Positions 1 through 55,898 of a DNA stretch of 55,898 bases are shown here, piece by piece (within the stretch, counting starts at the first letter, position 1; every line of letters starts with the position of its first letter). Under the pieces are notes generated by a model. The model saw nothing but the letters and a program-made list of their open reading frames with translations, made no database searches and was not told where the DNA came from. A program made the translations under genes and the position numbers. The stretch is from Planctomycetales bacterium (lineage in GTDB: Bacteria; Planctomycetota; Planctomycetia; Isosphaerales; Isosphaeraceae), in contig DAIDHX010000088.1 of the NCBI GenBank assembly GCA_027451885.1, positions 1 to 55,898 of the forward strand, given 5' to 3'.

Positions 1-1
1 G

Positions 2-1300
2 CTGGTGGATGAGGGCGAATATCGCCATGGCGATATCGCGCTTTTCTGCCGCATGTCCGCGCTCACGCGCCCGATCGAGCAGGCGTTTCGACTGCGGGGC
101 ATTCCCTACCAGGTGGTGGGGGGCCTGGCGTTCTACGAGCGGATGGAAATCAAGGATGTGCTCGCCTACGTCACGCTGCTCGTGAATCCGCGTGATGACG
201 CGGCCTTCCTGCGGGCGGTGAACACGCCGCCGCGGGGCATCGGCGAGCGTTCGCTGGAGATTCTGCGGGAGGCGGCCCAGACGCGTGGGAAGTCGCTTCT
301 GGCCACAGCGCGAGACGCGGATTTAAGCCTGTTGCTCAAGGGCCGGGCGCTGGCCGCGCTCAAGGAATTCACGATGCTTGTCGACGCGCTTGCGCCGCTG
401 CCGGGCACGAGGGCGGAGGCCGTGATCGGCAACGTGATCGAACGCGTAAAGTATCGCGAATATATCAAAACATCGTCGCGTGAAAATGCTGACGACCGGC
501 TGGCGAACCTCGACGAGCTGGTGGCCGCCGCGGCGGAATTCGGCGAGACGCGTGAGGACCCAAGCATCGTCGAGTTCCTGGCGGAGGTGACGCTCTCGTC
601 TCCGGTCGATCGCTGGGATTCCGACGGCGGCTCGGTAACGCTCATGACCATGCACGCCGCCAAGGGGCTCGAGTTTCCCGTGGTGTTTATTACTGCGCTT
701 GAGAACGGGATCCTGCCGCATTCGCGGTCGCGTGAACGTGATGAAGAGCTCGAGGAAGAACGGCGTCTGCTGTTCGTGGGGGTGACGCGGGCGAAGCGTG
801 AGCTCAAGCTTTCACGGTGCATGACCCGGAGCTTCCGCGGCCAGACGCAGAGTGCGATGCCCTCTCCGTTTTTGCTTGAGCTGCCCGCGGATCGGGTGCG
901 GGTGCGCGACCATACGTCGGGGCTTCATCGCGAGTCGTACGCCAGCCGGGCGTCGAGCCAGTTTGGCGGCCGATCGAGCTTCGCGCAGCCGCAATCCTGG
1001 CAGCGCCCAACCGCGCCTCCGCTCACAACGGCGGCCGGGCTTCTGGGCGGCTCGCCGTTCGGCTCGAGACCCTCGGCCTCGGACATCGATTCGATTGGCG
1101 TCGGCACCTCGATCCTGCATCCGGAATACGGCCTGGGCGTGGTCAAGGATGTTTCGGGAGAGGGTTCCGGCCGGCGGGGGACGGTGGAATTTGCGTTCGG
1201 CCCGCGGCGAACCTTTATCCTCGCGAAGGCACAATTACAGATCCTGGGCCGCGCGGGGGCAAGCCGAGGCGATACGGGCGACCCCAGGCGCGGGTCCTGA
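2..1300 (+). CDS. UvrD/PcrA-family ATP-dependent DNA helicase, C-terminal part (5' end outside window)
   Basis: Superfamily 1 3'-5' DNA helicase used in repair and replication restart. The frame is open at the window edge, so only the last ~430 residues are seen. They cover domain 2B and the end of 2[21 protein letters not shown], a [13 protein letters not shown] segment, motif V ([18 protein letters not shown]) and motif VI ([14 protein letters not shown]). The C-terminus ends in a small beta-rich tail around HPEYGLGVV that resembles the PcrA/UvrD tudor-like RNA-polymerase-binding module. Ser/Arg/Pro-rich linker in between. The Walker A region lies upstream of the window, so UvrD, PcrA and Rep cannot be told apart. 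Confidence 0.93.
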
Positions 1301-1349
1301 ATCAACGCAACTGGCAATCACGATCTTGAGCCGGCAAGGGCAACAGCCG

Positions 1350-2075
1350 ATGCTTCGTTTAGGCGTCAATATTGATCACGTCGCCACCCTTCGCCAGGCG
1401 CGAGGCGGGCGCGAGCCGGACCCTGTTTGGGCCGCCGCCGCAGCCGAGCTCGCGGGCGCAAGCGGCATCACCATTCATCTCCGTGAGGATCGCCGCCATA
1501 TCCAGGATCGCGACCTGCGCGTGCTCCGCGAGACGGTTCGGACCCGGCTGAATCTTGAGCTCGCGCTCGACCCCGGCATTGTCGCGCTCGCCGCCCAGGT
1601 TCAACCCGACCAGGCCACGTTTGTTCCGGAACGGCGTGAGGAGCTCACCACCGAGGGGGGGCTCGACGCGGTTGCGAACGCCGATCGGCTCGCGGAGGCG
1701 ATCGCCCAGTGCAAGGCGGCCGGAATCGAGGTCGCGCTTTTCATCGATCCCGAGCTCGCCCAGGTCGACGCGGCCGTCAAGCTCAAGGCCGATGCTGTGG
1801 AGTTCCACACAGGGCGCTATGCCGACGCCCAGGGCAAGCACGCCGTCGAGCGCGAGCTCAAGGCGTTGATTGAAGCCTCAAGAGCCGCCGTCGCGGCCGG
1901 GCTCGAGCTTCACGCGGGGCATGGGCTCAACTATCAAAACGTGGGCCCAATCGCCGCCATCCCGCACATGGAGGAACTCAACATCGGCCACGCGATCGTG
2001 AGCCGGGCCGTCTTCGTGGGCATCGGTCAGGCCGTTCGCGAAATGCTTGAAGCCATGCAGGCCGCTGTTCGCTAA
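1350..2075 (+). CDS. pdxJ: Pyridoxine 5'-phosphate synthase PdxJ
   Basis: Cytoplasmic TIM-barrel enzyme condensing 1-deoxyxylulose 5-phosphate with 3-amino-2-oxopropyl phosphate to pyridoxine 5'-phosphate, the last step of DXP-dependent vitamin B6 synthesis. The ATG at 1350 gives [20 protein letters not shown], the canonical PdxJ N-terminus, and 241 residues, the usual size. Further family signatures are [20 protein letters not shown] and [11 protein letters not shown] near the C-terminus. The frame stays open far upstream over the helicase tail, but that part is a shadow. Starts about 50 bp after the helicase stop, so co-transcription is plausible. Confidence 0.96.
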
Positions 2076-2195
2076 CGCGGTCTCACTGCTTCCCTTTCGG
2101 CCGATCGCCCGCTACGATTCCTGTTTGAGCCAGCGCCCGCTTGAGGGGCTGGGGTGCTTCGGACTGAGTTGCTCGCTATTGAGGTTGAGATCGGG

Positions 2196-3095
2196 ATGCC
2201 TACCAAGGGACGAATGTTCGCCGGTTGCACGGTCGCTCTTGTGACTCCGTTTGACGGACCCAAGGTCGATGAGCCGGCTCTGAAACGCCTGGTGGAATGG
2301 CAGCTCGCGCAAGGAACTCCGATCCTGAGCCCCGTTGGCACCACCGGCGAAGCGCCCACGCTTTCGCACGATGAGCACGAGCGTGTGATTGCCACGGTGA
2401 TCGAGACCGCCGCGGGCAAGGCCAGGGTCATGCCCGGGACCGGCTCGAACTCCACGAGCGAGGCGATTCGGCTAACGAAGTTCGCGGCCCGGGCAGGCGC
2501 GACCGGGGCGCTCCTGGTTGCTCCCTATTACAACCGCCCCAACCAGGAGGGACTCTATCGCCACTTCGCGGCCATCGCGGAAGCGGTCGACATCCCGCTC
2601 GTGCTCTACAACATCCCCGGACGCACAGGCCGAAACGTCGAGCCCGAAACCATGGAACGGCTCTGCAAGATCGGTCCAATCGTGGCCGTGAAGGAAGCCG
2701 CGGGATCGCTCGACCAGGTCAGCGAAATCCTCGAGCGCACCGACCTGACCGTGCTCTCAGGCGATGACAGCCTCACCCTCCCCATGCTCTCCGTGGGCGC
2801 AGAGGGCGTGGTCTCCGTCGCTGCCAACCTCGTCCCCCGCGAGGTCATGGGCATGATCGAAGCGTATCAAGCCGGCCGCGTCCAGCAAGCCACGGACTTC
2901 CATCGACGCCTCTTCCCTCTCTGCCGAGACCTGCTCTCGCTCGCGCCTAACCCCATCCCGCTCAAGACCGCCATGGCCTTGCTCGGGCGCGGAAATGGCG
3001 AGCTCAGACTCCCCCTTTGCCCACTCGACGAACCCGCCCGCGAAACACTCCGTCGCAGGCTTGTTCATTTCGGACTCTTGACGACTTCTCGATAA
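2196..3095 (+). CDS. dapA: 4-hydroxy-tetrahydrodipicolinate synthase DapA
   Basis: Condenses pyruvate with aspartate semialdehyde, the first committed step to diaminopimelate and lysine. The 299-residue TIM barrel has the active-site pattern of the family: T49-T50 in SPVGTTGE, Y138 in YNIPGR, and the Schiff-base lysine K166 in VAVKEA. The start at 2196 ([11 protein letters not shown]) follows a GAG-rich stretch; a second ATG at 2214 ([13 protein letters not shown]) is also possible and is closer to the usual N-terminus. An upstream in-frame start at 2154 adds residues without family similarity. Members of the wider DapA/NanA family share the core, but the GTTGE motif favours DapA. Confidence 0.93.
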
Positions 3096-3382
3096 TGCCT
3101 ACACAAGCCAGAGACTGAAATTCCTCGTAACAACGAGTGATTGTTCGTCGACTGCAGGCAGCGCACACCTGAGCAGACCAGCATCCGCCTCGACGCACTC
3201 CGCTTCGAGACATGGGCTTGCGGTTTGTCCACTCCATCCCGGGTGCAGTTGCCTGCTTTGCCGTGGACCCACTGGCTACCCAGCCTGCCCATCCTGCCTT
3301 CAGTGACAGGATGCTGCCAATCCTCGCTCGGGCTGTTTGTCCATTAAAACTTCAATGTCGTCATACAGGATCGAGATTTCCC
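3096..3382. other. Intergenic region between dapA and the ArsR-type regulator
   Basis: 287 bp without a convincing gene. A short hairpin, CTCGT (3124-3128) and ACGAG (3133-3137) with a 4-nt loop, lies 30 bp after dapA but has no T-run behind it. Open frames here are upstream extensions of the ArsR gene with no family similarity. Confidence 0.4.
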
Positions 3383-3793
3383 ATGGCACGAAAAAGCACC
3401 AGGATTGCCGAGCGAAATGGTCACTCCGACACGGATGGAACCGAGGTCTCTGACCAGTCGGTTCGAGATCTGGCTCGCGTATTCAAGCTTCTCAGTGATG
3501 AAACACGTTTGCGCATCCTGTTTTATCTCGCGCTTTCGCCGCGCGGGCAGTTGCATGTGACCGACCTCTGCCAGCGTCTGGGACAGAGCCAGCCTGCCGT
3601 GAGCCACCATCTGGCCCTGCTGCGTGTTTCCGGGCTAATCGAGCCGCGCAGAGAGGGGAAGCACAATTTTTACAGCGTTCGAACCGAGCACTTTGGCGAG
3701 CTGCTCATGAGCCTGTTCTCAGCCGCCGGCGAAGTTCCCCGAAACACCAAGTATCGCTTTCACGACTTCGTGCTCACATATACTGGTGACTGA
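3383..3793 (+). CDS. ArsR/SmtB-family winged-helix transcriptional regulator
   Basis: 136-residue DNA-binding protein. The core reads LARVFKLLSDETRLRILFYLA, then LCQRLGQSQPAVSHHLALLR (recognition helix) and a wing with EPRREGKHNFYSV, all typical of ArsR-type repressors. I see no CxC metal-binding motif in the recognition helix, so it is unlikely to be a classical ArsR/SmtB metal sensor. The ATG at 3383 (MARKSTRIAERNG) is preferred because the longer frame upstream looks non-coding. It stands alone between dapA and the OmpH-like gene; target unknown. Confidence 0.88.
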   Translation: MARKSTRIAERNGHSDTDGTEVSDQSVRDLARVFKLLSDETRLRILFYLALSPRGQLHVTDLCQRLGQSQPAVSHHLALLRVSGLIEPRREGKHNFYSVRTEHFGELLMSLFSAAGEVPRNTKYRFHDFVLTYTGD

Positions 3794-4118
3794 GGCTCCG
3801 GCCGCCAGGACAATTCCGCACCCGCGAATCGACTCACGGCGAGCGCCTGTCTCGCCCTGGGTCGTTCTGTTTAGGCATTCCATTCTCGCCCCAACCGGTT
3901 GGAGCGTGCGGGGAATCGAGGAGTCAAAGAGGTAAGGAATCGGGATTTCCTCATCCGGACTTGACCATTTTTTTCGATCGGGGCAAGATCCGCGAGATTC
4001 CAGGCTTTGGTTCGAGGTTGACGAGCCGCCAGCGTCGATGGGTGCGGAAGGTCTGACCCTCCAGACCGGTCTGGTCGAATTCGATCGCGTGAGAACGCAG
4101 GTGAAAAGGAGTTTGCCG
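3794..4118. other. Intergenic region upstream of the OmpH-like gene
   Basis: 325 bp with no recognisable gene. It holds the Shine-Dalgarno AAAGGAG at 4105-4111 ahead of the ATG at 4119. A T7 run near 3964-3970 has no obvious stem in front of it. The promoter of the envelope block probably lies here, but I cannot pick out convincing -35/-10 boxes. Confidence 0.35.
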
Positions 4119-4829
4119 ATGATCGTTTCGTCGCGTGGAATCCTCGCGGCCGGGCTGGGGTTCATTGGATGCATGTGCCTGGTGAGTCCGCTGCTCGGTC
4201 AGCAGGAGTCGGCCAAGAAGGCGTCCGGACCGCCGAAACCGACCGCGCCTGTGATTGGCACAGTCGATGTCGACCAGGTCTTCAAACAGTACGAAAAGAC
4301 CAAGGTGATCACGCAACAGTTCAGCGCTGACATGCTTGCGCGGAAGAACGAAGTGATGCGGATCATGTCCGAGGCGCAGTCTGAGTCAGAGATGCTGGCG
4401 AAGCTGACGCCGGGCACGGAGGACTACAAGCTCCGCGAGAACAAGGTGATGGAGCTGAAGGCGAAGGCGGAGGCGAAGCGTGCGCAGGCCCAGCGTGATT
4501 TTGAGCAGCGTGAGGCGGAATCGCTGGCGACGATCTACAAGGAAATCCAGGCGATGGTCGCCAAGGTCGCTGAGTGGCGGCAAATGAATTACGTGGTGAA
4601 GGTGTCGAATCAGCCGATCACGGGGACGGATCCGAACTCGGTGATGAGTGCGATTTCGAGCACGGTGGTGTACTCGGATCCGCACAACGACATCACAAAC
4701 GACGTGATCCACAATCTCAACCGCTTTTACAAGGCGGCGGGGGGCCGTCCTGCGGCGAAGGCGGCCGAGACGAGTGCAGCCCAGGCCCAACCCACCGCAC
4801 CAACCAGCATCCGCGGCGGCGAACGCTAG
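4119..4829 (+). CDS. OmpH/Skp-family periplasmic chaperone-like protein
   Basis: Predicted exported protein of 236 residues. It starts with a signal peptide (about residues 1-28; hydrophobic ILAAGLGFIGCMCLVSPLLG), then the OmpH/Skp opening IGTVDVDQVFKQYEKTK, a long Lys/Glu/Ala-rich coiled coil (about 55-145) and a C-terminal beta segment (MNYVVKVSNQPITG). The Ala/Pro-rich tail is extra. Skp homologues hold unfolded outer-membrane proteins in the periplasm. As in Gram-negative bacteria, it lies just upstream of lipid A genes (lpxC-fabZ, lpxA), which supports an outer-membrane assembly role. The ATG at 4119 has a strong Shine-Dalgarno. Confidence 0.85.
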   Translation: MIVSSRGILAAGLGFIGCMCLVSPLLGQQESAKKASGPPKPTAPVIGTVDVDQVFKQYEKTKVITQQFSADMLARKNEVMRIMSEAQSESEMLAKLTPGTEDYKLRENKVMELKAKAEAKRAQAQRDFEQREAESLATIYKEIQAMVAKVAEWRQMNYVVKVSNQPITGTDPNSVMSAISSTVVYSDPHNDITNDVIHNLNRFYKAAGGRPAAKAAETSAAQAQPTAPTSIRGGER

Positions 4830-4933
4830 TGCGGAAGCTGGCCGTCCGGCGTCGATAACGATTAGGATGGACGTTGAAGCGAACCATGGCACGGAGGGTT
4901 TCGGCCGTGGGATCGCGCGAGCTTGGGGATGGC

Positions 4934-6337
4934 ATGAAAAATCATGGGAGCGTGCGTGCGTCACGTGCACAGCGCACGCTGGCTGGATCGGCTGAGGTCA
5001 GGGGGGCGGGTTATTTCCACGGAGCGGATGTAACGCTCACGTTCCGGCCAGCCAAGGCGGACACGGGCGTTGTGTTCCAGCGGATGGACCTGCCCGATCG
5101 CCCCACGATCCCCGCACGGATCGAAAACGTGGTGCCGAGCCCAAGGCGGACAACCATCCGCAAGGGGCAGGCAAGCGTCGAGATGATCGAGCACGTCATG
5201 GCGGCACTGGCCGGGCTGCGGGTAGACAACTGCCTGGTTGAGATCGACGCCGGCGAATGCCCGGGCTGCGACGGGTCGAGCCGTGCTTTCGTGGATGCCA
5301 TCGAAGGGGCGGGCGTTGTCGAGCTGGATCGGCAGCGTCTCTGCCTCGTGGTCGAGCAATCGATCAAGGTACAAGAGGGGGATGCGCAGCTCGCCGTGCA
5401 CCCTGGTCCTCCTGGGCGTACGTCGATTTCGTATCACCTGGATTATGGCAAGGGCTCGCCCATCCGGGCTCAGAGCTTTGCGGTCGACACCGATCCGGAA
5501 TCGTTCCGGGATCAGATTGCGGATAGCCGTACGTTTGTGCTTGAGAGTGAGGCGCAAGCGCTCCGGGCCGCGGGGCTTGGCAATCGGCTGACGCCGGCGG
5601 ACATTTTGATCTTTGGCGCCCAGGGGGTGATTGGCAACTCGCTTCGCCACCCTGAGGAATGCGCCCGGCACAAAATCCTCGACCTGGTTGGCGACCTTGC
5701 CTTGCTGGGGATGGATCTGCAAGGCAGTGTGATCGCCCATCGGTCTGGGCATCAGACCACGGCGGCACTCGTGAAAAAACTGCGAGAATGCGCGGACGCG
5801 CCTGTGGGCACGATTCCGCTTACGCCCGCGCTCAAGGAAGATGGAACCCTTGACATCGAAGGGATCATGGGGCTGTTGCCGCATCGTTATCCCTTCCTGC
5901 TTGTGGACCGCGTGATCGAATTTGAGCCCTCGTTGCGGGTGGCCGCGATCAAGAACGTGAGCGTGAACGAGCCATTTTTCCAGGGTCACTGGCCCGGCCT
6001 GCCGATCATGCCCGGGGTTTTGATTGTGGAGGCGCTCGCGCAGGCGGCGGGTATTTTGATCGCGCTTAGCCTTGAGCGCACGGATCGCGTTGCGCTCATC
6101 GCGGCCATTGACGATGTCAAGCTGCGCAGGCCCGTGACGCCCGGCGACCAGCTTCGGCTTGAGGTCGAGGCCAGGCGCATCAAGTTGAGCTCGGCTTCGG
6201 TGCACGGCGTGGCCAGGGTTGGCGGTCAGGTGGCCGCCTCAGCGAGCATCCGATTCATCATGATCGACCCCGATCGCGCTGCTCGGTCAGCCGACGGTGT
6301 CATGGTCAATCGACCGTCCCGCGAACGAATCGTCTAG
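4934..6337 (+). CDS. lpxC-fabZ: LpxC-FabZ fusion: UDP-3-O-acyl-GlcNAc deacetylase / (3R)-hydroxyacyl-ACP dehydratase
   Basis: Bifunctional protein of about 467 residues. The N-terminal part (to about residue 290) is LpxC, the zinc deacetylase committing to lipid A: the zinc ligands are H87 in EHVMAAL and H246/D250 in RHKILDLVGDL, and H273 in HRSGHQTT is the expected general acid. The C-terminal part (from about 305) is FabZ of fatty acid synthesis, with LPHRYPFLLVDRV, the catalytic H352 in GHWPGLPIMPG and E366 in VEALAQ. Residue numbers assume the ATG at 4934; a TTG at 4874 and an ATG at 4886 are in the same frame and cannot be excluded. It is followed by lpxA, so substrate (hydroxyacyl-ACP) use is physically linked to lipid A acylation. 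Confidence 0.94.
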   Translation: MKNHGSVRASRAQRTLAGSAEVRGAGYFHGADVTLTFRPAKADTGVVFQRMDLPDRPTIPARIENVVPSPRRTTIRKGQASVEMIEHVMAALAGLRVDNCLVEIDAGECPGCDGSSRAFVDAIEGAGVVELDRQRLCLVVEQSIKVQEGDAQLAVHPGPPGRTSISYHLDYGKGSPIRAQSFAVDTDPESFRDQIADSRTFVLESEAQALRAAGLGNRLTPADILIFGAQGVIGNSLRHPEECARHKILDLVGDLALLGMDLQGSVIAHRSGHQTTAALVKKLRECADAPVGTIPLTPALKEDGTLDIEGIMGLLPHRYPFLLVDRVIEFEPSLRVAAIKNVSVNEPFFQGHWPGLPIMPGVLIVEALAQAAGILIALSLERTDRVALIAAIDDVKLRRPVTPGDQLRLEVEARRIKLSSASVHGVARVGGQVAASASIRFIMIDPDRAARSADGVMVNRPSRERIV

Positions 6338-6399
6338 GGCGGTCCCGCAGAAGTTCTACGGCGGTCGAAGTCTTTTCAAGGAGGAAGGGGCGATCGGTC

Positions 6400-7209
6400 A
6401 TGGCCACCATGGTTGCAGACACGGCGAGTATCGATCCCCGCGCGGAGATCGCCGACGACGTGGAAATTGGGCCGTATTGCGTGATCGGGCCTGATGTACG
6501 CATCGGGCGCGGTACCCGCCTGATCGCCCACGTGTGCATCTACGGGCACACCACGATCGGCGAACGCAATGTCATTCATCCCTACGCGGCGATTGGCGGC
6601 GAGCCCCAGGATTACAGCTACAGGGGTACGGACACGCGGGTCGAAGTCGGCGACGACAACATCATCCGCGAACACGTCACCATCCACCGCGCCAGCGAGA
6701 AGGAACAGGGGCTCACGAAGCTGGGCTCGAACAACCTGCTCATGGTCAACGTGCATGTCGCCCACGACTGCCTGCTCGGCGACCGGGTGGTGATCGCCAA
6801 TAACACAATCCTGGCCGGGCACTGCCATATTCATTCGTCGGTGATTATCTCCGGCGGCGTGGCCATGCACCCGTTCGTGACGGTCGGATCCTTCAGCTAT
6901 ACAGGCGGAATGTCTCGGATTTACCACGACGTGCCGCCGTTCATGATCATCGACGGCAATCCCAGCAAGGTACGCTGCCTGAACGTGGTCGGGCTGCGGC
7001 GGAATGGCCTCAGCACCGAGGCGATCGCCGGCTTGCACGAAGCTCACAGGCTGATTTATCGCAACCGCATGGGCGCTACCCAGGCCGCGGAAATACTCGA
7101 GAAGGGCGGCCATTCCTGCGCTGAGGTCAAGAACCTGCTCGCGTTCATCGAGAATCAGAACCTGGGTAAACACGGCCGCGCCCGCGAGCGCTGGAGGGGA
7201 ACAAAGTGA
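6400..7209 (+). CDS. lpxA: Acyl-ACP--UDP-N-acetylglucosamine O-acyltransferase LpxA
   Basis: First enzyme of lipid A synthesis, transferring a 3-hydroxyacyl chain from ACP to a UDP-sugar. The 269-residue protein shows the left-handed beta-helix hexapeptide pattern (e.g. IDPRAEIADDVEIGPYCVIG), the catalytic His in VHVAHDC, and the C-terminal helical region after IIDGNPSKVRCLNVVGLRR. The start at 6400 has AAGGAGG at about 6379-6385, rather far away; the ATG at 6409 is an alternative. Its stop overlaps the GTG of the next gene by 4 bp, which indicates translational coupling. Confidence 0.95.
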   Translation: MATMVADTASIDPRAEIADDVEIGPYCVIGPDVRIGRGTRLIAHVCIYGHTTIGERNVIHPYAAIGGEPQDYSYRGTDTRVEVGDDNIIREHVTIHRASEKEQGLTKLGSNNLLMVNVHVAHDCLLGDRVVIANNTILAGHCHIHSSVIISGGVAMHPFVTVGSFSYTGGMSRIYHDVPPFMIIDGNPSKVRCLNVVGLRRNGLSTEAIAGLHEAHRLIYRNRMGATQAAEILEKGGHSCAEVKNLLAFIENQNLGKHGRARERWRGTK

Positions 7210-8312
7210 GTCGCCTGAAAGCAGCGGTTGTGGGTGTCGGCCACCTGGGTCAACACCACGCCCGGATTCTGGCCGCGATGCCTGATGTCGAGCTCGTGGC
7301 GGTGGTCGATCCCCGGCCCGCACAAGCGGAGCTCATCGCCGGCCGCTGCGGCACCCAGGCCGTGGCGGACTACCACGCGATCGTGGACAAGGTTGACGCC
7401 GTGGTGGTTGCCGTTCCCACGGTTCTCCACCGCGAGGTTGCAACGCCGTTCCTGGAACGCGGCGTGGCCACGCTGATTGAAAAGCCAATGGCGCCCAGTG
7501 TCGCTCAGGCCGAGGAGCTGGTGCGGCTGGCGCGATCGTCGGGCGCGGTCTTGCAGGTCGGGCACATCGAGCGTTTCAATCCCGCGCTTGCCGCGCTCAA
7601 GGAGTTCGGCATCCGCCCGCGGTTCATCGCGGCGGAGCGGCTCTCGATGTACACGTTCCGGTCGACCGACGTGGGCGTGGTGCTCGACCTGATGATTCAC
7701 GACATTGATGTGATCCTGTCGCTGATTCCGGCGGCGGTGCGTTCGACGCAGGCGGTGGGCGTGTGCCTGTTCGGCGAGCACGAGGACGTGGCCAACGCGC
7801 GGATCGAATTTGAGGACGGGGGCGTGGCGCAGATTACGGCGAGCCGCGCGAGCTACAACGCCCAGCGTAAGATGCGGGTGTGGGGCGCGGAGGGGTATGC
7901 GTCGCTGGACTTCGCGGCGCGGGAGTCCACTCTGGTGCGGCCGACGGAGCAGCTTTCCCGTGGCAAGATCGACCTGGAAGGCGTTGATCTCTCAAACGCC
8001 GCGGCCGTGAAGGAGCACCTTTTTACCAAGGTATTCCGGGTCGATCGCGAGAAGCCGGAAGCGCGTGAGCCGCTGGCGCTCGAGCTCGAGGACTTCATCC
8101 GGGCCGCCCGCGGGATCGCGCCTCCCCTGGTGACTGGCGAGGACGCCCTGCGCGCGATTCGCGTGGCCGAGCAGATTCTCGCGGCCCTGGGCGCGCACCG
8201 CTGGGAGAGCACGCAGCCGAGCCTGCCCGAGCCCACGTCGGTTCTGCGCGGGCCGCACGCCTGGCGGCTCAAGGAGCTCCGCGCCCGAGCGAGCGAAACG
8301 CCTCGCGTCTGA
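7206..8312 (+). CDS. Gfo/Idh/MocA-family NAD(P)-dependent oxidoreductase, translationally coupled to lpxA
   Basis: 368 residues. N-terminal Rossmann fold (VGVGHLGQHHARIL, then VVDPRP), the EKP motif of the family in LIEKPMAPSVAQAEEL, and the HIERFNPA/DLMIHDIDVI region of the C-terminal substrate domain with the conserved DxxxHD. The GTG start lies inside the lpxA stop (GTGA). Families with this fold oxidise or reduce sugar hydroxyls. Known precedent: GnnA, an oxidoreductase of this family encoded next to lpxA, oxidises the 3-OH of UDP-GlcNAc so that GnnB can aminate it, giving amide-linked lipid A. No GnnB-like aminotransferase lies in this window, so GnnA is only a candidate assignment. Confidence 0.85.
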   Translation: MSRLKAAVVGVGHLGQHHARILAAMPDVELVAVVDPRPAQAELIAGRCGTQAVADYHAIVDKVDAVVVAVPTVLHREVATPFLERGVATLIEKPMAPSVAQAEELVRLARSSGAVLQVGHIERFNPALAALKEFGIRPRFIAAERLSMYTFRSTDVGVVLDLMIHDIDVILSLIPAAVRSTQAVGVCLFGEHEDVANARIEFEDGGVAQITASRASYNAQRKMRVWGAEGYASLDFAARESTLVRPTEQLSRGKIDLEGVDLSNAAAVKEHLFTKVFRVDREKPEAREPLALELEDFIRAARGIAPPLVTGEDALRAIRVAEQILAALGAHRWESTQPSLPEPTSVLRGPHAWRLKELRARASETPRV

Positions 8313-8361
8313 GCGGGCGTAACCGCTCTCAAAGCCGCTCCCGCAGGCGCAGGCTAACCTC

Positions 8362-8387
8362 CCAGCCAGGGGGCTGTCCCCGGCTGG
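8362..8387 (+). terminator. Possible transcription-end hairpin after the lipid A block
   Basis: CCAGCC (8362-8367), bulged A, GGGG (8369-8372), 5-nt loop, CCCC (8378-8381), GGCTGG (8382-8387): a 10-bp GC-rich stem 50 bp after the oxidoreductase stop. No T-run follows, so an intrinsic terminator is not proven. Confidence 0.3.
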
Positions 8388-8555
8388 ACTGTTGCCGCGA
8401 ACCGTTCCGCCGATTCTCCTGGGTCCGCCCAGCCCTGGCTCCGTGTGCGCGAAGACGGCGTCTCTTTCAGCAGCGGCTTTACGCCGGAGCCCGACTTCGA
8501 TTACTATTTCCGATTCGGTAACTGTCCCACGACGAACGAGAGCAAGGTTTCAGCG

Positions 8556-8930
8556 ATGGCGAAGCAAGAGGCCGAGAAGGCCAAGTCAGGCGGCGCGGAG
8601 AGCAAGCCAAAGGCCCCCAAGGCAAAGCCGGAGGCTGATGCCGCGGTGAAGGACAAGGCCAAGGCGAAGGACGCGGGCAAGGAAAAAGCCGCGCCGGAGG
8701 CTGAAAAAGCCCCCGCGCCGCCACGCCCCCCCGCCGATCCCCGGCTCAAGGTGTTCAAGAAATTCCACGGCAAGTTCCTGCCCAAGGGCCCGCTTCGCGA
8801 CCGCCACACCGCGCTCATGAAGCGCTGGAATTCTGACGAGGCGCACGGCGGCGTGACGGTGGAAGAGCTCAAATCGCTGCTCGAAGACTGGCGCAAGTCG
8901 CGCGAGAAGCCAGTTCGCGCCGGAAAGTAA
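8556..8930 (+). CDS. Hypothetical Lys/Ala-rich small protein
   Basis: 124 residues, function not recognised. The first ~60 residues are low-complexity Lys/Ala/Glu/Pro (AKPEADAAVKDKAKAKDAG), resembling disordered basic tails. The last ~60 look folded: VFKKFHGKFLPKGPLRDRHTALMKRWNS and GVTVEELKSLLEDWRKSRE, with predicted helices. The ATG at 8556 removes an upstream extension (to 8445) that has different composition. It is convergent with the following membrane/TPR gene, with 24 bp between stops. Confidence 0.6.
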   Translation: MAKQEAEKAKSGGAESKPKAPKAKPEADAAVKDKAKAKDAGKEKAAPEAEKAPAPPRPPADPRLKVFKKFHGKFLPKGPLRDRHTALMKRWNSDEAHGGVTVEELKSLLEDWRKSREKPVRAGK

Positions 8931-8954
8931 CGCACCCAGAGCACACCGCCAGCA

Positions 8955-11783
8955 TTAGCGTGCAAACCGCGCCACGCTGGCGGCGAGGGTGCGGCTGGCC
9001 GCTCGGTCCGCCTCATTCGAGGCGGATTCCACGGCCTTGAGCGCAGCATCGCGCGAGGCCATGGCGTTGCCCGCATCCTGCTCCAGAACCGCGAGCGCGT
9101 ATTGCGCCTCGAAAAGCCCTGGCTCGGCCGCGATTGCTTTGTTCAGGGATTCGCGAGCGCGGTCGAAGTCTCCCAGCACGAACGACGCCAGGCCGATCCT
9201 GGCTTCGCGCAAGCCTGGGGAAGGCGGGTCGCTGGCGCGTTCCCAGAGAGTTCGAGCGGTGGCCGGGTCGCCGAGATGCAGGCGAAGCATCGCCGCGGAA
9301 TCCAGCGGCGCCCAGGCACGGCCCTCGTCCAGAAGCGACGTCTCGAGCAAAGACGCACCCTCCTCGACACGCCCGGTCCTGAGCAACGCGCTGATCTGCT
9401 GATCAAGCTCGGCAAGATTGCGCCAGGGAGCAAACTCGCGAACTGGCTCGAGACGATATCTCTCGCTCGCGCGTTCTTCCCTGGCCCGCGCGATCTGTGC
9501 CTGTTGCGCTCGATTGATTGGACTGAGCCGGGCGATGCGCGCCAGGACCCTGCCCGCTTCTTCGTTCATCTGCCGCGCATCGTAAGCCATCCGCAAGAGC
9601 GTCAGTGCCAGGAAATCCTGAGGCGTTTCAGCGAGCGCGGTTTCAAGCGCAAACGTGGCACGAAGCAACGAGAGGTCGAGCACGGGGTCGTAGCGCAGGC
9701 GGAAGCGTGGGCTGAGGGCGACTGGGGGCTCGCGGAAGAGCTCGACTTCACCAAGAATCTTCCAGGCAAGCGCGGATCTGGGATCCGCCGCGAGCATGCG
9801 CCTGGCGGCATCGATCCCGAGCCAGGCAAAGGGACGTGAGAGATCTGGCCTGGCTCCGCCGAGCCCCATGGCGTAGCCGCCGAACGCCCTGGCGAGGGCG
9901 TGGAGCTCGAGGGTGGAGAGTGTGTTCGAATCGAGCTCATGCTCGAAGTGGCGGCGGCCGAAGTCGACTTCTCTGCGTTCGACGGTTTGGCGGAAGGAAT
10001 CGTGCACAAATACCGCGGCCGATGGGTCGAACCACACGCAGCGCCAGGACTGGCTGCCGAGTAAATTGGCTCCTAGCCCGGAGTTATACTCGTGATCGAC
10101 GAGCACGACGGGCCGGCCGATGGTATCAAGCTCGCCTTCCCAGCCGGGCTGATTTGAGACGATCCGGCCCTCGAGCCGGGTGTACTCCTGAAACAGCCGG
10201 GCGCCCGCGACCTCGAGCCGGGGGTCAGTGAAGACCTTGCGTTCGGGACCGTGGTAATACTCGAAGAGCGAGGCGTGGGCGTTATGGAACGAGATAAACC
10301 GGGCGGGCATGTCGGGCTCGCCGGCCATCCGCGCGGCCGCGTGCGGGAAGAACAGCGGCTCCTCGCCGAGTCCAATCACGCGCCCCTCACCGGTGAGCCG
10401 GAAGAAGGTCCCCATGGCCACGAAGACAACCAGGCCGGCCACGAGGCCCGCGGTGATCAGGGGAGCGCTCGCGCTGGATGCGATTTCTGGTGCACGCGCG
10501 CGCCTTCGCCGCAAGAGCTCCGCCGCCCAGGAGCTGAAATTCCAGGCTGTCACGGCTCCAACCACAGCGGCGAACTGATGTGTATTCCGCGTCGCCTGCA
10601 AGCTCAGCACCGAGAACGCGGCAAAGAGCAGGAGGCGGAAGATCGAAAGCGACCAACCAGAGGACATGCCGGCCCCCTGCCTGGTCACAAGCTTCGCGTC
10701 CCGGATCCGAGGTTTTGATTTCCCTCCTCGATTCCGCTCCGCTCGACCGGATCGCTCCTTGCGTTTGACAACCTCGCTGGCTTCAAAAAACTCCTCAGCC
10801 TTGCGCCTCGCGCGCCATTCGGAAAACACCGTGCCGATCTTCCAGACGACGGGAATCAGAAAGCTCAGGGCGCCCAGAGCCATCGTCGCCAGGTGCAATT
10901 GCAGGGGGAGGTTGTACCACCCTGCCCTGCGAATGAATTCCGGGACAGGCGTAAGCTCCGCAACGGCTTGCGAGAAGATCGGGTCGCGCATGGTTTGAGC
11001 GAGCTCGAGCGGATAAAGCGCGCCCTGAATGCCGTACGGATTCGCCAGGCAAGCCAGCAGCGTGAGCGGCACGGCAACAAGCGCTGCCAGGCGAAATCCA
11101 CGCCCATCCCCCGACCAGTTACGCGGCTTGAGCACTGCCTCCACGAGCGCAAAGCCGACCAGAATCGGCCCCAGCACAAAAAGTCCCTGCGAGTTCACCC
11201 AGAACACCTGCACGATCGGCAGCAGATAAGCCAGCTTCGGGCTGCGTTCCCACCGTACAAGCACAAACAGAAAGACCGCCAGATAAAGCAGGGTGAGCGT
11301 CTCAGGCCGCACGTACATCCGGCCGCTCAGCACAAAAAGCGCAGGGAGCCACGCCAGAGCCGCGACCCAGAGCGGCCAATCGCGTCTGCCCGAAACAAGC
11401 AAGATCAGCACGGCAAGTGTGGTGATCACACATTTCGCGAGGTTAAGCGCGGGTGCTCCGCCATGGTCGTGCAGCCAGCTTGTCCCAACCTGGAAGAGCC
11501 AGTGCAGATCAATCCAGGGGGCGTCGGCGCGGGTATAGGTGAAGATATCCACGCGGGGAATCGACCCGGTCTGGCGAATGAGTTGACCGGTGCGGAGATG
11601 CCAGAAGATGTCCGCGTCCTTGAGCGGGAAGACGCCCAGCAAAAACGTGAGGACCAGGAAAATGAACACGAGCCCGGCGTCGATGAGCGAGCGTGAATCC
11701 CGCGCCGGACCGGCGTCGAGCCCGCGCGAATGAAGTGCTGTATCGGCTCTCGGTGCTGTTGCGGATTCCCGGTCGCTTCCCAC
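8955..11783 (-). CDS. Large polytopic membrane protein with C-terminal TPR-like region
   Basis: 942 residues, GTG start. The N-terminal ~480 residues hold about ten hydrophobic segments. After the first helix comes KDADIFWHLRTGQLIRQTG and then IPRVDIFTYTRADAPWIDLHWL, a pattern seen in bacterial membrane proteins related to GT-C/dolichyl-phosphate-mannose-type glycosyltransferases. A charged loop rich in Arg/Lys/Glu sits near residue 340. The C-terminal ~300 residues are soluble and helical with tetratricopeptide-like units (e.g. ARIGLASFVLGDFDRARESL, ALAVLEQDAGNAMASRDAAL). Likely an envelope protein; donor and acceptor, if any, unknown. Confidence 0.75.
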   Translation of the reverse strand: MGSDRESATAPRADTALHSRGLDAGPARDSRSLIDAGLVFIFLVLTFLLGVFPLKDADIFWHLRTGQLIRQTGSIPRVDIFTYTRADAPWIDLHWLFQVGTSWLHDHGGAPALNLAKCVITTLAVLILLVSGRRDWPLWVAALAWLPALFVLSGRMYVRPETLTLLYLAVFLFVLVRWERSPKLAYLLPIVQVFWVNSQGLFVLGPILVGFALVEAVLKPRNWSGDGRGFRLAALVAVPLTLLACLANPYGIQGALYPLELAQTMRDPIFSQAVAELTPVPEFIRRAGWYNLPLQLHLATMALGALSFLIPVVWKIGTVFSEWRARRKAEEFFEASEVVKRKERSGRAERNRGGKSKPRIRDAKLVTRQGAGMSSGWSLSIFRLLLFAAFSVLSLQATRNTHQFAAVVGAVTAWNFSSWAAELLRRRRARAPEIASSASAPLITAGLVAGLVVFVAMGTFFRLTGEGRVIGLGEEPLFFPHAAARMAGEPDMPARFISFHNAHASLFEYYHGPERKVFTDPRLEVAGARLFQEYTRLEGRIVSNQPGWEGELDTIGRPVVLVDHEYNSGLGANLLGSQSWRCVWFDPSAAVFVHDSFRQTVERREVDFGRRHFEHELDSNTLSTLELHALARAFGGYAMGLGGARPDLSRPFAWLGIDAARRMLAADPRSALAWKILGEVELFREPPVALSPRFRLRYDPVLDLSLLRATFALETALAETPQDFLALTLLRMAYDARQMNEEAGRVLARIARLSPINRAQQAQIARAREERASERYRLEPVREFAPWRNLAELDQQISALLRTGRVEEGASLLETSLLDEGRAWAPLDSAAMLRLHLGDPATARTLWERASDPPSPGLREARIGLASFVLGDFDRARESLNKAIAAEPGLFEAQYALAVLEQDAGNAMASRDAALKAVESASNEADRAASRTLAASVARFAR

Positions 11784-12001
11784 GCGTCTCTTCCAGCCTC
11801 ACACGCCGCGTCATCGCCTCACACGGCAGTTTCCCGCGATATCCTCATCTTGGCCGCGCACAGCCTCCGCTGCCAGTCACCTCGCGGCGATTCATCTTAA
11901 TCCGCGTGGATCGGCCACACACTTTGCGTTATCGTCTCGGAACGATTGAACGTTCACGGAGGGTAGGAAAACCAGGTCGAAGCGGCAAGGAGGATTTCAT
12001 C
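11784..12001. other. Divergent intergenic region
   Basis: 218 bp between the divergent membrane/TPR gene and the DUF4239-like gene. It carries the Shine-Dalgarno AAGGAGG at 11987-11993, which fixes the GTG start at 12002. No clear promoter boxes or operator repeats were recognised. Confidence 0.4.
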
Positions 12002-12799
12002 GTGTCCTTTTATTTCATCTACGACCTTCCCAACTGGCTGCTTGGGGTCGGGGTCGTCACCGTATTCCTGGCGGGGTCGCTTCTGGGACTGGTCTTCACG
12101 AGGCCGCTCGTTCGCAAATTGCTCCGAGGGTCGGGCGTCCACAACGACATTGTGAGTTTTTTCTTCGCGGGAATCGGCGTTTTTTACGGACTTGCCCTCG
12201 GCCTGATCGCCGTCGGGACGTGGGAGAACTACTCCGACGTTGACAGCGTGGTGTCAAACGAGGCCGCCGCGACCGCCGCGCTCTACCGCGATTTCGACGC
12301 CTATCCTGCCCCGGTGCGAAATCGGCTCGAAGGTCTGTTGCGGGATTACACGCGCAAGGTCATCAATGAGGAGTGGCCCGCTCATCGCCGTGGCGAGGCG
12401 AATGAGGGCGCAGACGAGGCGATCGACACGCTCGAGAACGCGATCATGGCCCATGAGCCCAGGACCGAGAGTGAGAAGATCGGCCATGCTGAGGTTCTGC
12501 GCTCGCTGGACGAGCTTCAAGATCAGCGCAGGCTACGATTGCAGTCGGTATCCACTGGTTTGCCGGCTGCGCTCTGGTCAGTGGTGATCATTGGCGCGAT
12601 TTTGAATATCGCGATCACCTACCTCTTCTGGCTTGAGAATCGTTGGCTTCACGCGTTTCTAATCGCGATTCTGGCGGTGTTTATCGGGCTCCTGGTGTTT
12701 TTGACCGCGGCGATGGACAATCCGTTCCGCGGGGAATTCAGCGTGTCACCTGACGCGCTCCAGTCGGTCTTTGACAAGGTGATGAGCCGCACTTCGTGA
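12002..12799 (+). CDS. DUF4239-like (bestrophin-like) integral membrane protein
   Basis: 265 residues. The GTG start at 12002 is chosen because AAGGAGG lies 8 nt upstream and the protein then opens with a hydrophobic helix (FYFIYDLPNWLLGVGVVTVFLAG). A second helix follows (FFFAGIGVFYGLALGLIAVG), then a ~110-residue soluble helical part (NYSDVDSVVSNEAAATAALYRDFDAYP ... LDELQDQRRLRLQSV) and two C-terminal helices. The terminal NPFRGEFSVSPDALQSVFDKV segment is typical of the DUF4239 family. Function of the family is not established. Its last 151 bp overlap, tail to tail, the frame of the first S53 peptidase. Confidence 0.78.
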   Translation: MSFYFIYDLPNWLLGVGVVTVFLAGSLLGLVFTRPLVRKLLRGSGVHNDIVSFFFAGIGVFYGLALGLIAVGTWENYSDVDSVVSNEAAATAALYRDFDAYPAPVRNRLEGLLRDYTRKVINEEWPAHRRGEANEGADEAIDTLENAIMAHEPRTESEKIGHAEVLRSLDELQDQRRLRLQSVSTGLPAALWSVVIIGAILNIAITYLFWLENRWLHAFLIAILAVFIGLLVFLTAAMDNPFRGEFSVSPDALQSVFDKVMSRTS

Positions 12800-14160
12800 T
12801 GTGCGGCCCGGACCGGTTGATGCACGAATCTGGCCCGCGGATGCCTGGCATGGGAATGCCTGAAGCGTGGCGGCGCCTTGTGCAGCGGCTTGTGTCGAGG
12901 GGCGTGGATTTTGTGCTGTTTGTGATGCCTGATTGGCGCGGTGGGGTTTGTGCTCACGGGCACGCTGGGGCCAACCGTGCCGATCGGCGTCACGAGCGTG
13001 CTTGAGACCAGGTCGGCATAGAGGGCGGGTGCGTTCGGGGAGCCGAGGCCGGTTTCCGTGTTCGCGCCGCCGGGTGTGACGACCGAGCCGCCGAAGGAGG
13101 CCAGCAAACCGCCCTGGCCATAGAAGCCGAACGGCTCGAACCCAAATGAGAACCCTCCACTCTGCGGCAGCAACGCCGGCGAATGGAACGCGCTCGGGGG
13201 CGCGGCGTAGAGCGCGGGCAAGGTCTGGGTAGGGCCATCAAGGCTGCCCAGGCCAGCCGAGGCCCGACCCTGATCCACAAGCGCGATCAGGGCCGCCCAG
13301 GCCGGTGCGCCCAGACTCGTACCCCCAACCACCTGCCACGTCCCCACGTTGTTGATTGTCTGGAACACCATCACGCCCGTATTCGGGTCGGCGTTAAAAG
13401 CGACGTCAGGCGTACTGCGCCGGCCCGTGGACTGGACGCTGGCCTGGTAGGTCGGCTCACCCTCGTAGACGCTGTAGCCGCCGCCAGTCGCGTACCACGC
13501 CGTCTCCGAGCTATAAGCCGAGGCGCTGTTCAAGTAGAGCGAGGTGCCGCCCACCGCGACGACGTTCGGCGAGCTGGAAGGATACTCAACCGTCCCGTTG
13601 TCGCCACTCGCCGCGATGTAGGTGATTCCCTGATGGCCGGCGGGCGTCGTGAAGAACGGATCGTAGCTCCTCTCATTCGCAATCTCGCCAAATCCCCAGC
13701 TCATCGACACGACCGTAACCGCGGCGTCATTGCGCGCGGCCTGAACGGCGTTCATGAGGTCCGTCAGATTCTGCGAGGCGGCCTCGATCACCACGAGATT
13801 CGCGCCTGGCGCCAGGGCATGGGCCCATTCCACGTCGAGCGATTCTTCGCCGGCCCAGCCTGCGTTGTACTGATTACCCGCCAGGTTGGCGACTTGAAGA
13901 TTCGGGTCCGGGAGATGGTAGGTAAGATCAAAATGATGGAGATCGGCAGCCAGCGTGGGGTCGTGGTAAGCCTCGATGAGTGCGATCGTCTGGCCTGTGC
14001 CTGTCGCGGTGACGGAGCCTGAGCCGCTCCCGATCTTGATCGCCGAATAGCCGTACGCGGTTGCGAGCTGCGCAGGGGTCAGCCCCGCCGAGAGCATGCA
14101 ACGGTCGTCGAGCCGATCGAGAATGAGTGCGACGGAGCGGCGAGAGCGAGAAGGCTTCAT
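12649..14160 (-). CDS. S53-family (sedolisin/kumamolisin-like) serine peptidase with LEPR-like N-terminus
   Basis: 503 residues. The S53 catalytic set is present: E105 and D109 in GEESLDVEWAHA, oxyanion Asp D187 in ASGDNG, and S282 in GGTSLGAPAWAAL; GLGSPNAP matches the region near the calcium site. The N-terminus LDRLDDRCMLSAG resembles the planctomycete LEPR-XLL sorting motif. No ~180-residue kumamolisin prodomain precedes the catalytic domain, unlike the classical acid-active family members. The C-terminus has a His/Arg/Pro-rich tail (RHHKQHKIHAPRHKPLHKAP). The last ~50 residues read antisense to the DUF4239-like gene, so the true end may differ. Tandem with a paralogue just upstream. Confidence 0.86.
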   Translation of the reverse strand: MKPSRSRRSVALILDRLDDRCMLSAGLTPAQLATAYGYSAIKIGSGSGSVTATGTGQTIALIEAYHDPTLAADLHHFDLTYHLPDPNLQVANLAGNQYNAGWAGEESLDVEWAHALAPGANLVVIEAASQNLTDLMNAVQAARNDAAVTVVSMSWGFGEIANERSYDPFFTTPAGHQGITYIAASGDNGTVEYPSSSPNVVAVGGTSLYLNSASAYSSETAWYATGGGYSVYEGEPTYQASVQSTGRRSTPDVAFNADPNTGVMVFQTINNVGTWQVVGGTSLGAPAWAALIALVDQGRASAGLGSLDGPTQTLPALYAAPPSAFHSPALLPQSGGFSFGFEPFGFYGQGGLLASFGGSVVTPGGANTETGLGSPNAPALYADLVSSTLVTPIGTVGPSVPVSTNPTAPIRHHKQHKIHAPRHKPLHKAPPRFRHSHARHPRARFVHQPVRAAHHEVRLITLSKTDWSASGDTLNSPRNGLSIAAVKNTRSPINTARIAIRNA

Positions 14161-14183
14161 GAGGTCGCTCGAGCGGGTAGAAA

Positions 14184-15476
14184 TCAGAGCCTGGGTCGGA
14201 TGACTCGCTCCTTCGCGAAGGGCAAGCGGGTCCGTCGAATCGTCGCGTGAGGCGCGGGCGCCATGGCCTGGTGGTCCGAGCCTGGGATCGAGCGTGCGGC
14301 GCTGACTCTGGCTGATTCGGCGCTCGAGCCTGCCGGGCGTGCGGCCGCCGTGGCAAGCCCCTGACCAGACGTGATCGAGACCAGGTCATAAACAATTCCT
14401 GGTCCATGCGGCGATCCACGGCCGGTGGAGGTCAGCGCCGAGGTCGTGGCCGAACCGATCGTATGATACTTGAGCGGAGGGATGGGATTGAAGTCCTGGG
14501 CAGGAAGCGCATAGAGGGCGGGCAGAAGCTGCGTCGCACCGTCGAGACTTCCCAGGCCCTTGAGCGCACGCCCCTGATCCACAATCGCCACAAGAGCGGC
14601 CCATGCCGGCGTGCCGAGGCTCGTACCGCCAACGACCGACCAGTTCCCCTGCCCGCCGCCGAGCGGCGTCTGGTAGACCTGCACCCCGGTGTTGGGGTCG
14701 CCGTCAAACGCCACGTCGGGCGTGCTCCGCCTGCCGCTGGCCTGCACGGAATACTGGTAACCTGGCTCAGGCTGACGCTTGCTGTATCCCCCGCCGCTGC
14801 TAAACCACGTCGTTTCCGAGGCAATCCCGCCCAGGCCATTCAAGTGCAGCGAGGTGCCGCCGACCGAGACAACGTTCGGAGATGAACCAGGCCACTGCAC
14901 GCCTCCCTGGGTGCCGTTGTCGCCGCTCGCCGAAAAGAACGACTCACCCACGTGATTGGCCGGCGTCGTGAAATAGGGATTGAAAGCCCGCTCGTTGCGA
15001 AATTCGGAAAAGCCCCAGCTCATCGAGACCACTGAAACCCCGGGCACCTGCCGCGCCACGTTCACTGCCGCAACCAGCGCCTGGCGGCTCTGATTCCTGG
15101 CCTCGACCACCAGAATACTGGCATAAGGCGCGATCGCATGCGCCCATTCCACATCCAGGCTCTCTTCGAGCGCCCAGCCAGGGTTCGAAACTTGCCCCCC
15201 CAGGTTCACAAGCCTGTAATTGGGGTTCGGCAGGCCGTAAGTCGCGTCGAACGTGACCAGGTCCGGGGCCAGATACGGATCGTGATACGCCTCGACGAGC
15301 GCGATCGTTTGCCCCGCGCCAGTCCCCTGCACTTTCCCCCCGCCAGGGAGGCTGAACTGGATGTTCCCAAGTCCATAGGCCGAGAGCAGCTCGCTGGGCG
15401 TCAGGCCCGAAAGCAGCGAGCGTTCCTCAAGCTGGTCCAAATGTGGACGATGCGGGCGAGTGCGACGGAGCGACAT
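14184..15476 (-). CDS. Second S53-family serine peptidase, tandem paralogue
   Basis: 430 residues from the ATG at 15476 (MSLRRTRPHRPHLDQLEERS); a TTG at 15497 is the longer alternative. LEERSLLSGLTPSELLSAYGL again combines an LEPR-XLL-like motif with the start of the peptidase. The catalytic set is EESLDVEWAHAIAP (Glu, Asp), SGDNGTQGG (oxyanion Asp) and GGTSLGTPAWAAL (Ser). Also lacks a long prodomain. It shares long blocks with the downstream paralogue (VVSMSWGF, NERAFNPYFTTPA, PDVAFDGDPNTGV), so the pair arose by duplication. It ends 23 bp before the start of that gene, so both are probably one transcript. Predicted to be extracellular or surface-bound. Confidence 0.88.
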   Translation of the reverse strand: MSLRRTRPHRPHLDQLEERSLLSGLTPSELLSAYGLGNIQFSLPGGGKVQGTGAGQTIALVEAYHDPYLAPDLVTFDATYGLPNPNYRLVNLGGQVSNPGWALEESLDVEWAHAIAPYASILVVEARNQSRQALVAAVNVARQVPGVSVVSMSWGFSEFRNERAFNPYFTTPANHVGESFFSASGDNGTQGGVQWPGSSPNVVSVGGTSLHLNGLGGIASETTWFSSGGGYSKRQPEPGYQYSVQASGRRSTPDVAFDGDPNTGVQVYQTPLGGGQGNWSVVGGTSLGTPAWAALVAIVDQGRALKGLGSLDGATQLLPALYALPAQDFNPIPPLKYHTIGSATTSALTSTGRGSPHGPGIVYDLVSITSGQGLATAAARPAGSSAESARVSAARSIPGSDHQAMAPAPHATIRRTRLPFAKERVIRPRL

Positions 15477-15598
15477 CGATGCGTCTCGAGAAGCCAAGCG
15501 CGACGACCTGAGGCGTTGCGGCAGAGCGTGAGTGCGGACAGGTCAATGACTACGTCGTAATGAGTCTACAACACACGACGCGAATTCTCGATGATTCC

Positions 15599-17038
15599 TT
15601 ATGGTCGTTGCGTTTGCGAATCGTCCGGCAATAACAAGCGTGCTGAAAACGCGGCTGAGTCCAGCTTTCGGCCGATCTCCTCGACCCGCATGCCAAAGCC
15701 CGGCCCGCGGATCGAATCGAGCGCAAGCCGTCCCCCCGCGCGTCTGTAGAGCCCAGGATGAACCCGCGCCTCGGGTTCCGAGGCGGCCGGATAATACTGC
15801 ATCCCATTCGATTCCACACCCATGATGGTCCCCGCCCGAGCGCCCAGGAGAAGATGCGGTATCTGGGCGAGCATGGGATTCGAGAGATCCTGCACCATGA
15901 GCGTCATGCCGTGGGCTCTTGCCCAGCTCATCGAAAGTAGTGCGCCCGTTTGCGTCTTGCAGGTCTTGAGCGCGACCCCGGTCCAACCAAGCTCCCGGCC
16001 CAGGCGCACCAACCGCCAGTCGTGCGCGCTTTCGTCCATGAACAGCGGCTTGCGGGCCGAGACGCTGCGGACGTCGATGGGGTTCGCCTCGAGGTCATAA
16101 GGAAACGGTTGCTCAACGTAAAGGAGCGCGCCATAGAGCCGGGGGTGATCCACCAGGAGCTGATCGAGGATCGCGGTGACATACCCCGGATCGCGTACGG
16201 TGCAGTTGAAATCCGCGGAGAGCCAGCGCACGTTTTCGGGTTCAGCCACGCGCCAGACGGACACCAGGCGGTCGAGGTCCCAGCCTGGATCGTCTCCCTT
16301 CAGCTTTACCTTCAGGCAGAAGAGTCCGTCGCGGCGGATCCAGTCCTGCAAGAGAACCGGCAGACCATCGTCCGGCTCCTCCCCCGTGAGCTCGTCCGGG
16401 GTGATGGGATCCTTGCCGCCGATCAGATGCCAGGCCGGCACCGACGGCTGCGAGGGGGCCAGGAAATCGGCTGGAAACCTCCCGTCGAAACACACACCGG
16501 CGGCCGACGGCTCAAGATAGGCCGAAAGATCATGGCTGAGGAATCGCCCATCGTATGCGTCATAACACGCAATGCCGTTCTTGACGCCGAACGCATCGTG
16601 GATCGCCAGGTCAAAGGCGGAGGCGCACACGAGCGCGGCGAGCCAGGGAACCGGTTCGCGCCCCGGGCGATGCTCGGCGTTGTAGTCGCGGAGGATCGCG
16701 GGCAGATCGTGCTCGAGAAACTGCCAGCCAAGTTCGATCGGATGCCCAGGCGGTCGCGGAGCGTCGAGCCAGCGGCCGGCGATCCGATCACACAGCGCCA
16801 GCATGGCTTGCAACCGCTCGTCGTAGCTTAGTGTTCCGGGCCAAACCCACTGCACCGAAAGCGGCGTCTCACCCCAGCCGGTCGCCACGGCCCCGCGCAC
16901 ATCGGCCACCGTCGCCCTGACCCGCGCACAGACGACCTCGGTTGTGATCTCCGGGCCGAACTTCAAAGGCACACGCGTCTTGATCGGAATCAGGTAGAGC
17001 TCGATCCCCACCGGACGTACGTCGCTTGGCCTGCTCAT
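15599..17038 (-). CDS. Enolase-superfamily (mandelate racemase/muconate lactonizing-like) enzyme
   Basis: 479 residues from the ATG at 17038, which has GGAGAGG about 9 nt upstream. The fold-defining pieces are an N-terminal capping domain (GIELYLIPIKTRVPLKFG), the KxK base motif in LKVKLKGDD, the metal ligands in ADFN, YVEQPF and FMDESAHD, and the second-half lysine in ALKTCKTQTGALL. These enzymes abstract a proton alpha to a carboxylate. Two odd features are the length (about 100 residues longer than common members) and inserts around residues 180-230. The substrate cannot be read from sequence. It is divergent from maf. Confidence 0.82.
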   Translation of the reverse strand: MSRPSDVRPVGIELYLIPIKTRVPLKFGPEITTEVVCARVRATVADVRGAVATGWGETPLSVQWVWPGTLSYDERLQAMLALCDRIAGRWLDAPRPPGHPIELGWQFLEHDLPAILRDYNAEHRPGREPVPWLAALVCASAFDLAIHDAFGVKNGIACYDAYDGRFLSHDLSAYLEPSAAGVCFDGRFPADFLAPSQPSVPAWHLIGGKDPITPDELTGEEPDDGLPVLLQDWIRRDGLFCLKVKLKGDDPGWDLDRLVSVWRVAEPENVRWLSADFNCTVRDPGYVTAILDQLLVDHPRLYGALLYVEQPFPYDLEANPIDVRSVSARKPLFMDESAHDWRLVRLGRELGWTGVALKTCKTQTGALLSMSWARAHGMTLMVQDLSNPMLAQIPHLLLGARAGTIMGVESNGMQYYPAASEPEARVHPGLYRRAGGRLALDSIRGPGFGMRVEEIGRKLDSAAFSARLLLPDDSQTQRP

Positions 17039-17169
17039 GGTGATCGACCTCTCCATGCAAGGCGGACAGAACAACTCCGACTAGACTGGCGGCTGCCACG
17101 CTTGAAGGCAAGAGGGCGCGACGATACCATCGTAACCATTCGTTCAGGAACTATCCGTGTCTGCTCTGT

Positions 17170-17760
17170 GTGAGCCCCTTGAAATCCACCCGGCTGATTC
17201 TTGCCAGCGCATCTCCTCGGCGGCGTTCGCTGCTTGAGGAGGCGGGCTATGAGATTGAGGTCGAGCCCTCCGGCGTCGACGAGCCGGCTCCGCCTCCCGG
17301 AACGCAGCCGCATGCGCTTGCGGCCGCGCTGGCGCTCCAGAAAGCCATGGCCGTTGCCGCCCGGCGTTCGACCGGCCTGATTCTGGCGGCGGACACGGTC
17401 TGCGCGGTCGAGGACGAGATCCTCAACAAACCGCTCGATCGCGCTGACGCCGAACGCATGATCCGCCTGCAAGAAGGCAGAGAGACCCTGGTCGTGACCG
17501 GGATTTGCCTGGTCCAGGCCCAGTCGCGCGAATTCGCGGGCGCCGTCGAGGAAAGCATCGTCTGGATGCGCTCGCTCACAAACCCGGAGCGGCAAGCACA
17601 CCTGGACTCCAGGCGCTGGGAAGGTAAGGCCGGCGCGTATGGGGTCCAGGATGACGACCCCTGGGTTCGGGTCGCACGCGGCAGCTTCTCAAATGTGGTG
17701 GGATTGCCCATGGAGCGGCTCGAGCAGCTTCTTCGCGACCTGGCGGGAATGACCTCGTAA
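17170..17760 (+). CDS. maf: Maf-family nucleoside triphosphate pyrophosphatase
   Basis: 196 residues from a GTG. N-terminal LILASASPRRRSLLEEAGY is the Maf signature; ILAADTVCAVEDEILNKP, RETLVVTGICL and GKAGAYGVQD are the other conserved blocks. Maf proteins hydrolyse dTTP/UTP or modified pyrimidine nucleotides to the monophosphate and pyrophosphate, a house-cleaning role. The SASPRR block fits the YhdE-type dTTP/UTP group, but I would not separate subgroups from this alone. Followed 46 bp later by the M28 gene in the same direction. Confidence 0.92.
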   Translation: MSPLKSTRLILASASPRRRSLLEEAGYEIEVEPSGVDEPAPPPGTQPHALAAALALQKAMAVAARRSTGLILAADTVCAVEDEILNKPLDRADAERMIRLQEGRETLVVTGICLVQAQSREFAGAVEESIVWMRSLTNPERQAHLDSRRWEGKAGAYGVQDDDPWVRVARGSFSNVVGLPMERLEQLLRDLAGMTS

Positions 17761-17806
17761 GAGACGGTGGTCTCGCGTAACATGAGGCCAGGAAGGAGCG
17801 TGCGCC

Positions 17807-18841
17807 ATGACGACTGAGCAGGGGCCGAATCGGTCGAGAGTGCGTATGTATCTCGGGCTGGTGCTGACCCCCGTTGTGATCGCGGGGCTCGCAGCAGTTG
17901 TCGTACCGCTTTTCCCATCATCGCGTGAGGCAGAAGCGAGCGCGACCATGGCAGCAAACCCAGCGCCAGTCGATGGCGAACGCGCCTATGGCTATCTCAA
18001 GAAGCTCTGCGCGCTCGGCTCGCGACCGGCTGGCAGTGAGGCCAACACCCGCCAGCGCAAGCTTGTGGCCGAGCATTTCACCAGGCTCGGGGGGACAGTC
18101 AAGGAACAGCCGTTCCGAGGCCGGCATCCACTCACCGGCAAACGGGTTGAAATGGCCAACCTGATCGGATCCTGGAAGCCTGAAAAACGCGAACGCGTCG
18201 TCATCACCGCCCACTACGACACCCGCCCCGAGCCCGACCAGGAAATGGACCCCGTCCGCCATAAGCTCCCCTTCCTGGGCGCAAACGACGGCGGCTCCGG
18301 CGTCGCTCTCCTGATGGAACTCGCCCACCACATGAACGACCTCAAGACCCCCTGGGGTGTTGATCTCGTACTGCTCGACGGCGAGGAACTCGTCTACGGC
18401 AACGATCACCGCGCGGGCGATTACTTCCTGGGCTCGAAGGAATTCGCCCGCCGCTACGCCGATCAGCTCGAACACGGCCGCCCCAAATTCCGCTACGTGG
18501 CCGGCATCCTCTTCGACATGGTCGGAGGCGAGAAAATGAGCCTCCCCATGGAGCCGAACAGCCTCCGATTCGCCCCCGAACTCGTCCGCGAAGTCTGGGG
18601 AACCGCACGCCAGCTCGGCATCTCAACCTTCCAGTTCTCAGAAGGACGTGAGGTCCTCGACGATCATCTCGCCCTCAACGACGCCGGCATTCCCACCATC
18701 GACATCATCGATTTCGACTACCCCTACTGGCACAAGGCCGACGACCTCCCCGAGCATTGCTCCGCCAAAAGCCTAGAGGAAGTCGGGCGCGTCGTCACCG
18801 CGTGGCTCCAGATTCCACGCAAGACCAGCCGCCGGCGCTAG
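17807..18841 (+). CDS. Membrane-anchored M28-family peptidase / glutaminyl-peptide cyclotransferase-like protein
   Basis: 344 residues. One N-terminal membrane segment (MYLGLVLTPVVIAGLAAVVV), then an M28 zinc-hydrolase domain: TAHYDTR (ligand His), GANDGGSGVALLMELA (bridging Asp), LDGEE (general base Glu plus ligand), and FDMVGG. DDHLALNDAGIPTIDIIDFDYPYWHK with ADDLPEHCS carries the last ligand His and is characteristic of glutaminyl cyclases, which convert N-terminal Gln to pyroglutamate on exported proteins. AAGGAG lies 9 nt ahead of the ATG. Aminopeptidase activity remains the alternative. Confidence 0.85.
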   Translation: MTTEQGPNRSRVRMYLGLVLTPVVIAGLAAVVVPLFPSSREAEASATMAANPAPVDGERAYGYLKKLCALGSRPAGSEANTRQRKLVAEHFTRLGGTVKEQPFRGRHPLTGKRVEMANLIGSWKPEKRERVVITAHYDTRPEPDQEMDPVRHKLPFLGANDGGSGVALLMELAHHMNDLKTPWGVDLVLLDGEELVYGNDHRAGDYFLGSKEFARRYADQLEHGRPKFRYVAGILFDMVGGEKMSLPMEPNSLRFAPELVREVWGTARQLGISTFQFSEGREVLDDHLALNDAGIPTIDIIDFDYPYWHKADDLPEHCSAKSLEEVGRVVTAWLQIPRKTSRRR

Positions 18842-18865
18842 CCCTGCACGCAACCGCCATTTCCC

Positions 18866-19303
18866 CTACACAGGCGCGGAGAGAATCGCGTACAGTTCGT
18901 CCCTTCGAGTCAACAATTGCTCAAGCGTATATCCGTCGAGCACGCCCAGGAACGCCTGCTGGGCACGCATCAGTACCCGCTTCAGGTCGCACGCACGGGC
19001 GATGGGGCATGTATTCGAGGCCGGGTCAAAACACTCGACCAGGTCAAAGTGCGGCTCCGTTTGCCGTACCAGCCAGCCCACGTTGATCTTCTCAGGCGCC
19101 ATCGCCAGGCGCATCCCCCCTCCACGACCGCGCTGAGCCTCAATGACACGAAGATCCACCAGAGTCCCCGCGACCTTCACCAGGTGATGCCGCGAAATCC
19201 GAAACGCACGCGCAACCTCCTCGACCGAAACCAGCCGGTCGGGATGACACGCCAGATGGAGCACCAACCGCAATCCATAGTCCGAAAACTGGGTCAGATG
19301 CAT
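18866..19303 (-). CDS. nsrR: Rrf2-family regulator of NsrR type (nitric-oxide-sensing Fe-S repressor)
   Basis: 145 residues from the ATG at 19303 (MHLTQFSDYGLRLVLHLA), the typical NsrR opening. The winged helix contains SVEEVARAFRISRHHLVKVAG and QRGRGGGMRLA. Three cysteines, C91, C99 and C105 (CFDPASNTCPIARAC), match the cluster ligands of NsrR, followed by LKRVLMRAQQAFLGVLDGYTLEQL as in that subfamily rather than IscR or RirA. NsrR loses repression when its Fe-S cluster reacts with NO. The gene is divergent from a c-type cytochrome whose promoter region holds an NsrR-like palindrome (19400-19422), the obvious target. Confidence 0.88.
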   Translation of the reverse strand: MHLTQFSDYGLRLVLHLACHPDRLVSVEEVARAFRISRHHLVKVAGTLVDLRVIEAQRGRGGGMRLAMAPEKINVGWLVRQTEPHFDLVECFDPASNTCPIARACDLKRVLMRAQQAFLGVLDGYTLEQLLTRRDELYAILSAPV

Positions 19304-19354
19304 CTCAGCCTCTTGAACTCTTAGATGGGAAACCCGACCCACACCCCCCACAGG

Positions 19355-19392
19355 TTGACAACGCCATCCCAGCAGCTTGACAACGCCATCCC
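19355..19392 (+). repeat. Direct repeat of a 16-bp sequence in the nsrR/cytochrome promoter region
   Basis: TTGACAACGCCATCCC occurs at 19355-19370 and again at 19377-19392, a 22-bp period. Each copy begins with a perfect -35 hexamer TTGACA; only the second has a good -10 at the right distance. Confidence 0.7.
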
Positions 19393-19404
19393 GGCTGTTA
19401 ATAT
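19377..19404 (+). promoter_or_regulatory. Predicted sigma-70-type promoter for the haem c protein
   Basis: TTGACA at 19377-19382, 16-bp spacer, TAATAT at 19399-19404, 93 bp before the ATG at 19497. The -10 overlaps the candidate NsrR operator. Confidence 0.55.
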
Positions 19405-19422
19405 GGATTTTACATACATCTT
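19400..19422 (+). promoter_or_regulatory. Candidate NsrR operator
   Basis: A 23-bp imperfect palindrome. The left half AATATGGATTT (19400-19410) and the reverse complement of the right half, AAGATGTATGT (19422-19412), agree at 8 of 11 positions around a central T. This has the form of known NsrR boxes (AAGATGyATTT half-sites). It overlaps the -10 element, an ideal position for repression, and lies between nsrR and the cytochrome gene. Confidence 0.6.
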
Positions 19423-19496
19423 ACAGGCACGACCATCGCAGGGAAAAGCCGGCCTGCAGGGTTTTGAGGCGTTTCGAGCGAATCCAGGGGCGGCCG

Positions 19497-20813
19497 ATGT
19501 TCACACTCCTGATGAGCGTCATTCGTGGCACCAGGTCCTTGCTCACGATCGCCGGCAGCGGGCTCATCCTGTTGAGCAGCAACACTGCAAACGGCCAAGA
19601 CATCGAGCGTGCGCCCATCCAATATAGCGTGTCGACTCCAAAAAACGAGATCTCTCGTTTGAACGACGCGCTCGGGCGTGGGGAGATCAAGCTCCAGTAC
19701 GAGCCGGAGCATGGATACCTGCGGTCGGTGCTCAAGGCGCTCCAGATACCGGAGTCGACGCAGGTCCTGGTCTTTTCGCGGACGAGTCTTCAGCGCGACC
19801 GGATTGCCCCCCAAACACCACGGGCGATCTACTTTGGCGATGAGGTTCTGGTGGGGTACTGCCAGGATGGACGAGTGATGGAGCTGTCCGCGGCTGATGA
19901 GGTGGTTGGGACGGCTTTCTACACGCTCGACCAATCCAGTGAAGGACCGCCTCGAATCACGAGACAGACGGAAGCCTGCCTGCTTTGCCACGGTTCTTCG
20001 GCAAACCTGGGATTTCCCGGGCACCTCGTGCGTTCGCTGTTCGTGGATGGGAGGGGCGAGCCGATTTTTTCAGCAGGCTCTTATCGGACTGATCAAACGA
20101 GTCCTCTCGAAGAGCGGTGGGGGGGCTGGTATGTGACCGGCAAGAGCGGCAAACAGGCACACATGGGCAACCGCGTTTGTGCAAATGGCCGTCGCCCCAC
20201 GAAGGTTGATCGCAACGACCTGAACGTGCTCGACCTGAGCGATCGGTTCGACGTGCGTCGGTATCTCACGCCGCACAGCGATCTCGTTGCGCTCATGGTT
20301 CTCGAGCATGAAACGGGAATGCTGAACCGGATTGCGCGGGCCTCGCTGGAGACGCGCATGGCACTTTATGAGGAGCGCGAGCTCAACAAGGCGCTCGGCG
20401 TTTCCCGGGACGAGCCCTCGCCTTCGTCGCGGTCACGGATTCGGCACGCGGCGGGCTCTGTTGTCGAGTACATGCTCTTTCGCGAGGAAGCCAAACTCAC
20501 GGAGCCGGTTCGGGGATCGTCGCGTTTCGCCGCGGAATTCACAGCGCGCGGCAAGAAAGACAGCCGCGGGCGTTCGCTCCGTGAATTCGACCTCAAAACT
20601 CGTCTCTTTCGCTATCCCTGCAGTTACCTGATCAATTCGCGGGCCTTTGCCGCGATGCCCGCCGAGCTCAGGTCTCAGGTTTTCCAACGTCTCCGGGAGA
20701 TCCTGAATGGAAATGATTCCGAGCTCAGGGACATGGGCCTTCCCGCAGAGACCCGCGCAGCAATCCGGGAAATCGTGCGCGACACACAAACCGGCCTGCC
20801 GTCTGACTGGTGA
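19497..20813 (+). CDS. Exported c-type haem protein of unknown function, probable NsrR target
   Basis: 438 residues from the ATG at 19497; the frame stays open upstream but that part overlaps the promoter. A hydrophobic N-terminal segment (LLTIAGSGLILLSSNTANGQ) predicts export. A single haem c site, C161-L-L-C164-H165, is followed by GSSANLGFPGHLVRSLFVD. Conserved-looking blocks are ARAIYFGDEVLVGYCQDGRVMEL, WGGWYVTG and HMGNRV; EHETGMLNRIARASLE resembles blocks seen in other uncharacterised cytochromes. It lacks the catalytic features of NorB, NirS or NirK. Gene context (divergent from nsrR, operator on the promoter) suggests a role in nitric oxide or nitrosative stress, which is an inference. 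Confidence 0.75.
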   Translation: MFTLLMSVIRGTRSLLTIAGSGLILLSSNTANGQDIERAPIQYSVSTPKNEISRLNDALGRGEIKLQYEPEHGYLRSVLKALQIPESTQVLVFSRTSLQRDRIAPQTPRAIYFGDEVLVGYCQDGRVMELSAADEVVGTAFYTLDQSSEGPPRITRQTEACLLCHGSSANLGFPGHLVRSLFVDGRGEPIFSAGSYRTDQTSPLEERWGGWYVTGKSGKQAHMGNRVCANGRRPTKVDRNDLNVLDLSDRFDVRRYLTPHSDLVALMVLEHETGMLNRIARASLETRMALYEERELNKALGVSRDEPSPSSRSRIRHAAGSVVEYMLFREEAKLTEPVRGSSRFAAEFTARGKKDSRGRSLREFDLKTRLFRYPCSYLINSRAFAAMPAELRSQVFQRLREILNGNDSELRDMGLPAETRAAIREIVRDTQTGLPSDW

Positions 20814-20844
20814 AGGCAGGGGCTCTGGTGCTGGCCTCGATGTC

Positions 20845-23040
20845 CTAGTGGTGTCCGCCGCCGAAACCGCCACCCATGTGGCCGCCGCCGAAGCCGCCAC
20901 CCATGTGGCCGCCGCCGAAGCCCCCCATGTGGCCGCCGAAGCCGCCGCCGCCCATGTGCACGCCGCCCATGGGTGCGCCTCCCATGTGCATGCCTCCGAT
21001 CGGCGCGCCGCCCATGTGGTATCCCCCCTGGATTCCCCCGATTGAGGGCATGCCACGCGAAACCATGCCGCCGCCCATCCCCGCGCCCGGGTGAATGCCG
21101 CTCGCTCCGGGAGTCACACCCGCACGGCCCATGCCCGCGCCGTTGTAGCCCCCAATGCTGCGCATGGCATTGGCACCGCCCGGATGTGCCCCCATCCCCG
21201 GATGACCCACACCGGCCATCGACCCCCGAGCAAGCGATCCCGTCTGGCCAAGCGCCCCAGCCGCACGGCCATACGCATTTCCTGATCCCGCGGTGTGCGC
21301 AGCAGTCGCGGTATGCGCGGCCATCGCCGCCGTATGGCCCCCGTTGAACGACGGTCGCCAGGACCCGCCACGCGAAGCCAGGCTCGATGTCCGCTGGATC
21401 TGTGCGCCACGCCCCTGCCCAGCCGCGGTTGTGTGCGAGGCCGTGCGCGCCGCGGCATGCGTTGAGAACGGATTGGCATAAGCATGCGAAGCCGGCGGCG
21501 AATTCGCGCCGCGGTGCGCCTGGGCCAGGCTCCCCGCATGGTGAGCGGCCGCCGCGCCAGCGCGATTCGCCAGGTTGCCGCGGTTGACGTTCACATTCCG
21601 ATTGACGTTCACATTCCGGTTGATATTAATATTGCGATTAATGTTGATATTATGATTAGCATATCCCCGATTCCAGCCCCAGTAGCAACGGCCGAAGCCG
21701 CCGTAGTATCCGCCCCAGAACGGGAATCCAAAGCCGAATCCCCCGAACCCAAAACCCCCGAAGCCGAAGCCGAGACCGAGGCCAAAGCCAAACGGGTAAC
21801 CGAAGCCGTAACCGCCAAACGGAAAGCCGTAGCCAAAACCGGAGTAGCCGAAGCCCAGGCCCGGATAGCCGAAGCCGAAGCCCGGATAGCCATAGCCCGC
21901 GGTGATGAATGGATTCACGACCGCGCCGTAGCCGTAGGGATAGCCAAAGCCGCCAATGCCGTAGAACGGCGAGTAACCGCCGAGCCCGAAGCCGAGCGAG
22001 CAGCCCATCACTCCGCCATAGAGACCGGTGTAGCCAAGCCCGTATGCGCCGTAAGGCGCTCCAAGTCCGTAGCCGTAGGAGGACACGGGGGAGGCGTAGT
22101 AGGGATAGCCTGCGCCGCCGTAATACGGATAATCGAGGTAGCCGTAATAACCGTTCAAATAGCCGTATGAAGCATAGCCGTAGTATCGGCCTGAATCGTC
22201 GTAATAGACGCCGGGATAGCCGTCGTAATTGGAATTGGGCCGACCGAAGGCGCCGTTGAGCTGGCCGTAGAGATCGGGAGTGACCTGGGTGTAAGGCTGG
22301 TAGACGGTGTCATTCGACTGCCGGACCGCGGCGGGAACATCGGCGGGTGCGAAGAGCGTGCCGCGGTCATCGAGGGTGCGATCCCAGAAACCTTCCTGGT
22401 AGACCCAGCCGTCCGGCTGGCGAATCCACTGTGCCGGGGTCCAGGCCCAGCCTGGCTGAGCCTTGGTCCAGAAGCCTTTCTTCCAGACAACGCCATCGCC
22501 GTCGGGCGCGTAGTGGCCTGGAACATAGAAACAGCCCTCGCTGGGCGGCTCGCCGGGCTCCTCGGCGGGCGTGTCCTGAGGGGGGCCATTCTTGCGATAA
22601 TCGATGCGATCGGTCTGCCGCGTGCTCCAGAAGCCTGGCACGCGGTACCATCCCTCCTGATCACGCTTCCAGTAGCCGTTCACCCAGAACCGCCCTGGGG
22701 GCGGCACGCGCCAGGCGCCGGTGACCCAGATGAAGTCGCGCTTGCCGGCGTTCCAGTCCCAGTAGCCCTCGACCCACACAGCATCCGGCGAGGGGGGATC
22801 CACACCAGGGCGCTCAGACAGCGGCGAGGGGGGCGCCTTGTCGACGTGGACGGGCAGCCGATCTTTCCGCGGCGACAGAAAAGCCTCGTTGAGCGGACCC
22901 TCGAGCAGCGGCTTGATGCCCGTCTCCGCCCGCGGCGGTTGTTCCGCGCTCGCCAGCGCCGATGCATCCTGAGCCAGAGCTCGGCCGCTCGTCGCACCCG
23001 CAATCAAGAGACCGACACCAAGCCGCAACAGGCTTTTCAT
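20845..23040 (-). CDS. Secreted repeat protein: YxWxxGxW-type repeats, Tyr/Gly-rich centre, Gly/His/Met-rich tail
   Basis: 731 residues from the ATG at 23040 (GGAG 8 nt upstream), with signal peptide LLRLGVGLLIAGATSGRALAQ. Residues about 90-250 contain six to seven repeats of WV/RVxGxW form (WVEGYWDW, WVTGAW, WVNGYWKR, RVPGFW, WKKGFW, YQEGFWD). Residues about 270-470 are a Tyr/Gly/Phe-rich low-complexity stretch (YGYPGFGFGYPGLGFGY). An Asn/Ile/Val/Arg repeat (NININRNININRNVNVNR) follows, then an Ala/His/Ser region and a Gly/Met/His tail (GGHMGGGFGGGHMGGG). Probably an extracellular or cell-surface structural protein; His/Met richness could bind metal, but that is speculation. Confidence 0.72.
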   Translation of the reverse strand: MKSLLRLGVGLLIAGATSGRALAQDASALASAEQPPRAETGIKPLLEGPLNEAFLSPRKDRLPVHVDKAPPSPLSERPGVDPPSPDAVWVEGYWDWNAGKRDFIWVTGAWRVPPPGRFWVNGYWKRDQEGWYRVPGFWSTRQTDRIDYRKNGPPQDTPAEEPGEPPSEGCFYVPGHYAPDGDGVVWKKGFWTKAQPGWAWTPAQWIRQPDGWVYQEGFWDRTLDDRGTLFAPADVPAAVRQSNDTVYQPYTQVTPDLYGQLNGAFGRPNSNYDGYPGVYYDDSGRYYGYASYGYLNGYYGYLDYPYYGGAGYPYYASPVSSYGYGLGAPYGAYGLGYTGLYGGVMGCSLGFGLGGYSPFYGIGGFGYPYGYGAVVNPFITAGYGYPGFGFGYPGLGFGYSGFGYGFPFGGYGFGYPFGFGLGLGFGFGGFGFGGFGFGFPFWGGYYGGFGRCYWGWNRGYANHNININRNININRNVNVNRNVNVNRGNLANRAGAAAAHHAGSLAQAHRGANSPPASHAYANPFSTHAAARTASHTTAAGQGRGAQIQRTSSLASRGGSWRPSFNGGHTAAMAAHTATAAHTAGSGNAYGRAAGALGQTGSLARGSMAGVGHPGMGAHPGGANAMRSIGGYNGAGMGRAGVTPGASGIHPGAGMGGGMVSRGMPSIGGIQGGYHMGGAPIGGMHMGGAPMGGVHMGGGGFGGHMGGFGGGHMGGGFGGGHMGGGFGGGHH
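20866..20965 (-). repeat. Short tandem repeats encoding the GGHMGGGFGGGHM tail
   Basis: Imperfect tandem copies of units such as CACCCATGTGGCCGCCGCCG, in-frame multiples of 3 within the C-terminus of the secreted repeat protein. Confidence 0.6.
21585..21660 (-). repeat. 18-bp-type tandem repeats encoding N-I/V-N-x-N-R units
   Basis: Repeats related to GACGTTCACATTCCGATT (plus strand) that drift into an AT-rich version (GATATTAATATTGCGATT). They form a conspicuous AT-rich islet inside an otherwise GC-rich gene. Confidence 0.6.
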
Positions 23041-23459
23041 CGGAAGCACTCCGCCTTGAGGCGCCGCATCGGAAAAGGGTCCACCCTGTTCCTATTCATT
23101 ACGCCCGCCGAGACCCCTCAGTACAAAAAAAATCCCACAAAGCGAGGCTGGTTCAAACGTCTCGCCACCCCATCCCGCACGGCTCGAATTGCCTCTACGA
23201 CCGGGCTGGCGTTCCAGGCTGGTTGTCGCACTGGAAGCGTATTTCCGCAAATTATAAGACATCCGCCTCCAGCCGTTCCATGGATGCACGATTCTGGCAG
23301 CGGGCCCGCGCTTTGGCGCATGGCGGCGAAATGGCGGTTCGAGTGCAACCGCGTGAGGAGGAATCACAGAGCGGCTTGTGAGGAAACGTACGGCATCTAT
23401 AATTCGAACAGTCCGAACGGTGATCGATCGAGCCCAGCCCCTGAGACGCGTGACCCAAC
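23041..23459. other. Divergent intergenic region
   Basis: 419 bp between the secreted repeat protein and the FHA gene. Locally AT-richer (an A8 run near 23125). No recognisable gene. An ATTATAAGAC patch near 23252 could serve as a -10 but no matching -35 was convincing. Confidence 0.35.
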
Positions 23460-24005
23460 ATGAAAGCCGAGCTCGTGCCCGAGAATGGCGACCCCCCGAT
23501 TCCCATCGAGCGCGATCTCACGGTGATCGGGCGTCATCCCGATTGCGATATCGTGATCAACCAGCATGGCATGTCGAAGCGGCATTGCGTGCTGGTGCGA
23601 ACGGACGGCCTGCTGGTGATTCGCGACCTGGCCACGACCAACGGCACCAAGGTCAAGGGTCAGCGCATCCGCTGGGCAGCGCTTTTGCCGGATGACCGCA
23701 TCAGCCTGTGCGGTTACAAGATGCGTGTTTACCTGGGCTCGGATGAGATGCCCTCACCGCTCGACTACTTCAAGGCGCGCGGCCATGGAGCGGCGGCCGC
23801 CGGACCGATGCCGGATCCGCCGAAACCCAGGCCCACGCGGGTCGTTCCCACCGGCAATCGACCTCTGGGAGGCGGCTTTCCACTCCCCTCGGCCATTGAT
23901 ATCCCATCGTCCGAATCCCACCACGATGCGCCACACCAGGAAGACCAGGGCTTCAACTTCCAGATCGTGGACGACGACGAGGACGAGATCGTCGACCTGT
24001 CGTAG
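23460..24005 (+). CDS. FHA-domain protein
   Basis: 181 residues. A forkhead-associated domain fills residues 5-95: VIGRHPDCDIVINQHGMSKRHC has the phosphothreonine-binding Arg and Ser/His pattern, and LATTNGTKVKGQRI the conserved Asn-Gly. FHA domains bind phosphothreonine, so it is a likely reader of Ser/Thr kinase signalling, common in planctomycetes. The C-terminal ~80 residues are Pro-rich and then acidic (IVDDDEDEIVDLS) and look disordered. No kinase or phosphatase gene is adjacent. The ATG at 23460 begins directly with the domain. Confidence 0.88.
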   Translation: MKAELVPENGDPPIPIERDLTVIGRHPDCDIVINQHGMSKRHCVLVRTDGLLVIRDLATTNGTKVKGQRIRWAALLPDDRISLCGYKMRVYLGSDEMPSPLDYFKARGHGAAAAGPMPDPPKPRPTRVVPTGNRPLGGGFPLPSAIDIPSSESHHDAPHQEDQGFNFQIVDDDEDEIVDLS

Positions 24006-24155
24006 CGCCAGCACAGCGAGGCCAGCGCAAGTAGCTGGCATCAAACACGAAGCTCCGCGAAGCCGGGGAAATTCCCCAGCCGCGGAGCCCATGCCTTCGA
24101 TCGTGTTGTGGCTCGGAACGCTTGCGATCAACCCTGCGCCGGAATCGCTCCCGGA

Positions 24156-24419
24156 TCAGTCATCCGCTCGCGGCCGACGAAGCTCGCGGCGAACCGGCTG
24201 ACCTATTCGATCAATCTGACGCGCGTCGTGCGGATCTAATCGGCTTGCCTGGCGATTCTCACGTTGAATCGCCTCGTAAACCTCCTGCCTGTGCACGGAG
24301 ATCTCGATCGGCGCTGCGATCCCGAGACGTACCTTGTCACCGCGAATATCGACGACAGTGATGACGATGTCGTCACCAATAATGATACTCTCGTCGCGGT
24401 GTCGGGACAGGACTAGCAT
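24156..24419 (-). CDS. csrA: CsrA post-transcriptional regulator
   Basis: 87 residues from the ATG at 24419 (MLVLSRHRDESIIIGDDI), with AAGGAG 10-16 nt upstream. The CsrA core is complete to about residue 60: VITVVDIRGDKVRLGIAAP, then ISVHRQEVYEAIQ. It binds GGA motifs in mRNA leaders to block ribosome access. The tail after residue 60 (ASRLDPHDARQIDRIGQPVRR...) is about 25 residues longer than E. coli CsrA and Arg/Asp-rich. Located 130 bp downstream of fliW, its protein antagonist. Confidence 0.94.
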   Translation of the reverse strand: MLVLSRHRDESIIIGDDIVITVVDIRGDKVRLGIAAPIEISVHRQEVYEAIQRENRQASRLDPHDARQIDRIGQPVRRELRRPRADD

Positions 24420-24549
24420 CGTTTTCGGCTCCTTCCTCCTGCCAGCGAGGCCCGCGACCGTCACTGATCCCAAAGTGAGCGTTTGGCGACAATGGCGGAG
24501 CTGGGGTGGTGAGGCAACATTACGAGTGTATCACACGAGCGGAGGCGAG

Positions 24550-25029
24550 TTACGCCGTGGCTCGTAAAGCGGACGGCCCGGCGAGCAGGACGGGGGAAAC
24601 CGACGTCGAGCTCATGTCGAGCGGGAACCGCACCGGATAGCGGCTGGATGTAAGCACCAACTGCCGGCCGAGGCGTCGGACTGGGTTGATCACAATCGGG
24701 CCCTGGAGATTGACCGACAGGCCGCCCCCCTCTGCTCGATTGAGTATGACATACACAAGTGCGGAGCGCTCGTCATCGAGCTCAAGTGCGGATCGGTCAC
24801 CGGGGCGCAGCTCGATGCGATATTCGCATACCGCGAGCGGAGGCGCAACGAGACCAAACGCAAGCTCTGGAGCAGTCGTACTTTGCAGCCAGGATAGTCC
24901 CCGCGAGACCGGATCGGCGATGTGAACGTAATGGTTGTAGGCGCGAAAGCCAACCAATCCCTCGGGGATGAGGATGACGTCCGATTCGGACGCCTGGATC
25001 AGGCCGAAGCGTGTCGTGAGGATATTCAC
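24550..25029 (-). CDS. fliW: FliW flagellar assembly factor / CsrA antagonist
   Basis: 159 residues. The GTG at 25029 is chosen because it gives VNILTTRFGLIQA and is preceded by a near-perfect Shine-Dalgarno (AAGGAGGTAACC); the open frame continues upstream to 25266 without similarity. Diagnostic blocks: IPEGLVGFRAYNHYVHIAD, AFGLVAPPLAV, ALVYVILNRAEGGGLSVNLQGPIVINP. FliW binds CsrA non-competitively and releases hag/flagellin mRNA; when flagellin accumulates it sequesters FliW. No flagellar structural gene is in this window, so the pair may control other targets. Confidence 0.93.
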   Translation of the reverse strand: MNILTTRFGLIQASESDVILIPEGLVGFRAYNHYVHIADPVSRGLSWLQSTTAPELAFGLVAPPLAVCEYRIELRPGDRSALELDDERSALVYVILNRAEGGGLSVNLQGPIVINPVRRLGRQLVLTSSRYPVRFPLDMSSTSVSPVLLAGPSALRATA

Positions 25030-25441
25030 GTCCTGGTTACCTCCTTGAACGGCGAGCGAGCAAATCGTGTCGGTCGGGCCAAGCAGGCCGCGATCCCAAT
25101 GCCTTCGGAAGTCGGGGCGAACCGCAGGCCGCCCGACCCCAGACGCGGTGGGATCTCGGACCGGGCGCCAAAGCCGCGGGTCCCCGCGATTCAAGCGCCT
25201 GTGACTCGTGCAAGCCAGGCCGACAATTCGGCTCTGGCGAGCCTCGAGCTCGCTCATCCCGCCCATCCGATCGTGCGAGGGAGCGACTGGAACGCGGGTA
25301 TTATCGTCCCCGATTGTGATCCAGGCTCAGTCGCCTAACGGGAGAAATCCTGGCGAGTTGCGCCTCGCGATGCCTGCGCCAATCGCGCCGGTCGCGCCGG
25401 TCGGTCATGCTCCTCGCACGCTCGTTTCAACCCGCACGAGC
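25030..25441. other. Intergenic region upstream of fliW
   Basis: 412 bp without a gene I can support. Apart from the fliW Shine-Dalgarno I see no operator, riboswitch or terminator. Open frames are GC-rich shadows. Confidence 0.35.
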
Positions 25442-27309
<1,868 letters not shown>

Positions 27310-27343
27310 TCACACCCGGCGTGACCCAAAAGAGCGGGGTTAA

Positions 27344-27408
27344 CGCGACGCGCCGCCGTCCCTGGCGGCTGTGACCTTCCATGGCCAGCGTCGCGATTCC
27401 CCTTTTTT
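27344..27408. terminator. Probable terminator between convergent thiC and the amidotransferase-like gene
   Basis: An 8-bp outer stem CGCGACGC (27344-27351) pairs with GCGTCGCG (27388-27395). Inside it sits a second hairpin GCCGCC/GGCGGC (27352-27357 and 27364-27369). T6 follows at 27403-27408, in the thiC direction. Confidence 0.55.
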
Positions 27409-28158
27409 CTAGCCGACCTTCGCCAGCGACGGTGTGCTTCGCTTGCCCGCGGCCTCGACAAACGCCTCGACAAGCTGCATGTCGAGCGAGATGTGCCCTT
27501 CATTCTCGGGGTGCCACTGCACACCCGTCACCCACCACGAATGATCCTTGCCCTCGAACGCCTCGATCAGACCGTCGGGCGCATGAGCAGCCGCACGGAA
27601 GACCGGCGCCAGCTTGCGAATGCCCTGATGATGATAGCTGTTCACCCGGACCTCGCCTGGGCCGTAGATTTGCTCGAGCCGGCTGCCCGGCTCCATGTTC
27701 ACGATATGCCGGTGCGGACCCCCCTGGGGATCGCGGTGCGGAATGCACTTGGGCAGATCCTCCGGCAGATGAAGATAAAGCCCGCCGCCGGCGACGACGT
27801 TGAGCTACTGCATGCCGAGGCCAATGCCCAGCGTCGGCATCCTGCGCTGCTGGACCAGCTTGCAAATCAAGCGGTCCGAAAGCTCCCTGCGCTCGCTGAC
27901 GACGGTCACCGCGGGATGCGGTGAAAGCCCCATCTTGCGGGGATCGAGATCGTCCCCGCCGGTCAGCATCACTCCGTCCAACCGGTCCAGAATCGGCACC
28001 AGGTCGGACTCGCGGATGAGCGGCGGAATGAAGATGGGCAGCGCGTTTGCAGACAGCAGGCACTCGTAATAGCCGCTGTGGATGAAGCTGTGCGGCGTGC
28101 GACCCTTGGCAGGCGCACGGAAATCGGTGTTGACGCCGATAAGTGGACGATTCTTCAT
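27409..28158 (-). pseudogene. Class I glutamine amidotransferase-like (peptidase C26/PuuD family) gene interrupted by an in-frame amber codon
   Basis: Reads as one frame of 249 residues with a TAG at codon 118 (27805-27807). Upstream half: MKNRPLIGVNTDF, LPIFIPPLI, DRLDGVMLTGGDDLDP, and the nucleophile elbow reading TLGIGLGMQ just before the TAG. Downstream half continues without a break: LNVVAGGGLYLHLPED, PHRHIVNMEPGS, VNSYHHQGIRKLAP and VTGVQWHPENEG with the catalytic His/Glu. The elbow has Gly where PuuD-type hydrolases have the nucleophile Cys (GICxGMQ). So it either is a dead gene, is read through, or contains a sequencing error. GGAAGGG lies 9 nt upstream of the ATG at 28158. Active relatives hydrolyse gamma-glutamyl amides. 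Confidence 0.82.
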
Positions 28159-28667
28159 AACAGCCATCCCTTCCATGAAATGGTCGTGGCGAAATCCGTT
28201 CGTCGCGATCCCCAGCCGCTCCCGCAAGCCCAGCCGAGGCATTGTTCAAATCGACCAGTGCGTCCGTGATCGCAGGCTGGAGCAAGCCTGATCCCGACGC
28301 GCGATCCGTGCTCGCAGGCTCCTGTTTGGCTCCAGATTGGATCCGTGAAATTGGTCCGCAAGTCGCATCCTCGCGGCCGGGGCCGACGTGCCCCACGTGG
28401 CCGAAGTTTACCGAGCGCAATTCCCCCATGACAAGAAAAATCGACCCGTCATTCGCGGTTTTTCCCGAGGTTTTCCACCAGAGCTGGATCTGGGAAGCCA
28501 CCTGACCACTCTGGGGCGCACCCCTGCTGAACAGGCGCACTGAGACCTGCCAGGGCGGGGTTTTCGATCAGGCCGAAACAGCCAATACGCGAAGCCGGCT
28601 ATGCACTCGCACCTGCCGGCTCCGCGTTCTCGATTGCGCCCATTCCTCAAGCACTGGCGTAAAGGCG
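28159..28667. other. Gap between the interrupted amidotransferase gene and cytochrome b-c
   Basis: 509 bp. Small open frames on both strands have no family similarity and no good ribosome site. I see no RNA gene or repeat here. Confidence 0.35.
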
Positions 28668-30449
28668 CTAACGCGCCTGGGCCGGGGCGGCCGCCGGCTT
28701 CAGGTAATCATCCTTCAGATAGCGGATGATCATATTAAGATCTGCGTCGGAGACCTGGTCGGTTCCGAAGGCGGGCATGCGGTTGCTGGTCTCGAGATAG
28801 CCATAGCGGTCAAGCGCGTCGGGCTTGCGGATCATGCGGGCGAACCAGCGTGGCGAGCCCCAGGCGAAGAGGCCGGGGGCGTCCCGCAGGCCGCCTTCGG
28901 AAAGCCCATCGATGACATGGCACTTGCCGCAATCATTCTGGAAGAGCTTGAGGCCGGGATGCTCCGCGACCTCTTTCTGGTTGAGCCATTCGGTCGGCTC
29001 GACATCGTCCGGGATGGAGGCGAAGCCGGCGACGAAATCAGCGACGACGTCGAGCTCGTTGGGTTTGAGCTTGGTCGTGCGCTTCCATTCCATCATGCCG
29101 TCGCACCCCTTCGCGTGTTTGAAGTAACTGCCCGCGCCAGGGTTTTCGAGCATGCCGCGCAGCCAGTCCCGGGTGCCGAAACGTGCCAGGTCGCTTGCCG
29201 ATTGGGTTCCCAGCCCCTTGCCGTCGTGCACGTGGCAGCCCAGGCACCGCTTCTCGAGCACCGCTCTGCCCTGTGTGAGCGGGTCGCGGGCCAGCAGATA
29301 GCCTGCCCCCTCGGGCGGGACGCCCACCCCGGGATCAAGCGCAAGCGCGATTGCGCGCAGCCGGGCCTGATCGGCCTTCTCTCGCGCGGCCAGGAAGGGC
29401 CTGTCGTCCCAGTCGTCTCGAATTGCCTGAACCGTCAAGAATCCGGCCCCGCCCAGCACGCCGAAGACGAAGCCGCAGGCGAGGAAGTGGGCGAACGAGC
29501 GGGGAAGGATTCGATCCAGGAGCGGCAAGAGCAGCATCACCAGCACGATGGCGCCCGGGATCACCATGGTGCCGATTGCCTCGAGCCTGCCGGGAAAGAG
29601 CTTGAGAAACTGGAACAGCGAGAGGAAATACCACTCCGGCCGCGCGGGGTAGTCGCCGTTGGAGGGATCGGCGGGCGCGTCGAGATTGGCGCCGCCGTGG
29701 GCAAGCACGACCAGAATAATGACCGACAGCACACCCACGCTGGCGACCAGGTTCATGAAGACCTGCTCGGGCCACGCCGGGGAGGGAGTGGCCGGGGCTT
29801 TCTGCGGCGGCGTATGGCCGTGCCTGCGCACAAGCGCAATGTGCGCGGCCAGGCAAGCGACCAGCAGCGGCGGCAACAGCCCCACATGGATCCCGTAAAA
29901 ACGCGTCACTGTCTGGTTGCCGTAATCCACCCCCCCCACGAACACCTTTTGCAAGGAGGGGCCAATCACTGGCGCGCCCCCCATGATGTTGGTGGCCACC
30001 TTCGTGGCCCAGTACCCCTTCTGGTCCCAGGGCAATAAATAACCCGTCAGGCTGAAGCCGAGGGTCACAAACAAAAGCGCCATGCCGAACCACCAGTTGA
30101 ATTCCCGGGGCCGGCGATAGGCGCCCGCCAGCAGCACCTGGAGCACATGGAGCGCCAGCAGCACGATCATCGCCTGCGCGGTGAAGTGGTGCATGCCGCG
30201 GATAAACCAGCCCATCCACATCACGTGACTGATGTAGAAAACGCTCCCCCAGGCCGTGGACGACGAGGGGCTATACGCGGTCATGAGCAACAGGCCCGTG
30301 AAGGCCTGCATGCAAAACACGGTGGCGAGGGCGGACCCAAAGACGTACCGCCAGCGTGCGCCTCCGGGGATCGGCTCGTTGAACGCCTGGTCAGCCAGCG
30401 CGCGGTAACCGGTGCGGTCGTTGATCCAATCGGCGAGTGATTTAAACAA
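28668..30449 (-). CDS. Cytochrome b with fused C-terminal dihaem cytochrome c domain (quinol:cytochrome c oxidoreductase)
   Basis: 593 residues. The N-terminal ~370 residues are a cytochrome b6/b with about eight helices, haem ligands in GMHHFTAQ, LALHVLQ, YGIHVG and AAHIAL, and the quinol-site PEWY at about 271-274. Two haem c sites follow: CLGCH at about 402-406 and CGKCH at about 507-511, separated by about 100 residues. The start is a TTG at 30449 inside the end of the Rieske gene (8-bp overlap), with AGGAG 8-9 nt upstream; the frame is open further but lacks similarity. Together with the Rieske protein it forms a bc complex whose electron exit haems are part of the b subunit. Confidence 0.92.
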   Translation of the reverse strand: MFKSLADWINDRTGYRALADQAFNEPIPGGARWRYVFGSALATVFCMQAFTGLLLMTAYSPSSSTAWGSVFYISHVMWMGWFIRGMHHFTAQAMIVLLALHVLQVLLAGAYRRPREFNWWFGMALLFVTLGFSLTGYLLPWDQKGYWATKVATNIMGGAPVIGPSLQKVFVGGVDYGNQTVTRFYGIHVGLLPPLLVACLAAHIALVRRHGHTPPQKAPATPSPAWPEQVFMNLVASVGVLSVIILVVLAHGGANLDAPADPSNGDYPARPEWYFLSLFQFLKLFPGRLEAIGTMVIPGAIVLVMLLLPLLDRILPRSFAHFLACGFVFGVLGGAGFLTVQAIRDDWDDRPFLAAREKADQARLRAIALALDPGVGVPPEGAGYLLARDPLTQGRAVLEKRCLGCHVHDGKGLGTQSASDLARFGTRDWLRGMLENPGAGSYFKHAKGCDGMMEWKRTTKLKPNELDVVADFVAGFASIPDDVEPTEWLNQKEVAEHPGLKLFQNDCGKCHVIDGLSEGGLRDAPGLFAWGSPRWFARMIRKPDALDRYGYLETSNRMPAFGTDQVSDADLNMIIRYLKDDYLKPAAAPAQAR

Positions 30450-30966
30450 GGGGGATCTTCTCCTCCGACTGGGTGCGGAAACGCTCGAATTTGACTCGGA
30501 TTTCCGGGTCGGCGTCGTTCCCAAGCGCGACTTCAAGCGTATCCATGGGCCGGGGCGGCGCGGCGTTTTCGGGCTTGCCGCTCAAATCAAACGCGCTCGC
30601 GTGGCAGTGGCAGATGAATCCCTTCGACTCGTCCTTCAGGCTGATCGCGCAGCCGAGGTGCGGGCATTCTGAGCTGAGCGCAACGACGGGAGGGTTCGCC
30701 CCTTTGGGCTGGCGAATCAGCCAGACTGATCCCACTGGCTCGCGGGGGTATTTGACCCAGGCGTCTCGCCGTTCTTGCTGGATGAAAAAGAGGCGAGGCT
30801 TGCCGACCTCGAGCTCCGAGAGCCGAGTCAGGGTCTCAAAGCCGCCCTGTTCCCTGCGCAGTCGAAGCGGTGAAAGGATGTATGCGATGCCCGGTATCAG
30901 GAGCGGCAAACTGAGCGCGGCTCCGAGTCCGGCGGAGAGTCGAGCGAGAAGTTCCCGGCGGAGCAT
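30442..30966 (-). CDS. Rieske [2Fe-2S] protein of the cytochrome bc complex
   Basis: 174 residues. N-terminal membrane anchor (LGAALSLPLLIPGIAYIL) and a Rieske domain with CPHLGC (about 101-106) and CHCHASAF (about 119-126), the four cluster ligands and the disulfide cysteines. It passes electrons from quinol to haem c. Its stop overlaps the TTG of the cytochrome b-c gene, giving translational coupling and a two-gene complex. Arg-rich N-terminus (MLRRELLARLS) does not show a clear twin-arginine motif. Confidence 0.92.
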   Translation of the reverse strand: MLRRELLARLSAGLGAALSLPLLIPGIAYILSPLRLRREQGGFETLTRLSELEVGKPRLFFIQQERRDAWVKYPREPVGSVWLIRQPKGANPPVVALSSECPHLGCAISLKDESKGFICHCHASAFDLSGKPENAAPPRPMDTLEVALGNDADPEIRVKFERFRTQSEEKIPLV

Positions 30967-31028
30967 CTTCGATGTCTACCTTTCCATCGGGGGAGTGATG
31001 ACCCGAGAGACGATCCAGCCGCGTGTCT

Positions 31029-32030
31029 CTAGGGGTTGGATTCGAGCTCAAGTGCGGCGTGGGCGGCCTCGAGGACGCGTTTGAGCGCGTCGTCCATGGT
31101 GGTTGCCAGGCTGGCGGCCGCGGCCGCCCGGTGCCCGCCTCCGCCAAAACTTCGCGCCAGCCGGGCGCAGTCGAGCCCCTTGCGAGACCGCATCGAGACC
31201 CGAACCCCGCCGCGCGGTTGATCAATAAAAAGCATGCCCAGCTCCACGTCACGAACGCTGGCCGTGTAATCGACCAGATCTTCCGAGTCGGAATGAACCG
31301 CACCCGTGCGTTCGAGATCCTGAGCCGTAATCGTGGCGTAGGCGATTCGTCCCTGCGCTGTGACCTGCAAACCCGAGAGCGTCGAGCCCATGAGCCGGAT
31401 CCGGCCCAGCGTGTTACGCTCGTAGAGCTTGCGGTAAATGTCGTCGATCTGGGCGCCTCGATCCATGAGCTCCGCCGCCGCCCGCAACGTCCGCGGGCGC
31501 GTCGAGGGATGGCGAAACCAGCCCGTGTCCATGGCGATCGCCGTGAGCAAACCCGCGGCCATCCACGCGTCCACCACGCCCCCGAGCGCCTCGACCGCCT
31601 CAAGCACAAGAATCCCCGTCGCCTCGGCCGTCACGTCCTTGAACACCTGCCCGCCCAGGGTCTCATCCCCCAGATGATGATCAATCACCACACGCGGGCC
31701 GGCAAAATCCCGCACAAACTCCGCCATGTCTCCAAGCTGATTCCAGGCCGAAAGATCCAGAATCACAAGCGCCCGGCCCTCGCGAACCGAGGCCAGGTCC
31801 GAAACCTTCGGGAACCATTCAAACAACGTGCCCGCCGGGTCGAGGTAATCATAGCGCAACGGCGTGGGGCTCGTGTTGATCACACGGACGTCCTTGCCGC
31901 GCTGGCGCAGGAGACCGACCATGCCGACCTCCGACCCAAGCGCGTCCCCATCCGGACGCACGTGCGTGGTCACCAGGAATCGGTCGTGATTCTCAAGGAC
32001 GGAGCTTAGAGGAGACCAGTCAATACTCAT
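31029..32030 (-). CDS. DHH-family phosphoesterase (NrnA-like oligoribonuclease/pAp phosphatase)
   Basis: 333 residues. Motif I THVRPDGDALGS, motif II/III LDLSAWNQLG and the DHH signature VIDHHLGDE, then the DHHA1 domain ending in SFGGGGHRAAAAAS. This is the NrnA/GdpP-type layout without extra sensory domains. NrnA degrades nanoRNA and 3'-phosphoadenosine 5'-phosphate. Fits the single-domain cytoplasmic form. The gene is 62 bp upstream of the Rieske gene in the same direction. Confidence 0.9.
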   Translation of the reverse strand: MSIDWSPLSSVLENHDRFLVTTHVRPDGDALGSEVGMVGLLRQRGKDVRVINTSPTPLRYDYLDPAGTLFEWFPKVSDLASVREGRALVILDLSAWNQLGDMAEFVRDFAGPRVVIDHHLGDETLGGQVFKDVTAEATGILVLEAVEALGGVVDAWMAAGLLTAIAMDTGWFRHPSTRPRTLRAAAELMDRGAQIDDIYRKLYERNTLGRIRLMGSTLSGLQVTAQGRIAYATITAQDLERTGAVHSDSEDLVDYTASVRDVELGMLFIDQPRGGVRVSMRSRKGLDCARLARSFGGGGHRAAAAASLATTMDDALKRVLEAAHAALELESNP

Positions 32031-32118
32031 GGAGGGCCTGAAGGCGGGGGCAAAAAATCGCGGAATTCCAGATTAGCCTGATCCGTCCGCGTTTGGCAAC
32101 CGTTTGCCAGGTCGACGT

Positions 32119-33102
32119 TCAGGTGGCGTACGAATCGATCCGGAAGCGGTCGAGATGGCCGCGAACCCATTCGATCGTCTCCGAGAGGCCCTGATCGAGA
32201 CTGTAGGACGATTTCCAGCCGAAGAGCGACTCAGCAAGCGCAGCGCCGGCGAGCAGCCGCTCAACCTCGCTCGCCGAGGGCCGAACCCGCGCCGAGTCAG
32301 TCTCAACCTCGATCGGCCGGCCCAAAATCGCCGCAATCTTCTCCACCAGCTCGCCAATCGAGATATCCGACCCGCGGCCCACGTTCACAGCCCGCCCAAG
32401 CGCCTGGTCGCAGCCCGCGATCGCCACGAACGCCGAGACCGTATCCTTGACATAGGTGAGATCGCGGCGGGGATCAAGCCGCCCCAGCCGAATGCAAGGA
32501 CGCGACAGGGCCTGGCTGATAATCGTGGGGATGATCGCACGGGCCGACTGCCGCGGGCCAAAGGTGTTAAACGGGCGCAAAATCGCGACCGGCAGCCCGA
32601 AGGAGCGGTGATAACTCACCGCCAGCGCGTCCGCCCCAATTTTCGAGGCGGAATAGGGCGATTGCGCCTGCAAGGGGTGCTCTTCGTCGATCGGCACGCG
32701 CAGCGCAGTGCCGTAAACCTCCGAGGTCGATGTGACCACCAGGCGCTCGAACGCCCCGCCACGGCGGCAGGCATCGAGCACGTGGGCGGTTCCGATCATG
32801 TTCGTCTGAATCACGTCGTGCGGATTCTGATACGAGTAGGGAATGGCGATCAGAGCCCCAAGGTGGAAAACCCACGCACACCCCTCGACAGCCGCCTGCA
32901 CCGAAGCCGGATCCTTGAGATCGCCGCGGACAATCTCAAGCGCATCCTGAATATCCAGCGGGAGATCCGCCAGATTGCCGCGATCATCGCGGCCGTTGTA
33001 ACGGATGAACGCTCGGACCTGGTGGCCGTCCCGGACCAGCCGCTCCGTCAGGTGGCTTCCGATGAAGCCAGCCGCTCCCGTGACCAGGACCTTTCGCCCC
33101 AT
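32119..33102 (-). CDS. NAD-dependent epimerase/dehydratase, sugar-nucleotide 4,6-dehydratase-like (LegB-like)
   Basis: 327 residues. Extended SDR: NAD-binding VLVTGAAGFIGSHLTERL, catalytic TSTSEVYG, YSASKIGAD (YxxxK), and RPFNTFGPRQSARAIIP. The opening HQVRAFIRYNG and the FHLGALIAIPYSYQNPHDVI segment resemble LegB-type dehydratases of nonulosonic acid or bacillosamine pathways more than UDP-galactose epimerases. No aminotransferase, acetyltransferase or glycosyltransferase is adjacent, so the product is open. The ATG at 33102 follows GAGGGGAG; an ORF start at 33165 is longer without similarity. Confidence 0.82.
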   Translation of the reverse strand: MGRKVLVTGAAGFIGSHLTERLVRDGHQVRAFIRYNGRDDRGNLADLPLDIQDALEIVRGDLKDPASVQAAVEGCAWVFHLGALIAIPYSYQNPHDVIQTNMIGTAHVLDACRRGGAFERLVVTSTSEVYGTALRVPIDEEHPLQAQSPYSASKIGADALAVSYHRSFGLPVAILRPFNTFGPRQSARAIIPTIISQALSRPCIRLGRLDPRRDLTYVKDTVSAFVAIAGCDQALGRAVNVGRGSDISIGELVEKIAAILGRPIEVETDSARVRPSASEVERLLAGAALAESLFGWKSSYSLDQGLSETIEWVRGHLDRFRIDSYAT

Positions 33103-33391
33103 CCCACTCCCCTCGAAAAACGTCACGTCGCGGCCGAGCTTCCACCGTCCCGTGCACGCACACAATTGCCATTACGGTCTCCACGGCGCGATGGTACGAT
33201 GTTCACTCGATTCTCGCCATCTCGATCGGGACCAGCCCCAGAGCCTGATGATCCGCTCGAATTGTGCGTAGGTTGGGAAAAGTGAACGAATCCTGTCCAA
33301 ACGTCTTGCAAGCGTCCGTAGGATGGTTGAGAATCGACGGGCCGAGTTGGCCGCACCGATTCACACGACTCGAGACGTGAGTGGACCATCC

Positions 33392-33865
33392 ATGAAGACG
33401 CTTCTCGCTGGTGCGATATCGATGTTTGTTCTCGCCGGCGCGGCGGAAGCCCAGACTGCTGGCGTTGTTCCGGCGACGCCGCGAACCGTCTCCCCTGTTC
33501 AGCCGTCGGCTTCTCCTCGCGCTACGACCGGCAAGACCAGGGCCGTGCCGCCGCGTACCAGTCGATCCAGAACGGTTCCGCCCGCGCCTCCGATCGGGTC
33601 GAGCAAGACGGGCCGGTTCGTCCCGCCCCCGCCCAGACTGAGTATCCACCACCGCGCGAGCCGGAATTCGAAGACAACGCGGGATGCATTTGGGGATCAG
33701 TTTGCCGCCGAGACCTCGGGCCGCACCGACCATGCTGGGCATGCCGTGACTTTTTACCCCTCGCCACGGCACGTGAACAAAATCACCTCCCAGAACTCAG
33801 CCTTCCGGGAAGGCCACCGCGAGACCCCGAGCGCCAAGAAAAAGGCTCCCACCCCAAGTAATTGA
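33392..33865 (+). CDS. Hypothetical secreted Ser/Pro/Arg-rich protein
   Basis: 157 residues with a clean signal peptide, MKTLLAGAISMFVLAGAAEA, and a likely cleavage before Q. The mature part is low-complexity, rich in Pro, Ser, Thr and Arg (PPRTSRSRTVPPAPPIG) with a basic end (SAKKKAPTPSN). No domain recognised. Flanked by the divergent SDR gene and, in convergent orientation, clpB. Real because of signal peptide and position, but function unknown. Confidence 0.6.
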   Translation: MKTLLAGAISMFVLAGAAEAQTAGVVPATPRTVSPVQPSASPRATTGKTRAVPPRTSRSRTVPPAPPIGSSKTGRFVPPPPRLSIHHRASRNSKTTRDAFGDQFAAETSGRTDHAGHAVTFYPSPRHVNKITSQNSAFREGHRETPSAKKKAPTPSN

Positions 33866-33892
33866 CCTGGAGCAGAGTGGTTTCGAGCTCGC

Positions 33893-36526
<2,634 letters not shown>

Positions 36527-36681
36527 GGTCTTCCTCCCCGGTCGCAGCAGGTTGCGGACGTTCTCCGCGGGCAGAGCCGAGGGGGGTCACGCCCCAGGCG
36601 CCCCTGGAGACTGATCTCACTGGCTCGGGCAGGCGACCCGGCTGGATTTGAGCCTGCCGGATCGCCCGAGCTGAGTCGTGT

Positions 36682-38628
36682 TTACTTCTTTTCCTCGAAC
36701 TCGACGTCGATCACGTCGTCGGGCTTGGGGCCTGGCCCCGCCTCACCGAAGGGGCTTGCACCCGGGCCTGGGCCTGGGCCCGCGGCAGCGCCCGGTCCAC
36801 CAGGACCGGCCTGGGCGCCTGGCTTGGCCGCGTAGAGATGCTCGGTCATGGCCTGGCTGGCCTGGACGAGCTCCTGGACCGCGCGGTTGATCGCGGCCGC
36901 GTCGTCGCTCGACTTGGCCTCGTTCACCTTCTGGATCGCGGCCTTGACCGCGGACATGTCGGTCTCGCTCAGCTTGTCCTTGTTCTCGTCGAGCACCTTC
37001 TCAAGCTGGTAAACCTGCTGCTCGGCGGAGTTGCGGGCCTCGGCAAGCTCCCTGCGCTTCTTGTCCTCGGAGGCGTGCGACTCGGCGTCGCGCTTCATCC
37101 GCTCAATCTCGTCCTTGGACAGCCCGCCCGAGGACTCGATGCGGATCGTCTGCTCCTTGCCGGTACCGGTGTCCTTGGCCGAGACGTTGAGAATGCCGTT
37201 GGCGTCGATATTGAACGTGACCTCGATCTTGGGCACGCCCATTCTCGCGGGCGGGATTCCCTCCAGGTTGAAATCGCCGAGCGGGCGGTTGTCCGCCGCC
37301 ATGGGCCGTTCACCCTGGAAGACCTTGATCGTCACCGCGGTCTGATTATCGTCAGCCGTGGTGAAGACCTCTTTCTTCTCGGTTGGGATCGTGGTGTTGC
37401 GGGGCACGAGCACCGTCATCACACCCCCCTTGGTTTCAAGGCCGAGTGAAAGCGGCGTGACGTCGAGCAGCAGCACTTCCTTCACATCGCCGGTGAGGAC
37501 AGCGCCCTGGATCGCCGCGCCGACGGCCACGACCTCGTCCGGATTCACGCCCTTGTGCGGATCCTTGCCGAAGATGTCCTTGACGATCTGCTGCACCCGC
37601 GGCATGCGGGTCGAGCCGCCGACAAGCACAACCTCGTCGATCTGCGCGGGCTTGAGCTTGGCATCATCAAGCGCCTTGAGCACGGGGCCGCGGCAACGCT
37701 CGAACAGGTTGTCCGTGAGCTTCTCGAACTGGGCGCGGGTGATCGTCAAGGTCAGGTGCTTGGGCCCCGAGGCGTCCGCCGTGATGAACGGCAGGTTGAT
37801 GTCCGCCTGCGCCTGGAAGGAAAGGTCCTTCTTGGCCTTCTCCGCGGCTTCCTTCAGCCGCTGGAGCGCCATCTGGTCCTTCCGCAGGTCGATCCCCTGC
37901 TCCTTCTTGAACTCGTCCGCGATGTGGTTGATGAGCGCCTCGTCCCAGTCGTCGCCCCCCAGGTGAGTGTCGCCGTTGGTCGAAAGCACCTCGAAAACAC
38001 CGTCAGCCACGTCGAGAATCGAGATATCGAACGTACCGCCCCCCAGGTCGAACACGGCGATCTTCTCGTTCTTCTTCTTCTCAAGACCATAGGCAAGCGC
38101 AGCCGCCGTGGGCTCATTGATGATTCGCGCCACCTCAAGACCAGCAATCTGGCCGGCATCCTTCGTCGCCTGGCGCTGGCTGTCATTAAAGTACGCCGGG
38201 ACCGTGATCACCGCCTTGCGGACCTTGTGCCCCAAATAACTCTCCGCGGCTTCCTTCAGCTTGCGGAGCACGAGCGCGGAGATCTCCGGAGGAGTCATGT
38301 CCTTCGACCCCGCCTTCACCTTCACGAACTCGTTCGCGCCCCCCACAACCTCGTACGGAACCATTTTCTCCTCGTTCCGTACCTCGTCGTGCCGCCGCCC
38401 CATAAACCGCTTGATCGAGTAGATCGTCCCAGCCGGATTCGTGATCGCCTGCCGCTTCGCAGGGTCGCCGACCAGAATCTCACCCTTGGCCGTGAAGGCG
38501 ACCACCGACGGCGTCAGACGGCTCCCCTCCTGATTCGGAATGACCGTGACGTCGCTTCCCTCCATCACCGCGACCACGCTATTGGTCGTTCCCAGGTCGA
38601 TTCCGATAATCTTTTCACCTTCAGACAC
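36682..38628 (-). CDS. dnaK: Molecular chaperone DnaK (Hsp70)
   Basis: 648 residues from the GTG at 38628 ([19 protein letters not shown]), preceded by AAAGGAG. ATPase domain signatures: [59 protein letters not shown]; linker [14 protein letters not shown]; substrate domain about 390-505; lid; and the C-terminal [12 protein letters not shown] motif. A Gly/Pro/Ala-rich stretch ([16 protein letters not shown]) precedes it. grpE and dnaJ are not in the window. The longer ORF up to 38745 has no similarity. Confidence 0.98.
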
Positions 38629-39005
38629 GTGATGTCTCCTTTCCCCTGAACCAAGGCACCAGCCGACCCGAGCCCCTGCCCACCCTGCCACATGGTAACG
38701 CAAGATATGCCCGCCATGCGACGAGCCACACTCGAGGACTGGCAACGACGTCTAAACAAGAAGAGCACCTCTTATGCCAAGCTCGCTCAGATTCCTTGAC
38801 GAATATCGCAACCATCTGAACCATAATACCTTGCACAGAGCCAGCGATTCAGGGACGGAAGCGACCAGCCGTTCTGCGATGCCAAAACGGCAGCCGTCTG
38901 GATGGGCCTGACGTGCAACTGCAAAAATGGCAGAAACAGTGTGCGGTCCGCCCTGGTGGCGAGCCTGGAGTGGTTCAGAGATCTTGCGCGGTCGCCGTGG
39001 CCGGC
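38629..39005. other. dnaK upstream region
   Basis: 377 bp between the HD-domain gene and dnaK, both on the minus strand. I searched for a CIRCE element (TTAGCACTC-N9-GAGTGCTAA) and found none. A TATTAT box (minus strand, near 38825) might be a -10, without a convincing -35. Confidence 0.4.
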
Positions 39006-39545
39006 TCAGTCTCGAGCCGAGAGTGCACCGAGGTCGACTTTCCATTCATGGCGGATGAACGCGGGCGTGTCTCCGAATGTGGAGCGGCTGTCGGCCCAGC
39101 GGATTGTCTCGGGTTTTCTGGCCGCCTCGGTGCAGAGCCGGCTCGGATGTGGTTTGATCCCAACGCGCCCCAGGTCGAGCCGATCCGAATCCCAGCAGGT
39201 CTGGATCGTGGGATCCGGGTGCGTGAGCTCGTCGGTATGCCCTGCGCAGGCACGATGCAGCAACTGAAACTCCGGCTCACTGAGCTCGAAGAGCCTCCCA
39301 TGGAGCGTACGGGCAAACTCGGCACCCCGGAGACCATGATCGCGATCGTCCCACTCATTCACCCTGCGCGCGTCGTGAAACAACGCGAATAGTCTTACCA
39401 CCTCGAGATTTGCGCCGGTCTTCCGAGCCAGGAACAGGCCATTTTCGTAAACCCTTGCCCAGTGCGACACGCCATGGATGCCGTTCCAGGGGAGTGCATA
39501 GTCCGCAAGTACCGCGGCGACGATGCGGGCGAAATCCGCCGCCAT
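39006..39545 (-). CDS. HD-domain phosphohydrolase-like protein
   Basis: 179 residues. HD pattern: GIHGVSHWARV (H24/H28), LFALFHDARRVNEWDD (H57-D58), ACAGHTDE (H103) and CWDSDRLDLGRVG (D119/D121), the arrangement of metal-dependent HD hydrolases. AGGAGG lies 9 nt upstream of the ATG. Substrates of these small HD proteins range from nucleotides to cyclic dinucleotides; no partner domain hints at the choice. Divergent from pheA. Confidence 0.75.
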   Translation of the reverse strand: MAADFARIVAAVLADYALPWNGIHGVSHWARVYENGLFLARKTGANLEVVRLFALFHDARRVNEWDDRDHGLRGAEFARTLHGRLFELSEPEFQLLHRACAGHTDELTHPDPTIQTCWDSDRLDLGRVGIKPHPSRLCTEAARKPETIRWADSRSTFGDTPAFIRHEWKVDLGALSARD

Positions 39546-39871
39546 GTTTCAAACCCTCCTGTTGAGTTGTGTTTACCCCTCCTCCGTCCAGAATTGAAAT
39601 CCTCGCGTGCGATTGCAAGAGGGTTTCGCACGGTTCGATGCATGGAGAGACAAAAACGAGCGATGCGTGAAAATGAAGACCCGCGCCGATGCAGGCATGC
39701 GAACGGTCTGGCGCTCGACCCGCTTGACAGTGTTGGCACTTTCGTTTAATTACCTGTCTCAATGTCAGTTGCGTCGGCCGTTGTCGATCCGTACAACGAT
39801 AGTCCCGCTCCCCTCGGATCGTCTCGGACCGTGGATGCTTACCGAGCGCCCGCACCTTCCGCAGTCGAACC
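39546..39871. other. Divergent intergenic region HD gene/pheA
   Basis: 326 bp, no gene recognised. Contains the pheA promoter candidate at 39724-39750. Confidence 0.4.
39724..39750 (+). promoter_or_regulatory. Possible promoter for pheA
   Basis: TTGACA at 39724-39729 and TTTAAT at 39745-39750, 15-bp spacer (short), about 120 bp before the ATG. No attenuator leader peptide was seen. Confidence 0.35.
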
Positions 39872-41050
39872 ATGAATCCAAAGTCAGCATCCAATAAAAA
39901 AACGGGCACGCACGCCAGGGGACCGGCGTCAAAGCCGAAGGGTGCTGACACGAAGCGAGGGCCGTCGATCGAAAGTCTCCGCCAGGAGATCGACCGGCTG
40001 GACCTCGAGATCGTGAAGCAGCTCAACCGCCGGGCCGGGGTTGCCGCCAAGATTGGCGAACTCAAGCGCCACCAGGGAATGGAGGTCTTTGCCGCCGCGC
40101 GTGAGGAAGAGGTTCTCGGCCGGGTGATTGGCTCCAGCCAGGGTCCGCTGCCGCAGGAGTCGTTGCGGATCATTTTTCGAGAGCTGATGAGCGGCTCGCG
40201 GGTTCTTCAGCGTGCCCCTCGGGTCGCGTGCCTGGGTCCCAAGTACAGTTACAGCTATCTGGCTTCCGCGGCGAAATTTGGCGAAGCGGTCGAGCATGTC
40301 CCGCTCGGCTCGATCGCGGCGGTTTTTGAGGAAGTCAATCGCCGCAATGTCCAGTTCGGGATCGTACCGCTTGAGAATTCAACGGACGGGCGGATCGCGG
40401 ACACGCTTGACATGTTCGCCAAGCTGCCGAATCTCAAGATTCGGGCTGAGGTCAAGCTCCGCGTCCATCATTGCCTGCTGGGGCGGGGCGCCTGGGGGGA
40501 AACGCGGCGGGTCTATTCCAAGTCGCAGGCGCTTTCGCAGTGCCGCGAATGGCTCGCCAAGAACCTGCCCCAGGCGGTCAAGGTCGAGGTGGTTTCGACC
40601 GCGGCCGCCGCGGAGTTCGCTCGCGCGGAGGACAACGCCGCCGCCGTGGCCAGCCGCGCCGCGGCCGCAGCCTATCAGCTTAATATTCTCGCCGAGAATA
40701 TCGAGGACAAGCAGCATAACGTCACCCGGTTCGCCGTGATCGGTGAGAACATCGGCGGCCGCACCGGCCGCGACAAAACCACGATCCTGGTCCGCCTGCC
40801 CAATGAGATCGGCTCGCTCGCGCGGGTGATCAGCCCATTCGAAAAGGCAGGCGTGAACATGACCTGGATCGAGTCGTTCCCAACCGAAAACGGGGAAAAT
40901 CAACGCGACCCGTCGTACGTCTTCTTCATGGACCTGGAAGGGCATTGCGAGGACGAGATCCTGAAGCGTGCGATCGAGGCCGCCCGCAAGCGCTGCGAGC
41001 GGCTCGATATCCTGGGCTCATACCCCCGCGGCATCTGCGTCGAAAGCTAA
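39872..41050 (+). CDS. pheA: Bifunctional chorismate mutase / prephenate dehydratase
   Basis: 392 residues. After a basic N-terminal extension (about 1-30) comes an AroQ chorismate mutase (SLRQEIDRLDLEIVKQLNRR, AAKIGELKR, to about 110), then prephenate dehydratase (ACLGPKYSYSYLAS, VPLENSTDGRIADTLD, and NVTRFAVIG), and a C-terminal ACT domain with the phenylalanine-binding WIESFP and FFMDLEGH. It takes chorismate to phenylpyruvate. Substitution: the usual GPxGTFS start of the dehydratase reads GPKYSYS. Feedback by phenylalanine through the ACT domain is expected. Its stop overlaps that of the convergent acyl-CoA synthetase. Confidence 0.94.
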   Translation: MNPKSASNKKTGTHARGPASKPKGADTKRGPSIESLRQEIDRLDLEIVKQLNRRAGVAAKIGELKRHQGMEVFAAAREEEVLGRVIGSSQGPLPQESLRIIFRELMSGSRVLQRAPRVACLGPKYSYSYLASAAKFGEAVEHVPLGSIAAVFEEVNRRNVQFGIVPLENSTDGRIADTLDMFAKLPNLKIRAEVKLRVHHCLLGRGAWGETRRVYSKSQALSQCREWLAKNLPQAVKVEVVSTAAAAEFARAEDNAAAVASRAAAAAYQLNILAENIEDKQHNVTRFAVIGENIGGRTGRDKTTILVRLPNEIGSLARVISPFEKAGVNMTWIESFPTENGENQRDPSYVFFMDLEGHCEDEILKRAIEAARKRCERLDILGSYPRGICVES

Positions 41051-41114
41051 TCCTCCCGCGGCTGATGCGTCGAAAGCGAATCCTCCCGCGGCTGATGCGT
41101 CGAAAACGAGCCGC
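41025..41114. repeat. 30-bp tandem repeat (3 units) spanning the pheA/acyl-CoA synthetase junction
   Basis: Units at 41025-41054, 41055-41084 and 41085-41114, each beginning CCCGCGGC and containing TGCGTCGAAA. Units 1 and 2 differ in few positions; unit 3 diverges at its end. Read on the minus strand they encode the terminal STHQPRED repeats of the synthetase; on the plus strand unit 1 holds the pheA stop. Confidence 0.85.
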
Positions 41115-43068
41115 CCGTCGCGGGCCGGCCAATCCCAAGCGCTGCGATGCGCTCAAGCGCAGACGGATTTTCAAGGCTTGATGAATCTCCAGGCGGCAGC
41201 CCGAGCGCTGCCTGGCGGATCAGACGGCGGAGAATCTTGCCACTGCGCGTCCTGGGCAGGTCCGCCACAAACCCCACATGGGCCGGTCGGAACGACTTCC
41301 CAAGCGCATGGGCCACGTGCGCCTTGAGCTCCGCTTCAAGCGCTGAGTCGCACAGGACCCCCGCGCGGGGCACAACCAGGCAAATGATCTCATCCCCCTT
41401 CACCGGGTCGGGTGCGGGGACGGCGGCAGACTCGGCCACCGCGGGATGAAGCGCCAGAGCTGATTCCACTTCCGCCGGCCCGATCCGCTTGCCCGCAACC
41501 TTGATCACATCGTCGCTACGACCATGCAGAAACCAGAATCCGTCCTCGTCGATCGACGCCCAGTCACCGTGCACCCACACGTCCGGAAACCGCGACCAGT
41601 ACGTCGCCAGGTATCGTTCCGGGCTGCCCCAGATTCCGCGCGTCATCGCCGGCCACGGCCTGGTGCACACGAGCTCGCCCACCCCATGTGAAAGCGGCCG
41701 GCCCTCGGGATCGAACACGTCGATCGCCATCCCGAGCGCGGGGCCGCCGACCGAGCAGGGCTTGATCGGGCAAACCGGGAGAACCGAAACCAGGCAGGCG
41801 CCCACCTCCGTGCCGCCCGAGATGTTGATAATCGGCAGTCGCCCGCCGCCGGCGTTTTCGAACAGCCAGCGCCAGGATTCGGGGTCCCAGGGCTCACCCG
41901 TCGAGGCCAGAATCCGAAGCGATGACAGGTCATGATCGCGCACCGGCTCGAGGCCATGCTTCATGAGGGCCCGGATCAAGGTCGGCGATACGCCCAGGAT
42001 TGAAACCCTGTGCCGCGCGACGATCGCCCAGAGCCGGTCGGGCGCGGGGTAGTCGGGCACACCCTCGATGAGCACGATTGTGCCCCCCGCCGCCAGGCCG
42101 CCGACGATCGTCCACGGGCCCATGATCCACCCCAGATCGGTCACCCAGCAGATGCGGTCGCTCTGCCGCATGTCCGCCTGATGGGCAGCCTCCTGGGCGA
42201 TCTTGACGAGAAACCCGCCATGCACATGCACAGCGCCCTTGGGCGCACCCGTCGTTCCCGAGGTGTAAATGATCAGCAAGGGTGTCTCCGGGTCGAGCGG
42301 CCGCGCGGGCTGGTGGGGCTCGCTCCGCTCGAGCAGGCCGTGCCAGTCGTGGATGGGCACGCGGCAGGCGGCCTTCGCCGTCCTGTGGTCCGGCTGGCCA
42401 ATCACAACCAGGTGCTCAACACAGGGGGCGGAGTCAAGCGTGAGCAAGGCCTCCGCCAGCATGTCGAGCTCACGCCCGCGCCGGCTCGTGGTCGCCGAGG
42501 CCACCAGCACCCTCGCCTGGCAGTCGACCATCCTGGACGCGACCGCGGGAGCGGCGAACCCCGAAAACACCGGGACAGCCACAGCGCCCATCTTGGCGCA
42601 GCCCATGAAAGCCGCAACCGCCTCGGGGATCAGCGGCAAGAAAAGCCCCACCCGGTCGCCTTCCACCAACCCGAGCTTCAGAAGGGCGCTCGCGAACCGC
42701 GAGGCCGCGTCATCGAGCTCGGCGTAGGTCCACTGCCGCACCTGGCCGTTCTCGGCCTCCCAGACGATCGCGGTGTGATCGGCCCGAGCGCCCCGGGCGT
42801 GCCGATCCAGGCAGTTTTCGGCCAGGTTGATCCGCCCGCCGCCAAACCAGCGCGTCCAGGCGATCCCGCCCGATGCGTCGAGCACCTGCTGGAACGGGCG
42901 GGAAAACGCGATTCCAAGCTCCTCGACCGCCTCGCGCCAGAACCACTCAATGTCCGCGCAGGAGCGCTCGATCATGTCGCGGGGCTCGCGAATCCCCAGC
43001 CGGGCCATGAACCGGCCGAGGTTCGAGCCCTGTTTCATCGTCAGGTCCGGAGTCCAGACCACGCCCAT
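41047..43068 (-). CDS. Acyl-CoA synthetase (AMP-binding, acetyl/acetoacetyl-CoA synthetase-like)
   Basis: 673 residues from the ATG at 43068 (GAGG 8 nt upstream). ANL-superfamily adenylation enzyme: N-terminal ACAS-type segment (ADIEWFWREAVEELGIAF), P-loop YTSGTTGAPKGAVHVHGGF, NISGGTEVGACL, adenylate-binding DWASIDEDGFWFLHGRSDDVIKVAGKRIGPAEVES, and the acylating lysine in TRSGKILRR. The aromatic/acetate pocket cannot be read reliably, so acetyl, propionyl or acetoacetyl remain possible. The C-terminus carries an add-on of two STHQPRED repeats encoded by a 30-bp DNA repeat. Confidence 0.9.
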   Translation of the reverse strand: MGVVWTPDLTMKQGSNLGRFMARLGIREPRDMIERSCADIEWFWREAVEELGIAFSRPFQQVLDASGGIAWTRWFGGGRINLAENCLDRHARGARADHTAIVWEAENGQVRQWTYAELDDAASRFASALLKLGLVEGDRVGLFLPLIPEAVAAFMGCAKMGAVAVPVFSGFAAPAVASRMVDCQARVLVASATTSRRGRELDMLAEALLTLDSAPCVEHLVVIGQPDHRTAKAACRVPIHDWHGLLERSEPHQPARPLDPETPLLIIYTSGTTGAPKGAVHVHGGFLVKIAQEAAHQADMRQSDRICWVTDLGWIMGPWTIVGGLAAGGTIVLIEGVPDYPAPDRLWAIVARHRVSILGVSPTLIRALMKHGLEPVRDHDLSSLRILASTGEPWDPESWRWLFENAGGGRLPIINISGGTEVGACLVSVLPVCPIKPCSVGGPALGMAIDVFDPEGRPLSHGVGELVCTRPWPAMTRGIWGSPERYLATYWSRFPDVWVHGDWASIDEDGFWFLHGRSDDVIKVAGKRIGPAEVESALALHPAVAESAAVPAPDPVKGDEIICLVVPRAGVLCDSALEAELKAHVAHALGKSFRPAHVGFVADLPRTRSGKILRRLIRQAALGLPPGDSSSLENPSALERIAALGIGRPATGGSFSTHQPREDSLSTHQPRED

Positions 43069-43187
43069 GGTCGATCCTCGCACGTTCGCTTGGTGGAGCT
43101 TGGTTCGCGGATTCTAGAATTGAGCGGACTCAGCGGAGCAGGGTCAAGCTAAGCTCTGCTGAACGCAAGGAATTTGCAAGAGCCCTC

Positions 43188-43442
43188 TCACGGCAATTTC
43201 GTCCAGAGGACGACGACCAACCATGCGAGCTCGGCGAGGCCGATCGCCAGGAAAAAGAGCGGCAACCCCAGCCGCGCACCGCGGCTCGTCCAGGTCGGTC
43301 ATGTGCCGCAGAGGCGCTTGAGCGCGGGCCTGCCCGCGCCCCCTTCGATCCCTCGTATATAACCGTAGAGCTTGATCGAGCCCAGGAGCGTGAACGTGAC
43401 GCCGGCGAGTGCAGGCGGCAGCCAGCTTGTGACCGATGCCAT
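43188..43442 (-). CDS. Small two-helix membrane protein with in-frame TGA in a CxxU motif: candidate selenoprotein
   Basis: The frame from the ATG at 43442 (GGAAAGG 8 nt upstream) runs through a TGA at 43299-43301 to a TGA at 43188-43190: 84 residues if the internal codon is read. Helix 1 is about residues 8-27 (LPPALAGVTFTLLGSIKLYG) and helix 2 about 59-80 (GLPLFFLAIGLAELAWLVVV). Between them, RLC45-G-T-U48-PTW places the TGA where a redox CxxC would have its second Cys, the hallmark layout of selenoproteins. A perfect 7-bp hairpin starts 12 nt after the TGA. Both halves look membrane-protein-like, so the frame past the TGA is meaningful. Alternative: a Cys codon mutated to stop in a pseudogene. 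Redox or metal role is inferred only from the motif. Divergent from the DAHP synthase gene. Confidence 0.55.
43270..43286 (-). promoter_or_regulatory. Putative bacterial SECIS hairpin
   Basis: On the minus strand, AGCCGCG (43286-43280), loop GTG (43279-43277), CGCGGCT (43276-43270): seven perfect pairs. The loop begins 20 nt after the TGA and starts with G, which fits the general bSECIS rules (loop about 16-37 nt from UGA, G among its first two bases). Confidence 0.45.
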
Positions 43443-43619
43443 TTTCAAGAACCTTTCCGGAATGGGACGCCCCACACCCCAGGCTGACACACTCCTGGCA
43501 AGCCAGGCCACGACTCGTCTGTTCCCGGAGTCGAGTCTTCGTTACACTTTATGGCTCGTCGCGAGGCGACGACGAGAGATGGGCCTCGAAGTGCCACCCC
43601 CCGCGTCGAGACGTGCTGG

Positions 43620-44672
43620 ATGATTATTGTACTAAAACCCCGATCCGATACTCGCGTCATCAAACATGTGCTGGAACGGATCGAGGCCCTGGGGCTGAAA
43701 CCCCATTTAAGCGAGGGCGTCGCCCGCACCATCATTGGCGTGATCGGGGACGAATCCAAGCTCTCGGCCCTACCCTTCCAGGCCATCGAGGGCGTTGAGC
43801 AGGTTGTCCCGATCTTGAAGCCCTTCAAGCTGGCGAGCCGTGAGTTCCATCCCGAGGGATCTGCTTTCGACATCAAGGGAGTGCGAATCGGCGGCGGCGG
43901 CCTGGCCGTGATCGCCGGGCCGTGCGCGATCGAGAGCGAGGAGCTCCTCTTCGAGATCGCCGCGCGCGTCCGGGCCGCGGGGGCCAATATCCTCCGCGGG
44001 GGCGCTTTCAAACCACGCACCAGCCCATACAGCTTTCAGGGCCTGGGCCGCGACGGGCTCAAAATGCTCCAGGCCGCGGGCGAACGGTTCGCCATGCCAG
44101 TCGTTACCGAGGTCATGGACCCCCGGCAAATCGAGATGGTCGTCGAGTACGCCGATATTCTTCAAATTGGCGCTCGCAACATGCAAAACTTCGACCTCCT
44201 CAAGGAATGCGGCCGGACCAGGAAGCCGGTCCTGCTCAAGCGAGGCATGAGCGCATCGGTCAAGGACCTGCTGATGTCGGCCGAATACGTGCTTTCCGAG
44301 GGCAATCGCCAGGTGATCCTCTGCGAGCGCGGGATTCGCACCTTCGAGGATTCGACCCGGAACACGCTCGACCTGTCGATCGTCCCGAATCTGCAGGGGC
44401 AAAGCCACCTGCCGATCATCGTCGATCCCAGCCACGGCACCGGCCGGCCGGACCTGATTCCGGCCATGGCGCGGGCGGCCGTCGCCGCGGGGGCTGATGG
44501 GATCCACATTGAAGTCCATTCCTGCCCGGAACGGGCGCTTTCAGATGGGCCGCAGGCGCTCGTCCCCGACCAGTTCGACCGCCTGATGCGTGAGATCCAG
44601 GCGCTCGCCGATCTGTTCGGCAAGACGATCACCAGCCGCACGGGAGAAGCTGTCGCATGCGCGCGATCCTGA
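43620..44672 (+). CDS. aroF: 3-deoxy-7-phosphoheptulonate synthase (DAHP synthase, type I-beta)
   Basis: First step of the shikimate pathway, joining phosphoenolpyruvate and erythrose 4-phosphate. 350 residues from the ATG at 43620. An N-terminal ferredoxin-like regulatory domain ([20 protein letters not shown], to about 70, as in the Thermotoga enzyme) precedes the KDO8P/DAHP barrel: [78 protein letters not shown] and VDPSHGTGR. The regulatory domain would mediate aromatic amino acid feedback. Overlaps tpiA by 16 bp. Confidence 0.95.
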
Positions 44673-45442
44673 TCGCCGGTAACTGGAAAATGAATCCTGG
44701 CACCCTGGCCGCCGCCTCCGCGCTTGCGCAAGCGGTCAAGGACGGCCTGGGGCACGACGCCTCCGTTCATGTTGTACTCTGCCCGGCGAGCGTCCACCTG
44801 GGGCTGGTCGACCAGATTCTCGAGGGTTCCATCATCGGCCTGGGTGCTCAGAACATGCACGCCAGGCCCGATGGCGCGTACACAGGCGAGATCTCGGGCG
44901 CCATGCTCGTGGATCTCGGCTGCACGCACGTCATCCTGGGACACAGCGAACGCAGGCATGGCATGGGCGAAACCGACACCATGGTCAACCAGAAGCTCCA
45001 CGCGGCCCTGAGCGCAGGGCTGATCCCCATCGTCTGCCTGGGGGAAACCAAGGAAGAACGACTCACTGACAGGACGGAACACGTTCTACTCACACAACTT
45101 GAGGGCTCCCTCGCAGGCCTCGAACCCGTGCAGATGGCGAAGGTCGTACTCGCCTACGAGCCGGTCTGGGCCATCGGAACCGGTCTCACGGCCACCCCGG
45201 AACAGGCCCAGGCCGCCCATGCATTCATTCGCAACCGGCTCACCGCCCAGTTCGGCGCGGCGACCGCCGAGCATGTCGTCGTCCAGTATGGTGGCAGTGT
45301 GAAGCCCGACAACGCGCTCGAGCTGCTGGCTTGCCCCGACATCGACGGCGCACTCGTCGGCGGTGCTAGCCTCAAGGCCGACGACTTTCTCAAGATCATC
45401 ACGGCCGGACGCGAGGCCGCTCGCCGCAAGGCGAACTCCTGA
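44657..45442 (+). CDS. tpiA: Triosephosphate isomerase
   Basis: Interconverts dihydroxyacetone phosphate and glyceraldehyde 3-phosphate. 261 residues with the TIM signatures: AGNWKMN (Lys), ILGHSERR (electrophilic His), [14 protein letters not shown] (catalytic Glu and loop 6) and [10 protein letters not shown] with GALVGGASL (phosphate site). The ATG lies inside the end of the DAHP synthase gene, so the two are translationally linked. Confidence 0.98.
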
Positions 45443-45475
45443 CACTGATCCGATTCACGCTTCGAGGACAGAGAC

Positions 45476-45922
45476 GTGTCTATCTTGCTCGGATTGCTTA
45501 ACACGGTAATCGTTGTGCTCTGCCTGTTCTTGATCGGGGTCATCCTGATCCAGCGCGGCAAGGGGGGCGGGCTCGCGGGCGCCTTCGGCGGCGCGGGGGG
45601 GTCAAGCGCCTTCGGCACCAAGGCCGGCGACGTCTTCACCCGCATCACCGCTGTCACGGCGCTCATTTGGATCGCCCTTTCCATGATGCTCGTTTTCCTC
45701 ACCAACCAGCACCACGGCTCGGCATTCGACTCGGGCGAGCCCTCCAGCGCGGTGAAGGCAAGCGCAAAAACCCCGGCCAAGTCGGGCACGGGCTCAAGCG
45801 CGAGCAAGAACGCCGAAACAACCAAGGCGCCCGCGCCCTCAAGCTCGACCTCGAAGTCCACGGCCAACCCTGACATCCCAACCGACCTGCCGGCGATCCC
45901 CGACCTCCCGGCGCCCAAGTGA
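45476..45922 (+). CDS. secG: Preprotein translocase subunit SecG
   Basis: 148 residues from a GTG. Two membrane helices (LLNTVIVVLCLFLIGVILIQ and ALIWIALSMMLVFLTNQ) around the conserved loop GKGGGLAGAFGGAGGSSAFG, with a long Ser/Ala/Lys/Pro tail (SSASKNAETTKAPAPSSSTS) about 70 residues longer than typical SecG. Stimulates SecYEG export. The tpiA-secG order is common in bacteria. Confidence 0.94.
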   Translation: MSILLGLLNTVIVVLCLFLIGVILIQRGKGGGLAGAFGGAGGSSAFGTKAGDVFTRITAVTALIWIALSMMLVFLTNQHHGSAFDSGEPSSAVKASAKTPAKSGTGSSASKNAETTKAPAPSSSTSKSTANPDIPTDLPAIPDLPAPK

Positions 45923-45986
45923 CAACGCAGGCGCTCTCGTCGATGGTGACGATCCGACGCCCCCGTGCCCGAGCCGCGAGGATCCC

Positions 45987-46859
45987 GTGCTGCTTTCCAT
46001 GACCGGTTTCGGCGAGGCCCGCACCCAGGACGCGCTGGGGTCCATCCATGTCGAAATCCGCGCAGTGAATAACCGCCATCTCAAGGTCAACCTCAAGGTC
46101 AGCGAGAGCCATTCCCGCTTCGAGCCCGATGTCGAAGCCCTGGTTCGCGAAAGCATCCGACGCGGCACCGTCACCATTCACGTACGCGTCGACCGCCCTC
46201 GCAGGCTCGAGGACTACAAGCTCAACTTCGTGGCGCTCGAAAGCTACCGCAAGCAACTCTCGAACTTCGAATCCACGGACCGCGTCGACCTCGGTGCACT
46301 GCTCGCCCTCCCCGGCGTGGTGGAAGATCAGCGCACTCGTGACAACGAGCCCGAACCTGAATGGGAGGGATTACGAAACGCGTTGACAGCCGCCCTCGAA
46401 CGCTTCAATGCCTCCCGCACCGCCGAAGGCAAGGCCATGGCCGCTGAGCTCAAATCGCTCGCCCGCGGCGTGGCCGGAAACCTGGCCCGAATCGTTGATC
46501 GCGCTCCCGAGGTCGTGCAGGAATACCAGACCCGGCTGCTCGAGCGCGTCGCCGCCCTGCTCCGCGAACAGGCCGTCGCCCTCGAGCCCCGCGACGTCGC
46601 TCGCGAAGTCGCACTGCTCGCCGATCGCGTCGATATCGCCGAAGAAATCGTCCGCCTCCGCGCTCACATCGAACACTACCACAACCTCATCGACGAACCC
46701 TCAAGCTCGGGCCGAAAACTCGAGTTCCTGATCCAGGAAATGGGTAGGGAAATCAACACCATCGGATCAAAAGCCAACGACGTCGAGATCGCCCGTTCCG
46801 TCGTCGAGATCAAGGCGATCCTGGAAAAAATCCGAGAGCTCGTGCAGAATGTCGAATAA
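45987..46859 (+). CDS. yicC: YicC-family endoribonuclease
   Basis: 290 residues. Starts [11 protein letters not shown] from the GTG at 45987 (an ATG at 45999 would remove four residues). Conserved blocks: [45 protein letters not shown] and the C-terminal [44 protein letters not shown]-like motif, full length for the family (DUF1732 end). YicC acts on structured RNA in E. coli. It overlaps gmk by 11 bp. Confidence 0.95.
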   Translation: [290 protein letters not shown]

Positions 46860-47454
46860 TACGGATTCCGACTGGTCGAGCTTTCCCGGCCGGCTGGTGA
46901 TCCTCTCGGGTCCCTCAGGCTCGGGAAAATCCACAATCGCGTCCCGCCTGATCGCTCGCATGGGCGGAAGATTGCGAGCGTCAGTCTCGGCCACTACGCG
47001 TGCCCCCAGATCGGGAGAACGTCCTAACATCGATTATGTTTTCGTCTCGCCCCAGGAATTCGAAGCCCTCAAGCACGACTTGCTCGAATTTGCTGAAGTC
47101 CATGGCAATTCGTACGGCACCCCCGCCGAGCCGGCCCGGAAGGCCCTCCGCGAAGGGTGCTGCGTCCTGCTGGTGATCGACGTCCAGGGTGGCTTCCAGG
47201 TCAAAAAAAAGGTGCCCGAGGCTGTGTCCATTTTTCTGGAACCGCCGTCGCTCGCGGTGCTGGAGCAACGATTGCGAGAGCGTGGAACCGAGACGCCCGC
47301 CTCGCTTGAACGCCGGCTCAAGAACGCCCAGGCCGAGCTCGCCGTTAAGGATCAATACGACTATCAGGTGACAAACGACGACCTCGATCGGGCAGTCGAG
47401 GAGATGGCGTCGATCTTGTCGAAATACGGTTGCCCCGAGGAGCCAGCGCGATGA
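46849..47454 (+). CDS. gmk: Guanylate kinase
   Basis: Phosphorylates GMP to GDP. 201 residues: P-loop [14 protein letters not shown]-binding [13 protein letters not shown] and [18 protein letters not shown] with the Walker-type Asp, and the lid region [17 protein letters not shown]. The last codon overlaps rpoZ (ATGA), so yicC-gmk-rpoZ form one translationally coupled set, the same order as in many bacteria. Confidence 0.97.
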
Positions 47455-47723
47455 TCGAGGAGCTGAAGGAAGAAGACATCGTCAACAAGGTTGGCGGGCG
47501 GTTCAAGCTTTCGACCCTGATCCAGAAGCGGATGATCTCGCTCAATCAGGGGTCGCGCCCGCTGGTGGACACCCGCGGCCTCGATCGGATGTCCACAGTG
47601 ATTGAGGAGATCCGCCAGGACAAGATCTATCTGGACCTGTCGGGCAAGGTGCGCACGCTCGAGCCGACGGAGGAGCTGGGGGGCGAGTCCGAGACGGTCG
47701 ACCTTACCCAACCGACGGAATAG
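47451..47723 (+). CDS. rpoZ: RNA polymerase omega subunit
   Basis: 90 residues from the ATG at 47451, overlapping the gmk stop. [39 protein letters not shown] follows the omega fold, and the position after gmk is the classical one. The acidic tail ([14 protein letters not shown]) resembles other omega proteins. Confidence 0.88.
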
Positions 47724-47871
47724 CTACGAGCGCTCCTGGTACCAGGCGGATCGGCCGCGGGGGCTGGAACCCCCAGGGCCGATCGACCGATCAAATCCGA
47801 TGAGGCCGGGGCGCGGCGCAGGCGTTCCTCCCTCCCAACTGGGGATCTTGATCGGGTCGCGAGGGAGATTC

Positions 47872-50169
47872 ATGTCGCTTCGCGAGAAGGTGCTACGCTC
47901 CGCCCCGCGGACGGCGATCGCGCTTGCGATCGTGTTTCTCGGCCTAAGCCTCCTCGGGTATGATCCCGCCGACGCGCCAGGCTGGGCCGCCGCACCTCCA
48001 AATGCTCCGCCCCAAAACCCCTGTGGACCCGTCGGCGCTGCGCTCGCGCATGCCCTGTTCATCAGCATGGGCTGGGCCTCCTGGCTGTTTCTACTCGGCC
48101 TCACCGTGCTCGTTCTGCCCGCTCGCATCATCCGATCCCGTTTCGACCAGGGTCTGGCAACACTCGGTTTTGCAATCCTCCTGCTCGTCACCGCCGGCCT
48201 CTTCCACAAACTTCTGCCAGCACTCAGCCCCCGCCCCCCGGTGGGCTCCGGCGGCTACACAGGCGCATTCGCCGCCCTCTTTCTTCAGCATCATTTCGGC
48301 CTGGCCGGCATGATGCTCATCCTGCTGGCTTCGGGCGCCTTCGGCCTCGCCCTTTGCCATGATGTGATCCTGGTCGGCCCGATCAGCCAGATCCAGGGTG
48401 CGATTCGCAGCCTGAGACGCAGGCGAATCACGTCCGCGGCTGCTTTTAACTCCGCCCCGGGCCCGCGAGCCGATCGCCCCGCCTGGGAGCCCGCCGGCAT
48501 CCTCGAGGCAACCGGGAGCACTCAGGCGACTCTCGTACATCCACCCCTCCCCGTCAGCCGCAATGGCGGGGAACCTCCGCGCATCCCCGGCCCGAATCCC
48601 ACTCCCGCCAACCGCAAACAAGAGCTCGCTCCCGTCGAAACCGTTCCGCCGGGTACGCCCTTCGAGCTGCCTCCGCTCGATCTGCTCGAGCCGCCACGCG
48701 CCTTCCCCATCCAGGAGCACGAGGCCAAGATCAATGCCCGCGCCATGCTCCTGGAACGGACCTTGCTCGACTTCAATTACCAGGTCCGCGTCGTCCAGAT
48801 CGATACCGGGCCCGTCATCACCCAGTTCGAGATCGAGCTCGAGGCAGGCCTCCGCGTCTCGCGCATCATGAGCCTCGCCGACGACCTCGCCATCGCCCTC
48901 GCCGTCCCCAGCGTACGCATCGTCGCACCCATTCCCGGCAAGACCACCGTCGGCATCGAAGTCCCCAACGACCACCGCGCCATCGTCCGCCTGGGCGACG
49001 TCATTAGCGCCAGCGAGGGCCGCTACCGCGACCTCAAGATCCCCCTGTTCCTCGGCAAGGACGTGAAGGGCCTGCCGCTGATCTTCGACCTCGCCGACAT
49101 GCCCCACCTCCTCATGGCCGGTCGAACCGGCACGGGCAAGTCGGTCTGCCTGAACGCCATGATCCTCTCGATCCTCATGTGCAAACGGCCCGATGAGGTC
49201 AAGCTCATCCTCATCGACCCCAAGAAGGTCGAGCTCACGGCCTACAGGCGCATTCCCCACCTGATGCACCCGGTCGTACTCGACATGAAGAAGGCCGAGC
49301 CCCTGCTGGCATGGCTCTGCGAGAAAATGGACGAACGCTACGAGTTCCTCCGCAGGGCCGAGGTGCGAAACATCCAGTCTTACAACGCACTCGGCCCAGA
49401 CGAGATCCTTCGCCGCCTGAATCCCGAGGACGAAGAGGATCGCAAGCGCATCCCCACCTTCATGCCCTACATCGTGGTGGTCATCGACGAGCTGGCCGAC
49501 GTGATGATGACCGCGGACAAGCAGGTCGAGCAGCATATCGTGCGGCTGGCGCAGCTCGCGCGTGCCGTCGGCATGCATCTGATCCTCGCCACGCAAAAGC
49601 CAGTCGTCGACGTGGTGACGGGACTCATCAAGGGCAACCTCCCCGCACGAATCGCGTTCCAGGTCGCCAGCCGTAGCGACTCGCGGGTCGTCCTCGACGA
49701 AATGGGGGCAGACAAGCTGCTCGGAAACGGGGACATGCTCTTCCTGGTCCCAGGCACGTCGCACATCGTGCGGGCCCAGGGAACCTATGTTTCGGACAGC
49801 GAGGTCAACGGCATCTGCCGTTATCTCGAACGCTACCCCGTCGATTTCAATCGCGAGATGTTCCAGTTGCAGGTAAACGCTGGACCAGGCGGCAAGGACA
49901 GAGGCGCGGCACTCAAGGAGCGCGACGACCTTTACGAACCGGCGATCGAAGTAGTCATCCGCGAACAACGCGGCTCGTGCTCGCTGCTCCAGCGTGCGCT
50001 TGGGATCGGCTACGGCCGCGCAGCGCGGCTGATCGACTTCATGGCCGAAGACGGCATCGTGGGCGAGTTCAAGAGCGGCTCCGCCCGCGAAGTGCTCTAC
50101 ACCTGGGACGAGTGGGAACAAATGAAGAAAGGCGCAGAAGGCGCCACGCCCGACGAAGCCGCGGCATAA
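47872..50169 (+). CDS. ftsK: FtsK/SpoIIIE-family DNA translocase
   Basis: 765 residues from the ATG at 47872 (GAGGGAG upstream); the ORF is open further back over rpoZ as a shadow. N-terminal four membrane helices (about 12-30, 60-82, 95-113, 132-168), a Pro-rich linker (about 190-270), FtsK alpha domain (about 280-400), then the RecA-like motor with Walker A GRTGTGKS (417-424), the PKKVELTAYRRIPHLMHPVV segment, IVVVIDELADVMM (Walker B) and ATQKPVVDVVTGLIKGNLPARIAF. C-terminal winged-helix gamma domain (GSCSLLQRALGIGYGRAARLIDFMAEDGIV) reads KOPS-like polarity signals. Pumps chromosomes through the division septum. Confidence 0.95.
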   Translation: MSLREKVLRSAPRTAIALAIVFLGLSLLGYDPADAPGWAAAPPNAPPQNPCGPVGAALAHALFISMGWASWLFLLGLTVLVLPARIIRSRFDQGLATLGFAILLLVTAGLFHKLLPALSPRPPVGSGGYTGAFAALFLQHHFGLAGMMLILLASGAFGLALCHDVILVGPISQIQGAIRSLRRRRITSAAAFNSAPGPRADRPAWEPAGILEATGSTQATLVHPPLPVSRNGGEPPRIPGPNPTPANRKQELAPVETVPPGTPFELPPLDLLEPPRAFPIQEHEAKINARAMLLERTLLDFNYQVRVVQIDTGPVITQFEIELEAGLRVSRIMSLADDLAIALAVPSVRIVAPIPGKTTVGIEVPNDHRAIVRLGDVISASEGRYRDLKIPLFLGKDVKGLPLIFDLADMPHLLMAGRTGTGKSVCLNAMILSILMCKRPDEVKLILIDPKKVELTAYRRIPHLMHPVVLDMKKAEPLLAWLCEKMDERYEFLRRAEVRNIQSYNALGPDEILRRLNPEDEEDRKRIPTFMPYIVVVIDELADVMMTADKQVEQHIVRLAQLARAVGMHLILATQKPVVDVVTGLIKGNLPARIAFQVASRSDSRVVLDEMGADKLLGNGDMLFLVPGTSHIVRAQGTYVSDSEVNGICRYLERYPVDFNREMFQLQVNAGPGGKDRGAALKERDDLYEPAIEVVIREQRGSCSLLQRALGIGYGRAARLIDFMAEDGIVGEFKSGSAREVLYTWDEWEQMKKGAEGATPDEAAA

Positions 50170-51720
50170 ACCCTCCAGCCCTCTCCAATCCACAAACCAA
50201 TCACCACTCATTGATCCCTGGATCCTCGGAGCGAAACCCCACGCGCTCCTTCCAGGCCGGCGAATCCACGCGCGACGAATCCACGCGTATCTCCCCGCGC
50301 CCCGCGGATGCCGAACCTCCAAGGTCCGCCCCAGGAGCGCTCGAAAAGGTCGCTTGCACACCCTGAACACCAGCGCCCTTCCGCCAACGCCCTGTCGACC
50401 AACTGGCAACAGTCCGGGAATCCGCCAATACAGGGTCGGATGCGGGATCTTACCAACACCCGTTCCGCCCCAGACTCTTACCTCTCCCCCCCGCACACGA
50501 CGAACCCGCCCTCCTCGACCCGCCGGTGCCAACCCCAGGCCGCCGTCACAAACCGCCGAATTGTCAAGATACCTCTCCACGGACGAATCCCCCCACCTGC
50601 TACCTTGCAGAGCAACCAGCCTTTCTCTCAGCCGCGTCTTCCAATCCATGCCGCCATCGTGGCTGGATTCCGCCTGCGACGATTCCGTCGCTGGCGACGT
50701 AACACCCGGATCGCAGGCTACGCTTCCGCACCCTGAGTTCGGTTCGTCGCAGCTCGATGGCTTCGATCCGCGCGGGCCGTTGGGTTCGGTTTGTCGCGGC
50801 TTACCGACATCGCTTTTTCCGCGCGCTGGGTTCGGTTCGTCACAGCGCTGAGTTCGGTTTATCGCAGCTCGATGGCTTCGCGTTTTCCGCGCGCTGGGTT
50901 TGCTTCGCCAGGGCGCGATGGGTTCGGTTCGCGCGGGCGCAATGGGTTCGGTTCGCGTGGGCGCAATGGGTTCGGTTCGCAGTCGACGCTTCTCTTTTTC
51001 TGGAAACGTGTTACGGAGCGCCACGGCTCAATTCTGCGCAGCGGTTGTGGCACCAATTTCTGTCGCGCTTTGGCATCACTTTCTGACGCGATTGGGTTCG
51101 GTTTCTGGCGCGGAAACAACACCCTCGACCGCGCCCCCGATACGAGCACGCAGCGCGCGCTCGTGCGTGCATTCGTGCCAGGTCCGCCCTTCAACGTCGG
51201 CGCCCAGCCGGTGACAAAACGAACACGAACTGCCGGCCAGGTGCTCAGACCCGCCCCGCATCGGCTTTTCGGATTCATCGACTCGGGAATCGCCGAGGTG
51301 CTTTGCGTGAGTCGTGAAAGGCGGAGGACGAACGGCTCAGACGCCGTTCGAGGTTCTTCTCATCCTGAATCTAACGCGCGTTGGTTCGGCTCGAATCAAG
51401 AATCTCCCAATTCCTGCTCGATGGGGTTTGACTCTGCAAGGATTGCGGGTCCTCGCGAACATCCCAATCATGACGCCCGGTGACACATCCTGATGCCCGG
51501 GCCTTCCCACCGCGGCGAACGGCGTCCGTTCCCATACAACACTGCGCAATGGCATGTGGAGTAATGCGACTACCAGGACGGACAGGGTATCTGGGTTGGG
51601 ACACACTCGCTTGCGCGTCGTGCTCGTATTCGCTCGTGCCCACGCGTGCGATCAGGACGACGCCGGGGCCTGGCAACGTTTGCCCCGGGAAGGTCTGGGA
51701 CAGTGCTCGAATCCGAGACT
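50170..51720. other. 1.55-kb region without a supported gene, rich in degenerate repeats
   Basis: Between ftsK and the Rhs remnant. Open frames on both strands have low-complexity translations and no domain. Degenerate copies of GGGTTCGGTTCG are scattered from about 50740 to 51100; GAGTTCGGTT-TATCGCAGCTC-like motifs recur at 50738 and 50850. The region separates the conserved core from the accessory island. Confidence 0.5.
50920..50982 (+). repeat. 24-bp tandem repeat, 2.6 copies
   Basis: Units at 50920-50943 and 50944-50967 with a partial third to 50982; each starts GGGTTCGGTTCGCG and ends GGGCGCAAT. On the minus strand they would encode TEPIAPxR octapeptides, in an open frame I do not accept as a gene. 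Confidence 0.75.
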
Positions 51721-51721
51721 T

Positions 51722-52644
51722 TTGTGGACAACCCCTTTGACAACCGAATTGGTACGGTGTCCAATGGTGTAACGACCTGGACGCTTTATGACGGCTCGAG
51801 TCCGATCATGGACTTCAGTGGTTCGGGCGCGCTCGAGGTGCGTTATTTGCAGGGTCCGACCGGGATCCTGGCGCGGGAGTCCGCGAGCGGCGCGATCGCG
51901 TGGTATCTGTCCGACCGGCTGGGGACGGTGTCGGATCTCATTGACAATTCGGGGAACGTGATCGACCACGTGGATTACACGGCGTTTGGGGCTGTGATCG
52001 ACGAAAACGCGCCGGGCGCGGGGGATCGGTTCGTGAGCTTCGCGGGGCTTGTCCGCGACAACATCACGGGCCTGAACCTGGCGATCGAGCGTGCGGAGAA
52101 CCCCACGATCGGCCGCTGGACCCAGCAGGATCCGCTCTCCTTCGCGGCCGGGGATGCGGATCTGTATCGGTATGTGGGGAATGGGGTCACATCAGGCACT
52201 GACTCGACCGGTACGACCGATCACGGCGAAAAAGGTGGGAAGTTAACCATCGACCCGAAGTTCGATCCAGGGAAGCTCAAAATCACAATCATTCCGGAGG
52301 ACTATGAAAAGGACCTCCCGGATAAGCCGGCGCAGAGGCCGCTTCCGAAGAATGGGACCATCAACTACCCAGTTGACGCCGTACTGATTCAAGGCGATGG
52401 AATGTACAAGATCACAAATGGAGCATTCTGTACTCTCAAGAACGACGCAAATGGAAAACCTGTGGTTGTGATTAACTCCTTCTGGCCCAATGGCAAATGG
52501 TATGCATGGGGCATCTTCCCATGGTGGCCGTCGTCAGGCATGGGCATCTACGAGATCGGTCAATGGAATCCCTTTGGACCCCATGGTGACATCCCGGGAG
52601 ATGAAGGTGGCGACGAGAGTAAGATTCCCAAGTCTCAGCGATAG
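51722..52644 (+). CDS. 5'-truncated Rhs-repeat protein tip with unrecognised C-terminal domain
   Basis: About 300 codons of an Rhs/YD-repeat C-terminus; the many N-terminal YD repeats and signal are missing and no credible start or ribosome site exists (the open frame begins about 51646). The core is clear: LYDGSSPIMDFSGSG, RYLQGPTGILARES, IAWYLSDRLGTVSDLIDNSG, DHVDYTAFGAV, and GRWTQQDPLSFAAGDADLYRYVGN ending DSTG. After it, about 140 residues of different character (LKITIIPEDYEKDLPDKP, NYPVDAVLIQGDG, FWPNGKWYAWGIFPWWPSSG) form the variable tip, where Rhs proteins usually carry toxins. I do not recognise this tip. Base composition is lower in GC than the core genes. Confidence 0.7.
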
Positions 52645-52769
52645 AAGCCACGGTCGCAATCGAATAGAAGTAGCCGGTGGCGGACGCTTAGGAGCGCGGT
52701 GACCCCAGCTATTCAACCAAGTGCATTTGGGTACGGTATGCGCTCTCACTCAGTGAGGAGGCCTGGAAA

Positions 52770-53225
52770 GTGCCTGCGAGTCCAAAAAAAGTACTTTGTC
52801 ATGTTGCCCGTGCCATCAGAGGAACCACGGTCGTGGTAGTATTCACACTGGGCATACTTGTTACCGGATCCTACTCAATGTTCTATTTGGTCCGGCTGAA
52901 CGACTACCGTAACGGACTACTTGAAACTCCTGGCCATGTGGTCCTGCAACGCGACCCGGAACTTCAGCGTCGTTGGAGGGAGCATATGCTTGACCTCGAA
53001 CGAAAGGTTGGGGAGGTTCGGAGAATGGGTCTGCCGTCCGCGGTGATATACGCGGCAGTGTTGCTCTACGCTACGATTGTCGTCGCGATTCGAGTGATTG
53101 CCCAGGGACTTAAGCGACGGAGCGCCAGGGTTCATCTTGAAAATATGGTGCTTATTGCCTGTGTGCTGGCCCATTTCTACTACTTTGTCGTACTTGGTCT
53201 TCACGTGTTATTAGTAGACGATTGA
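52770..53225 (+). CDS. Small membrane protein after the Rhs tip
   Basis: 151 residues from a GTG with AGGAGG 9 nt upstream, so probably expressed. Three hydrophobic segments: TTVVVVFTLGILVTGSYSMFYLV (about 19-41), AVIYAAVLLYATIVVAIRVI (about 91-110) and MVLIACVLAHFYYFVVLGLHVLLV (about 126-149). The loop between them is charged (RDPELQRRWREHMLDLERKVGEVRR). Family not recognised. Position directly behind an Rhs variable tip is where immunity genes sit, which makes immunity a hypothesis. Confidence 0.6.
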   Translation: MPASPKKVLCHVARAIRGTTVVVVFTLGILVTGSYSMFYLVRLNDYRNGLLETPGHVVLQRDPELQRRWREHMLDLERKVGEVRRMGLPSAVIYAAVLLYATIVVAIRVIAQGLKRRSARVHLENMVLIACVLAHFYYFVVLGLHVLLVDD

Positions 53226-53228
53226 TCC

Positions 53229-53665
53229 ATGTCGAGGCGCATCGTTAGAAGTGTGACGCTCTGGGCGCTCTGCTTGCCGGCGGCGCTCTTTGCCGCGGCC
53301 GGGGTTGTTTTTTCGGTCGCTACGCTCTCGATTACTGCAACTTCTACCTCCGTTATGAAAGAATCTCGTCGCAGATCAAAGAGCGCGACACGCCGGATCA
53401 GTTGCTTCGTCTACTTCGAAGCAACCATCTCAAGGGCGAACTCCAGGTGATCAATCCCCTTGAATCAATCGAGGACCCAAAGCTTCGAGAGGCAGTTCGC
53501 CGCACGCCATTTGACCAGTGGATCAGGGCAAATCATGGGGACATGCTCGTTGAGGTCAAGGTCGAAGGCGGTTGGTTTGATGAGGACCTGTACATAATGC
53601 GATTCCTGTTCTCGCGCAACCTCCTGTGTGCTCGCACATGGGATTATCACAACTTCGGCCTTTAG
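53229..53665 (+). pseudogene. Small membrane protein split by a -1 frameshift at a T6 run
   Basis: From the ATG at 53229 the first ~28 residues (WALCLPAALFAAAGVVF) form a membrane segment. After T6 at 53308-53313 the coherent reading continues in the -1 frame: FGRYALDYCNFYLRYERISS, IKERDTPDQLLRLLRSNHLKGE, INPLESIEDPKLREAVRRTPFDQW and DLYIMRFLFSRNLLCARTWDY, to a stop at 53665 (total 145 residues). The zero-frame product stops at 53450 with poor-quality sequence. Slippage on U6, a sequencing error or a true lesion are all possible. It starts 3 bp after the preceding membrane protein gene, so the two belong together. Confidence 0.6.
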
Positions 53666-53711
53666 GCTGGCGTTGAAGAGCGGCTAACAAGAGTGGCTAG
53701 CGGCACATGCA

Positions 53712-53912
53712 ATGTTGCTGAAAGGGTTCGCTACGCTATCCATTTCCGTCCAGACGCGCGAGTGGGGCAATCTCTCAGACCCGTCTACAGACCGGGGCCG
53801 AGCGAACGAGGCGTTCGCGAACGAGAGATTTACCTACGACGCAAATGGCAACCCGACCGGAACGGGTTACACCACGAAGAAGAAAGGCAGAAGCAGACAC
53901 CCAAGGAATTGA
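53712..53912 (+). pseudogene. Rhs YD-repeat scrap
   Basis: A short open frame containing FANERFTYDANGNPTGTGYTT, a typical YD repeat unit, then basic sequence without Rhs character (KKKGRSRHPRN). A second remnant of an Rhs gene, out of order with respect to the tip at 51722-52644. Confidence 0.5.
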
Positions 53913-53916
53913 GAAG

Positions 53917-53954
53917 GGCAGAAGAAGACACGCAGGAACAGGAGTCACGACACC
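53917..53954 (+). repeat. 38-bp sequence identical to the end of the window
   Basis: 53917-53954 is repeated exactly at 55861-55898, where the window stops. The last 14 bases of it are the start of the 120-bp repeat A. Confidence 0.9.
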
Positions 53955-54060
53955 TGCTGATGATCAGCGCGCGATCGAACTCGCGAGGAATCGATCAAGG
54001 GCCGGGCTGGACCGTGGAGAATGGACATGGCACGCGGAAAATGGGTGTCTTGTTCCAGCC
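53941..54060 (+). repeat. 120-bp direct repeat, copy A
   Basis: Begins GGAGTCACGACACCTGCTGA and ends TGGGTGTCTTGTTCCAGCC. Copy B at 54111-54230 differs at 4 positions. Copies are offset by 170 bp. Confidence 0.92.
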
Positions 54061-54110
54061 GATCCTGAAGAGATCGCCGTACAATCCCGGTGCGTGATCG
54101 CTCTCGTTCA

Positions 54111-54230
54111 GGAGTCGCGACACCTGCTGAGGATCAGCGCGCGATCGAACGCGCGAGGAATCGATCAAGGGCCGGGCTGGACCGCGGAGAATGGACATGG
54201 CACGCGGAAAATGGGTGTCTTGTTCCAGCC
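54111..54230 (+). repeat. 120-bp direct repeat, copy B
   Basis: Near-identical to copy A. It directly abuts the transposase remnant at 54231, suggesting that its right edge is an element boundary or recombination joint. Confidence 0.92.
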
Positions 54231-54427
54231 TTTCCTATGATCCCGAGGTGAAGTTCGACAAGGACACGTACAAGCGACGGAGCATCGTCGAGCAGAGCAT
54301 CGGTTGGCTGAAGGAGTGTCGACGCATCGGAACCCGATTCGAGAAGTTGGCGATCAACTTCCTGGCCATGATAAAGTTAGCTATGATCGAGCGCGCCCTC
54401 AGACTGGTGTTTTCAAACAGAGCCTAG
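54231..54427 (+). pseudogene. C-terminal remnant of an IS5-like DDE transposase
   Basis: About 65 residues in frame with SYDPEVKFDKDTYKRRSIVEQSIGWLKECRRIGTRFEKLA and INFLAMIKLAMIERALRLVF, the end of the DDE domain with the conserved Glu helix (VEQSIGWLKECRRI). No N-terminus, no inverted repeats seen. Broken insertion sequence. Confidence 0.75.
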
Positions 54428-54454
54428 CTGGAACGAGCGAGGAAGCCGACTCCC

Positions 54455-55237
54455 ATGGCAATCTCTATCCCGCCGGACTTCGACCACAAGAAGGAGTTGA
54501 TCGATCCCAACGAGATTGTTGTCAGGGACGTCTTCGGCTCGAATGTCGAGAACTGGGCCAAGTTCCGCTATATCATCGCCGTGGGGACAAAGACCGAACA
54601 TCTTCAGGGAACATCGATATCGGACAATCTCAAGGATTCGTATCGAGAACTCGGCAAGTGCCACTACGAGGTCGTTTGCTCGCTGGGGTACTGTAATTTT
54701 GCTCTTCTCGGCATGCATTTCGGCAACCACTTCGTAATCGATAAATCCATCAAAGATTTCTATTTTCATGGCGGGGCGATGCTAGACAACCTGTCCAGGC
54801 TCGTCTATATCGTAAACGTCCCGGACGCCGCCTCTGCGAGAGAGGGGAAGAATTCCCGGCAACTTCTTAGACGCATGATAGACCGGGGCAAACTGGTCAA
54901 TCCCCAGCGGAAAGATGTCGCCCCTCATGTCCGCTCCTATATGCCTTATCTTAACAGCCAACTAATCGATGAATTCTCGCAGGTCAGGAATGCCTTCGCC
55001 CACTACTGGCGGATACCCATCGACAACGGGAGATGGCCTAGGAACCAACTCGGGGACAAGGCATTCGCATGGCCTTATGACGACGACAGGTATCAGCAAT
55101 ACTCGGGTTGGAAGCCCGTCGAAGTCATTGTCGGCGAGCACATGCAGGAGTTGGAACGGGTTCAAGATGGGGTCTTCGCCTTGCTGGTTAACGACGTCGC
55201 CAGGTTCGAGAACAATAACAACGTGACTATCGTCTAG
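54455..55237 (+). CDS. HEPN-like domain protein of unknown role
   Basis: 260 residues from an ATG with GAGGAAG about 10 nt upstream. Mostly helical. Near the C-terminal third, QVRNAFAHYWRIPID gives R178-N179-x3-H183, the RxxxxH/RNxxxH motif of HEPN nucleases. Other blocks: SYRELGKCHYEVVCSLGYCNFALLG and FHGGAMLDNLSRLVYIVN. Resembles large HEPN proteins of the Cthe_2314 type, but this is recognition by pattern only. It lies between the transposase remnant and a copy of the repeat, as cargo would. Base composition is lower in GC than the core. Confidence 0.6.
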   Translation: MAISIPPDFDHKKELIDPNEIVVRDVFGSNVENWAKFRYIIAVGTKTEHLQGTSISDNLKDSYRELGKCHYEVVCSLGYCNFALLGMHFGNHFVIDKSIKDFYFHGGAMLDNLSRLVYIVNVPDAASAREGKNSRQLLRRMIDRGKLVNPQRKDVAPHVRSYMPYLNSQLIDEFSQVRNAFAHYWRIPIDNGRWPRNQLGDKAFAWPYDDDRYQQYSGWKPVEVIVGEHMQELERVQDGVFALLVNDVARFENNNNVTIV

Positions 55238-55860
55238 GCCGATCCTCGGCGAGGCTGGTGGCGGGCATCTCTGGGCCAACGGCGTGTAAACATTCGTTAC
55301 ATGCAGCCGCCCAGTCCCGGCCCTCACTCGCCCCCGACGACGATCGTCTTCTCCTGCTCGCCCCACCCTCTGGACGACGAACTTCAACTCCTGGTTGGAG
55401 CCGCCTTCAGCCGGGCCACCTTCTGACTCTCCGACGCCGACCAATTCGTCCCCAACCCAGAGCCCAGCCACTCCACGCTAACCTCGCCCACCAGGCCCCG
55501 TCATCGCCTCATCTGGCGGCTGGAGAGCGGAGGGGCTGCACCTGGAATCGACCTGCTCGACAGGTTGGCGGCCGGACTGGAGTCGCCGACACGGCGGCGG
55601 TCAGCATCAGGAAGGCCCTCCTCGTACTGCGGGAGCAGGCTCGGGGACTCTTCGAGACGATCAAGCACGCCGACAGGGAAACGTTGACGATGATCGTGCC
55701 GCTCTTGGCCCGGCTCCTGGCGTTGCCGACGAGGCGAAAGAGTTGGCAACGCCGATAAAGCCCTTGCTCATTCGGAAAACCGGACCGGCTCTTGAGCTAG
55801 GCTTTCGAAAGGCAGATCGAGCCGCATCTGCAAGCAAAACTATCCGACCGCTGGCTTAAA
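55238..55860. other. Terminal region without a supported gene
   Basis: About 620 bp. An open frame of 166 codons at 55258-55758 has a plausible last third (LLVLREQARGLFETIKHADRE, MIVPLLARLLALP) and a poor first part; it may be a decayed 3' end of a helical protein. Nothing else was recognised. Confidence 0.35.
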
Positions 55861-55898
55861 GGCAGAAGAAGACACGCAGGAACAGGAGTCACGACACC
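55861..55898 (+). repeat. Copy of 53917-53954 at the window edge
   Basis: 38 identical bases, cut by the window end. It probably continues into a third 120-bp repeat, so the HEPN gene is flanked by direct repeats about 1.94 kb apart. Confidence 0.85.

Follow-up and report, generated by a model that had tools for sequence, protein, structure and literature searches.

The described system closest to the one analysed here is that of NsrR from Streptomyces coelicolor, an Rrf2 protein with a small regulon. According to the relevant portions of the published accounts, its cluster is ligated by Asp8 and three Cys (PMC5411485), Arg12, Asn97 and Arg60 either contact the DNA or link it to the cluster (PMC5411485, PMC9338935), and its operator is an 11-bp inverted repeat whose AA and TT ends are required and from which binding is abolished by NO (PMC4432287). 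The targets described there are the flavohaemoglobin genes hmpA1 and hmpA2 and nsrR itself, and a haem-protein gene lies beside nsrR. In the proteobacterial NsrR regulons that include norB (Neisseria, Chromobacterium, Burkholderia), a box with the consensus gATGyAT-N5-ATrCATc precedes the NO reductase gene (PMC1274295). NsrR homologues have also been noted in magnetotactic Planctomycetota, in a source whose relevant passage does not give their targets (PMC11014258). A search by title in the open-access literature found no description of an NsrR regulon in Isosphaeraceae.

The window considered here (the whole stretch of DNA analysed, 55,898 nt) carries a minus-strand Rrf2 gene, and divergent from it a plus-strand gene for a haem c protein, hereafter the cytochrome; the intergenic region between them holds a promoter and a 23-bp inverted repeat (Table 1). 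We think it very probable that this locus encodes an NsrR-type repressor whose operator lies over the -10 element and which keeps the cytochrome and a quinol NO reductase (qNOR) in one regulon. This reading draws on what the sequences indicate about the regulator type, the operator, the promoter, their conservation, the operator held in common with qNOR in this genome and the gene units of relatives. The regulator resembles S. coelicolor NsrR in its sequence, predicted cluster ligands, small regulon, operator form and haem-protein neighbour; the targets differ and comprise an unclassified haem c protein, qNOR and, in relatives, a group III truncated haemoglobin (trHb). With the proteobacterial regulons it shares the box before an NO reductase gene; it belongs to another phylum, and the part of PMC1274295 concerned with those regulons names no such haem c protein as a target.

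Table 1. Features of the nsrR/cytochrome region, in window coordinates
Feature	Position	Strand	Remarks
nsrR-type Rrf2 regulator, 145 aa	18866-19303	-	PF02082; divergent from cytochrome gene
Second, upstream copy of the 16 bp around the -35	19355-19370	+	part of a 22-bp tandem repeat; lineage-specific
-35 TTGACA of cytochrome promoter	19377-19382	+	TTGAC kept in 11/11 pairs
-10 TAATAT of cytochrome promoter	19399-19404	+	promoter match and conservation in pairs
NsrR-type operator (putative)	19400-19422	none	23 bp, AA...TT ends, over the -10
Predicted exported single-haem c protein, 438 aa	19497-20813	+	no Pfam family; invariant C161, C164, H165, H222, H271
CLLCH haem-attachment motif (predicted), residues 161-165	19977-19991	+	sole CxxCH

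The regulator contains an Rrf2 domain (112 bits against a cut-off of 30), and its closest solved relative is S. coelicolor NsrR (PDB 5n07, E 5.6e-23). Its start is the ATG at 19303; the listed open reading frame begins further upstream, at GTG 19351. Asp8, Arg12, Arg60, Gly61, Cys91, Asn97, Cys99 and Cys105 are all present, and Asp8 and the three Cys, aligned to the S. coelicolor protein, recur in seven of seven aligned orthologues; the loop from Cys91 to Cys99 exceeds that of S. coelicolor NsrR by two residues. Two observations count against the NsrR reading. The score with the NCBIfam NsrR model NF008240 is 110 bits, below a cut-off of 182 that is a name-assignment threshold and not a biochemical definition, and it lies near the 101.8 bits obtained with the RirA model NF008886 (cut-off 193). 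In addition, Arg35, Arg52, Asp106 and Arg109 stand where most of six aligned relatives have Gly.

The first-pass annotation had described a palindrome of NsrR-box form overlapping the -10 of a near-ideal promoter, with nsrR divergent from the cytochrome gene, and all of this holds. The palindrome, AATATGGATTTTACATACATCTT, is an 11-1-11 inverted repeat with the AA and TT ends of an NsrR operator, in which 8 of 11 pairs are symmetric; since 113 of the 55,876 23-mers of the window are equally symmetric, symmetry alone says little. It is the best match in the window to an E. coli-type consensus (18/22, the runner-up scoring 14), and the only one to come within two mismatches of the published consensus. 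Because a site of this latter grade occurs at least once in 28 of 100 window shuffles, the evidence for the box from a single genome is weak. The promoter TTGACA-N16-TAATAT is the sole match in the window, was found in none of 100 shuffles, and has five of its six -10 bases inside the box.

Conservation makes the evidence for the box strong, weak as it is if read alone. An nsrR orthologue (at least 62% identity) was found in 16 of 45 genomes of the taxonomic family and is divergent from the cytochrome gene in ten of them; the named MAG BP6.bin28 (L095) supplied an eleventh pair, with L094, L096 and L139 left out as duplicates of G411, G429 and G400. The annotation had singled out loss of the palindrome from pairs that stay together as what would speak against its prediction, and we found the box kept in all 11 distinct pairs, in register with TTGAC-N17-TAATATG and between flanks that drift. 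In G418 nsrR is located elsewhere, and the box is still upstream of the cytochrome gene. In a tree of 121 sequences (in which the fragment L054 is unlabelled), the 12 cytochromes that have the box fall into a single clade with a support of 100. The score alone does not separate such sites from others, since five other loci (L015, L020, L025, L031, L052) reach 15/22 with the E. coli-type consensus, the same as the true pairs L037 and L040; the promoter register does separate them. Most cytochromes of the protein family are without nsrR, and universal NsrR control of that family was rejected, the box being confined to one clade. Among 392 genomes of the phylum, the full promoter-plus-box pattern was found in this genome only; no other genome of that set is marked as belonging to the same taxonomic family. 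G394 and G416 have nsrR and the box, with no match to the cytochrome.

The annotation had also reported that the -35 is duplicated with its 16-bp context. The duplication is real: TTGACAACGCCATCCC occurs at 19355-19370 and at 19377-19392, inside a 22-bp tandem repeat (19346-19389). Among the 11 pairs this tandem copy of the -35 is seen in this genome only. The other ten have one -35 in the corresponding stretch, on which ground a conserved dual promoter was rejected; a role for the copy is unsupported.

NsrR targets include NO-detoxification genes, and such genes carry the box here. The pattern AATNTGSATNNNNAATRCANNTT, with at most one mismatch, was searched for in 20 chosen genomes, 16 with nsrR and four without; it was found in 15 of the former and none of the latter (Fisher 0.001), and the reversed pattern in none of the 20. 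The one miss, G416, has a weaker site (14/22) 71 bp upstream of nsrR. The genome studied here has two sites at this stringency, with about 0.02 expected, and the second (contig C243, 6933-6955) lies 257 bp before a gene for a 753-aa qNOR and has its own TTGCAA-N16-TAATAT. A looser pattern, allowing two mismatches, lists two weaker places in this genome as well, C146:56721 and C108:1808. With PF22085 and PF00115, the qNOR combines the cytochrome c-like domain of NorB and the NorB core in one chain; solved qNORs are matched at E 6.8e-241. Counting this genome, there are six (this one, G413, G429, G420, G421 and G422) in which that box stands before a trHb or qNOR gene, trHb being identified by the solved group III globin 2ig3 (E 4.5e-13). 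In G413 a second box lies upstream of the trHb gene; in G429 one lies between an nsrR remnant and trHb-qNOR. The remnant, of a second nsrR, sits beside the intact box and trHb-qNOR at L205 (G429:C4); the operon has apparently broken apart there, with the loss of one copy of the repressor gene. In G420, G421 and G422 the box is located between nsrR and, facing it, trHb and qNOR; the cytochromes of these genomes belong to another branch and have no box.

Behind the box, the genes for cytochrome, group III trHb and qNOR follow one another in the same orientation in G400 (L199), G409 (L202) and G418 (L206), and in G410 the same order was read across two contigs (L054, L214). In G408 (L207, C229) an intact nsrR/cytochrome pair is followed by broken pieces of qNOR, which suggests that the cytochrome outlives qNOR there. 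Outside the taxonomic family, the Pirellulales MAG L127 has the cytochrome and then qNOR about 115 bp apart, and within it the two are divergent in G431. A qNOR (E 1e-60 or better) is found in 24 of the 45 family genomes, several of them without an nsrR orthologue; trHb is found in ten, all among the 16 with nsrR (Fisher 2.5e-6, uncorrected for kinship). This genome gave no trHb match. Since the box precedes trHb and qNOR genes and units of all three genes exist, it is the regulon, in addition to the regulator's name, that ties the system to NO. The predicted tie between an NsrR-type regulator and an uncharacterised cytochrome is supported by the conserved box and by the box and units held in common with qNOR and trHb.

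The cytochrome itself fits the earlier description of an uncharacterised single-haem c protein: it has one CLLCH motif and a hydrophobic stretch at its N-terminus, and no Pfam-A or NCBIfam family scores above its cut-off. At E 0.001, relatives were found in 55 of the 392 phylum genomes and 36 of the 45 family genomes, this genome being in both counts, and a scan of named genomes yielded at least 80 loci, mostly from Planctomycetota and some from Acidobacteriota. In an alignment of 73 whole proteins from the named loci and the window protein, 74 members in all, the five residues listed in Table 1 are invariant. A Pfam scan of these 74 gave a single match (DUF6898, E 0.0039), which was taken as spurious, and none for the window protein; no solved relative was found by sequence, the best hit (E 0.22) being unrelated. 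By these searches the family is one without a Pfam model that is widespread in Planctomycetota and of which one clade only is under predicted NsrR control. At L102, a contig labelled Bacteroidales, the cytochrome groups within Gemmataceae, a planctomycete branch, and this MAG is probably mislabelled or contaminated.

In the mechanism that we propose, the ligands point to a repressor with an NO-sensitive Fe-S cluster, which would bind the 23-bp operator over the cytochrome -10 and so block RNA polymerase. NO would damage the cluster, and the repressor would leave the operator. The haem c protein, presumably exported and loaded with haem, would then be produced together with qNOR and, in relatives, with group III trHb, the co-production being brought about by copies of the operator or by a common transcription unit. 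The cytochrome is probably part of the cell's defence against NO, because in close relatives its gene opens the same operon as the NO reductase; the position of its gene at the head of that operon recommends it as a candidate for a so far unrecognised protein of NO handling. That it is an extracytoplasmic haem protein binding or converting NO, or a product of NO, beside qNOR is a tentative proposal, to which we give somewhat less than even weight. Weighing against the overall explanation are the boxless cytochromes of G420-G422, G394 and G416 with no cytochrome match, the scarcity of nsrR across the protein family and the missing trHb match in this genome.

A more specific form of this explanation, which given NsrR control we consider possible and still rather unlikely, is that the cytochrome is a c'-beta- or P460-like NO trap, or an enzyme converting NO or hydroxylamine, with a helical C-terminal half added. 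The predicted structure (pLDDT 92.6 for the whole protein, 91.1 for the haem domain alone) shows strands and then the CxxCH helix, the order found in P460 and c'-beta. When the haem domain was aligned by VIA-align, P460 ranked second (6hiu, Z 3.6, 3.5 A over 96 residues) and third (2je2, Z 3.6, 4.4 A over 107 residues), and c'-beta with NO ranked sixth (7zqz, Z 3.2, 4.0 A over 94 residues); among the 997 chains aligned, these Z values of 3.2-3.6 are low and tied with those of unrelated chains. Foldseek, run with the whole protein and with the haem domain, returned nothing below 0.001, which is no proof of a new fold. The solved chains have 136-157 residues against 438 here. A haem-crosslinking Lys is a trait of cytochrome P460, and none of the 74 sequences' positions holds an invariant or nearly invariant Lys. 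PF16694 (cytochrome P460) matched 0 of the 74 members at E 0.01, and a sequence link was rejected, hhalign giving a probability of 22% over 21 columns around CxxCH, so that common descent is unsupported. The modelled fold likeness to P460/c'-beta is weak. A link to the Tll0287-like haem c proteins (PF11845), which also have a single CxxCH, was likewise rejected: 11 columns align, and profile similarity ends at the haem motif. As a separate observation, a Tll0287-like CxxCH protein (L203:9586-10113) is encoded after qNOR in this genome, and related proteins are found near the cytochrome in L014 and L021.

Less probable, again given NsrR control, is that the haem protein serves as an electron carrier for a partner enzyme of the operon. 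A single haem c and a gene unit shared with qNOR in relatives would suit such a role; qNOR, however, takes its electrons from quinol and needs no cytochrome c, and a length of 438 aa, together with the invariant His222 and His271, sets the protein apart from a small carrier.

Quite improbable is a reading in which the Rrf2 regulator responds to another signal (iron as in RirA, Fe-S status as in IscR, or redox), the haem protein takes part in this response and qNOR is a coincidental target. The nearly equal RirA and NsrR scores would allow it, as would the presence of other Rrf2 proteins next to the family elsewhere: among the matches listed, 18 of the 80 named loci have in the vicinity of the cytochrome a member of a second Rrf2 subfamily, with a CPLxL...CPLH-like motif (CPLxL...LCPLH) (L105, L106, L107, L110, L111, L116, L124, L126, L127, L130, L138, L140, L146, L152, L157, L165, L171, L172). 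Against it stand an operator that has the NsrR form and AA/TT ends, the presence of Asp8, Asn97 and three Cys that the S. coelicolor protein also has, and the recurrence of qNOR and trHb as targets. Finally, a chance palindrome beside nsrR, conceivable from the 28 shuffles with an equal-grade match, is extremely improbable in view of the box in 11/11 pairs and the second site before qNOR.

The preferred reading, NsrR-type control of cytochrome and qNOR, suggests a function for a haem c family that lacks a Pfam model and proposes an NsrR regulon for Isosphaeraceae. Soils and sediments in which NO and N2O are produced and consumed are rich in planctomycetes. With regulator, operator and target all in hand, the idea is directly testable.

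Of 126 loci, 19 have a TGGA-N5-9-TCCA palindrome in front of the cytochrome, compared with 56 of 2497 control windows, a contrast that is partly one of intergenic against coding DNA because the control windows include coding DNA; together with the second Rrf2 subfamily the palindrome is possibly another regulator-operator pair. Single-domain protoglobins (PF11563, one tested) adjoin the cytochrome at 12-182 bp in 7 of the 80 named loci among the matches listed (L107, L110, L123, L124, L128, L165, L173); a search of this genome, run without a positive control, found none. Rrf2 regulators and gas-binding haem proteins are thus recurrent neighbours of the family, most of whose members lack NsrR. 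With rather less than even confidence, we would suggest that the cytochrome represents a new haem c family which handles NO outside the cytoplasm. Such a family, frequent in Planctomycetota and also found in Acidobacteriota, would recurrently be placed under regulators of the Rrf2 type (NsrR for one clade, the CPLxL...CPLH type elsewhere) and next to group III trHb or protoglobin, and would work alongside qNOR as an NO trap or an NO-converting enzyme. A further family, including L169:1753-2394, lies near the cytochrome in 6 of the 80 named loci among the matches listed; that protein has no Pfam match itself and looks Tll0287-like by eye. In the window, a long Gly/Tyr/His-rich, exported-looking protein without a Pfam family (20845-23049) is encoded convergently with the cytochrome, and two minus-strand genes beyond it (24156-24473 and 24550-25266) encode what we take, by eye, to be CsrA-like and FliW-like proteins.

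Follow-up and report, generated by a model that had tools for sequence, protein, structure and literature searches.

MerF is a small two-helix protein with a cysteine pair in its cytoplasmic loop, and in planctomycetes the selenocysteine (Sec) machinery is known, while selenoproteins have been little described. The loop of the E. coli fdhF SECIS carries G23 and U24 (numbering begins at the TGA). Regarding prokaryotic selenoproteins in general, 119 families are listed in a 2026 inventory, the hypothetical families of which carry NCBIfam identifiers (PMC13188914). The same inventory lists the CxxU bacterial selenoproteins SelW-like, AhpD-like, and GrdA, and a putative MerT-family selenoprotein with C/SxxU (PMC13188914). 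The bSECIS rule is given as a stem of 4–16 bp and a loop of 3–9 nt, with G among the first two loop nucleotides, at 16–37 nt from the TGA and with an energy of −7.5 kcal/mol or lower (PMC13188914, Fig. 2A).

The locus described here lies in the window, i.e., the whole stretch of 55,898 nt that was analyzed, which corresponds to contig C88 of a draft genome of 6.18 Mb with a completeness of 98%. A minus-strand frame at 43191–43442, starting with ATG at 43442 and followed by a terminal TGA at 43188–43190, comprises 84 residues when its sole internal stop, the TGA at codon 48 in the context RLCGT-U-PTW, is read as Sec (U), and the product is MASVTSWLPPALAGVTFTLLGSIKLYGYIRGIEGGAGRPALKRLCGTUPTWTSRGARLGLPLFFLAIGLAELAWLVVVLWTKLP. 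The first-pass annotation had described the frame as interrupted by this TGA alone, and all details of that description hold (Table 1). Like SelW-like, AhpD-like, and GrdA, the window gene combines an in-frame TGA and a bSECIS-type stem-loop with a CxxU motif, and has Cys homologues in organisms lacking Sec. Unlike them, its product matches none of their family models, has no thioredoxin-like fold, and is predicted to consist of two membrane helices, not a soluble domain; furthermore, the Cys forms of the new family lack the Cys at −3. The product resembles MerT/MerF in its very small size, its membrane location, and the Cys/Sec pair of a membrane-proximal loop, although none of the 14 members has a Pfam match to them and no mer genes were found among the scanned neighbors. 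Judged from sequence comparison, the gene encodes, with a probability of about 0.92, a small inner-membrane selenoprotein of Planctomycetota in which TGA48 is read as Sec. This reading is adopted because of the conserved TGA column, its replacement by Cys, the complete Sec pathway and its co-occurrence, and the conserved stem-loop with changed pairs. Comparison with homologues decides the case: the TGA column is kept, and Cys homologues replace the TGA.

Table 1. Features of the putative selenoprotein gene, in window coordinates.
Feature	Position	Strand	Basis
Putative selenoprotein gene, 84 residues with TGA48 as Sec, plus stop	43188..43442	-	Open frame; TGA and Cys homologues; dN/dS <1 on both sides
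Putative Sec codon TGA, residue 48	43299..43301	-	TGA in 11 genomes, TGC/TGT in four others, same column
C45-G46-T47-U48 motif	43299-43310	-	
First predicted transmembrane helix, residues 4-29	43356..43433	-	AlphaFold, hydrophobicity
Second predicted transmembrane helix, residues 54-81	43200..43283	-	AlphaFold, hydrophobicity
Candidate bSECIS upper stem-loop AGCCGCG-GTG-CGCGGCT	43270..43286, loop 43277-43279	-	7 pairs, G-first loop, conserved structure
Possible ribosome-binding site GGAAAGG, 9 nt 5′ of ATG	43452..43458	-	Direct reading of sequence

Among 99 relatives searched, one homologue was found (L012), which belongs to the same genus, shares 62–63% identity, and carries one in-frame TGA. 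A two-row profile searched against 392 genomes of the phylum retrieved five further TGA homologues from other families and classes, and a seven-row profile searched against 397 genomes of the class retrieved four more, together with four stop-free homologues. TGA homologues accordingly occur in ten genomes besides that of the window, all of the same phylum and from at least four classes, and in all ten the TGA occupies the identical column, preceded by CGT, CGS, or RGS and followed by P. The first-pass annotation had regarded Cys codons aligned to the TGA as support for Sec, and the four stop-free homologues (L047–L050) carry TGC or TGT at exactly this column, in the context RL(K/Q)GR-C-P; homologues ending at the TGA position, which it had named as refuting, were not encountered among those retrieved. 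The four Cys homologues form one clade (support 95/96), consistent with a single Sec/Cys exchange. The whole-genome searches covered this one phylum, in which a minority of genomes carry the gene, and no homologue was detected in viral contigs or plasmids. Pattern scans of genome contigs yielded the same-genus homologue alone, the Sec-site patterns having demanded Cys codons and being blind to TGA and to divergent Cys forms. Matches L013, L014, L015, L022, and L051–L054 were rejected as chance or unrelated, being devoid of the family pattern or, for L053 and L054, resembling a Cys-rich zinc-type motif.

Positions F17, K24, G27, G34, G35, G46, U/C48, P49, and S53 are invariant in the 14-row alignment. 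The TGA had been placed by the first-pass annotation in a CxxC-like motif, which is borne out in the window (CGTU-PTW) and for the Sec/Cys position in general, but not for the Cys at −3, which is missing in the four Cys homologues and in one TGA homologue (L046). In the Cys homologues, a Cys at −6 stands in place of that at −3, and the Sec/Cys position is therefore constant while the partner Cys varies. Three of these four also have a first-helix Cys. These differences suggest that the Sec-to-Cys switch came with an altered partner thiol. Two TGA members are peculiar. L046 (G575, contig C512) is divergent, with RARGS-U-PSW at the site and no SelA match in its draft genome, and either SelA may have been missed by the assembly or the gene may be decaying after loss of the pathway. 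L021 (G297, contig C259) has no recognizable first helix upstream, possibly owing to a frameshift or a sequencing error in the draft.

Pairwise dN was lower than dS both downstream and upstream of the TGA wherever dS was computable, with downstream dN of 0.14–0.76, and the second helix is conserved among homologues. The substitution pattern indicates that the frame 3′ of the TGA is under purifying selection. From the TGA onward, the window and L012 share 35 identical nt, and one synonymous difference falls in the first 11 codons 3′ of the TGA, as against 14 in the 26 unchanged upstream codons.

This region contains the candidate bSECIS element. The hairpin starts 12 nt after the TGA and consists of a perfect stem of 7 bp closed by a loop of 3 nt, the first base of which lies at nucleotide 20 after the codon (23 when the TGA is counted as 1–3), so that the hairpin, its G-first loop, and its spacing were found as the first-pass annotation had described them. 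The element also conforms to the bSECIS rule (loop GTG, 19-nt spacing, −13.0 kcal/mol), which is passed by ten of the 11 TGA members, the exception (L045) lying above the −7.5 kcal/mol cut-off, and by none of the four Cys members; the rule alone is unselective, given that 14% of random window TGAs pass it. With a simple hairpin score that requires G at one of the first two positions of the loop, 0.13% of the 1538 TGA triplets of the window had an equal or better hairpin at comparable distance, and the score was 14–21 in all 11 TGA members versus 4–9 in the Cys members. A G-containing loop in the stem-loop after the TGA is shared by all TGA members and is not found in the Cys members. As in the fdhF SECIS, G23 and U24 lie in the loop in seven members, although the stem sequence is different and the members show no obvious bulged U at position 17. 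L018 has G23-G24 at these positions, and in L020, L021, and L046, for which the stem position was picked by eye, the GU of the loop occurs a few bases later. Since MAFFT misaligned one hairpin, pairs were counted by script at fixed positions: six of the seven (pairs 1, 2, 3, 4, 5, and 7) change on both sides among members with standard pairing kept. In L019, the same offset is occupied by a stem of unrelated sequence, GACGACC-GTT-GGTCGTC, which a short insertion in the protein has enabled. Compared with synonymous-codon shuffles, the energy of the stem-loop was without significance for most single members and unremarkable for G+C-rich coding sequence; position, loop G, and pair changes therefore carry the case for the hairpin.

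The first-pass annotation had proposed that selA, selB, selC, and selD be sought in the genome, and all four are present. The tRNA-Sec has the anticodon TCA, SelB and SelD were found, and SelA occurs in two pieces on contigs C267 (6272–6622) and C315 (7125–7850) of the window genome (G000), which together cover nearly the whole model; the split at contig ends is likely an assembly break and not an absent gene. Strong SelA matches (E <1e-60) were obtained in ten of the 11 TGA-form genomes, the exception being the 790-contig draft that carries L046 (G575), and in none of the four Cys-form genomes, one of which had only a weak paralogue-like match. As these four genomes belong to one family, the co-occurrence amounts to approximately one independent contrast; furthermore, SelA is also common in relatives without the gene and is therefore no predictor of it.

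The structure of the product was predicted by AlphaFold with a 14-row alignment, resulting in a model with a mean pLDDT of 88.7 and helices at residues 4–29, 40–45 (short), and 54–81. The two long helices are predicted to span the membrane, in agreement with the membrane-protein sequence that had been noted on both flanks of the TGA. The connecting loop has a net charge between +2 and +6 in each of the 14 aligned members and the ends are near neutral, and according to the positive-inside rule this would place C45 and U48 on the cytoplasmic side. A two-helix membrane hairpin with C45 and U48 in its positively charged connecting loop is thus a confident prediction. The confident model is all-helical, without the alpha/beta arrangement of a thioredoxin-like fold, and the fold search revealed no PDB relative above the level of common helical arrangements; sequence matches in the PDB were dismissed as chance hits to zinc fingers.

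The gene is flanked by a divergent DAHP synthase gene (43551–44672) and a same-strand AMP-binding/acetyl-CoA synthetase-like gene (41047–43083). A 380-codon open frame on the plus strand at 42010–43152, antisense to the latter, is probably a by-product of the high G+C content. Upstream of the same-genus homologue lies a PEP mutase/isocitrate lyase-like gene, the remaining loci have still other neighbors, and no conserved operon partner was found among the loci checked. In L019, a thioredoxin-like gene (1030–1743), identified by eye through its sequence and a CGPC motif, lies approximately 130 nt upstream on the same strand; it is a possible electron donor, and this neighbor is limited to L019.

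One alternative, in accordance with translation table 11, takes the TGA as a genuine stop or as a nonsense mutation that leaves a 47-residue peptide or a pseudogene. A TGA kept in the same column in 11 genomes, a downstream frame under purifying selection with a conserved second helix, and relatives that have Cys where the TGA is absent render this very improbable. Read-through to a plausible protein would also be obtained if the TGA were reassigned or read non-specifically, e.g., as Trp, but TGA is also the terminal codon of the gene in the window and in several homologues, where it appears to act as a stop. Homologues have Cys and never Trp at the site, and a full Sec pathway is present in the window genome, so that this idea is scarcely credible. 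For a Sec-decoded gene, the question arises whether the family has already been described. None of the 14 members matched an NCBIfam model at E 1 or less, no Pfam model had matches to two or more members (lowest E 0.0019, to DUF6350), the MerT/MerF models (including PF02411 for the putative MerT selenoprotein) matched none of the 14, and the 119-family inventory, the hypothetical families of which have NCBIfam identifiers, names no such protein (PMC13188914). The motif combined with the word selenoprotein retrieved nothing from the open-access literature, the coverage of which is incomplete, so that an earlier description may exist elsewhere. A divergent member of a known family, e.g., a mercury carrier of the MerT/MerF type or the sparsely documented GOS_A, would account for the small size, the two helices, and the Cys/Sec pair in a cytoplasmic loop, all as in MerF, and a MerT-family selenoprotein with C/SxxU is listed (PMC13188914). 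Nevertheless, this is improbable, because no member has a convincing Pfam or NCBIfam match and no PDB fold relative stands out. The first-pass annotation knew of no described family with this layout, and none has emerged from Pfam, NCBIfam, or the inventory; on sequence grounds, the family is judged to be real and new, and apparently undescribed relative to these three sources.

A further alternative accepts the selenoprotein and concerns its role: the product may be a binder or carrier of soft metals or metalloids, or a subunit of a larger membrane complex, and not a stand-alone redox enzyme. Its mere 84 residues and two helices, the conserved Gly, Lys, and Pro besides Sec, and the non-universal partner Cys at −3 would suit such a role. 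We regard it as rather unlikely, given that selenoproteins of known function are mostly oxidoreductases (PMC2398784) and that no linked transporter or metal-resistance gene was found among the checked neighbors, the one exception being a TerB-like match of marginal strength near L019. Because of the chemistry of Sec, we favor, with reservation, a role in thiol/selenol redox chemistry on the cytoplasmic face of the membrane.

In the proposed mechanism for the selenoprotein, SelB and tRNA-Sec would decode TGA48 as selenocysteine, aided by the stem-loop, to yield the 84-residue protein, the two transmembrane helices of which would be joined by the positive loop facing the cytoplasm. Sec48, usually together with Cys45, would lie at the surface of the membrane, immediately ahead of the second helix, where the selenol could reduce, e.g., a peroxide, a disulfide, or a quinone, and a cellular thiol system would re-reduce it. 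More tentatively, the family may represent a hitherto undescribed, planctomycete-centered class of membrane-embedded selenol enzymes, comprising a two-helix hairpin with a single Sec at the cytoplasmic membrane surface, chemistry unlike that of other selenoproteins without a thioredoxin fold, and a partner Cys that moves from −3 to −6 upon Sec-to-Cys exchange.

The family would extend the list of approximately 119 prokaryotic selenoprotein families by one that is unusual in its very small size, its location in the membrane, and its lack of a thioredoxin fold. As the standard code splits the frame into a truncated ORF, ordinary annotation would miss or mutilate the gene. Furthermore, the TGA form with SelA and the Cys form without it offer a clear Sec-to-Cys exchange for study, and planctomycetes would gain a defined selenium-dependent protein to test.
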